Source: Sphingobacteriales bacterium
Lineage (GTDB): Bacteria > Bacteroidota > Bacteroidia > Chitinophagales > Chitinophagaceae
DNA length: 64,000 nucleotides
Reading direction: 5' to 3'
Assembly: GCA_026391525.1 (NCBI GenBank)
Contig: JAPLEF010000105.1
Coordinates: forward strand, 1-64,000
Shown here piece by piece: positions 1-64,000 of the stretch; position 1 is the stretch's first letter, and every line of letters starts with the position of its first letter. The notes under the pieces are model-generated. The model made no database searches, was not told the origin of the DNA, and saw only the letters and a list, made by a program, of their open reading frames with translations. A program made the position numbers and the translations under genes.

Positions 1-101
1 ATAAAATAATTCAATATTTTTTTGTATTAAGAAATCATTACCAATTCCCCTGATGAGCAACCACGGATTGATAATTCTAAATTTGCGCAAATTCATAAAC
101 C

Positions 102-749
102 ATGGCCTTTAACACGATTTTGAAAATTTTCCTCCCGAAAGACAGGATATTTTACCAACTATTCGAAAACGTATCAGAAGTGCTGGTAAAAATGGGTGTG
201 AAGCTTAAGGAAGTGGTTAATGAGCCTGATTTTGAAAAAAGAGGTAAGCTAATCAAGGAAGTAGAGGACATGGAGCATGTTAATGATGAATACACCCACA
301 AGATCTTCACTGAGTTAGGTAAGAACTTCATCACTCCGTTCGATAGGGAGGATATCCACTATCTTGCTACAGCTCTGGATGATATTGCGGATTATATATA
401 TGCCTCAGCAAAAAAAATTAATTTTTATCATGTAGACCCTAACGATATCGGCATCCAGAAAATGGCTGAACTGATAGCGCTCGGTTGTACGCAGGTACAT
501 AAAGCAGTAAAAGAATTGCGCAATATGAAAAATCTGCGCGTAATTACGGATGCATTAGTTGCCATCAACAGCATTGAAAATCAGGGTGATGATATTTTCG
601 ACATGAGCATAGAGCGCCTCTTCGCCACAGAGCCAGATGCAAAAGAAGTAATCAAAAAAAGGGAGATTTACCAGATCATGGAGATTGTTACCGATAAATG
701 CGAAGACGTTGCCAACGTGATTGAATCTATCATTATTAAATACGCCTAA
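102..749 (+). CDS. DUF47 family protein (PhoU-like phosphate transport regulator)
   Basis: 215-aa helical protein typical of DUF47; directly upstream of a Pit-type phosphate transporter. Confidence 0.85.
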   Translation: MAFNTILKIFLPKDRIFYQLFENVSEVLVKMGVKLKEVVNEPDFEKRGKLIKEVEDMEHVNDEYTHKIFTELGKNFITPFDREDIHYLATALDDIADYIYASAKKINFYHVDPNDIGIQKMAELIALGCTQVHKAVKELRNMKNLRVITDALVAINSIENQGDDIFDMSIERLFATEPDAKEVIKKREIYQIMEIVTDKCEDVANVIESIIIKYA

Positions 750-805
750 AACCATTTTTGCAAGTACCAGTTGTGCTTCATTGACTGCTACAAAACAATT
801 TTCTC

Positions 806-2014
806 ATGACGTTTCTGATTGTTATCATTGCTCTGGCGCTCATCTTTGATTATATCAACGGGTTCCATGATGCCGCCAACTCTATAGCAACAGTGGTTTC
901 TACCAAAGTGCTTACACCGGGGCAGGCAGTGATCTGGGCAGCCGTTTTTAATTTTGTTGCGTTTTTCATTTTCAAAGATCATGGGGTTGCCAATACGATT
1001 GCCAAAACCGTAAAACCGGAATTGGTAAATGGGCAGAATATGTTATTGGTGATCTTTTCAGGTTTACTATCCGCCGTATTCTGGAACCTTTTCACCTGGT
1101 GGTTTGGAATCCCTTCTTCTTCTTCCCATGCCCTGATAGGCGCATTTTCAGGTGCCGCAGTTGCATTTGGTGGATTTAACACCATCAATTCTGAACCCAT
1201 TATCAAAACCATTGCTTTCATTTTTCTCGCCCCGGTGATAGGTATGATTATCGCTTTCATCCTTTCACTATGGTTTATCCATTCTTTCAGAAAAGGATGG
1301 GTACCCAAAATCATAGCTCTGATCGTGTTCATATTGGTTGCCTTATTCCTGAAAGAAAATATAGTTACCGATCCGGCAAAATTAAAAACCCATTACCAAA
1401 GCTATGCGCTAAGAGTAATTTTCCATTCTGCCAATTTCAAATGGATATTACTGGCGGGTATCATGGTGATTATGGCCAGCTTCACGTTGTTCTTAAATGG
1501 CCTTAACGCCAACCGGGCAAATACCTGGTTCAAAAGGCTGCAGTTGGTTTCTTCTGCCATCTTCAGTATCGGTCATGGTGGAAATGATGCCCAAAAGGTG
1601 ATGGGTATCATCATGGCTGCAATGATAGCATATGATCCGGTACGTTACTCCTTAAACAATATGATCTGGTGGATTCCGCTCGCTTGTTATGCTGCCATTG
1701 CATTGGGTACTATGAGCGGAGGCTGGAAAATTGTAAAAACAATGGGTACCAAAATCACCAAAGTAACTCCATTTGAAGGGGTTGCTGCAGAAACAGCAGG
1801 AGCTATCACCCTTTTTGTTACTGAAGCCCTTAAAATTCCGGTAAGTACAACACATACCATCACCGGGTCGATCATAGGCGTAGGTGCAACCAAACGTTTA
1901 TCGGCTGTAAGATGGGGGGTAACAGTAAATTTGCTTTGGGCCTGGATTCTAACCATTCCTATCAGCGCGATTCTGGCCGCATTGATTTTTTATATCCTTC
2001 GATTTTTTTATTGA
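806..2014 (+). CDS. pitA: Inorganic phosphate transporter, PiT family
   Basis: Duplicated PiT signatures GFHDAANSIATVVSTK and GHGGNDAQKVMGII; multi-TM protein. Confidence 0.9.
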   Translation: MTFLIVIIALALIFDYINGFHDAANSIATVVSTKVLTPGQAVIWAAVFNFVAFFIFKDHGVANTIAKTVKPELVNGQNMLLVIFSGLLSAVFWNLFTWWFGIPSSSSHALIGAFSGAAVAFGGFNTINSEPIIKTIAFIFLAPVIGMIIAFILSLWFIHSFRKGWVPKIIALIVFILVALFLKENIVTDPAKLKTHYQSYALRVIFHSANFKWILLAGIMVIMASFTLFLNGLNANRANTWFKRLQLVSSAIFSIGHGGNDAQKVMGIIMAAMIAYDPVRYSLNNMIWWIPLACYAAIALGTMSGGWKIVKTMGTKITKVTPFEGVAAETAGAITLFVTEALKIPVSTTHTITGSIIGVGATKRLSAVRWGVTVNLLWAWILTIPISAILAALIFYILRFFY

Positions 2015-2138
2015 GAGGCTGTGGTAAAAAACTTTTCCTCTTTACCTTAAGCTGGATGAATTTTTGGTTTCTTTGCATTGTATTTTTTGATGATCTGTTT
2101 ATAAAGAACAGCAACAGCCAAAACTATAAATTCATTTT

Positions 2139-3194
2139 ATGAAGAAAATTCTGGTCACTGGCGGATGCGGTTATATCGGTGCCCATACTATTGTGGATTT
2201 GCTCCAGCATGGGTATCATGTAATTTCTGCCGATAATAACAGCAGGAGTAAACCCAATATTCTGGATGGTGTAGAAAGGATAACCGGAGTAAAAGTGAAA
2301 AATTATACGGTTGACTTATGCATTTTCGATGATACTCATGCCATTTTTCAGGAAAACCCCGATCTGGCAGGTGTAATTCATTTTGCAGCGTACAAAGCGG
2401 TTGGCGAATCGGTTGAAAAACCATTGCTATATTTTGAAAACAACCTCAATTCTTTACTCAATATCCTTCGCTGCTGCGACAATTTTCAAATTCCGAATTT
2501 TGTGTTTTCTTCTTCCTGCACGGTTTATGGAAATCCAGATGAAAGTCCGGTTACAGAATCTACAGCAACCCATGAAGCAGAATCTCCCTATGGATATACC
2601 AAACAGATGGGGGAGAAAATTGTACAGCAAACCGCGAACAGTAACGAGATGAATGCCATTCTTCTCCGTTATTTTAACCCGGTTGGTGCACATCCTTCCA
2701 ATGAAATCGGAGAAATTCCTCTTGGCAAACCTGCAAACCTCGTTCCTGCAATCACTCAAACAGCCATAGGAAAACTTCCTCAAATGCTGGTATTTGGAAA
2801 CGATTATCCAACCCGCGACGGAAGTTGTATACGCGATTATATCCATGTAGTTGATATCGCGCATGCACATACGCTTGCCCTGGATTATTTGATTGCCGGA
2901 AAAAACAAAGGCAATTGTGAAATTTTCAATCTCGGTACCGGAAATGGCTACACTGTTCTGGAAGCCATCCGTATGTTTGAACAGGTAAGTGAACAGGCAC
3001 TCAATTACAGCATAAGCGGAAGAAGAGCCGGAGATATTACCGCCATATTCGCAAATAATGAAAAAGCACGTCAGTTATTGGGATGGGTTCCTCAGTTCAG
3101 TTTAGAAGATATGATGCGCACCGCCTGGAACTGGGAACAGAAGCTGAAAAGAGAAGAAACTTTATTGGGTGGACAAAACGTTTTTTTAAATTAA
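2139..3194 (+). CDS. galE: UDP-glucose 4-epimerase
   Basis: N-terminal GGCGYIGAHT Rossmann motif, SSSCTVYG and YGYTKQMGE catalytic region. Confidence 0.92.
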   Translation: MKKILVTGGCGYIGAHTIVDLLQHGYHVISADNNSRSKPNILDGVERITGVKVKNYTVDLCIFDDTHAIFQENPDLAGVIHFAAYKAVGESVEKPLLYFENNLNSLLNILRCCDNFQIPNFVFSSSCTVYGNPDESPVTESTATHEAESPYGYTKQMGEKIVQQTANSNEMNAILLRYFNPVGAHPSNEIGEIPLGKPANLVPAITQTAIGKLPQMLVFGNDYPTRDGSCIRDYIHVVDIAHAHTLALDYLIAGKNKGNCEIFNLGTGNGYTVLEAIRMFEQVSEQALNYSISGRRAGDITAIFANNEKARQLLGWVPQFSLEDMMRTAWNWEQKLKREETLLGGQNVFLN

Positions 3195-3233
3195 GTTCGG
3201 CACTTTAACTTGCAGCCTCAATTCATTCAGCTT

Positions 3234-4193
3234 ATGCTTTCAAAAATTGAGGTCACCGGAAATAAAGATACACGCAGTGGTTTTGGGGATGGAATCCTTG
3301 AAGCAGCCAGGGGAAATGAAAATATTGTAGCACTTACTGCCGATCTGGCCGGTTCCCTTAAACTCAATGGCTTTATCAAGGAATTTCCTGAACGTTTTAT
3401 TCAATGTGGAATAGCAGAAGCTAATATGATGGGAGTTGCAGCCGGACTAACCATCGGAGGAAAAATACCCTTCACTACTACTTTTGCAAATTTTTCTACA
3501 GGAAGGGTGTACGACCAAATCCGCCAAAGTATTGCCTATAGCGATAAAAATGTTAAGATCTGCGCATCTCATGCCGGATTAACCTTAGGTGAAGATGGTG
3601 CCACTCACCAGATTCTTGAAGATATTGGTATGATGAAAATGCTTCCGGGGATGACGGTGATTGTTCCGGCAGACTACAACCAAACAAAAGCCGCTACAAA
3701 AGCAATCGCTAAAATGAATGGTCCGGTATACCTTAGATTTGGACGCCCCGTATGGCCAATTTTTACCAAAGAAGAAGATTTTATTATTGGTAAAGCGCAA
3801 TATCTTTCTCACGGAACAGATGTAAGTATTTTTGCCTGCGGTCACCTGGTTTGGACGGCTATTGAAGCAGGTAAAGCACTTGAAGCCAAAGGGATCAGTG
3901 TTGAACTGATCAATATACACACCATCAAACCCCTGGATGAAGCCGCTGTACTGGCATCGCTCGAAAAAACAGGATGTGCTGTTACTGCCGAAGAACACAA
4001 TATCATCGGAGGTTTGGGCGATAGTATTGCCAGAACAGCAGCAAACCATTTACCCGTTCCCATTGAATATGTGGGTACCAATGATACTTTTGGGGAAAGC
4101 GGCAAGCCTGCAGAGCTACTGGTAAAATACGGGCTCGATCCCACTCATATCATTGCTGCTGCGGAACTTGCCATTGCCCGGAAAAATAAATAG
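3234..4193 (+). CDS. Transketolase C-terminal (beta) subunit
   Basis: Transketolase pyrimidine-binding and C-terminal domains (FIQCGIAEANMMGVAAGL, ASHAGLTLGEDGATHQ); start trimmed from 3210 to the ATG at 3234. Confidence 0.88.
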   Translation: MLSKIEVTGNKDTRSGFGDGILEAARGNENIVALTADLAGSLKLNGFIKEFPERFIQCGIAEANMMGVAAGLTIGGKIPFTTTFANFSTGRVYDQIRQSIAYSDKNVKICASHAGLTLGEDGATHQILEDIGMMKMLPGMTVIVPADYNQTKAATKAIAKMNGPVYLRFGRPVWPIFTKEEDFIIGKAQYLSHGTDVSIFACGHLVWTAIEAGKALEAKGISVELINIHTIKPLDEAAVLASLEKTGCAVTAEEHNIIGGLGDSIARTAANHLPVPIEYVGTNDTFGESGKPAELLVKYGLDPTHIIAAAELAIARKNK

Positions 4194-4284
4194 CCTGGTT
4201 ATTGTATTTGATAGTGAAGGTTTGCAGTTAAACCATCGGGCTTGATAACAGTCTGATTCGGTAATTCTTTATTTTTCCCAATTT

Positions 4285-4836
4285 ATGGCCCAACACTTAG
4301 ATGACAAAGAACTGTTGTTCCGGTTCAGGCAGGAGGCAACCAGAGAGGACGCTTTTACATCTATTGTAAAAAAGTACCAGGAAAAATTGTATTGGCATAT
4401 CCGTAGATTGGTTATTACTCATGAAGACGCTAATGATGTATTGCAGAATTTGTTCATCAAAATGTGGAAAAATTTAGATAACTTTCGGGAAGACAGTCAA
4501 TTATATACCTGGTTATACCGGATAGCAACCAATGAAAGCCTTAGTTATCTCGACCAGCAAAAACGCAGATCGAGCCTCAGTTTGAGTGATGAAGAAAGCT
4601 ATTTGAGCAATAAGTTGACTGCCGACAAACATTTTGATGCCAATAAACTGGAATGGAAACTGCAAATAGCCATTCAGAAGCTTCCGAAAAAACAAAGGGC
4701 TGTTTTCACCTTACGCTATTTTGATGAAATGCCTTATGAAGAAATGAGCCGTGTGTTAGAAACCAGTGAAGGCGCGCTCAAAGCCAGTTATCATCATGCG
4801 GTAAAAAAAATAGAGGAATTTTTTCGCAGGGATTAA
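4285..4836 (+). CDS. ECF-type RNA polymerase sigma factor
   Basis: Sigma70 region 2 (DANDVLQNLFIKMWKNLDNFR) and region 4 (LPKKQRAVFTLRYFDEMPYEEMSRVLETSEGALKASYHHAVKKI). Confidence 0.92.
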   Translation: MAQHLDDKELLFRFRQEATREDAFTSIVKKYQEKLYWHIRRLVITHEDANDVLQNLFIKMWKNLDNFREDSQLYTWLYRIATNESLSYLDQQKRRSSLSLSDEESYLSNKLTADKHFDANKLEWKLQIAIQKLPKKQRAVFTLRYFDEMPYEEMSRVLETSEGALKASYHHAVKKIEEFFRRD

Positions 4837-4868
4837 ACATTTTACCCTGCTTAAAGTCTTAACAGACA

Positions 4869-5723
4869 ATGCAAAATAATAATCACATATTAACTGAACT
4901 CGAAACACTAGGAAGTATGCTTGGCAAGCTTTCCAGGATACCTGTTCAACCTGTTCCGGAAGGATATTTTGAATATTTACCTGCTCAAATCTATATTCAG
5001 TGTGATCATAAAATTACGCTTACCGGTTCTGTTCCGGATGGATATTTTGAGCAACTTTCTCAATCCATTTTGAACAAATTAAATGCTCCATTAATATCAT
5101 CAGAAACAGAAAATTTGGCAGATAGTTTTGCTGAACTACAACCAGGAATTAAATGCCCCTATAAGGTTCCTGAAGGATATTTTGAACATTTCATTCAGCA
5201 ACTTGAACCGGAAAATACAAACCTATCTGTACTGCCCGATGCAACCCGGAATATTCAGCCTTTTACAGTTCCCAATGGCTTTTTTGATCTGTTGCCGGAA
5301 CAGGTTTTACAGGAAATAAAAAAGAAGACTGCACCCGTAATTCCCATCAACCGGAGCAGGACGGTTTTCATGTATGCCTTGGCCGCCGTATTAACCGGCT
5401 TACTGGGCATTTCGCTTTTCAACAACTTATTTACTGATGCTCCTAATACAGATAGTTTGAGCAACAGCAAGTTGGCAGCGTTAAAAGAAGCTGATCAGAT
5501 TATCAAAGAAAACAGTTTTGATCTTCAGTTAGAAAACCTAACTGATGAAAGTATTGTCAATTATCTGAGCATCGGTGGCCAGGATGTATCAGCAGCCCTT
5601 GTTGCTTCAGTAACCGATGAGTCTAAACTTCCAGAAGCTGAGGAATACCTTTATGATGAGGAAACCCTGGATAATTTTTTAAACGGCCTTCATTTGCAAG
5701 ACAGAAAGGATTCTCAAAATTAA
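4869..5723 (+). CDS. Hypothetical single-TM protein with four VPxG[YF]F[ED] motifs; candidate anti-sigma factor or partner
   Basis: Follows the ECF sigma gene; one TM segment RTVFMYALAAVLTGLLGISLF; four spaced motifs in the N-terminal half. Confidence 0.65.
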   Translation: MQNNNHILTELETLGSMLGKLSRIPVQPVPEGYFEYLPAQIYIQCDHKITLTGSVPDGYFEQLSQSILNKLNAPLISSETENLADSFAELQPGIKCPYKVPEGYFEHFIQQLEPENTNLSVLPDATRNIQPFTVPNGFFDLLPEQVLQEIKKKTAPVIPINRSRTVFMYALAAVLTGLLGISLFNNLFTDAPNTDSLSNSKLAALKEADQIIKENSFDLQLENLTDESIVNYLSIGGQDVSAALVASVTDESKLPEAEEYLYDEETLDNFLNGLHLQDRKDSQN

Positions 5724-6157
5724 TGACCCGAAAGATGAAAAGATTATGGCTTTACCTGTTGTTGAGTTCCTTCACGCTCACTAATACATATGCACAGCCA
5801 CCGGGAGGAGGACCACCCCCAAGAACAGGAGAAAGAATTGAAGCACTTTACATTGCCTATATCAGTAGAGAACTCAAACTCTCCGAAACAGAAGCGCAGA
5901 AATTCTGGCCCGTACAAGCTGAATTTGATGAGGAAATGCGGTCGGTTCATAAAAAAAGAAACTTAACCCAACTGGAAAGGGAAGAGGAATTACTGAGCAT
6001 TAAAAAGAAGTATCAGGAAAGATTTGTGAAAGTACTCGGAAAAACCCGTACAGATGAATTTTATCGTATTGATACCGAGTTCAAAAATAAACTTGTAGAG
6101 CGGCTGCGTAAAATGCGGGAACAAAAACAGAAAAATAGCAATACAATGAGTGATTAA
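5723..6157 (+). CDS. Small exported protein, possibly Spy/CpxP-like
   Basis: Signal peptide; charged helical region LKLSETEAQKFWPVQAEFDEEM; start overlaps upstream stop by 1 nt (TAATG). Confidence 0.55.
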   Translation: MTRKMKRLWLYLLLSSFTLTNTYAQPPGGGPPPRTGERIEALYIAYISRELKLSETEAQKFWPVQAEFDEEMRSVHKKRNLTQLEREEELLSIKKKYQERFVKVLGKTRTDEFYRIDTEFKNKLVERLRKMREQKQKNSNTMSD

Positions 6158-6193
6158 GATCATGCATGCACCGTAATTTTACTATTCCTATTG

Positions 6194-6230
6194 GAGGCTG
6201 TCTCATAAGTACGAGGCAGCCTCTTTTTAT
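6194..6230 (+). terminator. Rho-independent terminator after the sigma-factor operon
   Basis: GAGGCTGTCTCAT-AAGT-ACGAGGCAGCCTC hairpin followed by TTTTTATT. Confidence 0.7.
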
Positions 6231-6444
6231 TCGGATCCCTATCGGAGAAGGAAAGTCGTTTAAGCAAATCTCAGCGCCATTTTTTAATGATGAGATAGCC
6301 TCTTTTTTATTGTACCATCACCAGTTCTAGTTTTAATAAATGCATGAATAATACTTGAATGTAATATATTTTGATATACTTTTGTTTTAGGTGTTTTTCA
6401 TAGGTTAGCAACGGCCAGCTCTGTCTAGGGCAGGCCTCCTTTTT

Positions 6445-7185
6445 CTATGCTTTGATTGAAGGAAATTTTATATCGTGATAAAACAAGAAAGTCCAATGTG
6501 CTGAAACAGCCTCTTTCCACCAGGTTGTTCTAAGTTCCATCGCTTTCTTCCCATCATAATCGTATTTGGCTACAAACCTGTTTTTCATTTGCTGATGTTG
6601 TGGTGCATCATCTCCACCATAAAAAAAAGTTTCATCTTCTGTTATCCAAAATACCTGATGGTGTGGAGAGTGGGCCGCAGTCTCTTCATGTCGGATATAA
6701 CCATCAATTACACCCGAGGCCGGAAGGAGGATGACTTTTGGATGCTGCTCTAATAAACTGAATTGTTTTGGTGTGTACGATCCGTTCCGGGAATGCAGCG
6801 CAAATCGCAGTTCGGCAGCACTAACGTAATAGGTTGCATTCGGGAAACTAAGAACCGGTTGCTGTGCTTGATTATCGTAATACTGTATGCCGCCGGCATG
6901 ATCCTTATGCAAATGACTGATCAGTACTTTTGTAATGGATAATGGATTTATCCCTGCCTGGATCAAATGTTCATGCAGCATCATTTTACCATCCTCAGTA
7001 AGAAAACCAAGCCCGGTGTCGAGCAGAATCAGATCCTTCTCAGTCTGTAGCAAGAATGGCTGAATCTCCACAAGCAAACTGCCTCTGGACCTTTCTTGCA
7101 AATCGTGTTCAGCAGTGTTGAAAGGAATGAATTTTTTGGTTGCATCTATCGTAAACGAACCTTCGCTTAGGGGAATAACTTTCAT
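6445..7185 (-). CDS. MBL-fold metallo-hydrolase
   Basis: SHLHKDHAGG metal-binding motif; LLDTGLG. Confidence 0.85.
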   Translation of the reverse strand: MKVIPLSEGSFTIDATKKFIPFNTAEHDLQERSRGSLLVEIQPFLLQTEKDLILLDTGLGFLTEDGKMMLHEHLIQAGINPLSITKVLISHLHKDHAGGIQYYDNQAQQPVLSFPNATYYVSAAELRFALHSRNGSYTPKQFSLLEQHPKVILLPASGVIDGYIRHEETAAHSPHHQVFWITEDETFFYGGDDAPQHQQMKNRFVAKYDYDGKKAMELRTTWWKEAVSAHWTFLFYHDIKFPSIKA

Positions 7186-7313
7186 ATGAAAACTTTAAAT
7201 ACTATCGCATGCAACAGCCTTTTTGCAAAGCTAAGAGAAGTTTGACAGAGGAAGTTTACAGGCTGTGAAATTATTTGTTAGACTATCTTAAAATATGCTT
7301 TCTTTGCTTCAAT

Positions 7314-8138
7314 ATGCCGTTGTATTTCACTTCTCTTAACTCGGGCAGCAATGGAAATTGCTATTATGTAGGTAACAGCTCTGAAGCCGTATTGATTGAT
7401 GCAGGCATCTCCTGCAAGGAAACGGAAAGGCGTATGCGCAGTTTAGGTTTGCCCATGACGAAAATAAAGGCCATTTTCATCACACACGAACATACCGATC
7501 ATATCAGAGGTTTGGTGCTTCTGGCAAAGAAATACAGCTTACCTGTTTATATAAGCACCCAAACCTTATCCTGTTGTGGAGAGATGAAAAGATACCATTC
7601 CTGCCAAACCGTTACAGATGGGCAATCTGTTCAAATCGGCGAACTGAAAATCACTGCCTTTTCCAAATTTCATGATGCTGCAGAACCTTTAAGTTTTGTG
7701 GTCAGGCAATGCGGCATCCAGGTTGGAGTGATGACGGATATTGGAAAGGTTTGCGATAAAGTGCGAAATTATTTCAGCAACTGCCATGCCGTTTTTTTGG
7801 AATCCAATTACGATGTGCTGATGCTTGAAAACGGACGATACCCTAATTACCTTAAACAACGTATCCGTGGAGGATCGGGGCATCTATCTAATGATGAAGC
7901 ATTAGCATTATTTAATAATCACCGGAATACAACACTTTCACGGCTTATTTTGTCGCATCTATCAAAAGAAAACAACAACCCCATTCTTGTTAAAGAACTC
8001 TTTGAAAGCCATTCAGGGAAAGTTGAAGTTCATGTAGCATCCAGGGATACCCATTCCCCACTGTTCAGTTTATTTTTCCCGGATGAAAAAAAGCAAGCTG
8101 CTACTTATAAAGTACAACAGCTTGCCATGTTCACCTGA
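7314..8138 (+). CDS. MBL-fold metallo-hydrolase, YycJ/WalJ-like
   Basis: SLNSGSNGNCYYVG...LIDAGISCKETERRM...FITHEHTDHIRG; start trimmed to 7314. Confidence 0.85.
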   Translation: MPLYFTSLNSGSNGNCYYVGNSSEAVLIDAGISCKETERRMRSLGLPMTKIKAIFITHEHTDHIRGLVLLAKKYSLPVYISTQTLSCCGEMKRYHSCQTVTDGQSVQIGELKITAFSKFHDAAEPLSFVVRQCGIQVGVMTDIGKVCDKVRNYFSNCHAVFLESNYDVLMLENGRYPNYLKQRIRGGSGHLSNDEALALFNNHRNTTLSRLILSHLSKENNNPILVKELFESHSGKVEVHVASRDTHSPLFSLFFPDEKKQAATYKVQQLAMFT

Positions 8139-8141
8139 TTG

Positions 8142-9803
8142 CTATCTTGTTTCCTGTAATATTTTATTTTTAGGGTATTTGATCTGATAAACAAAACGGA
8201 TTTTCTTACTTTCACCAGGCTGTAGTTGTATTTGACTGCTCAATTGGCCTGTTTCGATATTTCTTTCAGTGAAATCTGAAGCAGTTAAAGTCACTTCCAC
8301 TTCTTTAGTCCGGCTGATAGGAATCTGATCTTTTATCAACATCGTAACCGGTTGCTTTTTATTATTCTTGATGGTAATTTCATAGGTATATATTTCTGTT
8401 TTGTTATCACCTCTGCCACTTGATTTATAATCCTTCACCATCTTCCTATTTACCGCAATACGCTTATCACGGCCCAGTGAAATATTTAAAGTATCAGTTG
8501 TTATATTTGGATCGATAAATGATTTTCCAAGATAAATATTGTCCATGATGATATTTGCCTGACCCGGCAGTAAACTCAGGCTATCCCATCTGCTCAACTG
8601 AGCCATGAGGAAGGCATCGCGGTCTAATTTAGGCACTGCAAAATGCTGATAGGTTGCCGGTATTTTTTCATCTTTAATGGTAACGGCATATGCATTGCCA
8701 TCAGAAGGTATATCGTATGGCAGATCGATTTCAAAATTAGTATTGAGCTGACTTTCTTTCAACTGCATAAAATCTCCTACGGTTGAGATACTATTATTTA
8801 AGTTACGTTTAAGCGTATTATTGTCGGCAGTCACCACTACTTCACTAAGCGTTGGTGATAAGTTCTGGCTGGTATATCCTTCATTGATGTTAGCATAGAG
8901 TTGCGGTACGTAGAGTTGCAGAAAATAAGGGCTTAATGTTGGGATTGTAGTGCCCTGATTGGGATTACTGGTGCTTAAGTTAAGTTTTACAGCTTGCCAG
9001 TTGAGCCCTGTTGATTGTGAAACCATCGCTTTATACACAAGCTTGAAGGAGTTGTCTATCGTTTTCACCCTGATATCATAACTGGGTACCCAACCTGCAT
9101 TCCTGGTAAAATAACTGAACTCAAAATCTGTACTCCCAGTAGATTTCGACATTACTTGTAAAATCAATTGCCCCGTTGTTTTATAGTCTTCATTGGAAAC
9201 TTCAGGCTGAGGTTGCTGTTCGTTGATCCGATTCGTTAGCTGGCTGATCTGAATAACGATTTCATTTTTCTGTTGTTGCAGCTCAAACAATTTCTGCCGG
9301 ATTTGCTTTATCTGGCCAGTGTAGAAGTTGGTAAGCTTGATGAGTTCTTCGCTACTGATATCTTTCTTATCCGGGCGTGTGAAATTGTTCTCAATCAAAG
9401 CATTGATTCGGGCGAGCACATCTTCATTGATGCTATATTCATTGCTGAATGCATTGAGCGATTTCTGCAATTTTTTTAAGCTGTCCTGTTGTAGTTGATT
9501 TACAGGTTTTACAAAAACAGGATGGGGCTTGCTGTATAACCGATGGTAGAAAGAGAGGATGGTGACATTCTCCGGACAAGTAATCTGCATCGTATTGATA
9601 TCAGGCTGCAAAGCGATATTATTTATTACAACGATCTGTGTACCATTTTTCAGGTTTGTTTTACTTTGTTGCTGTAACTGAGCCCCATAACCAAAATAAA
9701 CCGTGGCACTGGGTAGTGAAGCCTTCGAATTGGATGTGTCTTTTACTTGAGCTGATGTAGTGAGAAAATTGAGGAACAAGAATGACATGAATAACTTTTG
9801 CAT
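8142..9803 (-). CDS. DUF4139 domain-containing protein (mucoidy inhibitor MuiA-like)
   Basis: N-terminal DUF4140-like region, coiled coil, C-terminal DUF4139-like beta domain; signal peptide. Confidence 0.75.
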   Translation of the reverse strand: MQKLFMSFLFLNFLTTSAQVKDTSNSKASLPSATVYFGYGAQLQQQSKTNLKNGTQIVVINNIALQPDINTMQITCPENVTILSFYHRLYSKPHPVFVKPVNQLQQDSLKKLQKSLNAFSNEYSINEDVLARINALIENNFTRPDKKDISSEELIKLTNFYTGQIKQIRQKLFELQQQKNEIVIQISQLTNRINEQQPQPEVSNEDYKTTGQLILQVMSKSTGSTDFEFSYFTRNAGWVPSYDIRVKTIDNSFKLVYKAMVSQSTGLNWQAVKLNLSTSNPNQGTTIPTLSPYFLQLYVPQLYANINEGYTSQNLSPTLSEVVVTADNNTLKRNLNNSISTVGDFMQLKESQLNTNFEIDLPYDIPSDGNAYAVTIKDEKIPATYQHFAVPKLDRDAFLMAQLSRWDSLSLLPGQANIIMDNIYLGKSFIDPNITTDTLNISLGRDKRIAVNRKMVKDYKSSGRGDNKTEIYTYEITIKNNKKQPVTMLIKDQIPISRTKEVEVTLTASDFTERNIETGQLSSQIQLQPGESKKIRFVYQIKYPKNKILQETR

Positions 9804-9964
9804 AAAATCAGGTTTGTTTGCCTGATGGATGCTGAAAAAGGAAAGATTACATAAATCCCTAAAAAAAATATTCCGCTATAAACCCGATTAAAGGAAATGC
9901 GGGAAAATAATCACTCTGCCATCAAACTGAACCAATGAAAATTGATTTGAAGATTTGCTATTGC

Positions 9965-11314
9965 CTATCTTAATACCATTTGCCTGTCGGCATCGAGGCG
10001 GATGAGGATGAAAATCAGTATGGTGAAAGTGAGCAATGAAGAACCTCCGTAGCTCATTAACGGGAGGGTTATACCGATTACTGGTGCCAGACCGATGGTC
10101 ATACAAATATTGATAGCCACATGGAAGAACAGGATTGCTGCTACCGAATAAGCATAAACGCGGGAAAAAGTGCTTCTTTGCCTTTCGGCGATATATACGA
10201 TTCGCAAGAGCATCCCGAGATAGAGCAGCATGAGAAGGGTGCATCCTACAAACCCGAAATTTTCGCCGAGGGAGGTGAAGATGAAATCGGTATGCTGTTC
10301 GGGAACGAAATCACCCTGTGTTTGTGTGCCTTTCAAAAAGCCTTTACCGAACATACCCCCTGAACCAATGGCAATTTTCGATTGTTTAACGTTATAGTCT
10401 TCTTTATCCGCTTTTGCTTTTTTGGCATTGGGTTCCAGTATCGGCAGATCCGTTGCAGACTGATCTACAAATGGATTATCTCTGCCAACCATACTGAAGA
10501 TGCGGTCGGCCTGATATTTTTGAAAAACATGTTTAAACAGGAAGGGCACTGCAAATCCAACAAATGTGACACAAATGAGCCAGATAGAAAGTATAGCCAG
10601 CAAAAGCTTCTTATCTCTTTTGATCTTTCGTCTTAAAAAATAAATACTGATAATGGCAATAATACTTAATGCGATGATGAGGGTAATCGGGGGAAATAAC
10701 AGGGTAATCACCAGCAGTACCCCTAAAGAAGCTCCTACAACCAGATATACAGGTGGAAATCCTTCCCGGTACATGGGCAGTAAAAACGAAAAATAAACCA
10801 ATGCCAGTCCGGTTTCATTTTGCAGAATGGAAAACACCACAGGAAGAAAGCAGATGCCTGAAGCAATCAATTGTGCCCTGCCCTTACTGAAATCGGTATC
10901 CGGCCGGGAAAGGTATTTTGCAAGAGCCAAAGCAGTAAAGATTTTACAGGTTTCTACAGGCTGTAGATTCATAAAACCCAGTGGTATCCAACTTCTGGAC
11001 CCATTCACCGTTTTACCGATTACAAAAGTAGCGAGCATCAGCAATACGCCAAATACATACAATAAGTTTGGTGTTGCAGTAAAAAACTTACTGTCGGTCA
11101 ACAAAATAAATACGGCAACCACTGCACATATGATAAGGTAGAAAAACTGTTTGCTGTAATTTTTCTTGAATGCAAAAAGGCTATCCATAAAATTATCGTT
11201 AGGCCGGTATTCTACCGAAATGATACAGATCAATCCAATGATTGAAATGAGTGCATAGAGCCAGATCATCACCCAATCTTTTCCTTTTAATATTTCCGGC
11301 TTCTTTTGATACAT
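9965..11314 (-). CDS. rodA: Rod shape-determining protein RodA (SEDS family)
   Basis: SEDS membrane topology; GSGGMFGKGFLKGTQTQGDFVPEQHTDFIFTSLGENFGF; adjacent to PBP2. Confidence 0.92.
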   Translation of the reverse strand: MYQKKPEILKGKDWVMIWLYALISIIGLICIISVEYRPNDNFMDSLFAFKKNYSKQFFYLIICAVVAVFILLTDSKFFTATPNLLYVFGVLLMLATFVIGKTVNGSRSWIPLGFMNLQPVETCKIFTALALAKYLSRPDTDFSKGRAQLIASGICFLPVVFSILQNETGLALVYFSFLLPMYREGFPPVYLVVGASLGVLLVITLLFPPITLIIALSIIAIISIYFLRRKIKRDKKLLLAILSIWLICVTFVGFAVPFLFKHVFQKYQADRIFSMVGRDNPFVDQSATDLPILEPNAKKAKADKEDYNVKQSKIAIGSGGMFGKGFLKGTQTQGDFVPEQHTDFIFTSLGENFGFVGCTLLMLLYLGMLLRIVYIAERQRSTFSRVYAYSVAAILFFHVAINICMTIGLAPVIGITLPLMSYGGSSLLTFTILIFILIRLDADRQMVLR

Positions 11315-11340
11315 TTAACTATCTGGCTTTGTGCTTTTAT

Positions 11341-13461
11341 TTATTTTCTTAACGAATCCTTTGGTGTTGTAATTTCATTTTCCTTTGGAAGAATAGCTTC
11401 GGGTCTTTGCAGGGTATCTTTAACAGGAACCGCAGGATTGGCAGGCTGTTTTTTATAGGCTTCTATTTCATCCTTATCAACAGTTTCATCATCGAGGCCT
11501 ACGGTATCCTTGATGATCTTGATATATCCCTTGGCAAGCAGGTAGGCTGAATCTTTCGAATGTCGCATCGAATCTTGTTTGCGCAATTCAGCAAAAATAC
11601 GCGGTGGCATGAGATTGAGGTTCGACAATTGTTCAAGCCTCGCCTGCCTGGCTTTACCTGTGATGGAATCATTCAGATATTTTTCTATCATCAGCCCTAC
11701 TATCGGTGCTGCGTAAGTGCCACCGAACCTACCGCTGTTTTCTACCACACACATGATGGCGATGCGTGGATTATCCCTTGGAGCGAAGCCGCAGAAAAAA
11801 GAGTGGTTTTGCTGTTTTACTCCTTTATAATAATTTTCAACGGTACCGGTTTTGCCGCATATTGCAATACCGGGCACTTTTGCACCAGCGCCGGTTCCAC
11901 GGTCAACCACGCCCTGCATTCCATCATGAACGGCTTCAAAAATGCTGTCGGGTATATTTACCGGATTGATTTTTTTCCTGTATTTGCTGGTGATATCAAA
12001 CTTATCGCCGTCTTCAATGGAATCCACCACATGGGGAAGGTAATACCAGCCTTTGTTAGCGATATAAGCCATTTCATTGGCAACCTGTAAAGGCGTTACA
12101 TCCACTTCACCCTGGCCGATACTTACCGAACGGAATGTACAATAATTCCAATGCCCCTTCCCATATACTTTATTGTAGTAAACAGGTGTTGGAATATTGC
12201 CTGATTTTTCTGAAGGAACATCAACGCCGAGTTTTCGTCCCAGGCCAAATGCATACATATAATTATCCCAATGCCGTAAGGCGCTATCCACGTCTGGAAA
12301 TTTTGGTTGACCAATTACCCTTTGCATGACATTGGCAAAATAAGTATTGTCGGAAATCGTAATAGCATTCCGCAAATCAAAAGTTCCTACATCCAGGCAA
12401 CGCATGGGTTTTGCACCACCACATCCATAAAAAGCGCCGGAACACGAAAAACGGGTATCCGTAGTGATAACGCCTTCATGCAAACCAATTAATGCTTGTA
12501 GGGTTTTGAAAGTGGAGCCCGGAGAGTAAGTTGCACTAACAGTTCGATTGAGTAATGGTAGCGCCGGGTTTAAAAACAACTCGGAAAAATGCTTTCTTCT
12601 TTCACTACCTGTTAGGTATTTAGGTTGATAAGTTGGGGCACTTACCATAGCGAGAATACCTCCGGTGCGGGGATCGATAGCAACAATAGCACCCAGCTTA
12701 TTTTGCATGAGCTTTTCACCCAGTTGCTGCAATTCAACATCCAATGAAGTATATAAATTCTGTCCGGCAATTGCAGTAGTATCGTATTTGCCGTTTTCCA
12801 GTCTTTCGGTAAGCCGGTTTTTGTTATCCCTTTTCCAGTATTCGATTCCTCGCTCTCCCATCAAAACTCTTTCGTAACTCCGCTCTAGCCCGGTCATCCC
12901 TGCATAATCACCGGCAACATATCCTTCACCCGGGTGTTTCTTCAAAAAATTAGTATCCACTTCTGCAGTATAGCCCAATACATTTGCCGCAGCATCGTAT
13001 GGATAGCTTCTAACTGAACGTTCCTGAAGATAAAATGCCGGTGCGAATTTGAACATGGATTCATTCAGCATGGCCAATTTCGATTCACTCAGTAAAGGCT
13101 CAAAAACAGATGGGCGGGAACGGGAATTTTTGATGATCAGTTCCACTATTCGTTTTTTGAATTGTGCGGTATCCATTTCAAGGATTCTGCAAAGTGTAGC
13201 GGTGTCGATTCCCCGAAGTTTATTGGGAATCACCATCAGATCGGAAATGTTGGTGTTTTGAAGGATCGCATTTCGATGTCGGTCGAAAATGATACCACGG
13301 TCGGGATATACCACTTTACGGAAAGTGCCCTGGTCATCGGCCAGCACTTTGTATCTTGAAGTGATCACCTGCAAGGTAAACAAGCGCGCGATGATGATCA
13401 CGAACAAAGACACAAAGACCAGGATGATCACATTTTTCCTCGACTGATTGAATACCGACAC
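11341..13461 (-). CDS. mrdA: Penicillin-binding protein 2
   Basis: Transpeptidase SxxK (SPGSTFKTL), SDN (ISDNTYF) and KTG (CGKTGT) motifs; mre/rod operon context. Confidence 0.93.
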   Translation of the reverse strand: MSVFNQSRKNVIILVFVSLFVIIIARLFTLQVITSRYKVLADDQGTFRKVVYPDRGIIFDRHRNAILQNTNISDLMVIPNKLRGIDTATLCRILEMDTAQFKKRIVELIIKNSRSRPSVFEPLLSESKLAMLNESMFKFAPAFYLQERSVRSYPYDAAANVLGYTAEVDTNFLKKHPGEGYVAGDYAGMTGLERSYERVLMGERGIEYWKRDNKNRLTERLENGKYDTTAIAGQNLYTSLDVELQQLGEKLMQNKLGAIVAIDPRTGGILAMVSAPTYQPKYLTGSERRKHFSELFLNPALPLLNRTVSATYSPGSTFKTLQALIGLHEGVITTDTRFSCSGAFYGCGGAKPMRCLDVGTFDLRNAITISDNTYFANVMQRVIGQPKFPDVDSALRHWDNYMYAFGLGRKLGVDVPSEKSGNIPTPVYYNKVYGKGHWNYCTFRSVSIGQGEVDVTPLQVANEMAYIANKGWYYLPHVVDSIEDGDKFDITSKYRKKINPVNIPDSIFEAVHDGMQGVVDRGTGAGAKVPGIAICGKTGTVENYYKGVKQQNHSFFCGFAPRDNPRIAIMCVVENSGRFGGTYAAPIVGLMIEKYLNDSITGKARQARLEQLSNLNLMPPRIFAELRKQDSMRHSKDSAYLLAKGYIKIIKDTVGLDDETVDKDEIEAYKKQPANPAVPVKDTLQRPEAILPKENEITTPKDSLRK

Positions 13462-13523
13462 AAAAAAGAAATTTAATATTTAACAAAGAGCATAACGGTT
13501 AGCCCTGTTCGAATTTTTTAGCC

Positions 13524-14057
13524 TCATGCCGTATTGGTCCTGAATGGTTGCTTCCTCGAAAATAACAGTTCAGTAGACAAAACCAGCATCAATGCAACGG
13601 CTGTTGATAAAATCGTTTTCACAAAAAAGTACCAGAAATTACCAAACTGCCATGCTTCGAGGAAAAAAAGCCAGCTATTGTGTAATAAAATAAGCACTCC
13701 GGAATAAATGAGGTAAGGCAGGATACCGCCAAGGCTCTTGAAAGATGGCTCTTCATAATTGGTTTCTGCGCCTTCCTGAGGTATGAGCAGGTTGATCAGG
13801 AAGGGACGTACATAAGCAATCAACACGCAGGCTGCCGAATGAAAACCGGGATGATGTCGGAAATTATCAAGGGTAAATCCTAATAAAAATCCGAGAAGCA
13901 TTAACCATCCCCTTTTCATTTTGAATGGGAGCCAAAGTATGAACATGAAATAAATATAAGGCGTAACCATCTGGTGCAGCCTTATCTTATCAAGTATATA
14001 TACCTGAAAAAGGATGAATAAGATGAAACGCAAGATATTTTTTACCAGGCTACTCAT
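13524..14057 (-). CDS. mreD: Rod shape-determining protein MreD
   Basis: Small multi-TM protein between mreC and mrdA. Confidence 0.8.
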   Translation of the reverse strand: MSSLVKNILRFILFILFQVYILDKIRLHQMVTPYIYFMFILWLPFKMKRGWLMLLGFLLGFTLDNFRHHPGFHSAACVLIAYVRPFLINLLIPQEGAETNYEEPSFKSLGGILPYLIYSGVLILLHNSWLFFLEAWQFGNFWYFFVKTILSTAVALMLVLSTELLFSRKQPFRTNTA

Positions 14058-14064
14058 GAAAAAA

Positions 14065-14919
14065 TCAGGGTTGTTTGTTTATTTTTTCCAAAATCTTGTT
14101 TACAGCATCCTGCTCTGCATTTTGGATGACATAGGCATAAGGCAGGTTGTGAAAATTTGCAGCGGTAAAAAACTTTACTTTGTAATAATTGGAACTGGCT
14201 TCTTTGTAAATCCCTTCCACCCTGCCGAGCATAATCCCTTTCGGGAATGTGGTACTGAATCCGCTGGTGATCACGGAATCGCCCACACTGATTTTTGCGC
14301 TTTTTGGAATGTTGGTAAGGCTAACCAGATTGGGTTCTTTTCCATCCCAGGAAAGGGTGCCCGTTTCTTCTCCTTTTTTCAATTTACCGCTTATGTGACT
14401 GTCTTTATGCAATAAGCTCATTACAACGGAATAGTCATCAGTAGTTTCTGTGATGATACCAACTACCGCATTGTTTGGATCAACAACACCCATACCTTCC
14501 TTGATTCCGGCTTTTTTTCCCCGGTCGAGTACAATGAAATTGTTTGGTGCAGCAACTGAGTTAGCTACCACCCTTGCACCCACATAAGTGTATCTCCTGT
14601 ATTGAAGAATGGAATCTATCCTGATAGAATCTACATAACTACGGGTAGTGGTATCCGGTAGTGCAAAATTGCCCTTCAATTTGTTGTAAAGTAGCTCATT
14701 GGCTTTGAGCAGAGAATCGTTTGTACGTTTGAGATAGAAATAATGCTGAACACTGCTGTAACGGCTATTGATTTGACCCGTTACATTGTTGGCTACCCGG
14801 CTAAAGGCAGCATAATGATGGTTGCTATAACTTATGATCAGAAAAATACTTATTCCCTGTAAGGTCAGGAAAAGTAAAAAGTTGAAATACCGCCTTATGA
14901 AAAGAAAAATATTACGCAA
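14065..14919 (-). CDS. mreC: Rod shape-determining protein MreC
   Basis: N-terminal TM plus beta domain (GARVVANSVAAPNNFIVLDRGKKAGIKEGMGVVDPNNAVVGII); follows mreB. Confidence 0.9.
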   Translation of the reverse strand: MRNIFLFIRRYFNFLLFLTLQGISIFLIISYSNHHYAAFSRVANNVTGQINSRYSSVQHYFYLKRTNDSLLKANELLYNKLKGNFALPDTTTRSYVDSIRIDSILQYRRYTYVGARVVANSVAAPNNFIVLDRGKKAGIKEGMGVVDPNNAVVGIITETTDDYSVVMSLLHKDSHISGKLKKGEETGTLSWDGKEPNLVSLTNIPKSAKISVGDSVITSGFSTTFPKGIMLGRVEGIYKEASSNYYKVKFFTAANFHNLPYAYVIQNAEQDAVNKILEKINKQP

Positions 14920-14978
14920 TGCCAGAGGTATTAATAATGTTCCGATTGCCCATGGAGCCCTAGTTTACGTTAGGATGA

Positions 14979-16004
14979 TCAACGCATCACAAAAGGAAAC
15001 CTGTCGTAATTCTTAAGCGCGATGCCAGTTCCCCGAACCACACTCTTCAGCGGATCGTCTGCCACATGCACCGGTAGTTTGATCTTGTTGGTAAGCCGTT
15101 TATCCAGTCCCCGTAATAACGACCCACCACCAGTGATATAAAGCCCTCTTCTGTAAATATCCGCTGCCAGTTCGGGAGGAGTGGTTTCAAGGGCTTTGAG
15201 GATGGCTTCTTCTATTTTGAAAATGCTTTTATCAAGAGCTTCAGCTACTTCCTGATAGCTTACCATTACTTGTTTGGGAATACCTGTAACCAGATCTCGT
15301 CCATTTACGGGAATATCATCCGGGGGATTCTCCAGATCTTTCATGGCAGCACCTACCTGAATTTTGATTTGTTCTGCTGTACGCTCCCCGATCAATAAAC
15401 TATGATATCTGCGAAGGGCTTCCATGATATCTGCAGTAAACTCGTCACCTGCAATCCGTATGCTTTGGTCGCAAACGATTCCTGCCAAGGCTATGACGGT
15501 TATGCCCGTTGTTCCACCTCCGATATCGATGATCATATTACCCACAGGTTCTTCAACATCGATTCCAATACCAAGGGCTGCAGCCATAGGTTCATGGATA
15601 AGATAAACTTCTTTGGCTCCGGCTTGTTCCGCACTATCCCTTACGGCTCTTTTTTCTACCTCTGTGATACTGCTTGGGATGCAGATCATCATCCTCCAAC
15701 TTGGTGCAAAGAGTGGTTTTTTAGGGTATACCAATTTGATGAGTTCACGGATCATGAGTTCCGCTGCATTGAAATCGGCTATTACACCATCTCTTAGTGG
15801 ACGGACAGTTCTGATACTTTCATGTGTTTTCTCGTGCATCATCAGGGCTTTTTTGCCCACTGCAAGGAGATTTTTCGGGTTGTTTCTATCGAGAGCAACT
15901 ATAGAGGGTTCGTTTACAACCACTTCATCGTTATGTATAATCAGCGTGTTTGCAGTTCCTAAGTCTATTGCAATTTCTTGTGTGAAAAAATTAAAAATGC
16001 CCAT
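14979..16004 (-). CDS. mreB: Rod shape-determining protein MreB
   Basis: Actin-like IDLGTANTLI, IDIGGGTTGITVIALAG and ITGGGSLLRGLDKRL. Confidence 0.96.
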   Translation of the reverse strand: MGIFNFFTQEIAIDLGTANTLIIHNDEVVVNEPSIVALDRNNPKNLLAVGKKALMMHEKTHESIRTVRPLRDGVIADFNAAELMIRELIKLVYPKKPLFAPSWRMMICIPSSITEVEKRAVRDSAEQAGAKEVYLIHEPMAAALGIGIDVEEPVGNMIIDIGGGTTGITVIALAGIVCDQSIRIAGDEFTADIMEALRRYHSLLIGERTAEQIKIQVGAAMKDLENPPDDIPVNGRDLVTGIPKQVMVSYQEVAEALDKSIFKIEEAILKALETTPPELAADIYRRGLYITGGGSLLRGLDKRLTNKIKLPVHVADDPLKSVVRGTGIALKNYDRFPFVMR

Positions 16005-16204
16005 ATATGTTTAGTGAGGATAGTAAGTAATGAAAACAATTAAGCGAAGTTGACGTAAAATATCGGATTTAACAACGCAATCTACTTTATTTTCAAACTA
16101 TTTTAGCATAGCTGCATGCCCATCAGGCAGTGGTTTAAATGGGCATTAAAAAATCCTTACGCTAAAGAAATTAGCAAAGCGGAAACGAATGGGCTGTTGG
16201 GGCA

Positions 16205-17485
16205 TTATTTGAACTCGTACCCGATGTCCGCACGGTAATTGATGCCCTCAAATGAAAGTTGCTCCATCATATACAGGGATAATTCAGAAGCCTCCCGGAT
16301 ATTCTCCGCAAAGGCGGTAACAGCAAGAACTCTTCCTCCATTGGTTAACACCTCATTGCCTTCCTGTATGGTACCTGCATGAAAAACGATAGTGTTTGGG
16401 AGTGCTGTTGTGTTTAAACCGCTGATCAACTTCCCTTTTTCGTAATCGCCGGGGTAACCGCCACTCACAGCGATTGTGGTTACGGCAGGCAGAGGATTAA
16501 CATCAATAACAATACTGTTGAGCTGTTTTTCCCCGGCTGCTGAAAGCAGGGTAACTAGGTCGTTGTTCAATCTTGGGATGACTACTTCAGTTTCAGGGTC
16601 GCCAAGCCTGCAATTGTATTCAATCACAAAGGGTTCGCCATTATTCACCATAAGTCCGAAAAAGATAAAACCCTTATAATCCATCTTATCTTTTTTGATA
16701 CCCATGATCGTTGGCGCTATTATTTTTTCGTTTATACGTTCACGTAAGGATTCGTCAAAAAAGGGAACAGGGCTTACAGCTCCCATTCCGCCTGTATTCA
16801 ATCCCTTGTCGCCAACTCCAACCCTTTTGTAATCTTTGGCTTCAGGTAAAATAACAAACTGCTCTCCATCTGTAAGCGCAAACACACTTACTTCAATACC
16901 CTGGAGAAAAGCTTCCACTACTACTTTTCTACCTGCATCGCCGAATTTAGACTGAACCAGCATCAGTTCAAACTCTGCAAGTGCTTCGAGGTGGCTATTA
17001 CAAATAAGTACCCCTTTTCCGGCTGCAAGTCCATCGGCTTTTAATACTATTGGTAACGAATGTTCGCGGATATAAGCAATGCCTTCCTCATAATTATCAC
17101 GCGTGAATTCAGCATAAGCTGCTGTAGGGATGCCATGGGCTTTCATGAATGCTTTTGCAAAAGATTTGCTGCCTTCCAGCCTTGCAGCTGCAGCACATGG
17201 GCCGATGAGATTGATATGCTTTAGGTTTTCTTCTGAAGAAAAGTAATCTGCGATTCCTTTAACCAGAGGTTCTTCCGGGCCGACAATGATCAATTTTACC
17301 TGGTTGGCTAAAGCTGATGCTGCCAATGCTTTGAAGTCGGTAATAGCAATTGGCAAATTAGTTCCAAAAGCTGCAGTACCGGCATTTCCTGGAGCAATGA
17401 ACAAGTGGTCGCAATGATGACTTTGTTGTATTTTCCATGCAAGGGCATGTTCTCTTCCACCTGAACCGATAATAAGGATATTCAT
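16205..17485 (-). CDS. purD: Phosphoribosylamine-glycine ligase
   Basis: MNILIIGSGGREHALAWKI; ATP-grasp VLKADGLAAGKGV; YNCRLGDPETEVV. Confidence 0.96.
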   Translation of the reverse strand: MNILIIGSGGREHALAWKIQQSHHCDHLFIAPGNAGTAAFGTNLPIAITDFKALAASALANQVKLIIVGPEEPLVKGIADYFSSEENLKHINLIGPCAAAARLEGSKSFAKAFMKAHGIPTAAYAEFTRDNYEEGIAYIREHSLPIVLKADGLAAGKGVLICNSHLEALAEFELMLVQSKFGDAGRKVVVEAFLQGIEVSVFALTDGEQFVILPEAKDYKRVGVGDKGLNTGGMGAVSPVPFFDESLRERINEKIIAPTIMGIKKDKMDYKGFIFFGLMVNNGEPFVIEYNCRLGDPETEVVIPRLNNDLVTLLSAAGEKQLNSIVIDVNPLPAVTTIAVSGGYPGDYEKGKLISGLNTTALPNTIVFHAGTIQEGNEVLTNGGRVLAVTAFAENIREASELSLYMMEQLSFEGINYRADIGYEFK

Positions 17486-17684
17486 AATATGTTTTTTGCC
17501 TGCGATAACCGATTGTAAAATTAGGATAGTAAAGGTTTTGCGAGTGATAATATTTTACCATTGGCAAGTGAGTAAATTTCAACTACTAATCTGTATTATT
17601 TAATTACGAACCTTGATAATTCATGCCGAACGGAAGAATTTCACTATTTTGAGCCGATAAACTAATCGCTAAAATCATCAAAAT

Positions 17685-19355
17685 ATGAATGAACCCATTA
17701 AAGCCGGTAAACATCCAAAAGCTTTGTATGTGCTTTTTTTCACAGAAATGTGGGAACGATTTGCCTATTACCTCATGGTAGGAATCCTTTTGCTTTATAT
17801 GATAGATACTACAACTGGAGGAAAAGGGCTTTCCCAAAAAGTGGGTGCTGATATTGTAGGAAGCTTTATTGCGCTGGTTTACCTAACTCCTTTTATCGGG
17901 GGCTTGATTGCCGATCGTTATTTAGGATATATAAAATCCATTTTCCTGGGCGGAAGTCTTATGGCCGCAGGTTATCTGTGCCTGGCGATACCCGGGAATA
18001 CAGCCATGTTCATTTCACTTGGTTTGATTATCGTTGGGAACGGTTTTTTCAAACCCAATATTTCTGCCATCCTTGGAAATATTTATAATCGTGAAGATTT
18101 AAAACCGCTGAAAGACAATGCCTACAACATATTCTACATGGGCATCAACATCGGAGCCTTTGTTTGCAATTTCGTAGCTGCCTATCTGCGCAATGCTTAC
18201 GGTTGGGGTTATGCGTTTGCAGCAGCGGGCGTAGGCCTCATCATCGGCATGATCATTCTTGCACTCAACCTGAAGCATGTTAAAATTGGAGACATCAAAA
18301 AACCTGCACAGAAAGAAGACATGTCGATGCTTCAAATTTTTGGCTTCGTGTTTCTGCCGGCATTGATTACAGCTTTGATTGGCTGGTATGTACCGATGAA
18401 GGTATTTGGAACCACCATCATGGGAACACAGGCCAATGATGCATTCATATTTGCATGCCTGCCCATCATCGCCTTCTATATTTCCTTATGGGTGAAAGCC
18501 AAAGGGCAGGATAAAAAAGGAATTGGCGCCTTATTGTTTATTTTTTCGGTGAGTATCATTTTCTGGACCATCTACAACCAAAACTCTACCGGTCTTACCA
18601 TCTGGGCCGAAAAACATACAGACCGCACCGCTTCAGTATCCACTGAAAAAATTGCCGGAAAGATATTTCCCATGCAGGAGGTTACCGATACACCACGACT
18701 GGTTAATAAAGTAAATGAATTTTTTGTTGATGTAAAAGGTGACAGTGGCAAAGTGATCCAAACCATGGGGCCCGACCCGTATTTCAATAATGTGCCAAAA
18801 GACCAATGGCCAAAAGGGTCGTCAGTAAAACTCATCAATACAGAAATTTTTCAATCGATCAATCCTTTATTCATCGTTTTGCTCACCCTGGTATTCGTTC
18901 CTTTATTCGATTGGCTCCGAAAGAGAGGAAAAGAACCCACCACTGCATCTAAATTCGGAATGGCATCTTTCATTGCAGGGCTTTCTGCATTGGTGATGGT
19001 GTTCGCCATCATGTCGGTACCTTCGGTTTACGGCTACAAAACTTCTCCTGCCTGGCTTTGGGGCACTTATTTCGTGTTCACCATCAGTGAGATTTTCCTT
19101 AGCCCGATCGGATTATCACTGGTATCTAAACTTGCTCCTGCAAGGTTGACGGCACTCATGATGGGAGGCTGGTTCTTATCCACTTCTATAGGGGGAAAAG
19201 TGGCAGGGGTGATGACCAGTTTCTGGGATGATTTCACTGATAAAAAAGTATTTTTCCTGATACTTACCATAGCCGCATTTGTAGGCGGCATATTGATTTA
19301 TTCAAGGATCAAATCGCTCAATGCAATCGTAAAAGATAAAACAGGCTCAGCCTAA
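17685..19355 (+). CDS. POT/PTR-family peptide MFS transporter
   Basis: FTEMWERFAYYLMVGILLLYM and NIFYMGINIGAF motifs. Confidence 0.9.
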   Translation: MNEPIKAGKHPKALYVLFFTEMWERFAYYLMVGILLLYMIDTTTGGKGLSQKVGADIVGSFIALVYLTPFIGGLIADRYLGYIKSIFLGGSLMAAGYLCLAIPGNTAMFISLGLIIVGNGFFKPNISAILGNIYNREDLKPLKDNAYNIFYMGINIGAFVCNFVAAYLRNAYGWGYAFAAAGVGLIIGMIILALNLKHVKIGDIKKPAQKEDMSMLQIFGFVFLPALITALIGWYVPMKVFGTTIMGTQANDAFIFACLPIIAFYISLWVKAKGQDKKGIGALLFIFSVSIIFWTIYNQNSTGLTIWAEKHTDRTASVSTEKIAGKIFPMQEVTDTPRLVNKVNEFFVDVKGDSGKVIQTMGPDPYFNNVPKDQWPKGSSVKLINTEIFQSINPLFIVLLTLVFVPLFDWLRKRGKEPTTASKFGMASFIAGLSALVMVFAIMSVPSVYGYKTSPAWLWGTYFVFTISEIFLSPIGLSLVSKLAPARLTALMMGGWFLSTSIGGKVAGVMTSFWDDFTDKKVFFLILTIAAFVGGILIYSRIKSLNAIVKDKTGSA

Positions 19356-19374
19356 GCTGCCAAAATACGGCAAG

Positions 19375-19404
19375 AGGCGATACGATTAGGTATCGCCTTT
19401 TTTA
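19375..19404 (+). terminator. Rho-independent terminator
   Basis: AGGCGATAC-GATTAG-GTATCGCCT followed by a T-tract. Confidence 0.8.
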
Positions 19405-19432
19405 TTTATCTTACTTTTTTAAACTAACTGTC

Positions 19433-21475
19433 ATGTCTGATAAAAAGCTATTCCAGCCTTTCGTATCTCCACAAACCATCATGAAGGAACTCACGGTAAA
19501 ATCAATTTTACTGGGAAGCTTGTTTGGCGTGATTTTCGGTGCCGCTACCGTTTATCTTGCCTTAAAGGCCGGATTGACCGTTTCTGCTTCCATCCCAATC
19601 GCTGTAATTGCGATTACCCTTGGACGTAAGTTTTTCAAAACCACTATACTTGAAAACAATATCATTCAAACAACAGGTAGTGCAGGAGAAAGTATAGCCT
19701 CCGGTGTTGCCTTCACACTTCCCGGTTTTCTATTCCTTTCTTCACCCGATAGTGCTTCTTATTTCAATTATCTTACCATCCTTATTCTGGCCATTGTCGG
19801 TGGCATGCTGGGCACCTTACTGATGGTACCATTGCGTAAAGCACTTATTGTAAATGAACATGAAACCCTTCCTTATCCTGAAGGAACAGCTTGCGGTGAT
19901 GTATTGAAAGCCGGTGAAAAAGGTGGCGATTTTGCCAAGACTGCCTTTTGGGGATTGGGAGTTGCCTTTCTTTATGCCATTCTTCAGAAAATAGTAAGAG
20001 TGATAGCTGAAACGCCTGAATTTATGACACGCCAGGCTAACAAATTTTTTCCTTCAGCAAAAATCAGCGGCGAAATTACTCCGGAATATTTAGGGGTTGG
20101 CTACATAATCGGCCCGCGCATTGCAGGTGTACTGGTTGCAGGCGGTGTACTCAGCTGGCTGGTGTTGATTCCTTTACTTGCTTCAATTGTTCCCGCAGAC
20201 ACCATCGCCAATCAACTGGTGAAACTGGGCTATCTGGCTGATATCACAAAAGATGGGGGTAAAGGAGGGTGGAATGCAACCACCCATGGTTTCAAAGATT
20301 TTTCTGCTGCCATCTATTATGCATTCATCAGGCAGATAGGCGCCGGTGCAGTTGCTGCAGGGGGTATCATCACGCTCTTCAAAACCATACCTACCATCAT
20401 CAAATCGGTAAAAGGAAGTTTTAGTTCCATCAAAAAAAATAGTGAAGCTGCAGATACCGTTGTTTTAAGAACGGAAAGAGACCTGAATATCAAAATCGTA
20501 GGATTTGGAAGCCTTGCCCTTGTTGCATTGATTGCAGTATTGCCCCAGGTTCCGGGCGACAGTATCTTACAAAAATTATTGATCGGAGTATTGGTGATTA
20601 TTTTCGGTGCACTCTTTGTTACGGTTTCATCCAGGATTGTAGGCTTAATCGGATCTTCAAATAATCCTATCAGCGGAATGACCATTGCCACGGTAATGGG
20701 TACCAGCCTAATCTTTATGGCCGTGGGCTGGACGGGTGCAAGTTACGAACCCCTGGTACTGGTAGTTGGTGGAATGATCTGTATTGCTGCTGCTAATGCA
20801 GGTGCTACTTCACAGGATCTTAAAAGTGGATATATTGTTGGAGCTACACCGCGCAATCAGCAAATAGCGCTTTTCGTTGGTGCAATTGTGTCTTCTATCG
20901 TAATCGGCATCACCATAAAGTACCTGGATAAACCCAATGCTGAAATGCTTGCACAAGGCATCCAGCATGCCATTGGCACTGAAAAATATCCTGCTCCACA
21001 GGCTACATTGATGGCTACTCTCATTAAAGGGATACTTTCGTTTAACCTTGACTGGCAGTATGTTTTTGTAGGAGTGTTCCTTGCAGTGGTGATGGAACTT
21101 TGCGGAATAAAAGCCCTGAGTTTTGCAGTGGGAGCGTATCTCCCCTTATCAACAACACTGCCTATATTCATAGGAGGGGCCATCAAGGGATTGGTAGATC
21201 TTCGTAAACAAAAAGCCCATATCATCAACAGTCTGGAAGAAGAAGAATTGGGCAAAGGCAGTTTATTCGCAACCGGCCTTGTTGCAGGCGGTGCTGTTGC
21301 TGGAGTAATCATAGCCTTTGTTTCTGGTAGCGAAAGCGGAGACCGTTTTCTAAAATCAATCAGTATGGAAGCAGGCTTAGAGCATGGTTTAAGCCAGGGT
21401 GGCTATTACCTTCTTGGTGTAGCCTTTTTTGCTGCAATGGGATGGATATTATATAAAACAGCTTTGAAAAAATAA
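19433..21475 (+). CDS. OPT-family oligopeptide transporter
   Basis: ~14-TM protein; LKAGLTVSASIPIAVIAI, NNIIQTTGSAGESIASGVAFTLP. Confidence 0.9.
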   Translation: MSDKKLFQPFVSPQTIMKELTVKSILLGSLFGVIFGAATVYLALKAGLTVSASIPIAVIAITLGRKFFKTTILENNIIQTTGSAGESIASGVAFTLPGFLFLSSPDSASYFNYLTILILAIVGGMLGTLLMVPLRKALIVNEHETLPYPEGTACGDVLKAGEKGGDFAKTAFWGLGVAFLYAILQKIVRVIAETPEFMTRQANKFFPSAKISGEITPEYLGVGYIIGPRIAGVLVAGGVLSWLVLIPLLASIVPADTIANQLVKLGYLADITKDGGKGGWNATTHGFKDFSAAIYYAFIRQIGAGAVAAGGIITLFKTIPTIIKSVKGSFSSIKKNSEAADTVVLRTERDLNIKIVGFGSLALVALIAVLPQVPGDSILQKLLIGVLVIIFGALFVTVSSRIVGLIGSSNNPISGMTIATVMGTSLIFMAVGWTGASYEPLVLVVGGMICIAAANAGATSQDLKSGYIVGATPRNQQIALFVGAIVSSIVIGITIKYLDKPNAEMLAQGIQHAIGTEKYPAPQATLMATLIKGILSFNLDWQYVFVGVFLAVVMELCGIKALSFAVGAYLPLSTTLPIFIGGAIKGLVDLRKQKAHIINSLEEEELGKGSLFATGLVAGGAVAGVIIAFVSGSESGDRFLKSISMEAGLEHGLSQGGYYLLGVAFFAAMGWILYKTALKK

Positions 21476-21523
21476 ACAGTTAACCCTAATCGTTAGTAAA
21501 CAGCAACTTAAACAATAGATCTC

Positions 21524-23164
21524 ATGTGGAAAAATCATCCAAAAGCCCTTCCCTTCCTTTTTTTCAGTGAAATGTGGGAACGGTTCGGTTATTACCTGAT
21601 GATAGGCATCTTTACCTTCTATCTCAAAGATGCAGTTCATGGATTCAATATGGATGAAAAAGAATCTGCAAGCCTCTATGGTACATTCATTGCACTGGTG
21701 TTTTTCACTCCGTTCATTGGCGGTTTGCTGGCCGACCGTTATCTTGGTTATCGTCGTTCGATAATCCTTGGTGGGCTGTTGATGGGAACCGGTTATTGTT
21801 TGATGAGCATTCACGATATCAGCACCCTTTATCTTTCAATGACGCTGGTAATCTTGGGCAATGGTTTCTTTAAACCAAACATCTCTACCCTTTTGGGGAA
21901 TGTTTATTCCACTCCAAAACACAGGGAGCAAAAGGATGAAGGATACAATATTTTTTACATGGGCATCAACATCGGTGCTTTCGTATGCAATTTTTTCGGG
22001 GCAGCACTTTACACTACAATTGGATGGGGCGCCGCATTCATTGCAGCAGGAATTGGGATGTTCATCGGCGTGGCTACTTTCATATCAGGAACCAAACATT
22101 ATGTGGCATATGATACGAGAAAGCCTTTACAAGAAGGCGATATGCCGCTTTGGAAAATAATGGCTGCAGTGATCTTTCCTTCATTTTTATTTGGAGTAAT
22201 TGGCTGGTTCATCAAAGGTGATGGATATATATTTGACTCCAACAGCACCGATGCTTTCATCTTTGCCTGCATTCCTGTTCTGGTTTTTTATTTCGCCCTG
22301 TATTTTCGCAGCAATAAGGATGAAAAACCAGCGATGGGTGCTATGCTTGCTATTTTTGCTGTAGTGATTTTATTCTGGGCGATTTTCAAACAAAATGGAT
22401 CGGCACTCAATACCTGGGCAAGCCGCTATACCGAAAGGCATGTTGAAGGCACAACAGGTGATGTACTGAGTAAATTACGACTTACCGAAGAAATCCGGTT
22501 CCGCAAAGATTCTGTTACCCAAACCGATTCGCAATTCCGGAAAATTAAAGTTGATGGCAGTGAAGTAAAAATTTATGACTACCCGTCCTATTTTAAAAAT
22601 ATGAACCTATCTAAAACAGATGTAAAGGAAGGTGATACCGTAAAAGCCTGGGTGCCCAGCCTGAGTCAATCTATCAACCCATTTTGGGTTATCGCACTAA
22701 CCCCTTTAGTGGTAGCCTTCTTTACCTGGCTTCGTGGAAAAGGTAAAGAACCATCTACACCCAGTAAGATTGCATTCGGCCTGCTCATATCTGCACTTTC
22801 TGTTCTGGTGATGGTTGGTGCTGTAAAAGCTGGTGGCAATGGTGCCGAAAAAGTGAGTATTTGGTGGTTGGCTGCCAGTTATGGAGTAGTTACTATTGGA
22901 GAGCTGTTTTTGAGCCCCATGGGTTTATCGCTGGTATCCAAACTAAGCCCGGTAAGAATCACATCGCTGATGATGGGCGGATGGTTTGTATCTACTTCTA
23001 TTGGAAATAAACTGAGCGGTATCCTTGCGAGTAAGTGGGACCAGTATAATGACAAATCCAGTTATTTCTGGCTGAATTTCGGCTTGCTTTTTGGAGCAGC
23101 AGCTTTCCTTTTCATCTTGTTGAAATGGCTGAACAGGGTGATGCGCGAAAAAGGAGTCAACTAA
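21524..23164 (+). CDS. POT/PTR-family peptide MFS transporter
   Basis: FSEMWERFGYYLMIGIFTFYL, NIFYMGINIGAFVCNF; paralogous to 17685..19355. Confidence 0.9.
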   Translation: MWKNHPKALPFLFFSEMWERFGYYLMIGIFTFYLKDAVHGFNMDEKESASLYGTFIALVFFTPFIGGLLADRYLGYRRSIILGGLLMGTGYCLMSIHDISTLYLSMTLVILGNGFFKPNISTLLGNVYSTPKHREQKDEGYNIFYMGINIGAFVCNFFGAALYTTIGWGAAFIAAGIGMFIGVATFISGTKHYVAYDTRKPLQEGDMPLWKIMAAVIFPSFLFGVIGWFIKGDGYIFDSNSTDAFIFACIPVLVFYFALYFRSNKDEKPAMGAMLAIFAVVILFWAIFKQNGSALNTWASRYTERHVEGTTGDVLSKLRLTEEIRFRKDSVTQTDSQFRKIKVDGSEVKIYDYPSYFKNMNLSKTDVKEGDTVKAWVPSLSQSINPFWVIALTPLVVAFFTWLRGKGKEPSTPSKIAFGLLISALSVLVMVGAVKAGGNGAEKVSIWWLAASYGVVTIGELFLSPMGLSLVSKLSPVRITSLMMGGWFVSTSIGNKLSGILASKWDQYNDKSSYFWLNFGLLFGAAAFLFILLKWLNRVMREKGVN

Positions 23165-23173
23165 AATACGGGT

Positions 23174-24367
23174 TTAGATAAATTTCAATTTACTATAACT
23201 CTTGCCAATGATTTTCTGGTCATCTGCTCCCAGCCAATTAGCTAACACTGTGGCATAAACGCTTTTGAAATCAACGGTATATTTAAGATCCCCATCAATA
23301 AGGTCGGCGAGGTCCGGCAACGGATTCAGAAACCCTTTTTGTTTCAATGCGCCACTGATCAAAAACATATTATTCGCAGTTCCATGGTCGGTTCCATTGC
23401 TGGCATTCTGGCCAACCCTTCTTCCAAATTCCGAAAAAGTCATCAGCAATACATCTTCAAAGCGGTGTTGCGCCTTCATATCGTCGGTAAAGGCTTTGAT
23501 GGCATCATTGAATTGCATAAACAAACGTTTCTGTTGTGCTTCCTGATTGATATGCGTATCGAAACTTCCTAAAGACACATAATAAACTTTAGTGTTGATA
23601 TCGGAAAGAATAAGGCTGGCAATGGTTCTAAGATTTTTACCAAGTTCAGTGGCAGGATAATTTTTTCCGGCAGCTTGTAACTGACTTTTATCATGGATGT
23701 AGGAAGCGCTGTTGATGGCATCGCCCATTGTTTTATAAAGGTAGTCGGCGGTTTCCTCCCCGTGCTGGTACCCCGCTATCAATTGCTTGTAATAGGGATC
23801 GTTGCTGCTATTGTACAAACGTTTTGGATCCGTTGTTGCAATGCCTGAATAATTTTTTCCTTTCATGGCAAGACTCAGCATATCATCCATCTCGATGATC
23901 TGTGTTGGCTTATCACAACCACTGCATTGTTCATCCAAATAACGCCCCAGCCATCCGGTATAAATATACTCATTGCTTTGGCTGCCACTTTGCCAGATGT
24001 CCATACTTCTAAAATGAGAACGATCGGGATTAGGATATCCTACCGTATTAAGCATAGCCAGGTTTCCTTCATCATAAAGAGCTTTACAGGCAACCAATGC
24101 GGGATGCAGTCCGGCATCGTCAGTAAGAGTGAGCGTTTTAGTTTTATCTATCGCAAGCCTTGGTCTTTCCCGATAGTAGATGTCGTTGGTAACCGGTATG
24201 ATGGTATTCAATCCGTCGTTACCCCCGTTAAACTGAACTATAACCAATACCTTATTACCCGGAGGAACTGATGGCTTGCGGCTTAGGGCCTGAAGGAATC
24301 CAGGAAGCATCACAGAAGCAGAAGCCAGTGTACCGGTTTGGATAAAAGTTTTTCTATTGATAAGCAT
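23174..24367 (-). CDS. DUF1501 domain-containing protein
   Basis: Tat-like N-terminus; VIVQFNGGNDGLNTIIP, FSEFGRRVGQNASNGTDHGTAN. Confidence 0.88.
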   Translation of the reverse strand: MLINRKTFIQTGTLASASVMLPGFLQALSRKPSVPPGNKVLVIVQFNGGNDGLNTIIPVTNDIYYRERPRLAIDKTKTLTLTDDAGLHPALVACKALYDEGNLAMLNTVGYPNPDRSHFRSMDIWQSGSQSNEYIYTGWLGRYLDEQCSGCDKPTQIIEMDDMLSLAMKGKNYSGIATTDPKRLYNSSNDPYYKQLIAGYQHGEETADYLYKTMGDAINSASYIHDKSQLQAAGKNYPATELGKNLRTIASLILSDINTKVYYVSLGSFDTHINQEAQQKRLFMQFNDAIKAFTDDMKAQHRFEDVLLMTFSEFGRRVGQNASNGTDHGTANNMFLISGALKQKGFLNPLPDLADLIDGDLKYTVDFKSVYATVLANWLGADDQKIIGKSYSKLKFI

Positions 24368-24401
24368 ACAAGTTGTTTAAAAAAATTGATACGGTTTGAA
24401 T

Positions 24402-25844
24402 TTAACAGAGTTGGTATTCTGGTGTAGCCATAAGTCTGAGGATTGTGGTACGGATATAGTCTTCCCTGCTTTGTTCATTTACAAAAGCTGCAAGCATCTT
24501 TGCTTCTGGCCGGTTTCCGGTTTGCCACAGCACATCTGCGATGGCTTTAACCAGATCTTCCCTTGGTATTGAATCGAAAAGCTTATAAACCGCTGGCCAA
24601 TCTATTCCAATACCTCCGGTTCGGTAAGCAGCATCAGTTTGACCCATATTCACATCATCATCCGATTTAGCCCTGATGTTTAATTTCTCGGAGGAGGTAA
24701 TAAAAGCAGGTATCCTTAACCGTAACATCAGTGTACTGCTGTCGATCCAATTACGGCCACCAGGCCAACCCGCTACATTGGGAGGATAAAACAAGATCTG
24801 CCCAAGAAGTTTTTGAAAAAGCAATTGTGCATTGTCGTTTTCCATTTTCAAGGGGATGAGGCGCCGTAGACCAACCAACAGTTCGATAGGCGACTTGATG
24901 TGGTTGCCGATATTTTTTTGTTCATAAAACCAGTCGCTCATAAAGATATCACTTAGTAAATATTTGATATCATAATTAGATTTGAAAAAGCGGCTACTCA
25001 ACCAATCTATTTTCGATTCATCTGGCTTTTCATTCACCAGAAAACTATATAATTTACTGGTGATGTGTTTGGCGGTTTGTTTTTCTTTAAGCAGGATGTT
25101 GAGTACATCATCACCATTAAAATTTCCGGTTTGTCCGAAAATGGTTTTAGCTTCCTCATCATGAAAATAAGCCCTGTTTTCAAACTTTCCATCGAGGTTA
25201 AAACCCCAGCCTGTAAAAGCCCTTGCTGCTTCTTTGATATCTGTTTCACTGTAGTGACCCCTGCCCAAAGTAAATAGCTCCATCACTTCACGGGCAAAAT
25301 TTTCATTAGGCTTTTTCTTTTTGTTTTGCTGGTTGTTGAGGAACTGAATCATGGCAGGCGATTTACTTACCGCCTTTAACAGGTCGCCGAAATTACCCAA
25401 AGCATGAGTGCGGATGATATGCAGTAATTCCTGTTGAAAATAGCTATTGATCACCCTGCAGGAAAAATGACCATGCCAGAATAGGCTCAACTTTTCCCTG
25501 AGCTGCGCTTCACTATTTATCATTTCATCTAACCATAGGATATTCAGGTTTCGGATATCATCTTTAGATTGCTGACGCATTTTTTGTTGCCGCTCTTTTT
25601 TGGTTTCTTCATCCATTTTACCTGCCTTATCAAGAGCCACCAGATCCTTCACGCCATTCGAAAGTCCGGCAATGAGATTATCGGCAACTTCAAGCTTTTC
25701 TGGTTTTGATGATGATGTTTCGAGAAGTAACTGCCATAAATCGGCAGGTTTGATGGTATCGAGAGCAGCGGCATTTTCGGCCATAGGGCCAAAAGCAGCA
25801 CGCCAAAGCAAATGTTGATTCTTTAATCGGTTGGTAACAGGCAT
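24402..25844 (-). CDS. DUF1800 domain-containing protein
   Basis: HLLWRAAFGP, LFWHGHFSC, NENFAREVMELFTLG, VAGWPGGRNWIDSSTLMLR; paired with DUF1501. Confidence 0.9.
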   Translation of the reverse strand: MPVTNRLKNQHLLWRAAFGPMAENAAALDTIKPADLWQLLLETSSSKPEKLEVADNLIAGLSNGVKDLVALDKAGKMDEETKKERQQKMRQQSKDDIRNLNILWLDEMINSEAQLREKLSLFWHGHFSCRVINSYFQQELLHIIRTHALGNFGDLLKAVSKSPAMIQFLNNQQNKKKKPNENFAREVMELFTLGRGHYSETDIKEAARAFTGWGFNLDGKFENRAYFHDEEAKTIFGQTGNFNGDDVLNILLKEKQTAKHITSKLYSFLVNEKPDESKIDWLSSRFFKSNYDIKYLLSDIFMSDWFYEQKNIGNHIKSPIELLVGLRRLIPLKMENDNAQLLFQKLLGQILFYPPNVAGWPGGRNWIDSSTLMLRLRIPAFITSSEKLNIRAKSDDDVNMGQTDAAYRTGGIGIDWPAVYKLFDSIPREDLVKAIADVLWQTGNRPEAKMLAAFVNEQSREDYIRTTILRLMATPEYQLC

Positions 25845-25959
25845 AGAAGGGAGAAATTTTTAAGTATAAACATAGACGATACAATAACTGCTTGGTTTAA
25901 CAAAGACCAAGAATAACAACATTTTCACTTTATTTCGTAAATTGTATAAATTAGTATTT

Positions 25960-27012
25960 ATGAGCATCAGGATGTTTAAATACCTTTCACCGATTAGTTT
26001 TTATGCTGCCGGCTGGATTTCCTTCCATCACCAAGGATTTTGGGTATGGTTACCCATGATATATGCATGGATCCTCATTCCGTTACTGGAACTCATGATT
26101 AAACCAAGTAACCGGAACCTGGATGCCGCAGAAACTGAAATGGCTAAAAAAAGCAGGGTTTACGACTATCTGCTTTATCTGGTGGTTCCACTCCAGTTTG
26201 GGGCGCTTTATGTATTTCTACATTCACTGTCTGATACCGGTCTTAGTTTCTGGGATATCACAGGCCGCACATTAAGCATGGGACTTTTTTGTGGCACATT
26301 TGGCATCAATGTTGCGCATGAACTGGGTCATCGCAATAAAAGATATGAGCAACTGATGGCAAAAGCCTTATTGGCCACCTCATTGTATATTCATTTTTTC
26401 ATTGAACACAATAAAGGGCATCATAAAAATGTATCCACACCCGAAGACCCAAGCAGTGCCCACTATAACGAACCCGTTTATACTTTCTGGTTCCGTACTA
26501 TTTTTTATTCTTATTTATCTGCATGGAAAATTGCTGCAGATGATGCGGTGAAAAAAGGATATAAAGTGGTGAGTATTCACAACGAAATGCTGCAAGCCCA
26601 GTTGCTTCAAATACTTCTCATCACAGCAGTAGTTGTGATATTCGGCACCATGGCAACCGTTTGTTTTCTCGCCGCTGCGGGAACAGGCATCCTTTTACTG
26701 GAAACTGTAAATTATATAGAACACTATGGCTTGAGCAGAAAAAAAATGCCCAACGGTCAATATGAACGCGCCATGCCCTGGCATAGTTGGAACAGCGAAC
26801 ATCCCCTGGGGCGAATCATGCTTTTTGAACTGAGCAGGCATAGTGATCATCATTATTTGGCCAGTAAAAAATACCAAACTTTACATCATCATGCCAATGC
26901 CCCGCAATTGCCAACAGGATACCCCGGAAGCATGTTACTCGCACTGTTGCCTCCTGTTTGGTTTAAGGTGATGAACGGGAAGATTGAAAGGTTGGAAGCG
27001 TTTAAGGTTTAA
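25960..27012 (+). CDS. AlkB-like membrane alkane 1-monooxygenase / fatty-acid-desaturase-superfamily hydroxylase
   Basis: Histidine boxes HELGHR, EHNKGHHKNV, RHSDHHYLA and NYIEHYGL; start trimmed to ATG 25960. Confidence 0.82.
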   Translation: MSIRMFKYLSPISFYAAGWISFHHQGFWVWLPMIYAWILIPLLELMIKPSNRNLDAAETEMAKKSRVYDYLLYLVVPLQFGALYVFLHSLSDTGLSFWDITGRTLSMGLFCGTFGINVAHELGHRNKRYEQLMAKALLATSLYIHFFIEHNKGHHKNVSTPEDPSSAHYNEPVYTFWFRTIFYSYLSAWKIAADDAVKKGYKVVSIHNEMLQAQLLQILLITAVVVIFGTMATVCFLAAAGTGILLLETVNYIEHYGLSRKKMPNGQYERAMPWHSWNSEHPLGRIMLFELSRHSDHHYLASKKYQTLHHHANAPQLPTGYPGSMLLALLPPVWFKVMNGKIERLEAFKV

Positions 27013-27034
27013 AGTTTAAGGTTTAAGGTTTAAC
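27000..27034. repeat. Tandem heptamer array (GTTTAAR/C)x5
   Basis: GTTTAAG GTTTAAA GTTTAAG GTTTAAG GTTTAAC read directly. Confidence 0.9.
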
Positions 27035-27079
27035 GTTTCTCGTATTGGAAACATTAATTTTTTTTATCTGATATAATCA

Positions 27080-28354
27080 CTACTTCATCACTGTGCTTGA
27101 ACCAAAATATTGATGTAAAATCTGAGGCAAATGGATACCGTTTTCTGTTTGATTGTTCTCCAGCAAAGCGGCCATAATTCTAGGAAGCGCAAGTGATGAA
27201 CCATTCAATGAATGCAGCAATTGGGTTTTACCCGATTCATCTTTATACCGGATTTTCATCCTGTTGGTCTGGAAAGTTTCGAAGTTGCTAACCGAGCTCA
27301 CTTCCAGCCATTTTTGCTGTGCCGCACTGTACACTTCAAAATCGTATGTAAGTGCAGAAGTGAAGCCCATATCGCCACCGCATAAACGAAGTATGCGGTA
27401 AGGCAGTTCCAGCAGTTGTAATAATTTTTCAACGTGAAGCACCATCTCTTCCAATACCCGGTAACTATCCTGTGGCATCACCAGTTGGATGATCTCCACC
27501 TTATCGAACTGATGAACCCTGTTTAGCCCCCGCACATCAGCACCGAAACTTCCGGCTTCCCTGCGGAAACAAGGAGTATATGCTGTCATCTTAACCGGCA
27601 AATCCGTCTCCTTTAAAATTTCGTTGCTATAGATATTCGTAACCGGAACTTCTGCGGTTGGAATGAGGAACAGTTTATCTTCGGTGACGTGATACATCTG
27701 CCCCTCCTTATCAGGTAACGCACCGGTTCCATAAGCTGTTTGCTCATTCACCAGTAATGGAGGCAGATATTCTGTATATCCGGCATCTGTATTGTAATCT
27801 AAAAAAAATTGAATTAAGCTCCTTTGCAACTTCGCTCCTTTACCTTTAAATAAAGGGAACCCGCTGCCCGCAATTTTTGCACCCGTTTCAAAGTCTACCA
27901 GATGGTAGGTTTTGATCAAATCCCAATGCGGTTTTGCTTCAGGAAATAAATCGGGTGTATTGCCACCCTGGCGAACGACTTCATTATCCTCTGCCGATTT
28001 ACCGAAGGGTACAGATGTATGCGGTAGATTGGGCAGTTGCAGCAATGTGCTGTTAAAATGGTTTTCCTGTGCTTCAAGATGAACTGTTTTATCTGCTAAA
28101 TCTGATTTCCATGAAGCAACTTCCTGTTTTTTTGATTCGGCTAAATCGCGATTCCCTGATGCCATTAATTGCCCGATTTCCTTCGAAGCCGCATTGATAG
28201 CTGCCTGTAGGTTTTCGGTTTCAGCCTTAGATTTTCGCAATGCTTCATCCATTTCCACCAGATGATCAACCAAACCCAATTTGGAAAAATTCCGTACCGA
28301 TAATCTTTCTTTTACCCATTCGGCCTGCTGCCTGATCAGTTGTACCTGAAGCAT
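27080..28354 (-). CDS. serS: Seryl-tRNA synthetase
   Basis: Class II motifs (TEVPVTNIYSNEIL, PVKMTAYTPCFRREAGSFG) with N-terminal coiled coil. Confidence 0.96.
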   Translation of the reverse strand: MLQVQLIRQQAEWVKERLSVRNFSKLGLVDHLVEMDEALRKSKAETENLQAAINAASKEIGQLMASGNRDLAESKKQEVASWKSDLADKTVHLEAQENHFNSTLLQLPNLPHTSVPFGKSAEDNEVVRQGGNTPDLFPEAKPHWDLIKTYHLVDFETGAKIAGSGFPLFKGKGAKLQRSLIQFFLDYNTDAGYTEYLPPLLVNEQTAYGTGALPDKEGQMYHVTEDKLFLIPTAEVPVTNIYSNEILKETDLPVKMTAYTPCFRREAGSFGADVRGLNRVHQFDKVEIIQLVMPQDSYRVLEEMVLHVEKLLQLLELPYRILRLCGGDMGFTSALTYDFEVYSAAQQKWLEVSSVSNFETFQTNRMKIRYKDESGKTQLLHSLNGSSLALPRIMAALLENNQTENGIHLPQILHQYFGSSTVMK

Positions 28355-28424
28355 ATCAAATTCTATTTATGTGGTATAAGGCGGCAAAGATAATCGGGAA
28401 AACCTGAATACTTACATTTGCAGC

Positions 28425-28775
28425 ATGCAACATCCCGAAGAAGACCTTCAAGTGCGTTGGTTGAAGTTACGCATCAAGCTGAAAGAGCAATTCAATATCA
28501 AGCCCGATATGAATGGTGTTTTGCTGCTGATTGGGGTACAGGAACTCGGGCAGGGGCCACAGGAATTCAGTAAAGAGCAGAAGCAGGACCTGATGCATAT
28601 TGCCATCTGTACCATTTTATTGCCTGGTGGCTATTACAGTTTCGACGGACATGATGAAGAAGGGTGGCCGCACTTCACCCAAATGAGGGCATTACCAGGA
28701 TTTAATCTTTTTGAACAGGAAAATTTTTTAAAAGACCATATCTTGCTTTATTTTCAACAACAGGGCTTTATTTAA
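28425..28775 (+). CDS. Conserved hypothetical protein
   Basis: 116-aa ORF with promoter-like TACATTTG immediately upstream. Confidence 0.65.
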   Translation: MQHPEEDLQVRWLKLRIKLKEQFNIKPDMNGVLLLIGVQELGQGPQEFSKEQKQDLMHIAICTILLPGGYYSFDGHDEEGWPHFTQMRALPGFNLFEQENFLKDHILLYFQQQGFI

Positions 28776-28795
28776 AGCCAATAAAAACATCTACA

Positions 28796-29509
28796 ATGAG
28801 CCATTTACGTTTACTTGCTATGCTGTCCTTATTTAGCGCTTTTGCTATTCCTGCTGCAAAAGCACAAGTCAGCAAACCTGCCAAAAACACTAAAACCGTT
28901 GCTGCAAAGCCCGGCAAACCCGTTGATCAACGCAGGGTGAAGATTACCACCGATTCCGGAATAATCATCGTTAAACTTTACGATTCCACCCCACTACACC
29001 GCGACAATTTCCTCAAGCTGGTAAAACAGGGCTTATATGATAGTTTACTCTTTCACCGCATCATTCCCGAATTCATGATACAAGGCGGCGACCCCATGAG
29101 CAAAAATGCAACACAAGGTGCTATGCTCGGTATGGGCGGTGCAGAAATGGCCCGAATCCCATCTGAATTTAAACGTAGCCTGATTCATAAAAAAGGAGCC
29201 CTGGCAGCAGCCCGTGATGGCAATCCTGAAAAAGCCAGTAGTGCCTGCCAGTTTTACATCGTTCAGGGAAAGAAAATCCCCTTAACTGAAATCGCCATGT
29301 ACGAACAGAATAAGGGATTTACTTACACCGTAGAACAAAAGAATATTTATCAGAACCTAGGAGGCACCCCGATGCTGGATATGGAATATACCGTTTTCGG
29401 AGAAGTGGTAAGCGGATTAGAAGTAGTAGATAAGATCGCCAAATTATCAAGAGATGGCAATAACCGCCCTAACATAGATATTCGTATGAAGATGGAAATT
29501 ATTAAATAA
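28796..29509 (+). CDS. Exported cyclophilin-type peptidyl-prolyl isomerase
   Basis: Signal peptide; LFHRIIPEFMIQGGDP, SSACQFYIV, YTVFGEVVSGLEVVDKI. Confidence 0.92.
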   Translation: MSHLRLLAMLSLFSAFAIPAAKAQVSKPAKNTKTVAAKPGKPVDQRRVKITTDSGIIIVKLYDSTPLHRDNFLKLVKQGLYDSLLFHRIIPEFMIQGGDPMSKNATQGAMLGMGGAEMARIPSEFKRSLIHKKGALAAARDGNPEKASSACQFYIVQGKKIPLTEIAMYEQNKGFTYTVEQKNIYQNLGGTPMLDMEYTVFGEVVSGLEVVDKIAKLSRDGNNRPNIDIRMKMEIIK

Positions 29510-29572
29510 CAACATATACCTTATTTTTATAACTAAATTGCGTGCAGCTTCAAACAAAAAATAAAACTGATT

Positions 29573-29950
29573 ATGAATTACCCATCCCACCTGCAGTATA
29601 CTAAAGACCATGAATGGATTAAATTAGAAGGCGATACCGCTACAATCGGTATAACCGATTTTGCGCAACACGAACTGGGCGACATCGTTTATATTGATAT
29701 CAATAGCGTAGGTAAATCATTTGCTGCGGAAGAGATTTTCGGTACCGTTGAGGCTGTTAAAACGGTAAGTGATCTTTTTTTACCGGTAGCCGGAACCGTT
29801 TTGGAAGTGAACCCTGCTCTTGAATCCAATCCCGAACTGGTAAACAGCGACCCTTATGGAGAAGGTTGGATGATCAAAATGAAAGTAGGCGAAGTGGCTG
29901 ATGTGGCAAAACTCATGAATGCAACTGCCTATGCTGCATTGGTTGATTAA
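29573..29950 (+). CDS. gcvH: Glycine cleavage system H protein
   Basis: [32 protein letters not shown]; lipoyl site [11 protein letters not shown]. Confidence 0.96.
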
Positions 29951-29980
29951 GCGCACCTATCGCGGCTGAAAATTACCATC

Positions 29981-30397
29981 ATGACCCTAAAGAAATTCGG
30001 TAGATTTATCCCAGGTATCGCATGGTTTTTTGTGATACTATTCCTCATCACACTTCCAAAAGAGGATATGCCTGATGCAGTAGGCTGGTGGGGCTGGCTC
30101 GAAAAACTGCACTTCGATAAATGGGTTCATGCAGGGATGTTTGCTATCCAAACATGGCTGCTCATTATTCCGGTAAACAAGTTTGATATCCCTATAAAAG
30201 AAAAATGGCAATGGATGATAAGGGTATGTATGGCCGCTATCGTTTGGGGCATTTTTACCGAAATCATTCAACTATATGTTCCGGGAAGGAGTTTTGATTT
30301 GCTAGACTGGGCGGCTGACAGTTTAGGCGCATTATTGGCTTTGCTGTTAGCTAAAAGGCTGTTTCTGCGTAATTTGGAAAAAAAATCAATCGATTAA
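29981..30397 (+). CDS. VanZ family protein
   Basis: DKWVHAGMFAIQTW, TEIIQLYVPGRSFDLLDWAADSLGALLA. Confidence 0.85.
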   Translation: MTLKKFGRFIPGIAWFFVILFLITLPKEDMPDAVGWWGWLEKLHFDKWVHAGMFAIQTWLLIIPVNKFDIPIKEKWQWMIRVCMAAIVWGIFTEIIQLYVPGRSFDLLDWAADSLGALLALLLAKRLFLRNLEKKSID

Positions 30398-30482
30398 TTG
30401 CACCTCATTGGCTTACAAATGGCTCGTGCTGTTGTTTTCTATCTTTTAAACCTTATTTTTGTATATGATCGACGTAGAAAAC

Positions 30483-31211
30483 ATGGAATACAATACTACC
30501 AGAAACCATCTCATCATGAAAGAATATGGAAGGCATATTCAAAAGATGATTGAATATTTACTCACCGTAAAAGACAAAGAAGAAAGGCAGAATAATGCTT
30601 ATGCAGTGATAGAACTGATGGGCTTCCTGAATCCGCATTTGAAGAATGTAGAAGATTTCAGGCACAAACTGTGGGATCATTTATTCCTGATCAGCAATTT
30701 TGAATTAGACGTGGAAAGTCCATACCCAATTCCTACCCGTGAAACCCTGAAAGCAAAACCCGAAATACTTAGATATCCCAAACGGTATCCGAAATTCAAC
30801 CACTTAGGAAAGAATATTGAAGTGGTGATAGACAAAGCCCTTAAAGAACAGAATCCGGAAAAGAAACAAGGTTTTGCCAATGCCATTGCTTATTACATGA
30901 AGCTTACTTATAGCAACTGGCATAAAGAATTGGTTCACGATGATACCATTCAAGGTGAATTGAGCAGCATGACGAAAGGCGAACTGGAATTCAACAACAA
31001 GCCTTTTGTAAAACACCGCACCGATAACCGACCCGAACGCGATGATTATGGCAATACTGCACGTGTGCCTTACCGTCAGAATTTTGGTGCCAGAGATAAC
31101 CGCAATAATAACCGGGGAGATAATCGTGGTGGTAACCGTCCCAATAATGGTGGTCGCGATAACCGGGATAACCGCAATACGAACAACCGTAATTTCAAAA
31201 AAAGATATTGA
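30483..31211 (+). CDS. DUF4290 domain-containing protein with Arg/Asn/Gly-rich C-terminal tail
   Basis: MEYNTTRNHLIMKEYGRHIQKM; low-complexity RDNRNNNRGDNRGGNRPNN tail; start trimmed to ATG 30483. Confidence 0.85.
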   Translation: MEYNTTRNHLIMKEYGRHIQKMIEYLLTVKDKEERQNNAYAVIELMGFLNPHLKNVEDFRHKLWDHLFLISNFELDVESPYPIPTRETLKAKPEILRYPKRYPKFNHLGKNIEVVIDKALKEQNPEKKQGFANAIAYYMKLTYSNWHKELVHDDTIQGELSSMTKGELEFNNKPFVKHRTDNRPERDDYGNTARVPYRQNFGARDNRNNNRGDNRGGNRPNNGGRDNRDNRNTNNRNFKKRY

Positions 31212-31230
31212 CAGGCTAAACCTGCAAATT

Positions 31231-31265
31231 AAAACCCTGATGACCGATTGGCATCAGGGTTTTTT
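31231..31265 (+). terminator. Rho-independent terminator
   Basis: AAAACCCTGATG-ACCGATTGG-CATCAGGGTTTTTT. Confidence 0.9.
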
Positions 31266-31316
31266 ATTAGGTTTGTAAAAGAGGAGTATATATAACTTCC
31301 ATATAACTGAAATCAC

Positions 31317-32621
31317 ATGAATATTTTTGAAGTTACCGGAGGCCATAAATTATCAGGAAGCATAACTCCACAAGGTGCTAAGAACGAGGCCTTACAGGTT
31401 ATCAGTGCGGTTTTGCTGACGGCTGAAGAAGTGCTGATCAAAAACATACCTGATATTATTGATGTAAACCTGCTGATAGAATTGCTGAAAGATATGCAGG
31501 TTAAGGTAAACCGGATAGATACCCATACCTGTACTTTTAAGGCCGATGAGGTGGATGTAGCCTATCTGCAAAGCGACGCCTTCCATCAGAAAAGCGGGCG
31601 TTTACGCGGCTCCGTTATGCTGGCCGGTCCGCTGCTGGCACGGTTCAAGAAAGCCTATCTCCCAAAACCCGGCGGGGATAAGATAGGCAGGCGAAAGCTG
31701 GATACCCATCTGATCGGATTTGAAAAACTGGGCGCCAAGTATACCTATCATGAAGATGCAAGTTATTTCACGCTGGAAGCAGCACAGTTAAAAGGCACAT
31801 TCCTTTTACTCGACGAACCCAGTGTAACAGGAACGGCTAACATCCTGATGGCAGCTGTATTGGCTGAAGGAACCACTAGTATTTACAATGCCGCTTGTGA
31901 ACCTTATATCCAGCAACTCAGCAAGATGCTGGTTCGGATGGGTGCAAGCATCGAAGGAATCGGTAGTAACCTGCTCATCATACATGGGGTTAGCAAACTG
32001 AATGGTACCACACACCAGATGTTGCCCGATATGATTGAAGTAGGGAGCTTTATCGGTTTAGCCGCCATGACCCAAAGCGCTATTACCATCCGAAATGCAG
32101 GCGTTGCAGACCTTGGAGTGATCCCCGATAAATTCCGACAGCTCGGTATTGTGCTTGATATTATCGGAGATGATATCCATATACCTGCACAGGACGACTA
32201 TGAAATACAAAAATTCATGGACGGGGGCATACTCACCATTTATGATCATCCCTGGCCCGGGTTGACACCGGATTTACTGAGTATCATTTTAGTAACCGCC
32301 ATTCAGGCAAAAGGCAGTTTGCTCATCCATCAGAAAATGTTTGAAAGCCGGTTGTTTTTTGTAGATAAACTGATTGAAATGGGCGCACAGGTAATATTGT
32401 GCGACCCGCATCGTGCCGTAGTTGTAGGGCTTGAGCGGGAAAAAAATCTTCGGGGTATCACCATGAGCTCTCCTGATATCCGTGCGGGCGTTTCATTGTT
32501 GATTGCCGCTTTAAGCGCAGATGGCAAAAGCAAGATCCAAAATATTGAACAGATTGATCGGGGATACGAAAATATCGACGGCAGGCTGAATGCATTAGGA
32601 GCAGCCATAAAAAGATTATAA
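31317..32621 (+). CDS. murA: UDP-N-acetylglucosamine 1-carboxyvinyltransferase
   Basis: EPSP-synthase fold; GHKLSGSITPQGAKNEALQVISA, DIRAGVSLLIAAL. Confidence 0.93.
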   Translation: MNIFEVTGGHKLSGSITPQGAKNEALQVISAVLLTAEEVLIKNIPDIIDVNLLIELLKDMQVKVNRIDTHTCTFKADEVDVAYLQSDAFHQKSGRLRGSVMLAGPLLARFKKAYLPKPGGDKIGRRKLDTHLIGFEKLGAKYTYHEDASYFTLEAAQLKGTFLLLDEPSVTGTANILMAAVLAEGTTSIYNAACEPYIQQLSKMLVRMGASIEGIGSNLLIIHGVSKLNGTTHQMLPDMIEVGSFIGLAAMTQSAITIRNAGVADLGVIPDKFRQLGIVLDIIGDDIHIPAQDDYEIQKFMDGGILTIYDHPWPGLTPDLLSIILVTAIQAKGSLLIHQKMFESRLFFVDKLIEMGAQVILCDPHRAVVVGLEREKNLRGITMSSPDIRAGVSLLIAALSADGKSKIQNIEQIDRGYENIDGRLNALGAAIKRL

Positions 32622-32720
32622 TAAAATCCGCTTAATTTGATAGGCAATTGAGAATAAAACTGGTGATGTAAAATCTCACTTCATTCAAGAGCCCGAAATT
32701 TCGCTATTTTTTCTTTTTAT

Positions 32721-33302
32721 TTGCAAATGGTTTCACTGCATCAAAAAATACTGATCATCACTGCTCCATCCGGTGCCGGGAAAACTTCCATCACCCATCA
32801 TCTGATGAAAACTTTTCCAAAACTTGCTTTCTCCGTATCGGCAACAACCCGAGAATCGAGAGAGAATGAAAATGAAGGGGTTGATTATTATTTCATGAAT
32901 ATTGAAACGTTCAAGCAAAAGATACAACAGCATGAATTTGCAGAATGGGAGATGGTTTATGAAGGAAAATATTATGGCACTTTGAAATCGGAGTTAAAGC
33001 GGATTTGGGCCTTTGATAAGGTACCTGTTCTTGATATTGATGTGAAAGGAGCCATTCATGTACAACAACAGTATCCCGAAAATACCCTGAGCATTTTTGT
33101 TGAACCCCCATCAGTAGACGAACTTAAAATCAGGTTACAAGCCAGAGGTACCGAAACTGAAGATACGCTTCGGGCAAGGGTGAATAAAGCAGCCTATGAA
33201 ATATCTTTCAAAGACCAGTTTGATGAAGTGATTGTAAATGCAGAACTTGAAGTGGCATGTGCACAGGCCAGTAAGCTGGTTGCAGATTTTTTAGCCAGCT
33301 AA
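32721..33302 (+). CDS. gmk: Guanylate kinase
   Basis: P-loop TAPSGAGKTSI; SVSATTRESRENENEGVDYYF. Confidence 0.96.
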   Translation: MQMVSLHQKILIITAPSGAGKTSITHHLMKTFPKLAFSVSATTRESRENENEGVDYYFMNIETFKQKIQQHEFAEWEMVYEGKYYGTLKSELKRIWAFDKVPVLDIDVKGAIHVQQQYPENTLSIFVEPPSVDELKIRLQARGTETEDTLRARVNKAAYEISFKDQFDEVIVNAELEVACAQASKLVADFLAS

Positions 33303-33344
33303 ATGAAACTTCAGGATATCATTGCTATTTTCTAATTTTAGCTT

Positions 33345-34634
33345 ATGGAATGGATTGCACTGGTATCGATTGTAATTGCACTGATCCTGATCGGATTACT
33401 TTCAGGGATTGAGATAGCATTTGTTTCTGCGAATAAATTATCCATTGAACTCAAAAAGAAACAGGGCACCAATAGTGGTATCACCTGGGGTTCTTTTTCG
33501 GATAAGCCCACCCGTTTTATCGGTGCATTGCTGTTTTCGCTGAATGTATTGCTGGTGGTTTACGGCCTCCTGATAGGCGATTTTCTGTATCCCGTTTGGA
33601 AATGGTTTGAAGGAAAACTTCCCGCTTCCGCCGCTGATTATGTGAAATATATCAGGCTTTTCGTAGAAACGATCCTTTCCACCATCATCATTCTATTTGT
33701 CGAATTCATGAGCAAGGCCTTCTTCCGGGCAAGAAACAATACCATACTTACTTCTCCGATTGTTACTTCACTGGCGGTATTTTTTTACTGGCTTTTTTCA
33801 TCAGTTGCGGCATTATTCGTGCAGATGGCAGAGTGGATTCTGAAATATGTTTTCAATGTAAAACTCAGCAACAAGAAAGAAGCTTTCAGCAAAATAGACC
33901 TGGAACACTTCCTTCAGCAAAGTAAGAACAATGAGGAAACAGACAGTTCGGAAATCAATAAAGCCCTTTTTGAAAACGCCCTATCCCTGAGCGAAACCAA
34001 AATAAGAGAATGCCTCATCCCCAGAAGGGAGATTGAAGGGATGAGTATCGACCTCCCGATACAGGAAGTGAAAGCCCGTTTCATTGAAACCAAACTAAGC
34101 AAGATTGTTGTTTTTGAGAAGAACATAGACAATATCCTGGGCTATGTTCATCACCTCGACATGTTCAGCAAACCTGCATCTCTCAGGGAAATACTACATC
34201 CCATTCCCACAATACCCGAAACGATGAGCGCTACCGATCTGATGAATAAATTCAGCAAAGAGCGAAAAAGTATCGCCTGGGTGATTGATGAATTTGGAGG
34301 TACTGCAGGCATTGTGACTATGGAAGATCTGCTGGAAGAAATTTTCGGAGAAATAGAAGATGAATATGATGTTGCTGAAACTTTTGTAGACAAACAAATT
34401 GCCAGCGATGAATATCTTTTCAGCGGAAGGCTGGAAATAGACTTCATCAAAGAAAAATACCATTTACGTTTTCCTGGAGATGATGGTGCAGAAACCCTTT
34501 CCGGATACATCATTGAAAACAACGGTGCGATCCCGCATCAAAAGGAACGGATCATTATCGGCAATATGGAATTTGATATCCTCAATGTTACTGACACCAG
34601 GATAGAAACCGTGAAAGTAAAAGTGCTCATCTGA
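33345..34634 (+). CDS. gldE: GldE-like hemolysin/CNNM-CBS membrane protein
   Basis: CNNM TM domain, CBS pair, CorC_HlyC-like C-terminus (IAWVIDEFGGTAGIVTMEDLLEEIFGEIEDEYD). Confidence 0.85.
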   Translation: MEWIALVSIVIALILIGLLSGIEIAFVSANKLSIELKKKQGTNSGITWGSFSDKPTRFIGALLFSLNVLLVVYGLLIGDFLYPVWKWFEGKLPASAADYVKYIRLFVETILSTIIILFVEFMSKAFFRARNNTILTSPIVTSLAVFFYWLFSSVAALFVQMAEWILKYVFNVKLSNKKEAFSKIDLEHFLQQSKNNEETDSSEINKALFENALSLSETKIRECLIPRREIEGMSIDLPIQEVKARFIETKLSKIVVFEKNIDNILGYVHHLDMFSKPASLREILHPIPTIPETMSATDLMNKFSKERKSIAWVIDEFGGTAGIVTMEDLLEEIFGEIEDEYDVAETFVDKQIASDEYLFSGRLEIDFIKEKYHLRFPGDDGAETLSGYIIENNGAIPHQKERIIIGNMEFDILNVTDTRIETVKVKVLI

Positions 34635-34639
34635 TCAAC

Positions 34640-35728
34640 ATGACGGTTGCTGTTCAAATATCCGGTGCTGTTATGGATGAAGAAAGACAGTTGAAGCAAG
34701 CGATTTTTTTTTGTAAAGCCCTTGCAGATTCGAACCCCGGTTTGAAAGCTTATTTTATTTTCAACCACCAGAACATTCCAAACAATGCCCGGCAATCTGG
34801 CTACCAAAATATTTTTATTTCACCATCAGCAACCAACAATTTGCTGCTCCATTTTTGGTACCAGTTCAAATTAACTGCTCAACTGGAGAAAAAGAATACT
34901 AGCCTATTCATCAGTTCTGGTCCCTGTTGCAGTTTTAGAACTGCTACCCGGTCGGTTATCTGTTTGGATTGGCCTGATTTGCATAACAGGAATGGACGTT
35001 ACCTGAAGAGATTCCTTCCTAAATTCATCAGTCAGTCTATCTTGATTCAGGTACCAAATGATTATGTACAAGAACAGGTGTTGCTGAAATTTCCTTTAGC
35101 AGCTTCAAAACTGGTGGTCATCCCAAGCGGCTTCTGCCTCCCTTTAATTGAAAATACCGAAGCTTCCTTAGTTGCCTTAAAAAATGAACTTACCGGAGGA
35201 AAGGAATATTTTCTGTACGAGGCAAGGTGTGGAACAATTGAGGATTGCATAACCCAACTAAAGGCATTTTCTCATTTCAAGAAATGGCAGCAATCTAATT
35301 TTCGTTTAGTGCTTATCGTTAGTAAAGAACAGCATAAGGCAATCTCGGTGAAGTTGCCTACTTACAAATACAAAACAGAAGTCCATCTCCTCTTGTCTGA
35401 AGAAAAAGTTCATTCAAAAATATTATACGCTGCTGCATACACGGTACTGCTAATGCCATCGAACTTGGGCGTTAACCCCTATATCATCCGTATGCTGGAA
35501 TCAGGTACAACTTTAGTATTACCCGATCATCCCTATTACCGCTCATCTTTTGGAGCAGCGGTTCATTATACTGCACCCGATGAAAAAGGAATTTCTCAGG
35601 CCATGATCCTTATGTATAAAAATGAAGATGCCAGGAATTCCCTTTTACAATATGCTGCTGAAAAAATGAAAGAACACAGTTTGGAAAATAGTTCCCTGAA
35701 ACTAGCTGAAGCCATTTTGAAAACATAA
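34640..35728 (+). CDS. GT-B-type glycosyltransferase
   Basis: VPNDYVQEQVLLKFPLAASKLVVIPSGF and GT4-like C-terminal half. Confidence 0.7.
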   Translation: MTVAVQISGAVMDEERQLKQAIFFCKALADSNPGLKAYFIFNHQNIPNNARQSGYQNIFISPSATNNLLLHFWYQFKLTAQLEKKNTSLFISSGPCCSFRTATRSVICLDWPDLHNRNGRYLKRFLPKFISQSILIQVPNDYVQEQVLLKFPLAASKLVVIPSGFCLPLIENTEASLVALKNELTGGKEYFLYEARCGTIEDCITQLKAFSHFKKWQQSNFRLVLIVSKEQHKAISVKLPTYKYKTEVHLLLSEEKVHSKILYAAAYTVLLMPSNLGVNPYIIRMLESGTTLVLPDHPYYRSSFGAAVHYTAPDEKGISQAMILMYKNEDARNSLLQYAAEKMKEHSLENSSLKLAEAILKT

Positions 35729-35770
35729 CGTACGAAACTCCATAAATTTGCACCTAATCTGAATAACGAT

Positions 35771-36118
35771 ATGCAAAAATCTACCATAACCATCGATGTG
35801 TTACTCGACCCCAATAAAATTCCGGAACAAATCAATTGGGATGCCAGCGATAGCAAAGCTGAATTGAAGCAAAGGGCAAAAGCGATGTGCCTTGCTTTTT
35901 GGGACGGGGCAGATAAATCGGCTATGCGTATAGACCTCTGGACAAAAGATATGATGGTTGATGAGATGGGCGATTTCTTCTACCAGATGCTAATTACCAT
36001 GGCAGACACTTTTAAGCGGGCTACGAATAATGAAAGCTTAACCGAAGAAATGAAAGTTTTTGCCAAATCTTTTCATAAGAAATTTTTTGACCAGTTAACC
36101 ACTGATCAGGAAAAATAG
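35771..36118 (+). CDS. gldC: Gliding motility protein GldC
   Basis: STITIDVLLDPNKIPEQINWDASDS...KAMCLAFWDGADKSAMRIDLWTKDMMVDEM. Confidence 0.88.
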   Translation: MQKSTITIDVLLDPNKIPEQINWDASDSKAELKQRAKAMCLAFWDGADKSAMRIDLWTKDMMVDEMGDFFYQMLITMADTFKRATNNESLTEEMKVFAKSFHKKFFDQLTTDQEK

Positions 36119-36152
36119 CAACTTGATTTTTTCCACTTCAAAAATTGAAAGT

Positions 36153-36605
36153 ATGTCTCTTGAACAAAAAATTATGACGGAAATGAAAGAGGCCATGAAG
36201 GCCAAAGATGAAGCAGTACTCCGTTCGCTGAGGGCCATCAAAGCTGAAATCATCAAAGCCAAAACAGAGCCCGGTGCCGGTGGTGAAATTGATGAAGCAA
36301 CAGAACAGAAGTTCCTGCAAAAGATGATGAAACAACGCAGGGATTCGCTTGACATCTTTGAAAAACAAGGAAGGGCAGATCTTGCACAAAAGGAAAAAGA
36401 AGAAATGGAAGTGATTGAAAGATTCCTTCCAAAGCAATTAAGCCCCGATGAAATCAGGGTTGCGCTTTCACAAATCATTGCTGAAACTGGTGCGGCTTCG
36501 CCTGCTGATATGGGCAAAGTGATGGGCGTGGCCTCCAAACAGCTGGCTGGCAAAGCCGATGGTAAAACCATCAGTGAACTGGTAAAAGAAATGCTTGCTT
36601 CCTGA
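36153..36605 (+). CDS. GatB/YqeY domain-containing protein
   Basis: MSLEQKIMTEMKEAMKAKDEAVLRSLRAIKAEI; ADMGKVMGVA; start trimmed to 36153. Confidence 0.92.
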   Translation: MSLEQKIMTEMKEAMKAKDEAVLRSLRAIKAEIIKAKTEPGAGGEIDEATEQKFLQKMMKQRRDSLDIFEKQGRADLAQKEKEEMEVIERFLPKQLSPDEIRVALSQIIAETGAASPADMGKVMGVASKQLAGKADGKTISELVKEMLAS

Positions 36606-36634
36606 ACTGCCTAAATTTTGCTTAACCATGGGAT

Positions 36635-37171
36635 ATGATGATTGACCTGTTGTTTTTCATGCTGATGCTGCTGGGAATCTTTAAGGGCTTAAGAAAAGGA
36701 TTGATTCTTTCCTTATTTTCCTTTGCCGGTTTCTTTGTTGCCATGCTTGCAGCCGTGAAATTATCAGCAGTGGTAGCCAATCATATTTCTACCGCAACAG
36801 GATTTTCCAGATGGTTGCCGGTATTGTCGTTCCTTGCGGTATTTCTGATTGTAATAATTTTGGTGAACCTGACTGCAAAACTCTTGCAACATACTGCAGA
36901 ATGGGTGATGCTGGGATGGTTGAACAGAATTGGAGGAATTCTATTTCACCTGCTGATTTATGGAATCTTATTTAGCATCATTTTGTTTTATGCCGTACAA
37001 CTGAATTTGGTTTCCAAAGTACAATCGGAACATTCAGCAGTTTTTCCGCTTATCTACCCTTTAGCACCGGCTTTCATCAATACCATAGGGAAGATAGTGC
37101 CGTTATTTCAAGGCTTGTTTTTGCAACTCGAACATTTTTTTGAAGCGGTTTCTGATAAAATGCAGCATTAA
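36635..37171 (+). CDS. CvpA family protein
   Basis: Small multi-TM protein with CvpA/colicin V production-like pattern. Confidence 0.8.
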   Translation: MMIDLLFFMLMLLGIFKGLRKGLILSLFSFAGFFVAMLAAVKLSAVVANHISTATGFSRWLPVLSFLAVFLIVIILVNLTAKLLQHTAEWVMLGWLNRIGGILFHLLIYGILFSIILFYAVQLNLVSKVQSEHSAVFPLIYPLAPAFINTIGKIVPLFQGLFLQLEHFFEAVSDKMQH

Positions 37172-37257
37172 TAGCTTCTTTCCTCTTTTTTGCTGTAATT
37201 TTAACCCGATACACAACAACCCCTGCGGGGAAATTCTAGCTAAACAGTGGCAGCAGC

Positions 37258-38034
37258 ATGAGTTACGAAATCAGACAAGACGGAAAATTTAAGTTCATAG
37301 AAGAAGGTAACGGTGAAACCCTGATGCTCTTACATGGTTTATTTGGCGCCCTCAGTAATTTTGAAGACCTGATCGAGCATTTCAAAAAATCAAACCAGGT
37401 GGTGGTACCCATACTTCCTTTGCTTGACCTTGATTTATTGCACACTTCTGTTGGAGGTTTACAAAAATTTTTGCAAAGGTTTATCGAGCACCGCAATTAT
37501 AATCGGATCCACCTCATGGGTAATTCTCTTGGTGGGCATGTTGCCTTGGTTCATATCCTGAAAAATCCGGAAAGGATTCAATCTCTCATTCTCACCGGAA
37601 GTTCGGGCCTTTTTGAAAATGGTATGGGCGATACTTACCCAAAACGTGGTGATAAGGAATATATCCGCAATAAAACAGCCCTCACGTTCTATGATCCCAG
37701 GCTGGCAACAGAAGAATTGGTAAATGAGGTTTTTGAAATCACTAATAACCGTTTGAAAGTAATCAAAATCATTGCATTAGCTAAAAGCGCAATCCGCAAT
37801 AATCTCGGAGATGAACTCACAGAAATAAAACAACCCACCTGCCTGATATGGGGAAATAATGATACCATCACTCCCCCTTTTGTTGGTAAGGAATTCAACA
37901 GGCTTATCCCTAATAGTGAATTGCATTTCATTGATAAATGTGGCCATGCCCCTATGATGGAAGTACCCAATGAGTTTAACCGCATCCTTGATGGTTTCCT
38001 TGCGAAAATAAAATCTGCTGCTGCAACAGTTTAA
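37258..38034 (+). CDS. Alpha/beta hydrolase
   Basis: LLHGLFGALSNFEDL, nucleophile elbow GNSLGG, C-terminal GHAPMMEVP. Confidence 0.92.
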   Translation: MSYEIRQDGKFKFIEEGNGETLMLLHGLFGALSNFEDLIEHFKKSNQVVVPILPLLDLDLLHTSVGGLQKFLQRFIEHRNYNRIHLMGNSLGGHVALVHILKNPERIQSLILTGSSGLFENGMGDTYPKRGDKEYIRNKTALTFYDPRLATEELVNEVFEITNNRLKVIKIIALAKSAIRNNLGDELTEIKQPTCLIWGNNDTITPPFVGKEFNRLIPNSELHFIDKCGHAPMMEVPNEFNRILDGFLAKIKSAAATV

Positions 38035-38100
38035 TCTGATTAGTTGTCTAACTTTTAACTGTAATTAACTGCAGCTAAAGTTCAAAGTAAGCACCAAAAA

Positions 38101-38763
38101 ATGTTGACCGCTGACCTTATCAACCACAATATTCCCCGGTTACAGTTACAGGACTCGGTAGGCAAGGCACGCCAGTTGATCAATGATTTCAAACTTACTC
38201 ATCTGCCTGTTATTTCAGAAAATACTTATTTGGGGCTGGTAAGTGAAGAAGATTTATTGGATGTTGAAGATGAAAGGGTACCCATTGAAATGGTACAGGA
38301 TTGTTTTATTGCAGCTTCCGTACCGGATCAGGTTCATTTTCTTAATGCCGTAAATTGCTGTAACCAGTTTGATACGAATATAGTACCCGTTGTAAAAAAT
38401 CAAACCATTTACCTGGGTGTCATCACTACTACGGATTTACTAAAATTCCTTGGAAATTTTGCCGGTGCCGACGAAATAGGTGGCATCATCATCCTTGAAA
38501 TGGAACACCACCAGTTTGCACTTTCTGAAATCAGCCGGATTGTTGAAAGTAACGATAGCACCATTTTACACCTCAACAGCACCACTAATGGTAGTAATGG
38601 AATGTTAACAGTTACGCTTCACCTCAATAAGCGCGAATTGGCAGCGATCATAGCCACTTTCGAAAGATATGAATACCGGGTTTTGTATTCCTTTGGTACA
38701 GAAAAGTTTGAAAATGAAGTGGATACCAACTACCGTCACCTCATGAATTATCTCCATATTTAA
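38101..38763 (+). CDS. CBS domain-containing protein
   Basis: Two CBS-like repeats, then an ACT-like C-terminus. Confidence 0.82.
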   Translation: MLTADLINHNIPRLQLQDSVGKARQLINDFKLTHLPVISENTYLGLVSEEDLLDVEDERVPIEMVQDCFIAASVPDQVHFLNAVNCCNQFDTNIVPVVKNQTIYLGVITTTDLLKFLGNFAGADEIGGIIILEMEHHQFALSEISRIVESNDSTILHLNSTTNGSNGMLTVTLHLNKRELAAIIATFERYEYRVLYSFGTEKFENEVDTNYRHLMNYLHI

Positions 38764-38823
38764 TCTTCATCAATATCATACCATAAGCTATCTTCGAACA
38801 AACTGTTTGGTCTGCATTGTTTA

Positions 38824-40275
38824 ATGAAAATAATACCGCTTTGCATATTGCTACTTTTTATTTGTGCCACAGGCAAAACAATTGCCCAGGTTCAGCCGGC
38901 ATACCCGGAATTCCGCGATGAGCTGCCGCTAAAGCTTAAAGAAGATTCTTCCAGTAAATTGCTGATCAGGGAAATCACCATTAAAGGCAATAAAAAAACC
39001 AGAAGCTATATCATCCTTCGCGAAATCTTATTAAAAAAAGGCGACTCCGTAATTGCCGGGAAACTGATGGAATTGGTCACTCTATCGAAAAATCTGGTTT
39101 ACAACAGCAACCTGTTCCTTGAAGTAGACATACAACCCATCCTGGAATCGGCCTATGAACTGCGTTTAGAGGTAACCGTTAAAGAAAGGTGGTATATCCT
39201 TCCCATCCCGCAGTTCAAACTAACCGACCGCAACTTCAATGAATGGTTCAAGGTATATAATGCAGATTTTAACCGGGTGATTTATGGGGCGAAATTCACA
39301 CACTACAATTTTAGCGGAAGAGGCGACCAGTTGAGGGTTTCCTTACTCAGCGGATATGCCCGATCATTATCATTCAGCTATGCTGCCCCGGCAAGCAATA
39401 ATGCCCTTACCGAGGGATATTCGATAGCAACCTCCTATACTCAAAACAGGGAAATACCTATCCAAACCAGCCAAAACAATAAACTGATTGAATTCAAGAG
39501 GGATGATTTTGTGCGTGATAACTTCGCCATATCCTTATCATACAGAATCCGGAGAGGCTATTTCGTCAGGCATTTCTTTGCAGCCCAATACAGCTATACC
39601 AAAGTAAATGATAGTATCGTAACTTCAAAATACAACCCTTCGTATTTCAACACTTCAAAATCTTATGCCCACATCCCTGAAATCAGTTATGCTTTCCTTT
39701 ACTCGAATACCAATAATGTAAACTATCCCCAAAAAGGAAAAATTTATGGTTTCGCTCTGAATAAACGGGGCCTGGGATTTACAGGTGGAACGAATATGCT
39801 TTCTATCGACGGATCATACCGGTTATTCATTCCTCACCAACATCAATTTTTCAGCAGTATAGAGGCAGCGGCAAAATTGAAATTACCTTTCCGCCAGGCC
39901 TATATCAATCAACGGGCACTGGGTTATAACGAATTTTACCTTCGCGGACTGGAATATTATGTTATCGACGGCTATGCAGCAGCGCTGGTGCGTTATACGC
40001 TCGCTAAAAAATTATTCAGTTTTCGTATTCCGGTGCCCTTCCATATCCGTCAAATTCCTTACCTGCCTTTCAGCTTTTATGGAAAGGCCTTCGGAGATGC
40101 CGGTTTTGCCAACAATACTAAAGAGTACAACACCCTCCTGAATAACCGGGCGCTGTATACCTACGGGGTGGGCATTGATATCCTTGCCCTTTACGATACG
40201 GCCATCCGGCTGGAATACAGTTTCAACCAATTAGGTGAAAAGGGGTTATTTTTACATGTGAAAGGAGGTTTTTAA
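38824..40275 (+). CDS. BamA/TamA-family outer-membrane protein
   Basis: Signal peptide, POTRA-like IREITIKGNKKTRSYIILREILLKKGDSV, C-terminal barrel ending in F. Confidence 0.8.
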   Translation: MKIIPLCILLLFICATGKTIAQVQPAYPEFRDELPLKLKEDSSSKLLIREITIKGNKKTRSYIILREILLKKGDSVIAGKLMELVTLSKNLVYNSNLFLEVDIQPILESAYELRLEVTVKERWYILPIPQFKLTDRNFNEWFKVYNADFNRVIYGAKFTHYNFSGRGDQLRVSLLSGYARSLSFSYAAPASNNALTEGYSIATSYTQNREIPIQTSQNNKLIEFKRDDFVRDNFAISLSYRIRRGYFVRHFFAAQYSYTKVNDSIVTSKYNPSYFNTSKSYAHIPEISYAFLYSNTNNVNYPQKGKIYGFALNKRGLGFTGGTNMLSIDGSYRLFIPHQHQFFSSIEAAAKLKLPFRQAYINQRALGYNEFYLRGLEYYVIDGYAAALVRYTLAKKLFSFRIPVPFHIRQIPYLPFSFYGKAFGDAGFANNTKEYNTLLNNRALYTYGVGIDILALYDTAIRLEYSFNQLGEKGLFLHVKGGF

Positions 40276-40292
40276 ACATCCTCCCCTCTTCA

Positions 40293-41171
40293 ATGAAAAT
40301 AGCCATTTATAGCCGGGGTATTGAAAATAACCAATTTCAGGATATCAATCCATTGTTACAAGAATTGCTCAATCATGGTGCAGAACCTGTCATCTTTCAG
40401 GATTTCTTCAATCAATTCTACTCAGCCATAGATATCAAGGGGAAATATTCAACTTTTCATGCCGGAGAAGAATTAGATCCGGGAATAGATTGCATGATCA
40501 GCCTCGGAGGTGATGGAACCCTACTCGATACCGTAACCCTGGTTAAAAATACCGGCATTCCTGTTTTAGGCATCAATTATGGCAGGCTAGGCTTTCTCGC
40601 CAACATCGGCAAGGAAGATATGAAATCTGCCATCGATGCCATTGCCAACCGAAAATATGTGCTAGACAAAAGAACATTGCTTCACCTGGATGCCAATATC
40701 CCCTTGTTCGGGCAATCCCCTTATGCACTTAATGAATTTTCATTACATAAGAAAGACAGTTCGCCGATGATCAAGATACATACTTACCTGAATGGTGAAT
40801 TTCTAAACACTTACTGGGCAGATGGTTTGATTGTGGCTACTCCAACAGGTTCTACCGGGTATTCACTCAGTTGTAACGGACCGGTAGTATTTCCAGAAAG
40901 TGCAAGCTTTGTAATTACACCGGTGGCTCCACATAACCTAAATATCAGGCCGATTGTTGTACCAGACCATACCATTGTTTCGTTTGAGGTAGAAGGCCGC
41001 ACCGATGGTTTCCTATGTACACTGGACAGCAGAAGGGAAATCGTAACCAAAGAAATTCAGTTGGCAGTACGGAAAGAAAGTTTCGATTTGAACCTCATCA
41101 GGATGAATGAAAATAATTTTTTACAAACCCTCCGCAGTAAATTGAGCTGGGGCCTTGATAAACGAAACTAG
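40293..41171 (+). CDS. nadK: NAD kinase
   Basis: SLGGDGTLLDTV; TPTGSTGYSLSCNGPVV. Confidence 0.95.
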   Translation: MKIAIYSRGIENNQFQDINPLLQELLNHGAEPVIFQDFFNQFYSAIDIKGKYSTFHAGEELDPGIDCMISLGGDGTLLDTVTLVKNTGIPVLGINYGRLGFLANIGKEDMKSAIDAIANRKYVLDKRTLLHLDANIPLFGQSPYALNEFSLHKKDSSPMIKIHTYLNGEFLNTYWADGLIVATPTGSTGYSLSCNGPVVFPESASFVITPVAPHNLNIRPIVVPDHTIVSFEVEGRTDGFLCTLDSRREIVTKEIQLAVRKESFDLNLIRMNENNFLQTLRSKLSWGLDKRN

Positions 41172-41203
41172 TCCTTCATGGTAAGGAAGCTGAAGCAACA
41201 GCC

Positions 41204-42193
41204 ATGCAGAAAAAGTCGAAACAAATAAAAAGTATCTTTCTCCTTTACTGGTTTTTACTGGCCTATATCATTGCTGCACTTGTTTGGTGGTATATTGCGT
41301 TGAGCAGGCAGAACCGCCAGATGACAACTTATAAATTACAGAGCCTTGATAAAAACGCATCAGATTACATCGTCGGTTACCAACGAATCCAAAGTGAATA
41401 TCAACGCAAGACTACACAATTCATTGGCGAGGGCAGTATCTTTTTCCTGTTGATAGGTGCCGGAGCCATTTTTGTTTATCGTGCGGTGAACAAAGAATTG
41501 AAGATCACCCGGCAGCAACAGCACCTGATGATGGCACTTACCCACGAATTGAAAACACCTATTGCAGTTACCAAACTCAATCTCGAAACCTTACAAAAGA
41601 GAAAGCTGGAAGAACAGCAAACAAAAAAATTGCTCCAAAATACCCTACAAGAAGCTAACCGTATGAATGCCTTATGTAACAACATGCTCCTTTCTTCCCA
41701 AATGGAAGCAGGCGGATACCGGATTACTTTCGAACCGATTGATATGGCAGAGCTGGTACAATCCAGTGTGATGGAATTCGGAAGCAGGTATCCCGAAAAA
41801 AAAATAACCACTTTTGCAGGAAAGGGTTGTATCACCGAAGGCGACCATCTGCTTTTACAAATTGCACTGAATAACCTGGTAGAAAACGCCATCAAATATG
41901 CCCCGAAAGAAAGCATTCTCACTATAACGGTTAAACATACTGAATCGGAAATAGTGCTTGCTGTGGCCGATCTGGGCAATGGTATTGAAGCCGGGGAAAA
42001 GAAAAAAGTATTTCAGAAATTCTACCGGCTCGGTAATGAAGCAACCAAAAGCGCCAAAGGCACAGGATTAGGCCTTTATCTGGTTAATAAGATCGTACTG
42101 GCCCATAAGGGAAAAATAAATATTACAGACAATCAGCCTACCGGTACCATTTTCTCTATATCGTTACCGGCTGATGAAGAAAGTCATTTATGA
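41204..42193 (+). CDS. Sensor histidine kinase
   Basis: H box ALTHELKTPIAVTKLNLETL, HATPase_c NNLVENAIKYAPK, GTGLGLYLV; two TM segments. Confidence 0.94.
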   Translation: MQKKSKQIKSIFLLYWFLLAYIIAALVWWYIALSRQNRQMTTYKLQSLDKNASDYIVGYQRIQSEYQRKTTQFIGEGSIFFLLIGAGAIFVYRAVNKELKITRQQQHLMMALTHELKTPIAVTKLNLETLQKRKLEEQQTKKLLQNTLQEANRMNALCNNMLLSSQMEAGGYRITFEPIDMAELVQSSVMEFGSRYPEKKITTFAGKGCITEGDHLLLQIALNNLVENAIKYAPKESILTITVKHTESEIVLAVADLGNGIEAGEKKKVFQKFYRLGNEATKSAKGTGLGLYLVNKIVLAHKGKINITDNQPTGTIFSISLPADEESHL

Positions 42194-42894
42194 AAAAGAA
42201 ATTTTCCATCCTGCTTGTTGAAGATGAGGAGAACCTGCAGGAAGCACTGAAGATAAACCTCGAACTGGAAGGCTATGAAGTAACCGGTAGTTATGATGGT
42301 GCAGATGCCTTGCAAAAAGTACGTAAAGAGCATTTCGATCTGCTGATTCTAGATATCATGTTGCCCGAACTAGACGGCATTTCTGTTTGTGAAGCCATCC
42401 GCCTGCAGCACAATAGCATGCCCATACTCATCCTCAGTGCAAAAAACAGCAGTGCCGACAGGGTACTGGGTTTAAAGAAGGGTGCAGATGATTACCTCAC
42501 AAAACCTTTCAATCTGGAAGAACTGCTGCTTCGTGTTGAAAAACTCATCCGCAAGAATATATTACTTTCTGAAAAGTCGCCGGCTACAGATTATTTTCAA
42601 TTTGGCCGAAACAGTATCGACTTTAAAGCCCTCATTTGCCAGAATAAGAAGGGCGAACAAATCGCATTGACAAAAAAGGAAGCTATGTTGTTGAAGTTGC
42701 TTATAGAAAATAAAAATGAAGTGGTTACACGCGAAAGGATTTTACAGGCAGTTTGGGGCTATAATGTTTATCCAACAACACGCACCATCGATAACTTCAT
42801 ACTCAACTTCAGAAAATATTTTGAAGAAGACAGCCGTAATCCTGAATACTTCCATTCTGTAAGAGGAGTAGGTTATAAATTTACCATCAGCTAA
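42190..42894 (+). CDS. OmpR-family response regulator
   Basis: Receiver LLVEDEENLQEAL/LDIMLPELDG and winged-helix domain; 4-nt ATGA overlap with the kinase. Confidence 0.95.
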   Translation: MKKKFSILLVEDEENLQEALKINLELEGYEVTGSYDGADALQKVRKEHFDLLILDIMLPELDGISVCEAIRLQHNSMPILILSAKNSSADRVLGLKKGADDYLTKPFNLEELLLRVEKLIRKNILLSEKSPATDYFQFGRNSIDFKALICQNKKGEQIALTKKEAMLLKLLIENKNEVVTRERILQAVWGYNVYPTTRTIDNFILNFRKYFEEDSRNPEYFHSVRGVGYKFTIS

Positions 42895-44728
42895 AATGAT
42901 CCTGAATTTTTACGGCCAACTCTTCAGCGCGATTAAATAGATTTTCTTTTTGGATATCATCACCTATCGGACTGTATAATTGTTGTTCTATTTCATCCAG
43001 TAAATCCCTAATGGCTGATTGCAGCTCTACAGGAATTGAAGAAGCATTCAAACCTATGAGGATATCCGTTCTTGTCAATCCCGAATTAACCATTTTAAAA
43101 TGATGTGCTAGCAATTGCCTGTATTCGGTTTGTATCAATTGGTAAAAACGGTCGCAGTTTGTGTCCTTGAGGCACTTTGAACTTTCGGGAAATGCATTCA
43201 GGGGGTCATATGGCGGCTTAACTATCTCCGGCATTTCAGTAGTTGTAGTTGTAACAGCAAGTTGCTTTTCTTTTGATTTATCTTTACGCCACCAAAAAAA
43301 TAAAATAATTGCCAATAAGAAAGCAAGAGCAGCAACCAACAATCGCCTGTGGTTGAATATCACATTGATGCCATCGGTACTTTTGTTTTCGGCCCTTATT
43401 GTTTTATCCCCTCTACTGCGTTTAGCCGGTGGCGTTATAGTAATTCTTATACTGTCTGTTTCAACGGTTACATATCGTTCCTTCCAAGGATCAAAGAAAC
43501 TGAACTGCAAGGGAGGAAGGATAAAAGTTCCTGTTCGGGTAGCTGAAAAGCGGATTGCCATTTTTTTCATGCCACTCAACGGCGCTTTTTGCTGATCAAT
43601 GCTATCTGTAATGGCAGGTTCATAGTCATCAAACACAGCAGGCCAATTGGTTACGGGAAAAGTAACCAGATGCAAATTGCCTTTGCCCGAAATGGTTACC
43701 TGGAGCATGCCACTTTCATCTAGAGGGAAAGTCATTTCATTGGATGAAATCCTTATAGTAAAATCTCCAACAGCACCATTAAACCCTGCCGGTTTCCCTT
43801 TTTCAGGCAATGGCTTCACCGTAATCAACATTGGCTGACTGATCAATGTAGCCGTATAATTAATGACAGCATCTGCCGGTAAAGTCATCAATACCTGTTC
43901 TGATAAATCATCAGGAGTCAATCCGGATTTTTCGAGATATGCTTCCCTAATCAATTGCTGACGATTTTCTAATTCAGCCGGTTCAATATTTATTGTGCCT
44001 GATTGTAAAGGATACAATTGTGTTTTCCGAATAACATAAACATTGTAATTTTTCCCATTCACTGTTGCAGTTCTTGGTTCATTACCTTCATCTGTTTTCA
44101 TATCAATTACAGAGAACCCATTAAAACCGGGACTTTTAGTAAGGCTGCCATCACTCATCATCCTGGTGAATAATTTATAACTTGCAACAATTGATTCGCC
44201 TTCATAACAGGTGGTACGATTAGTTTCCAGCTTCAGGAACATATTATTATTGATTTTCTCCTTGATAGATTCTCCCTTGCGGAGCACATGCTCTTTGAAA
44301 TTAGAAGCATCAGGATTAGAGGGATTCAGATTTGCCGGAGAACCTGCTTCCCGCACTGTTATTACGATTGGTTCGGTGCGGTAGGTTTTGCCATTTAACT
44401 CAACGGAAGCAGATCCGATGGTAAACTTACCTTTCTTTAGTGGTTTCAAAATAAACCCAATGATGATATATTGTGTTGTGCGGCCATTTACATCCGTTTC
44501 GCCGTTCATTGTGGAAGGCCCACCCATCACAGCAAACTGCCTGAATGATGGCGCTACAAGGTTTTTAACATCCGTTGCATTTTCAATGATCATCTTGTAT
44601 TGCAGAAATTCATCGGCAGCAAGATTGCCGGGAGCAGCCATTGCGGAGAACCTCACTTGCGCATGAGCAGTTAACAGCAAAATATTCCCCAGTAGAACCC
44701 ACAAAAAAATAATAGAAAATGGCTTCAT
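42887..44728 (-). CDS. BatD family protein
   Basis: Signal peptide, repeated oxygen-tolerance-like beta domains, C-terminal TM LLVAALAFLLAIILFFWW. Confidence 0.8.
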   Translation of the reverse strand: MKPFSIIFLWVLLGNILLLTAHAQVRFSAMAAPGNLAADEFLQYKMIIENATDVKNLVAPSFRQFAVMGGPSTMNGETDVNGRTTQYIIIGFILKPLKKGKFTIGSASVELNGKTYRTEPIVITVREAGSPANLNPSNPDASNFKEHVLRKGESIKEKINNNMFLKLETNRTTCYEGESIVASYKLFTRMMSDGSLTKSPGFNGFSVIDMKTDEGNEPRTATVNGKNYNVYVIRKTQLYPLQSGTINIEPAELENRQQLIREAYLEKSGLTPDDLSEQVLMTLPADAVINYTATLISQPMLITVKPLPEKGKPAGFNGAVGDFTIRISSNEMTFPLDESGMLQVTISGKGNLHLVTFPVTNWPAVFDDYEPAITDSIDQQKAPLSGMKKMAIRFSATRTGTFILPPLQFSFFDPWKERYVTVETDSIRITITPPAKRSRGDKTIRAENKSTDGINVIFNHRRLLVAALAFLLAIILFFWWRKDKSKEKQLAVTTTTTEMPEIVKPPYDPLNAFPESSKCLKDTNCDRFYQLIQTEYRQLLAHHFKMVNSGLTRTDILIGLNASSIPVELQSAIRDLLDEIEQQLYSPIGDDIQKENLFNRAEELAVKIQDHFS

Positions 44729-44803
44729 GGTGTAACCTTACAAAAGGCAAAATTAAAGTAGGATGAGCGGCATTGTTTATCAATCATAAAAAAACAGTTG
44801 ATC

Positions 44804-45505
44804 CTAGGGAAGATCCCCCAATTGAGGACGTATAATTATCTCCTCAACTACTGCCTGAGCAGATAATTTTGAAGCGGCTAAAATCATTTTCGCAATATCA
44901 GCTGCTTCCATGATGCGTAATTGGCTGTTATCAAAATCTCCCCAGGAATCGGTAAAAACAGCACCCGGAAAAACAGCAGTAACCTTTATTCCATGGGGCA
45001 TCAGTTCATGCCTGAGATTCTGGCTCAATCCATCAAGTGCAAATTTACTGATGCTGTAACCAGCACCACCCGGATAAGCTTTCAGTGAAGCAACTGAACA
45101 AATATTAAAAATATGTCCTTTAGATGCTTTGATCATGTAAGGTACAAGTGAACGGGTAAGATGGTAGGCACTGTAAAAATTGAGTGCCATCATGCGCTCC
45201 ATAAATCCCTCTTCTTCATTAATGCAACTCCCCGGCAGATAGATTCCGGCATTGTTAACAACGATATCCGGGCTACCAAACCCTAGGCAAAAATTTCCAA
45301 AATTGGTTACCTGGCTTTTTTCCGAAAGATCTGCTGCAAAGGTTTCAACTGAAGTTTGAGGAAATTGTTGTTTAATTTCATCCGCAAAACCTTCCAGCTT
45401 ATCCAGATTTCTTGCACATAAAATCAGTCGGCATCCTTCAACTGCAAAAGCCAGCGCTATCGCCCTGCCGATTCCTTTACTCGCACCTGTAACGATCACA
45501 TTCAT
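44804..45505 (-). CDS. SDR-family oxidoreductase
   Basis: VTGASKGIGRAIA, NNAGIY, YSISKFALDGL. Confidence 0.93.
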   Translation of the reverse strand: MNVIVTGASKGIGRAIALAFAVEGCRLILCARNLDKLEGFADEIKQQFPQTSVETFAADLSEKSQVTNFGNFCLGFGSPDIVVNNAGIYLPGSCINEEEGFMERMMALNFYSAYHLTRSLVPYMIKASKGHIFNICSVASLKAYPGGAGYSISKFALDGLSQNLRHELMPHGIKVTAVFPGAVFTDSWGDFDNSQLRIMEAADIAKMILAASKLSAQAVVEEIIIRPQLGDLP

Positions 45506-45564
45506 ATAATAATGGTTAAAATCATTTAATGGCTAACTTAGCATCTTTGTAAAGATAACTCCCG

Positions 45565-46287
45565 TTGATGCAAAAATTACCAATGCCTGCCAGAACCTAC
45601 AGGCATATTTTCTTTGATCTCGATCATACCCTATGGGATTTTGATAGCAATGCCAAAAGCGCACTGAACGATCTTTTTCTTTCTTTCAACCTGAAAGAAC
45701 GGGTAACCACTGATTTTGAAGATTTTTACAATCATTACCTTCATCATAACAAGATATTGTGGAACCGTTTTCAGAAAGGCTTTATTACCGCTGAAGAGCT
45801 GAAGTGGAAAAGGATGTGGCGCACCTTGCTGGAATACAAAATTGGCGACGAAAAACTGGCCCGATCTCTGAGTGCTTCATTCATGGAAGTGCTCCCTACT
45901 AAAACGGCTGTATTCCCCCATACTATGGAAATACTTACTTACCTGCAGGTTAAATCGTATGTACTGCACCTCATTACTAACGGTTTTGAACAGACGCAAT
46001 GGAAAAAAATCCGCAATAGCGGAATCGACAAATATTTCACTGAAGTAATCACTTCCGAAGCAAGCAACAGCATGAAGCCCGAACCCCAGATTTTTACCTA
46101 CGCTTTACAAAAGTCTGGCGCGAAACTAGATGAATCGATCATGATAGGTGATAATCTTGAAGCCGATATCCAGGGTGCTATGAACGCTGGCATGGATAAC
46201 ATTTTTGTGAATCACACCCAAGCCATAACTGAACTCAACCCTACGTTTACCGTAACACATCTTAATCAACTGGAAAACATATTCTAA
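45565..46287 (+). CDS. YjjG-family HAD nucleotidase
   Basis: FFDLDHTLWDFDSNAKSAL; HAD motifs LITNGFEQTQ and MIGDNLEADIQGA. Confidence 0.9.
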   Translation: MMQKLPMPARTYRHIFFDLDHTLWDFDSNAKSALNDLFLSFNLKERVTTDFEDFYNHYLHHNKILWNRFQKGFITAEELKWKRMWRTLLEYKIGDEKLARSLSASFMEVLPTKTAVFPHTMEILTYLQVKSYVLHLITNGFEQTQWKKIRNSGIDKYFTEVITSEASNSMKPEPQIFTYALQKSGAKLDESIMIGDNLEADIQGAMNAGMDNIFVNHTQAITELNPTFTVTHLNQLENIF

Positions 46288-46506
46288 TACCGATTGGACA
46301 AACAATATAGTCCAATGTCGGCTATCGCCTCATTGTACTATTTGTTTGATACCATCGGCATTTATACCGATTGGACAAACAATATAGTCCAATATCGGCT
46401 ATCGCCTCATTGTACTATTTGTTTGATACCATCGGCATATACTCCCGAAAGCATTCGGGGAATAAGATTTATAAAATATTGGCATATTATATAAATCACA
46501 TTGGTA
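46288..46506. repeat. Structured intergenic repeat, copy A, with a tandem duplication of its 77-bp hairpin module
   Basis: Near-identical to 60804..60943; units 46288-46364 and 46365-46441 differ by a few bases; contains nested inverted repeats. Confidence 0.92.
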
Positions 46507-46540
46507 TAAAAAAACCTCCCAATCGGGAGGCAGATTTTTT
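46507..46540 (-). terminator. Rho-independent terminator, probably for the 54-aa small ORF
   Basis: Minus strand CCTCCC-GATT-GGGAGG followed by TTTTTTT. Confidence 0.78.
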
Positions 46541-46549
46541 GGAAATGAA

Positions 46550-46714
46550 TTACATCTTTACGGACTTGTCTTTATCTTTTGAGCAAGACTTTCCAGATTT
46601 TGTACAACAAGATTTTCCTTTTGATCCCTTTTTCTTCTTACCCTTTCCGGTATCTGCCATCGCTATTCCTGCAAAAAGCAAACCTGCTGTGGTAAATAAC
46701 AATAATTTTTTCAT
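46550..46714 (-). CDS. 54-aa secreted Lys/Cys-rich small protein, not in the ORF track
   Basis: Manual translation MKKLLLFTTAGLLFAGIAMADTGKGKKKKGSKGKSCCTKSGKSCSKDKDKSVKM; signal-peptide-like N-terminus and downstream terminator. Confidence 0.72.
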   Translation of the reverse strand: MKKLLLFTTAGLLFAGIAMADTGKGKKKKGSKGKSCCTKSGKSCSKDKDKSVKM

Positions 46715-46800
46715 GATAATATTTTTATTGATTTATGGTAAAGTTAATTCAAATGGGTAACAGTATTTATTTTCACCTGTTAAAAAAAATCCTAAAAAAT

Positions 46801-47457
46801 TTACCAGTTGGCGATAACAGTTACTCCTCCCTGTACTGTTTCATTAAGCTTTACATTAAGCTGGGTTCCGGGAGGCAACAGTAAATCGACCCTGCTGCCA
46901 AATTTGATGAATCCCAATTCCTCACCCTGTTTAACTTGTTGACCAACCTTTAGATAATTAACGATACGTTTAGCAACTGCTCCGGCAATTTGCTTAACCA
47001 GCACATCCCGGCCATTGTTGCGGATCACCACTGAATGCCGCTCATTTTCAGTTGAAGATTTTGGGTTCCAGGCCACCAGGTATTTTCCTTTATGATATTG
47101 ATTGTATACCACTTCGCCACTGAAAGGATTCCGGTTTACATGCACATTTGCAGGGCTCATGAAAATAGAAACCTGTAATCTTTTATCATGAAAATACTCT
47201 TCGTCATTGGTTTCTTCAATTACCACCACTTTTCCATCGGCCGGAGCTATGATACTGTTTGAAGTTATAGTGAGTTTACGTGACGGAATCCTGAAAAAAG
47301 AGATGATGAACAATAAGAATACCAATGAAATGATGAAGAGCAACGAACAAATCCAAATTTGAGAGCCCCCTAAAACCCAAAACACAATCAGGTTCAAAGC
47401 TCCTAAAACAAGGGTGACCAGGGCAATGGTTTGATATCCTTCACGATGTATGGTCAT
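46801..47457 (-). CDS. psd: Phosphatidylserine decarboxylase family protein
   Basis: IAPADGKVVVIEE, VHVNRNPFSGEV, C-terminal FGSRVDLLLP (GS cleavage site). Confidence 0.93.
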   Translation of the reverse strand: MTIHREGYQTIALVTLVLGALNLIVFWVLGGSQIWICSLLFIISLVFLLFIISFFRIPSRKLTITSNSIIAPADGKVVVIEETNDEEYFHDKRLQVSIFMSPANVHVNRNPFSGEVVYNQYHKGKYLVAWNPKSSTENERHSVVIRNNGRDVLVKQIAGAVAKRIVNYLKVGQQVKQGEELGFIKFGSRVDLLLPPGTQLNVKLNETVQGGVTVIANW

Positions 47458-47509
47458 GCTTGAAAATTGAGTGGTAAAGGTACAAACGCAGTACCATTAA
47501 TGCGTAAGC

Positions 47510-48217
47510 TCAGCAGAATAATTTGACATAGAGCCAAACAAAAGGAGTAGCTATGAGCAAAGAGTCGAAACGATCCAGAAATCCGCCATGTCCAGGCATG
47601 ATTTGTCCGCTATCCTTAACATTAGCCATCCGCTTGAGTTTGCTTTCAAACAGATCACCTAAAGTACCCATAACCGAACAAATCAGGGCGACTAAGAACC
47701 AATGATAAGCTGATAGTACTGATGAAATAGTAAGCAAGGAACCCACAAAACCTATCAATAGTACACTAAGCAATGCACCACCAATAGTGCCTTCCCATGT
47801 TTTTTTCGGGGAGATGGAAGAGAATGGTGTTTTTCCGATTACCGAACCTACGAGATACGCCATCGTATCATTGATCCATATGGAAAAAATTACGGCGCAG
47901 GGCATCAGCGGATTGTATGAAGATGAAATCGCATTGTGGCTAACAAAAACAAATCCCCTTTCGGGATAAAAGCCCAAATCGATCATTAAAAAAACAGGAA
48001 GCAAAATATATGGTACAACAACTAATAACCTGGGCCAAATTTTCCCGGGTGGAATCAATCTTAATAAACGGAAGAACTCAATACTACATCCTACAGCGAT
48101 CAAAATAAAAAGCGTTATGAAAGCATAAGCATGAAAAAGCAATCCCCCCAACATCACTACAACAAAAATAACTGCAGTAAGCGCTCTTGTTTTTAGGGTT
48201 TGAATATGGATAGCCAT
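47510..48217 (-). CDS. cdsA: Phosphatidate cytidylyltransferase
   Basis: SPKKTWEGTIGG and C-terminal signature DSGQIMPGHGGFLDRFDSLL. Confidence 0.93.
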   Translation of the reverse strand: MAIHIQTLKTRALTAVIFVVVMLGGLLFHAYAFITLFILIAVGCSIEFFRLLRLIPPGKIWPRLLVVVPYILLPVFLMIDLGFYPERGFVFVSHNAISSSYNPLMPCAVIFSIWINDTMAYLVGSVIGKTPFSSISPKKTWEGTIGGALLSVLLIGFVGSLLTISSVLSAYHWFLVALICSVMGTLGDLFESKLKRMANVKDSGQIMPGHGGFLDRFDSLLIATPFVWLYVKLFC

Positions 48218-48227
48218 TAGGTTTCAA

Positions 48228-49211
48228 TCAGCTTATTGAAGAAAAAATTTGGGCATCTGCATACAACCTTTGCTCCTTAGTGTAGATTTTCATCCGATTG
48301 CGCACAGAATACCGGTGAAGCAATTTGAACAGGAAAATCAGACTGAACAAGGCAATCAGCGCCAGCCACCATTCCACTTTAGGATCAATGGCAGAGGGAT
48401 CAACAGGTTGATGTTTCCTGCTCATGGCAAAAAGTTGTGCCAGGGCCAGGAGGTTATTGAGGAAATGGGCAATGGTGTTGACCCATAAATTTTTTGTTTC
48501 ATAAAATAAATAGCCGAGTACAAAACCGAGCAGCAACCTGCTGAGGAAAAGATAAACGGAAGCATGAATCAAACTAAAAAGCAAGGCAGTTACGAAGATG
48601 GCAAGAATGGGCATCTTCCACCATCTTACCAAAAGATTTTGAAGCGCCCCTCTGAAAAACATTTCTTCAAATAATGCAGGAAAAAAAGCCATGATAAAGA
48701 TGGCGAGCAAAAATTCAGGCCAGTTTTTGAGGTTGCTTATGATGGTGACCTGTTCATTGTATCGGGCTTCCATATTATGGGCCAGTTGATCGAATGAAGG
48801 AAAATGAGCCGTGATACTTTTCACCAGGTCTTCAAAAGGACCCGCCAGGATATTGCTGGTAAAAATGATCAGGAAACCCAGTAACACCTGATAAAGTGAG
48901 AGATTTTTATTAAACCCCAACCAGAACATTTTCTTTCCATTACAAATCAAACTGAACAGGAATGCAGGAATGAACATCATACAACAGGTACCCAGCACCT
49001 GCATCCATCTGGTAAGGTTCACATTTGCAGGATTTTTCATCGCATTGATGATAGCTTCATTCATTTTACTGAATGGGGTGCCCTGAGGTACCATCATGCT
49101 TCCGATGGCCAATTGCACCAATCCGGTGAGTACCATTCCTAATCCTGTAAATACAAGCAGGATGCCGAACTGGCTCGCACCATTGAAACCTTTGATACTT
49201 TTATATTGCAT
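48228..49211 (-). CDS. CPBP-family intramembrane protease
   Basis: FEEMFFRGALQNLL and HFLNNLLAL motifs; start set at MQYKSIKGF because the longer ORF is antisense to dusB. Confidence 0.85.
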   Translation of the reverse strand: MQYKSIKGFNGASQFGILLVFTGLGMVLTGLVQLAIGSMMVPQGTPFSKMNEAIINAMKNPANVNLTRWMQVLGTCCMMFIPAFLFSLICNGKKMFWLGFNKNLSLYQVLLGFLIIFTSNILAGPFEDLVKSITAHFPSFDQLAHNMEARYNEQVTIISNLKNWPEFLLAIFIMAFFPALFEEMFFRGALQNLLVRWWKMPILAIFVTALLFSLIHASVYLFLSRLLLGFVLGYLFYETKNLWVNTIAHFLNNLLALAQLFAMSRKHQPVDPSAIDPKVEWWLALIALFSLIFLFKLLHRYSVRNRMKIYTKEQRLYADAQIFSSIS

Positions 49212-49260
49212 ACCGGCAAGATATGTTGTAAATTTGCCCCCGCAATATACAAAGAATGCC

Positions 49261-50298
49261 ATGCCCAAAATAGGCCCTGTTTCATTACCTGAATTTCCGC
49301 TGCTACTTGCTCCCATGGAGGATGTAAGCGATCCCCCATTTAGGGCAGTTTGTAAAGATAATGGGGCAGACCTCATGTACAGTGAATTTATCAGTAGTGA
49401 AGGCCTGATCAGGGATGCCATCAAAAGCAGACAGAAATTAGATTTCAGTGAAGAGGAACGCCCCTTCGGGATCCAGATTTTCGGGGGTGATGAGGAAGCC
49501 ATGGCCATGAGTGCGCGTATATGCGAAACCGTAAACCCCGATTTACTGGACATCAATTTCGGTTGCCCCGTAAAAAAAGTGGTAAGCAAAGGTGCCGGTG
49601 CAGGGGTATTGAAGGATATACAACTCATGGTGCGTTTAACCGAAGCCGTTATCAAAAGCACGAAACTTCCGGTTACGGTAAAAACCAGGCTGGGTTGGGA
49701 TGAACAAACGAAGAATATAGAAGAAGTGGCGGAACGTATGCAGGATATCGGCGTACAGGCTTTATCCATCCATGGCAGAACAAGAAGTCAGTTGTATAAG
49801 GGAGAAGCCGATTGGACACTCATCGGAAAAGTGAAAAACAATCCCCGTATCCAAATTCCTATTTTTGGAAATGGAGATATCGACAGTCCGCAAAAAGCAC
49901 TTGACTATAAAAACCGTTACGGCGTTGATGGCATCATGATCGGCCGCGCGGCAATCGGTTATCCATGGATATTCCGGGAAATCAAAGCTTTTCTCCATAA
50001 TGGGGAAATACTCCCGGCTCCTACCCTTGAGGAAAGGATCAGGGTATGCAAAAAACATCTTGAAAAATCGCTCGACTGGAAAGGGCCTGTTGTTGGTATC
50101 CATGAAATGCGCCGGCATTACACCAATTATCTTAAAGGCTTACCCGGCATCAAAGAGTACCGGTACCGTTTGGTAACGCTCAATGAACCTTCTGCTATAA
50201 ATGCAGTATTGGATGAAGTAAGTGAAAATTATAAAGATTACGAATTTGAAAGGAGCGCTATCGAACTGATCAACTATCACGAAAAATGCCCGTTATAA
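49261..50298 (+). CDS. dusB: tRNA-dihydrouridine synthase
   Basis: LLLAPMEDVSDPPFRAVCKDNGADLMYSEFISSEGL, NFGCPVKKVVSKGAGAG; start set at MPKIGPVSLPEFPLLLAPM. Confidence 0.94.
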   Translation: MPKIGPVSLPEFPLLLAPMEDVSDPPFRAVCKDNGADLMYSEFISSEGLIRDAIKSRQKLDFSEEERPFGIQIFGGDEEAMAMSARICETVNPDLLDINFGCPVKKVVSKGAGAGVLKDIQLMVRLTEAVIKSTKLPVTVKTRLGWDEQTKNIEEVAERMQDIGVQALSIHGRTRSQLYKGEADWTLIGKVKNNPRIQIPIFGNGDIDSPQKALDYKNRYGVDGIMIGRAAIGYPWIFREIKAFLHNGEILPAPTLEERIRVCKKHLEKSLDWKGPVVGIHEMRRHYTNYLKGLPGIKEYRYRLVTLNEPSAINAVLDEVSENYKDYEFERSAIELINYHEKCPL

Positions 50299-50880
50299 AG
50301 GCAGTTGAAGCGCCTTGGCAATTTCTTTGCCCAAAGGATCTGCAGAGGCCCCGAAAACATGTGTGAGCCAGCCTTTTTCATCAACAATAAATTTATTGAA
50401 ATTCCATGCGGGTGGGGTTTTATTCCACCCATTTTGAGCAGGATCTGTTAGCCAATGATATACCGGTTGCTGGTTTGGATTGATCACTACACCCGCTTTT
50501 TTCATCATCGGAAAACTGACACCATAATTTTTCTGGCAAAAAGCTGCTATCTCCTGATCAGAGCCGGTTTCCTGTTCCCTGAAATCATTCGAAGGAAAAC
50601 CAAGAATGAGCAATTGTTTTGAATGCTTTTGCCAAAGCGATTCCAATGCACCTAACTGTTTGGTATATCCGCAATCGGAAGCGGTATTCACAATCATCAG
50701 TTTTTTGCCCGCTGCCTGGTGAAGATCGAATGGCTCCCCGTTAATCGCAATCACTTCCAAATCATAAATAGAAACTATCGGTATTACAGCATGGCTGGCA
50801 GTATGCTTTTTTTGGGCAAACCCGCTCAGTTTCATCAATGCAGGGTAAAAGGTTTGAAGCAATTGTTGTCGTATAGTCAT
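50293..50880 (-). CDS. Glutathione peroxidase (Cys type)
   Basis: IVNTASDCGYTKQLGALE, LGFPSNDFREQETGSDQEIAAFC, WNFNKFIVDEKG. Confidence 0.92.
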   Translation of the reverse strand: MTIRQQLLQTFYPALMKLSGFAQKKHTASHAVIPIVSIYDLEVIAINGEPFDLHQAAGKKLMIVNTASDCGYTKQLGALESLWQKHSKQLLILGFPSNDFREQETGSDQEIAAFCQKNYGVSFPMMKKAGVVINPNQQPVYHWLTDPAQNGWNKTPPAWNFNKFIVDEKGWLTHVFGASADPLGKEIAKALQLPL

Positions 50881-50966
50881 CAGTTAAGAAACAATTAACC
50901 ACAGTTATTGTTTGGAACAGTTACAGAATGGAGGCCCCGGATTTATTTTCAGATAAAAAGATTTGA

Positions 50967-52340
50967 TTAGCCGATCAATTTCTTCAACAAACCTAATCGT
51001 CCTTTCAGTGGCGGATATTTCACATCAGGGTCGAACCATGTTGGTGATTTGAGTACTGCCTTGCTATGGCTGAAGCAATCGAAACTAAAGCGGCCATGAT
51101 ATTTTCCGGTACCACTCGTACCTCTCCCCCCAAATGGCAAATGATGGTTGGTGAGGTGCCAGCTCGAATTATTGATACAGGCTCCACCACAAGGTACTTT
51201 TTGAAGCCAGAATTTTTCTTTTTCGCGACTGGATGTAAACACATAAAAGGCTAGTGGATTCTTATGCATTGACATAACTGAGATGGCTTCCTCTGGTTGA
51301 CGGTAAGTTACGACGGGTAAAATGGGACCAAAAATTTCTTCCTGCATCACCGGTGAATCAAGCCCCACATTTCCAAGAATTGTAGGCGTAATGGTTAAGG
51401 ATGCAGGATCATAATTACCGCCATATAAAATCTCGCCCTGCTTCAAATAACCCAACAGGCGGTTGAAATGATTTACATCAATGATCTTTCCAAATTGACC
51501 GCCAGGGAGTACATCCTTACCATAAAATTTGGTAAGGGTTTCCATAAGGGTTTGTAAAAACTCTTCTTTTATAGATTCATGTACCAATAAGTAATCGGGA
51601 GCAACACACATTTGCCCGGCATTCGAAAACTTCGTACTGGCAATACGCCTTGCCGTAACTTTTACATTTGCATCATCTTCCACTACACAGGGGCTTTTTC
51701 CGCCCAGCTCAAGGGTTACCGGTACCAATCGCTTTGCTGCCATTTCATAAATAAGCTGTCCTACTCGTGTACTGCCGGTAAAAAATACATGATCAAAAGT
51801 AAATTGATTCATCATGGCCGGAATCACTTCTGCGCCATTACCCAAAACTGAAATTACCTGTTGTGGTTTGAAAGTGTTGGTAATTAATTCATGCAGTAAT
51901 GCTGCTGTTGCGGGTGCAATTTCCGATGCCTTTAGTACAACCGTATTCCCTGCGGCCAGCGCACCTACCAATGGTGTAAGCAGCAATTGAAGCGGATAAT
52001 TCCATGGTGCTATGATCAATACCACTCCCATCGGTTCTTTCTGTATATAACTTTTAGAGGGTAGGTTAAGCAGGTTAGTGGATACTTTTTCAGGGCTCAT
52101 CCATGCCCGCAGTTTGGAAAGGGCATATTTAATTTCAGAAAGCACAAATCCATTCTCAGTAACCCAGCATTCTTCGGGAGATTTATTGAGGTCTGATTGT
52201 AATGCCGCATAAATCCGTTGTTCATACCTGATGATTGCTGATTGCAACAACTTTAACTGCTCTGCCCGGTAAGCATAACTTACTGTTGCGCCACTGTCGA
52301 AATAAGTTCGCATTTCATGAAGTGATTCTACCGTGATCAT
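50967..52340 (-). CDS. Aldehyde dehydrogenase
   Basis: VLIIAPWNYPLQLLLTPLVGALAAGN, VTLELGGKSPCVV, FSNAGQMCVAPDY; start trimmed to 52340. Confidence 0.93.
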   Translation of the reverse strand: MITVESLHEMRTYFDSGATVSYAYRAEQLKLLQSAIIRYEQRIYAALQSDLNKSPEECWVTENGFVLSEIKYALSKLRAWMSPEKVSTNLLNLPSKSYIQKEPMGVVLIIAPWNYPLQLLLTPLVGALAAGNTVVLKASEIAPATAALLHELITNTFKPQQVISVLGNGAEVIPAMMNQFTFDHVFFTGSTRVGQLIYEMAAKRLVPVTLELGGKSPCVVEDDANVKVTARRIASTKFSNAGQMCVAPDYLLVHESIKEEFLQTLMETLTKFYGKDVLPGGQFGKIIDVNHFNRLLGYLKQGEILYGGNYDPASLTITPTILGNVGLDSPVMQEEIFGPILPVVTYRQPEEAISVMSMHKNPLAFYVFTSSREKEKFWLQKVPCGGACINNSSWHLTNHHLPFGGRGTSGTGKYHGRFSFDCFSHSKAVLKSPTWFDPDVKYPPLKGRLGLLKKLIG

Positions 52341-52371
52341 TCCCTTAATTTTGTTTAAAGTTACCAAAGTA

Positions 52372-52818
52372 ATGATGAGTGACGAAGAATATATGACGTT
52401 AGCACTTCAGGAAGCACAAAAAGCTTTTGAAGCCGACGAAGTGCCTGTAGGGGCTGTGGTTGTAATGAAAGAAAGGATTATCGCCCGTGCCCACAATCAG
52501 GTAGAACTATTAAATGATGCTACCGCTCATGCAGAAATAATGGCTATAACCACTGCATTTCAATATTTAGGCAGCAAATACCTCCCCGATGCTACCTTAT
52601 ATGTAACCTTAGAACCCTGCCTGATGTGTAGCGGAGCCCTTTACTGGAGCAAGATTGGCAGGATTGTTTTCGGGGCTTCGGATGAAAAGAACAGTTACCG
52701 TAAAGTGGCAGGAGCCAACAATCCTTTCCATCCCAAAACAATCATTTCAGGAGGCATACTTGAAGAACCCTGCAGCCAATTGATGAAAACGTTCTTTGAA
52801 AAATTAAGGAACAAGTGA
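52372..52818 (+). CDS. tadA: Nucleoside / tRNA-specific adenosine deaminase
   Basis: HAEIMAI and PCLMCSGAL zinc motifs; start trimmed to 52372. Confidence 0.9.
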   Translation: MMSDEEYMTLALQEAQKAFEADEVPVGAVVVMKERIIARAHNQVELLNDATAHAEIMAITTAFQYLGSKYLPDATLYVTLEPCLMCSGALYWSKIGRIVFGASDEKNSYRKVAGANNPFHPKTIISGGILEEPCSQLMKTFFEKLRNK

Positions 52819-52903
52819 TGAAAATTGAAATGGCTAAACAAAGGAGCCAACCATCATTTTGAAAATAAAAGAGGTAAAATCAATCAACTTCCAACCATAA
52901 ACC

Positions 52904-53143
52904 CTAAGGCACCGGATCATGACCATGGCTGCCCCAGGGATGGCATTTGGCAATTCGTTTGAGCATGAGCCAAGTGCCTTTCACCGGACCGTGTTTCCTA
53001 AGTGCATCTATACCATACTGTGAGCATGTAGGCGTAAAACGACATCGTGGTGCCAGCCAGGGAGATATCGCCAGTTGGTAGAACCGGATTAACCCGATAA
53101 AAGGCAAACTGAATAGGTTATTCAGCTTTTTGTTTAACGGCAT
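52904..53143 (-). CDS. yidD: Membrane protein insertion efficiency factor YidD
   Basis: [35 protein letters not shown]; overlaps the rnpA 3' end; start trimmed. Confidence 0.92.
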
Positions 53144-53525
53144 GGATGAGCTTTTTAATAACGGTTCCGGTTGTTTCGTATACGGTTTCATAATCAGGCA
53201 ATTGCTTGCCTGTGAATAACATGAAAACAGAAAGTTTACCTTTTTTTTCAATAAGTAAGCCGGCCAACTCCTCTTTTTGTAGCCGGTATGCTTCCCTCAT
53301 CAAACGCTTGATGCGGTTGCGGTCTACAGCTTTTTTGAAATAGCGGCTACTTACTCCTACACCCGCTTGCAGGATGGATTTTTCATTTTCATGCAGCCAC
53401 CAAACTTTTAATGGGAATACCGTATAGCGTTCTCCTTTTTCAAAAAGCGCTTCTATCTGCTTTCTACTTTTCAGCTTATCCGGTTTGCGGAAAAAATATC
53501 TTACGGGTGCATTCAATGTAATCAA
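53118..53525 (-). CDS. rnpA: Ribonuclease P protein component
   Basis: Position between rpmH and yid[17 protein letters not shown] motif. Confidence 0.93.
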
Positions 53526-53564
53526 TTCTGAATTTGAAGGTACAAAACCGGCATACAGTTAACC

Positions 53565-53595
53565 AAAAAAACAGCCTTTGCGTTTGCAAAGGCTG
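53565..53595 (-). terminator. Strong hairpin with T-tract between rpmH and rnpA
   Basis: Minus strand CAGCCTTTGC-AAAC-GCAAAGGCTG followed by TTTTTTT. Confidence 0.85.
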
Positions 53596-53636
53596 ATGGT
53601 ATACATTTAACCGGAGTTGTTTCCGGAAGTATCGGT

Positions 53637-53804
53637 TTATTTTTTTGAACCATGTTCGTCAGAAACAGTAAGTTTATGACGGCCTTTTGCTCTTCTGCTG
53701 GCAAGCACTTTACGGCCATTGGCATCCTGCATGCGCCTACGGAATCCATGTACAGATTTCCTGCGACGGGTGTGTGGCTGATAGGTTCTTTTTTTACCTG
53801 GCAT
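53637..53804 (-). CDS. rpmH: 50S ribosomal protein L34, not in the ORF track
   Basis: Manual translation [55 protein letters not shown]. Confidence 0.96.
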
Positions 53805-53943
53805 TGTTTGGTTTTTTTCCTTTTACAAATGTTGTTAATATGGTTCCGTTCAGCCAGGCACCATCCCGGCTTCTTGTGAAAGGACGGCAAAGGTAGGGGT
53901 TTTGAAACAATTGATGAAATGAAAGTAGAAAAAATGATGCTCC

Positions 53944-54768
53944 TCAAGTCCACTGAAGGGGAAAAGCTGCTACATTTTCGCCATAAAATAAACTTGCCCG
54001 GGTATCAAAATGAGCCACATCACCTGTTGTATAAAATTCCCGCTTCCCGTTTTTACTTAGTTTTTGGGCCATTTCAGGGTGCCGCTTCAGGTATTCAGCT
54101 AAACTTTCCGCAACAATATTTCCCTGTGTAATAACACGGGTGCCCTCATGAATATAGCGATTGATTTTATTGAGTAATAAGGGATAATGCGTGCATGCCA
54201 GCAATAAACAATCTGTTTTAGGTCCAGATTGATATATATGATCGAGGTGCTTTTTTACGAAATAATCTGCCCCCTCGCCATCTTGTTCAAGATTTTCAAC
54301 CAGTGGTACCCACATCGGACAAGCTTCCTGGATGATTATCAGATGAGGAAAGAACTTGCGAATTTCAATTTGATAGGAATTCGATTGAATAGTGCCAGGC
54401 GTGCCAAGAATACCGATATGTCCGGTTTTGGTAAACTGACCAATTACTTCAGCAGTTGGCCGGATTACACCTAGCACTCTTTTATCGGCCCCCAGTGCTG
54501 GTAAATCATTTTGCTGAATGGTTCGAAGCGCTTTAGCAGAAGCTGTATTACAGGCCAAAATCACCAGCTCGCATCCCTGATTGAAAAACCATTTAACGGC
54601 TTCCAGGGTATATTTATACACCGTATCATAATCTCTTGTTCCATAAGGGGCACGTGCATTATCCCCCAGGTAGAGATAATCATACTCCGGAAGGGTTCTT
54701 GTGATTTCCTTCAATACGGTCAATCCGCCGTAACCACTATCAAATACCCCAATTGGTGCTGTTGTCAT
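53944..54768 (-). CDS. murI: Glutamate racemase
   Basis: GVFDSGYGGLTVLKEI, LACNTASAKALR, LLACTHYPLL. Confidence 0.95.
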   Translation of the reverse strand: MTTAPIGVFDSGYGGLTVLKEITRTLPEYDYLYLGDNARAPYGTRDYDTVYKYTLEAVKWFFNQGCELVILACNTASAKALRTIQQNDLPALGADKRVLGVIRPTAEVIGQFTKTGHIGILGTPGTIQSNSYQIEIRKFFPHLIIIQEACPMWVPLVENLEQDGEGADYFVKKHLDHIYQSGPKTDCLLLACTHYPLLLNKINRYIHEGTRVITQGNIVAESLAEYLKRHPEMAQKLSKNGKREFYTTGDVAHFDTRASLFYGENVAAFPLQWT

Positions 54769-54777
54769 TGCTCAAAA

Positions 54778-54807
54778 ATAAGAAAGCCATCCTATTTACG
54801 GGATGGC
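54778..54807 (-). terminator. Rho-independent terminator downstream of ompH
   Basis: GCCATCC/GGATGGC hairpin, T-rich on the minus strand. Confidence 0.65.
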
Positions 54808-54834
54808 AATCTGTTATTTATTGTTGTGGAAGTT

Positions 54835-55362
54835 TTATCCTTTTTTAGGTATCGTAGCAGCAGGTGTTTCTTTGATACCGAGTTTCTTTTTAACCAAAGC
54901 CAGCACATCATCACCCGGAGGGCCAACAATCACTGCACTCACATCTAAGATATAGCTATATCCGCTTTCCTTTGCTACAGCACGGATAGCTTCCAGTGCT
55001 TTGTTGCGCAATGGGGCAATCTTCTTTTGTGCTTCTGCCTGGTACATTTCCTGAGCCTGCTGGTTCCAATTTTGTACGCGTTGATATAAAGCAACCAATT
55101 CATTCTTTTTAATTTCCTTCATACTTGGAGAAAGTTTGGCCGAATCTCTTACAAAAAGGCTGTCTTTATCATTCAATTCTTTCATCAAATCCTGACCCTG
55201 CTGTTGTAAAGAACCCTGGTATTCTTTAAGTTCAGCATCTGCTTTTTCTGCTTCAGGCATAACCCCGATTAGTTCATCGGTATTGATATATCCGATTTTG
55301 TTTTGTGCAGTTGCAGAGAGAACACCAAAGGCCATCACAGCTGCTACGATAAGTTTTTTCAT
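54835..55362 (-). CDS. OmpH/Skp-family periplasmic chaperone
   Basis: Signal peptide, KIGYINTDELIGVMPEAEKADAELKEYQ, coiled coil. Confidence 0.9.
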   Translation of the reverse strand: MKKLIVAAVMAFGVLSATAQNKIGYINTDELIGVMPEAEKADAELKEYQGSLQQQGQDLMKELNDKDSLFVRDSAKLSPSMKEIKKNELVALYQRVQNWNQQAQEMYQAEAQKKIAPLRNKALEAIRAVAKESGYSYILDVSAVIVGPPGDDVLALVKKKLGIKETPAATIPKKG

Positions 55363-55441
55363 TGTGTTTTTAATGTTTATGTTATGATAATATAGTAAGA
55401 ATTAAACTCAGCTTCGTTGCATGCTGCTGATGGTTTACCAT

Positions 55442-55954
55442 TTATTTAACCCCCAAACTTTTAAGGATTTCTTCGCTCTTGTCTAATTTTGGGTCGGCAA
55501 AGATAACAGTTATTCCTTCACTTTTATCGAGGATAAAATCATATTGTTTCTCAATGGCCAGTTTTTGAACAGCGTTATACACCCTGTCCTGTATGGGCTT
55601 GATCAATTCCTGGCGCTTTTTGAACAGATCTCCTTCAAAACCATATCTTTTGCGTTGTAAATCACGAAGTTCTTTTTCCTTGTTGAAAATTTCATCTTCC
55701 CTTTTCTTTTTCAGGTTATCAGGCAGCATCACTTGTTCTGCTTCAAAATCTTTTACCATTTTGTCCATAGCAGCCTGGCGCTGGTCGAGTTCCTGTTGCC
55801 AGAGTTCGCTGAATTGGTCGAGTCGTTTCTGGGCATCCTTGTATTCCGGAAGTTTATCAAGAATAAATTTTGAATCAATCACAGCATAACGCTGTGCATT
55901 TGCAGCTGATAAAAACAGCAGCAGGAAACAAATGGCTGATAATGCTTTTTTCAT
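55442..55954 (-). CDS. OmpH/Skp-family periplasmic chaperone
   Basis: Signal peptide, RYAVIDSKFILDKLPEYKDAQKRLDQFS; tandem paralogue. Confidence 0.9.
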   Translation of the reverse strand: MKKALSAICFLLLFLSAANAQRYAVIDSKFILDKLPEYKDAQKRLDQFSELWQQELDQRQAAMDKMVKDFEAEQVMLPDNLKKKREDEIFNKEKELRDLQRKRYGFEGDLFKKRQELIKPIQDRVYNAVQKLAIEKQYDFILDKSEGITVIFADPKLDKSEEILKSLGVK

Positions 55955-55998
55955 TTGATGTTATTTTTTACTATGAAGATAGTTGTTGTTATTTGAAA

Positions 55999-58728
55999 TT
56001 ATTCAGGTTCCTGGCCCAACATGAAGGTGAATTTAGCTGCACCTTTCACACCGCTATTGAGGTTTACACGGTCTAACCCGATACCATAATCAAACCCAAG
56101 CAAGCCGAACATCGGAAGGAAGAATCGCATACCTACCCCTACCGAGCGGCGCAATTCAAAAGGATTGTAGGATTTGAAATCGTACCAGCCGTTTGCTGCT
56201 TCAAAAAATGCCAATCCGAAAATAGTGCTGTTCGCACTTGTACTGAATGGATACCTCAATTCCAATATGTATTTATTAAAAATGGTGAAGTATTCAGAAG
56301 GGGTTATGCCTTCGGGATTGATCTTGGGGTTTGAAAAACTATAAACCGGATATCCTCTGTGGGCAATGATATCATACCCCAATAATGCCTGTGTATTGCT
56401 CAAACCGGCATCTCCCACCTGAAAGCGTTCGAAAGGCGATACTTCAAGCTTAGGGTTATAACGACCGATAAATCCATATTTCGCAGCGGCTCTCAACACG
56501 AATTGCTTGTTCTTATCCGGTCCCCTCGCATTGCCGATAGGTATATACCAATCGCCGGTAAAACGCCATTTGTGAAACTCAGGAAATTTATACAAATTTT
56601 CTGTGGATGAAGTTAAGCCCATCAATGAATAAGGAAGGGTAAACTGTCCGCTCATCGTAAAGTTTGAGCCATAAGTTGGGAAAATAGGACTGATCCCTGC
56701 CGAATATCTTCCAAGCGTAATCTTCAAACTGATATTGGTTGAATTGCCATTGGAAAGTCCGGCGAAGATATTGGGATAGTTGGTGAGCTGGTATTGCTGA
56801 AAACTGAGAGAATAAACCAGATTGAAGTAATCATCCGGCCATTTGAGCTGCTTACCAAGAGAAAAAGATAAACCAATGGTTTTTACATTGGAGGTATCGC
56901 CGCACGATCTGCAAAAGTTTCCGAACTGATCGGTTGCATTTGCATATTTGGTATTGAAATAACTTACAGAGAAGGAATTCCTTTTCTTACCACCAAGCCA
57001 GGGCTCAGTGAATGAAAAGTTATAAGAACGGAAAGCCCTTCCATTCGATTGCACCCTCAAACTGAGGCGCTGCCCATCGCCTGAAGGCAAAGGATCCCAG
57101 GTAGATTTACTGGTGATATTTTTTAAAGAGAAATTATTGAAGGTAACCCCAAGTGTTCCCGTTAAACCGATACCGCCACCAAAACCTGCTGATAATTCCA
57201 GCTGATCAGAAGATTTTTCTTCTACTTCCCAGTTGATATCAACTGTACCGTTATCGGAATTGGGTACCACATTAGGATTGATCGTTTCGGGGTTGAAATA
57301 ACCCAGTTGCGAAAGTTCACGCTGCGTGCGGATGATATCAGAACGGCTGAATTTTTGTCCGGGTATGGTGCGCAGTTCCCGCATGATCACATAATCTTTC
57401 GTTTTATCGTTACCTGTAACCGTTATCTTACCGTAAGTGGCCTGAGGGCCTTCTGCCATGCGGATTTCGAAATCGATCGTATCATTATAAACAGCGGTTT
57501 CCACAGGGTCGAGCCTGAAGAACAGATAACCATCATCCTGATAGAGGCTGCTGATATCGCCGCCTTCCATGCTCAATTGTTTACCCAGGCGTTTGTTGAG
57601 CAATTCCAGGTTATAAACATCCCCTTTCCTGATGCCGAGCAAAAGGCTGAGCAGCGAATCAGAATATTTGGTATTTCCTTTCCAACTGATATTACCGAAA
57701 TAATACTTACGTCCCTCGCTTACTTTCATATCGATATCGAGGTTGCCCTTCGAATTGACCATTTGAGTATCCGTCACTACTACAGCATCGCGATAACCCT
57801 GAGCATTATAATATTCCAGCACATGTTCTTTATCTTCTGCGAACTTCGTTTCATTGAATTTAGAGCCTGAAAAAAGTTTAATCCTTACATAAGGGTCGAG
57901 ATATTCCCTCGTCATGGTAGGTGAAAGGAATGCCGCATCGTTGAGGTATTTCTTAAAGGTTTTGGTTTTACTGGTATCTCCATATGGCCTAACCGGAGTT
58001 TCAGGAAAAAGGGTTACACGGGTCATTTCCTTTGTTCCTTTGAGTTGTCGCTTTAGCTTGGAATCTTCGATGGTTTCGTTGCCGGAAAAATTGATGGAAT
58101 TGATTTTTACTTTATTGCCTTTATTGACGGTGAAAGTGAGTTTAACCGCATTAGCGATTCCGGTAATCGGTTCTTCGAGCATACCAATGGTTACATTTCG
58201 GTAGCCTTTTTCATAAAAAAACTTGCGTATGATTTCAACGGCAGTAAGCTTCATGTTTTCGGTAAGTACACGGTCTTTTGCCAATCCGATTTTAGGATCC
58301 AGATCGTCTTTTTCTCCCTTTTTTATGCCGATGAAAGTATAATCAAGCAAACGTGGCCGTTCCTTAATATCAAATTCTAAATAGATATTCGATTCTTCCA
58401 GTTTGGTAATGATAATTTCAACATTGGCTACGAGGCTTTGTTTCCAAAGTTTGGTGATGGCTTTTCCAAAAGCATCCGACCCCGGCAATTGTACTTTATC
58501 GCCTACCGCAATTCCAGAAATAGAGATGATCAGGTTTTGATCGAAAGCTTTGGAACCCACTACAGTGATTCCGGCAATAGTATAAGTTTTAGGATATTTT
58601 GAGTTAAAAATTTCAAGCATCGCCGGATTTACAGAAAGGGGAACCGTATCATTTATTTGTGCAATCAATTGCTGGGTGATGAGGAAAAGCAAAGCAGTAA
58701 TTACAGATTTCTGGTAAATCCTTAGCAT
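55999..58728 (-). CDS. bamA: Outer-membrane assembly protein BamA
   Basis: Multiple POTRA repeats, C-terminal barrel with MRFFLPMFGLLGFDYGIGL; next to ompH; start trimmed to 58728. Confidence 0.93.
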   Translation of the reverse strand: MLRIYQKSVITALLFLITQQLIAQINDTVPLSVNPAMLEIFNSKYPKTYTIAGITVVGSKAFDQNLIISISGIAVGDKVQLPGSDAFGKAITKLWKQSLVANVEIIITKLEESNIYLEFDIKERPRLLDYTFIGIKKGEKDDLDPKIGLAKDRVLTENMKLTAVEIIRKFFYEKGYRNVTIGMLEEPITGIANAVKLTFTVNKGNKVKINSINFSGNETIEDSKLKRQLKGTKEMTRVTLFPETPVRPYGDTSKTKTFKKYLNDAAFLSPTMTREYLDPYVRIKLFSGSKFNETKFAEDKEHVLEYYNAQGYRDAVVVTDTQMVNSKGNLDIDMKVSEGRKYYFGNISWKGNTKYSDSLLSLLLGIRKGDVYNLELLNKRLGKQLSMEGGDISSLYQDDGYLFFRLDPVETAVYNDTIDFEIRMAEGPQATYGKITVTGNDKTKDYVIMRELRTIPGQKFSRSDIIRTQRELSQLGYFNPETINPNVVPNSDNGTVDINWEVEEKSSDQLELSAGFGGGIGLTGTLGVTFNNFSLKNITSKSTWDPLPSGDGQRLSLRVQSNGRAFRSYNFSFTEPWLGGKKRNSFSVSYFNTKYANATDQFGNFCRSCGDTSNVKTIGLSFSLGKQLKWPDDYFNLVYSLSFQQYQLTNYPNIFAGLSNGNSTNISLKITLGRYSAGISPIFPTYGSNFTMSGQFTLPYSLMGLTSSTENLYKFPEFHKWRFTGDWYIPIGNARGPDKNKQFVLRAAAKYGFIGRYNPKLEVSPFERFQVGDAGLSNTQALLGYDIIAHRGYPVYSFSNPKINPEGITPSEYFTIFNKYILELRYPFSTSANSTIFGLAFFEAANGWYDFKSYNPFELRRSVGVGMRFFLPMFGLLGFDYGIGLDRVNLNSGVKGAAKFTFMLGQEPE

Positions 58729-58866
58729 CAAGTGGTATTTTACGAGCGGCAAATTAAGCCCATTAATTAAAACTATTTGTTAAATGAAAGGCTTGCACGT
58801 TTCGTAACTGTTGTAGCCATTGGTTTTGATATTGGTTGACCAGGTTATTATTTTTTAGAACCTATG

Positions 58867-59628
58867 TTATGAATTTTCCTCTGAGGTGGTTTTCAACTGA
58901 TCGCCGGTTTTGCCGAATCGCCTTTCCCTTTGCTGATAATCAATGATAGCTTCATAGAGGTTTTCTTTCCTGAAATCGGGCCATCGGGTATCTGTGAAAT
59001 AAAGTTCAGCATAAGCCAGTTGATATAACAGGAAATTACTGATACGGAATTCACCGCTTGTTCTGATCATAAGTTCAGGATCAGGGAAGTTGTGTGTGGC
59101 AAGATGTGCATGTAGAATTTCATGCGTAATAGCATCAGGCGATAATCGTCCTGCTTTAACTTCCGCTGCAATCTGCTGCACGGCTTTCACCATTTCCCAT
59201 CGGCTGCTGTAACTGAGCGCCATGATGAGGTTCAGCCCGGTATTAGATGCTGTTTCTGCCAGTGCTTCCTGTAATTGCTGTTGTGCATCTTCAGGCAACA
59301 TGCTGGTATCGCCGATCACATGAAGCCTGATATTGTTTTTATTCAGGGTTGGAATCTCATTCCTTATGGTATCAACCAAAAGTTCCATCAGTCCTGTAAC
59401 TTCATACTCCGGCCTTTCCCAATTTTCTGTACTGAAAGCATAAAGCGTGAGATTGCCGATACCGAGTTCTGCTGCACCTTCTACAATATCACGAACACTT
59501 TCTACACCATGCAAATGGCCAAAAAGGCGGTCTTCACCTTTCTCTTTAGCCCAGCGCCCGTTACCATCCATAATGATGGCAATATGACGGGGAAGCCTTT
59601 GCGTGTTGATTTGTTGCCTGACACTCAT
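58867..59628 (-). CDS. uppS: Isoprenyl transferase (undecaprenyl diphosphate synthase)
   Basis: HIAIIMDGNGRWAKEKGEDRLFGHLHG; LMIRTSGEFRISNFLLYQLAYAELYF. Confidence 0.95.
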   Translation of the reverse strand: MSVRQQINTQRLPRHIAIIMDGNGRWAKEKGEDRLFGHLHGVESVRDIVEGAAELGIGNLTLYAFSTENWERPEYEVTGLMELLVDTIRNEIPTLNKNNIRLHVIGDTSMLPEDAQQQLQEALAETASNTGLNLIMALSYSSRWEMVKAVQQIAAEVKAGRLSPDAITHEILHAHLATHNFPDPELMIRTSGEFRISNFLLYQLAYAELYFTDTRWPDFRKENLYEAIIDYQQRERRFGKTGDQLKTTSEENS

Positions 59629-59757
59629 CTGATAGGAACCCTTGTTTATTCGGGCTGCAAAAGTAACAAAAATTAGGGTAACGTCAGGTAAAATGGGAAT
59701 TCTTTACTGCAGCAATTTGTTAAACAAAGTAAATGCAGATTTCATGGGCAGTAAACA

Positions 59758-59784
59758 TAAAAAAACCGTTGTAAATATCAACGG
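59758..59784 (-). terminator. Rho-independent terminator downstream of the DUF6089-like gene
   Basis: CCGTTG-ATATTTA-CAACGG with T7 tract on the minus strand. Confidence 0.8.
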
Positions 59785-59805
59785 CTTAAATAGGGAAAAA
59801 TCAAT

Positions 59806-60663
59806 TTAATCAGTAGTTGGGCATTTATAAGTACCGATATTGAAAGAAATACCTATTTCAGCAATCACATACTGATCGCGTTGTTTGCTCCATCCTCTTT
59901 GGCGGCCTGGTACGCTGCTGAGCATGTTAGTGGGGTTAATCTCATAAGAACGGTCTTGCATGAGATAAGCCAGAGAAGGTCCATTTGGTCCATCAGGGAA
60001 ATAAGGGTTCTTAGGAGCAAATGTGGTACTAACGTCATCGAGGTAATCAGTGGTAGTAAAACGTTGACAAACTTCAATACTGAGGTTCATTTTCTCATTG
60101 ATGCTGTATTTAATCCCTACACCGAAAGGAATGCAAACAGCCATGGTATTGTATTCTTTTCGGCCCTCAAAACCACCGGTTTGCCCTTCAGTACCTAAAG
60201 GCCGAAGAAAAACTTTCTCGCCATTGTAATAAGCATAGGGATCATAAGTGAATAAGCCCAACCCTAAAGTTACATAAGGGGTAAAGCTATGATCGGGGTC
60301 ATTGGGTATATATTTAAAGAAATTAAAATCCCCCTGAACAGCCAGTTCAAACAGGTTAGAATTGAAGCTCAGGTTACGGGTACGCTGATAATCATTCTTA
60401 CTGTAAACATCACTATACCCTACCTGGGCATAACGGCCAGCGATACGCAAGCCAACATAATTTCCGAATTGCTTCCTGAAAAATATCCCAACAGCCGGTT
60501 TGGGCCGGTTAAGGCCTGCACGGGTATTAAGATCGCCAAAATAATGGGCGGCACCAACAGTAACGCCAAATTCTCCCTGATGCTCATAACCGTTTTGCGC
60601 TTTGGGGCTGAACCAACTTATCAAACCCACCAAAAAGAAAATAATTTTACTCTTCACTTTCAA
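59806..60663 (-). CDS. DUF6089/PorG-like outer-membrane beta-barrel protein
   Basis: Signal peptide; YEHQGEFGVTVGAAHYFGDLNTRAGLNRPKPAVGIFFRKQF. Confidence 0.8.
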   Translation of the reverse strand: MKVKSKIIFFLVGLISWFSPKAQNGYEHQGEFGVTVGAAHYFGDLNTRAGLNRPKPAVGIFFRKQFGNYVGLRIAGRYAQVGYSDVYSKNDYQRTRNLSFNSNLFELAVQGDFNFFKYIPNDPDHSFTPYVTLGLGLFTYDPYAYYNGEKVFLRPLGTEGQTGGFEGRKEYNTMAVCIPFGVGIKYSINEKMNLSIEVCQRFTTTDYLDDVSTTFAPKNPYFPDGPNGPSLAYLMQDRSYEINPTNMLSSVPGRQRGWSKQRDQYVIAEIGISFNIGTYKCPTTD

Positions 60664-60803
60664 ATAAATTTAGTTTGAGATAAAAAAACTGCGTAAAGAT
60701 AAGTTAACCAGATAAAATGAGTGCTTAAAACGATGAAAATAAAGATTTGTTTTATGTTAAACGAATAATCTGCTATTTTCTGCTTATCCGATTGTTAAAA
60801 TAA

Positions 60804-60943
60804 TACCGATTAGACAAACAATATAGTCCAATATCGGCTATCGCCTCATTGTACTATTTGTTTGATACCATCGGCATTTACTCCCGAAAGCATTCGGGAT
60901 AAGATTTATAAAATATTGGCATATTATATAAATCACATTGGTA
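60804..60943. repeat. Structured intergenic repeat, copy B
   Basis: ~140 bp, near-identical to 46365..46506. Confidence 0.92.
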
Positions 60944-60955
60944 GGTATAATTTTA

Positions 60956-61447
60956 TCAATGAACCGCCTTTTCCACCCTAAGGCCTGCACTCATCACTTG
61001 CTGAAGGGGGTCGTCGCGCATGATCTGCTGTAATTCAAAGTTGTAAATGCCGGGTTTTACAAAGCGCCTGGGTTTGTTGAACAGGTTTTTCCGAACCTCC
61101 CAGATATCATTCATCCCGGTTCCTTCCCATCCAGAGGCATCCTCGCCCAGTTGCAGGTTTACTTTTTGTTTATACATGGTATCGCCCGGTGACTGTAACC
61201 CCACGTTTAGCCATATATTATTATATCGGTAAGCATCTGTATGCCGTATGATGATGAACATCTGATAAGCAGCAGAAGTATCGCTGATGAGAAACTGGCC
61301 TTTTGCAGGGTTGTTGCTTTTCCAATCATTATTCCTGAAGGCCTGGCTTTGTTCAAAAACATCCAATTGTTTACACCCCATCAAACTTCCCAGAAGGATG
61401 AATAAAGCTATGAGCTTTTTTGGATGATTATAGAAATAGAAGGTCAT
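60956..61447 (-). CDS. gldH: Gliding motility lipoprotein GldH
   Basis: Lipobox LGSLMGCK; IWLNVGLQSPGDTMYKQKVNLQLGEDASGWEGTGMNDIWEVR. Confidence 0.85.
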   Translation of the reverse strand: MTFYFYNHPKKLIALFILLGSLMGCKQLDVFEQSQAFRNNDWKSNNPAKGQFLISDTSAAYQMFIIIRHTDAYRYNNIWLNVGLQSPGDTMYKQKVNLQLGEDASGWEGTGMNDIWEVRKNLFNKPRRFVKPGIYNFELQQIMRDDPLQQVMSAGLRVEKAVH

Positions 61448-61486
61448 GCTTCAAAATTAATGGAATTGATAAATTGGCAACCACTA

Positions 61487-62362
61487 TTAAAGTACATTAA
61501 GTACCTGTTCCTTCGCTTTTTCGAGTTCATCTTTCATTTGAACCACACATTGCTGTATGGCTGCGTCGTAGGCTTTACTTCCGGTAGTGTTGATCTCCCT
61601 TCCGATTTCCTGCAATACGAAAGATAATTTCTTCCCTTTACCCGCATCGGTGGAATGTATGATATCCGTAAAATAACTGCAATGCTGCCGCAGACGGATC
61701 TGTTCTTCATGGATATCAATTTTCTCCATGTAATAAATCAATTCCTGTTCCATCCTGTTATGATCAATATTTTCCTGACCAACATGCTTTACTAATAATT
61801 GCTGGATCTCCTCTTTGATACGGATCATGCGGTTGGGTTCCAGTTTGAGTATCGCTTCTTCCTGATCACGGATATTAGAAATTCTGCTGAGCAGGTCTTT
61901 CTCGATAGAAGCACCTTCTTCTTCGCGGTGTTGGTTGAGGCCGGCAATGGCTTCCATCAGCACGGTGTTGAACTGGATGAAGTCGTTTTCATTGAGTACT
62001 TCGGTACTCGGACTAACCACTTCGGGCAAACGAAGTAAGGAACTGAGTACGGCATTGGTATCGATATTCAGTTCGCCAGCCAGCTGATTCAATTGCTGAT
62101 AATAAGCCCTGATTAGATCGGTATTGATTACAACAGGCTTTGAAGTGCCGTTCTGCTTGATGTTCACATAACAATCAATGGTGCCACGGATAAGTTGTTC
62201 CTGCAAGCTGTTGCGGATTTCAAATTCATATGGACGAAGCAACGGAGGAAGTTTTAACTGAAGTTCGAATTGTTTTCCATTGAGCGCTTTCACTTCCACC
62301 ACAAAAGTTTTATCTGCAAAAGTTTGTTCCGCCCTTCCAAAACCTGTCATCGATTTAATCAT
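61487..62362 (-). CDS. yicC: YicC family protein
   Basis: MIKSMTGFGRAEQ; C-terminal LSFVLQEIGREINTTGSKA. Confidence 0.93.
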   Translation of the reverse strand: MIKSMTGFGRAEQTFADKTFVVEVKALNGKQFELQLKLPPLLRPYEFEIRNSLQEQLIRGTIDCYVNIKQNGTSKPVVINTDLIRAYYQQLNQLAGELNIDTNAVLSSLLRLPEVVSPSTEVLNENDFIQFNTVLMEAIAGLNQHREEEGASIEKDLLSRISNIRDQEEAILKLEPNRMIRIKEEIQQLLVKHVGQENIDHNRMEQELIYYMEKIDIHEEQIRLRQHCSYFTDIIHSTDAGKGKKLSFVLQEIGREINTTGSKAYDAAIQQCVVQMKDELEKAKEQVLNVL

Positions 62363-62448
62363 GATGTTTCAATTTCATGCAAGGTATTGCTTATTGTCAT
62401 GCCAAAAAGATGAGAGATAACTGCTTGTTCAAAAAAATGAAATTAAAA

Positions 62449-62520
62449 AAAGCCCGGTAAAAAATTACCGGACTTTAGTATATGGATGGGTTAGTAAGTA
62501 CCAGGATCAAAAATCCTTGC
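62449..62520 (-). ncRNA. Candidate small RNA or attenuated leader upstream of yicC
   Basis: AGGAT-TTTTG-ATCCT hairpin, then AAAGTCCGGTAA-TTTT-TTACCGGGCTTT followed by T-tract; no ORF between them. Confidence 0.35.
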
Positions 62521-62841
62521 ACAATATTAAAATTTATTTTTGCTAACTGGAAAAATATTTACAACTATTTTATCAACATTTTTTTTTAGCCTGTGGATAA
62601 GGATCATCATGATGTGTTTGATGTGATGCTTTTTATCATTCCAAAAGTGATATTTTTTTACTCACGTCTCTTTAAAAAAGAAGCAAATTAGAACTTACAA
62701 AACAATGCATAAGTAAAAACATCATACGGTAAAATCTAAAGTTCATCCAGGTGAAAGCACCACCGTTATTGAATTATAGCACATATCAGCACATCTGTGA
62801 TTTGCAAAGGAAAGCACATTACCTTTGTAAAAAATTGGCTT

Positions 62842-63801
62842 ATGCAATTTCCATCTCCTGTTTCAATTGAATGGATCGCTGAATTTATTGATGCCCAAAT
62901 TATCGGTCACCGTTCCGGAATGGCAACCGGCATCAATGAGATACACAAAGTAGGTATTGGCGACCTTGTATTTGTAGATCATCCCAAATATTACAGTAAA
63001 TGCATCAACAGCGAAGCCAGTTTCATCATCATCAATAAAGCAATGGAAGTACCCGATGGTAAAGCTTTGCTGGTAGTAAACCAGCCGTTTGAAGCGTATT
63101 GTAAAATTGTAAATCACTTCAGACCATTTGAACCTGCAACAGAACTTATCAGCAGTTCTGCACAAATCGGTGAAGGCACAACCATCTATCCAACTGTTTT
63201 TATTGGCCACCATGTAAAGATCGGAAAGCATTGCATCATCCATCCCCAGGTAACCATTCTAGATCATTGTATCATTGGAGACCATGTAGTGATACAGGCC
63301 GGCACTGTAATCGGAAGCAATTCCTTTTATTATAATGGGAAAAAAGACAGGGAAGTTTGGTATAAAAAAATGCCGGATTGCGGAAGGGTAATCATTGAAG
63401 ATGAAGTGGAGATCGGCGCCTCATGCACCATCGACAGAGGTGTGAGCCACGACACCATAATCGGCAAAGGAAGTAAACTCGATAACCTCATCCATATCGG
63501 ACATGATACGGTGATTGGTAAAAATGTATTGATTGCCGCACAAGTAGGTGTTGCCGGCGTAGTGAATATTAATGATGGGGTGATTTTATGGGGACAGGTT
63601 GGTGTAAGTAAAACGCTTACAATCGGAGAAAATGCCGTTGTACTTGCACAAAGCGGCATACCTGGCAATCTGGAAGCGGGACAGGTTTATTTCGGTTCTC
63701 CGGCACAAGATGCAAGAACCAAACAAAAAGAACTTGTATGGGTGAAACGCATCCCTGAATTATGGGCTAAAGTGATGGGACAAAAAAACACAACTGATTA
63801 A
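62842..63801 (+). CDS. lpxD: LpxD-like UDP-3-O-acylglucosamine N-acyltransferase
   Basis: Left-handed beta-helix hexapeptide repeats ([27 protein letters not shown]...); start trimmed to 62842. Confidence 0.8.
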
Positions 63802-64000
63802 GGCGATGGCATAAAATCATAGGGCAGTGCATCAGCTACTTTATCCCATGTCCAATAACCGTTAATGGTTAAATCATTCTGCTCATAATAATAACCATTC
63901 GATTCAATATGTACCGGCTGCCCGGCCTGAAATTGCAAGGTAGAAAACTGAAATGCTGAGGGTTCTTCCTCATTCTCTTTCAAATAACCATCAGCGGGTT
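63798..64000 (-). CDS. Partial CDS, C-terminal end of a hypothetical protein running off the window
   Basis: Open frame continues to the window edge (...NPLMVI-side in-frame, no upstream stop seen); product not recognised. Confidence 0.45.

Follow-up and report, generated by a model that had tools for sequence, protein, structure and literature searches.

BrickBuilt and MITE464/PgRS of Porphyromonas gingivalis are MITEs with IS5-like ends that are present in about 10–20 copies (PMC4596501), and the CIR elements carry a GANTC motif (PMC2229807). A REP is defined as a 20–40 bp palindrome with a GTAG or CGTC tag (PMC3733652). For the IS1031 group of IS5, a TNA target with a 3-bp duplication is the stated rule, and the one end quoted for the group begins with GAACC (PMC12016507). 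The element analysed here is multi-copy, dispersed and without a transposase gene. It is 118–238 bp long with ends that read TACC...GGTA, which sets it apart from a REP as defined above, and it is very probably a non-autonomous DNA transposon, that is, a MITE. No published name for the family was found, and the six stretches of its sequence that were searched for were not found printed in the literature searched.

In the window (the whole stretch of DNA that was analysed, 64,000 nucleotides), the element occupies 219 bp, from 46288 to 46506, and its first base lies directly 3′ of the TAA stop codon of a yjjG-like ORF (45565–46287), as an initial annotation of the sequence had stated. The general plan of the element is a hairpin 1 made by a 77-bp unit that can be repeated, an optional middle palindrome and a hairpin 2 (Table 1). 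The tandem duplication of the 77-bp module claimed in the initial annotation was borne out, as the two units are 97% identical and differ at only 2 of 77 positions, and the palindrome of the middle module and the AT-rich hairpin were present as described there. The second copy in the window has a single hairpin-1 unit. The 219-bp element sits between the yjjG-like gene and the terminator-like hairpin of that gene (CCTCCCAATCGGGAGG...TTTTTT). The two flanking TAA triplets are the copies of the target duplication, so that the target site coincides with the stop codon of the yjjG-like gene. When the one-unit form (46365–46506) was folded as RNA, its fold was far better than those of shuffled sequences on both strands (z −5.0 for the + strand and −7.1 for the − strand), and none of 200 shuffles folded as well.

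Table 1. Positions of the element copies and their parts in the window
Feature	Position	Strand	Basis
Target duplication of 3 bp (TAA), left copy; also serves the yjjG-like gene as stop codon	46285..46287	+	Sequence; statistics of TNA duplication
Hairpin-1 unit, copy 1: left terminal inverted repeat and its own inverted copy	46288..46364	+	Unit comparison, fold, cross-genome covariation
Hairpin-1 unit, copy 2 (tandem)	46365..46441	+	Unit comparison; analysis of array variants
Optional middle module with the palindrome CCCGAAAGCATTCGGG	46442..46462	+	Comparison of element forms
Hairpin 2 and right terminal inverted repeat (TACCAATGTGATTTATATAATATGCCAATAT on the − strand)	46463..46506	+	Fold, end comparison, covariation
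Target duplication of 3 bp (TAA), right copy	46507..46509	+	Sequence; statistics of TNA duplication
Second element, 140 bp, with one hairpin-1 unit; TAA before it, an extra GGTA and then TAA after it	60804..60943	+	DNA search, sequence

The middle module is missing from the 119-bp form of the element and is substituted in the 127-bp form. Its palindrome CCCGAWAGCWWTCGGG lies at 46444–46459 and 60883–60898, and was also observed within hairpins of relatives of the element in another genome, G059 (L190 and L209), and outside the element in a congener, G007 (L042). Unlike CCCGAWAGCWWTCGGG, none of five control palindromes of similar composition occurred in the same loci read. The palindrome may represent a small repeat of its own, nested within the element.

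The left end (TACCGATTGGACAAACAATATAGTCCAATAT) and the right end (TACCAATGTGATTTATATAATATGCCAATAT) are ungapped inverted repeats of each other, identical at 20 of 31 positions, and 6 of 100,000 shuffles were as similar. The terminal inversion reported in the initial annotation is thus present, but it is an imperfect repeat of 31 bp and not the weak one described there. The outer arms form the imperfect terminal inverted repeats of about 31 bp, which read TACCRATnnGA...ATAnnCCAAT. In the 77-bp unit, the left end is joined to an inverted copy of itself, and the inner end of the unit is TGCC, not TACC, in most of the sequences read; in the right hairpin, an inverted copy comes first, which many elements have in shortened or altered form, and the right end comes after it. 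The terminal-repeat pattern of the ends is TNATACCRATNNGANNNANANNATANNCCAATAT. The degenerate end pattern gave 181 matches in the genome of the window (G000), 8 in G059, 10 in G431 and 5 in G432, with no match in G666, while the reversed control pattern gave 0 matches in every genome scanned (G000, G059, G431, G432 and G666).

The genome of the window comprises 188 contigs and 2.85 Mb, and its gene content and the named carriers of the element point to Bacteroidota. The results showed an element end or unit at 84 places among the matches listed, after merging within 350 bp and pooling of two DNA searches, two pattern searches and one unit beside a RAYT gene; with 58 matches in one search and 52 in another, the many dispersed copies anticipated for a mobile element were found. 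Because some elements are split over two contigs and possibly counted twice, the elements number roughly 70–80 rather than 84. The right end together with a TWA flank gave 31+29 matches in this genome. The catalogue of 69 extracted sites, 64 of them in G000, contained forms of about 119, 127 and 140–142 bp as well as forms with at least two units, some of the units being partial. Copies are present in both orientations, most of them between genes and some interrupting genes, and by a crude ORF rule the neighbouring gene pairs were convergent in 16 cases, divergent in 9 and co-directional in 22. A search of 35 other species of the genus yielded no full copy (up to 14 candidates scored per genome), and two of these species had only partial matches of 29–35 bp. 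No copies were found in viral contigs searched with one pattern, in plasmids, or in phages searched with the G666 relative as query. The 70–80 copies, absent from congeners, represent a burst in one species, and this burst probably accounts for part of the fragmentation of the assembly.

Identical 3-mers flank 45 of the 55 G000 copies that have both ends (TTA in 24, TAA in 19, TGA in 1 and TAT in 1). When left and right flanks were re-paired in 20,000 trials, the mean number of identical flanks was 22.9 and the maximum was 38. No duplication longer than 3 bp was seen among the 55 copies. The constant target duplication that the initial annotation had looked for is therefore TNA, and the 10 copies with unequal 3-bp flanks are old copies or have small indels. 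When the element was removed together with one trinucleotide, several reading frames were found to cross the insertion points, some of them clear genes. A two-unit element on contig C103 has divided a pyruvate-kinase-like gene, in which the N-terminal part ends at position 74 of the Pfam PK domain and the C-terminal part starts at position 78; this ORF is uninterrupted, with 488–505 codons, in the congeners G002, G024 and G952. Together with the lack of a full copy in the 35 congeneric species, these three intact genes provide the empty sites in relatives that had been sought. At C100, the element lies between the SAM-like part and the catalytic part of a tyrosine integrase gene, and at C89 (L019) two elements, of 187 and 238 bp, lie within one gene with a DUF4476 domain.

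In comparison with the IS1031 group, the 3-bp TNA duplication was found, whereas the ends of the element begin with TACC and not with GAACC as in the one quoted end, and no resident IS5-type transposase was found. G000 contains one DDE_Tnp_1 gene, presumably IS1634-like, without matching ends, and DDE_Tnp_1_2 had no match in this genome. No autonomous partner with the same ends was found in the carriers by means of DDE_Tnp_1 (G000, G059, G431 and G432), DDE_Tnp_1_2 and one end pattern, the G000 assembly being fragmented; the terminal-repeat matches read in G059, G431 and G432 were all short elements or remnants. We propose that the mobilizing enzyme would act in trans and would most likely be a DDE transposase that chooses TNA targets as the IS1031 group (IS5) does, and its assignment as an IS5-like DDE enzyme is offered tentatively, as a possibility. 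The enzyme would recognize the terminal inverted repeats of about 31 bp by an outer box, TACCRAT, and an inner box, ATAnnCCAAT, and would cut at TACC...GGTA, upon which the element would enter a TNA site and 3 bp would be duplicated. With each half built as a foldback of an outer arm and its inverted copy, both halves fold into hairpins when single-stranded. Once the element is inserted, its left hairpin unit can be multiplied in tandem there, as exemplified by the window copy. It is also conceivable, although unlikely, that the mover is an enzyme other than a classical IS transposase with matching ends, such as a transposase that is domesticated or unlinked and that recognizes the conserved double hairpin, with the hairpin unit as the recognition module and tandem multiplication changing its activity.

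Alternatively, the element might be a palindrome of the REP/REPIN type that owes its spread to a RAYT (Y1 HUH) enzyme recognizing the hairpins in single-stranded form. Y1 genes were found in all four carriers searched (G000, G059, G431 and G432), a unit adjoins the 5′ end of a RAYT gene in G000 (C163; L111 1–89), an element in G431 adjoins the 5′ end of a RAYT-like pseudogene (L095 7080–7700) in the same relative orientation as at C163, and the hairpins are conserved by compensatory changes. However, many related RAYT genes carry other palindromes upstream, for example GTTGTTGGTG...CACCAACAAC, showing that the palindrome of the element is not cognate with the neighbouring RAYT gene; furthermore, the other Y1 genes retrieved had no element within a distance of about 1.5 kb, and the two element ends are inverted repeats of each other. 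To our knowledge, Y1 enzymes duplicate no target, and 3-bp target duplications such as those present here are not a product of Y1 chemistry. Given this and the other palindromes at related RAYT genes, the RAYT-adjoining elements are read as insertions, and spread by a RAYT enzyme is very unlikely. A REP/RAYT origin was rejected on these two grounds, the duplicated target and the other palindromes, and of the MITE- or REP-like family suggested in the initial annotation the MITE part was retained and the REP part was not. In addition, GC-rich palindromes (GGTGAAAAACACC..GGCGGCGG and similar) were observed 3′ of the RAYT gene at C163 (L111 660–1000); they look like the gene's own REPs.

In 11 complete two-unit arrays, the two units of an array resembled each other more closely than re-paired ones did (equal similarity in 27 of 20,000 re-pairings), and in some arrays private variants were common to both units, for example TTGGGCAAAC at one site. 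This likeness and these common variants fit a duplication at the site after insertion, for which slippage would be the cause. The tandem unit could also be mainly an artefact of short-read assembly, as many contigs end within the element, several of them exactly 21 bp into the preceding unit, and partial units are present within arrays. Nevertheless, the window copy is one of several at independent sites in which a complete two-unit array lies between unique flanks and a target duplication, and the units of an array differ from each other yet have private variants in common, so that an artefact of this kind is highly improbable. The assembly may be the source of the partial units and of the contig ends that lie inside units. 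In the arrays at L050, L002, L019, L070 and L100, units are cut at variable points and the restart is always at unit position 1–4; such cuts would stem either from assembly joins or from adjacent deletions.

Elements built on the same plan were found, in most cases between TWA flanks, in G059, a genome of the same order but another family, in G431, a Ferruginibacter MAG (JABFQZ), and in G432, a Flavobacteriales MAG (PFUQ), and a shorter, diverged form was found in G666, a genome of the same class. In hairpin 1 (12 sequences), 88.4% of the cells were standard pairs, compared to 29–46% paired in a control with slid partners, and 21 double-change cells were counted against 6.9 in shuffles; in hairpin 2 (9 sequences), 84.7% were paired and 7 double-change cells were counted against 2.6 in shuffles, although the shuffles overstate the significance of the covariation because the structures were derived from the same alignments and several rows are related. 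Such covariation can mean selection on the hairpin or correction of a quasipalindrome by template switching, and the data fit both. In our reading, the hairpins would serve transposition or the fate of transcripts and would not be a matter of quasipalindrome correction, and the family is suited to asking whether the hairpin structure of a MITE is selected or is kept by template-switch correction.

The covariation in both hairpins, the fold z of −5 to −7 and the intergenic position of most copies also speak for another reading, a regulatory element or structured non-coding RNA that was amplified because of its function and whose hairpins are under selection as RNA, for example as an mRNA stabilizer or an attenuator; in other bacteria, MITE transcripts are reported to influence the fate of mRNAs (PMC2229807). 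However, the copies lie in both orientations, some interrupt genes, most have a target duplication and congeners lack them; moreover, quasipalindrome correction can also yield covariation. Amplification for an RNA function is accordingly judged quite unlikely. A known RNA family was rejected: Rfam gave no family at the gathering score, and its sole match, below threshold, adjoins the element and is not inside it.

The element family, as a non-autonomous transposon, is a further MITE variant and not a new kind of system. It resembles REP/REPIN and RAYT systems in having hairpins that are mostly intergenic and in the presence of RAYT genes, but the element is longer and has terminal inverted repeats and target duplications. 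With ERIC, RUP and Correia/NEMIS it has in common a length of 100–200 bp, TA termini, terminal repeats, target duplications and, as predicted for the present element, stem-loop transcripts; these elements, however, fold by pairing of the 5′ and 3′ ends (PMC2229807), whereas two separate hairpins are formed here. RUP inserts at TA (PMC2229807), in contrast to the 3-bp TNA duplication seen here, and its reported insertion in IS transposase genes (PMC2229807) parallels the insertions of the element beside RAYT genes. CIR, of Caulobacter and Brucella, likewise has two long inverted repeats that make two arms joined by a linker (PMC2229807), and two independent hairpin arms with a linker were found here, but CIR is listed as lacking terminal inverted repeats, and its target duplication as uncertain (PMC2229807), whereas both features are clear in the present element. 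BrickBuilt and MITE464/PgRS are also Bacteroidota MITEs with internal direct tandem repeats that are intergenic and without a transposase remnant (PMC4596501). They differ in having ends that begin with GAGACC and repeats of 23 or 41 nt (PMC4596501), compared to TACC ends and a 77-bp hairpin unit, and the target duplications of BrickBuilt are of variable length (PMC4596501) instead of TNA. The repeats of BrickBuilt and MITE464/PgRS had no matches outside P. gingivalis (PMC4596501), whereas the present element and its relatives occur in five genomes. It is a MITE family that spans several Bacteroidota-like genomes, with double hairpins kept by compensatory changes.
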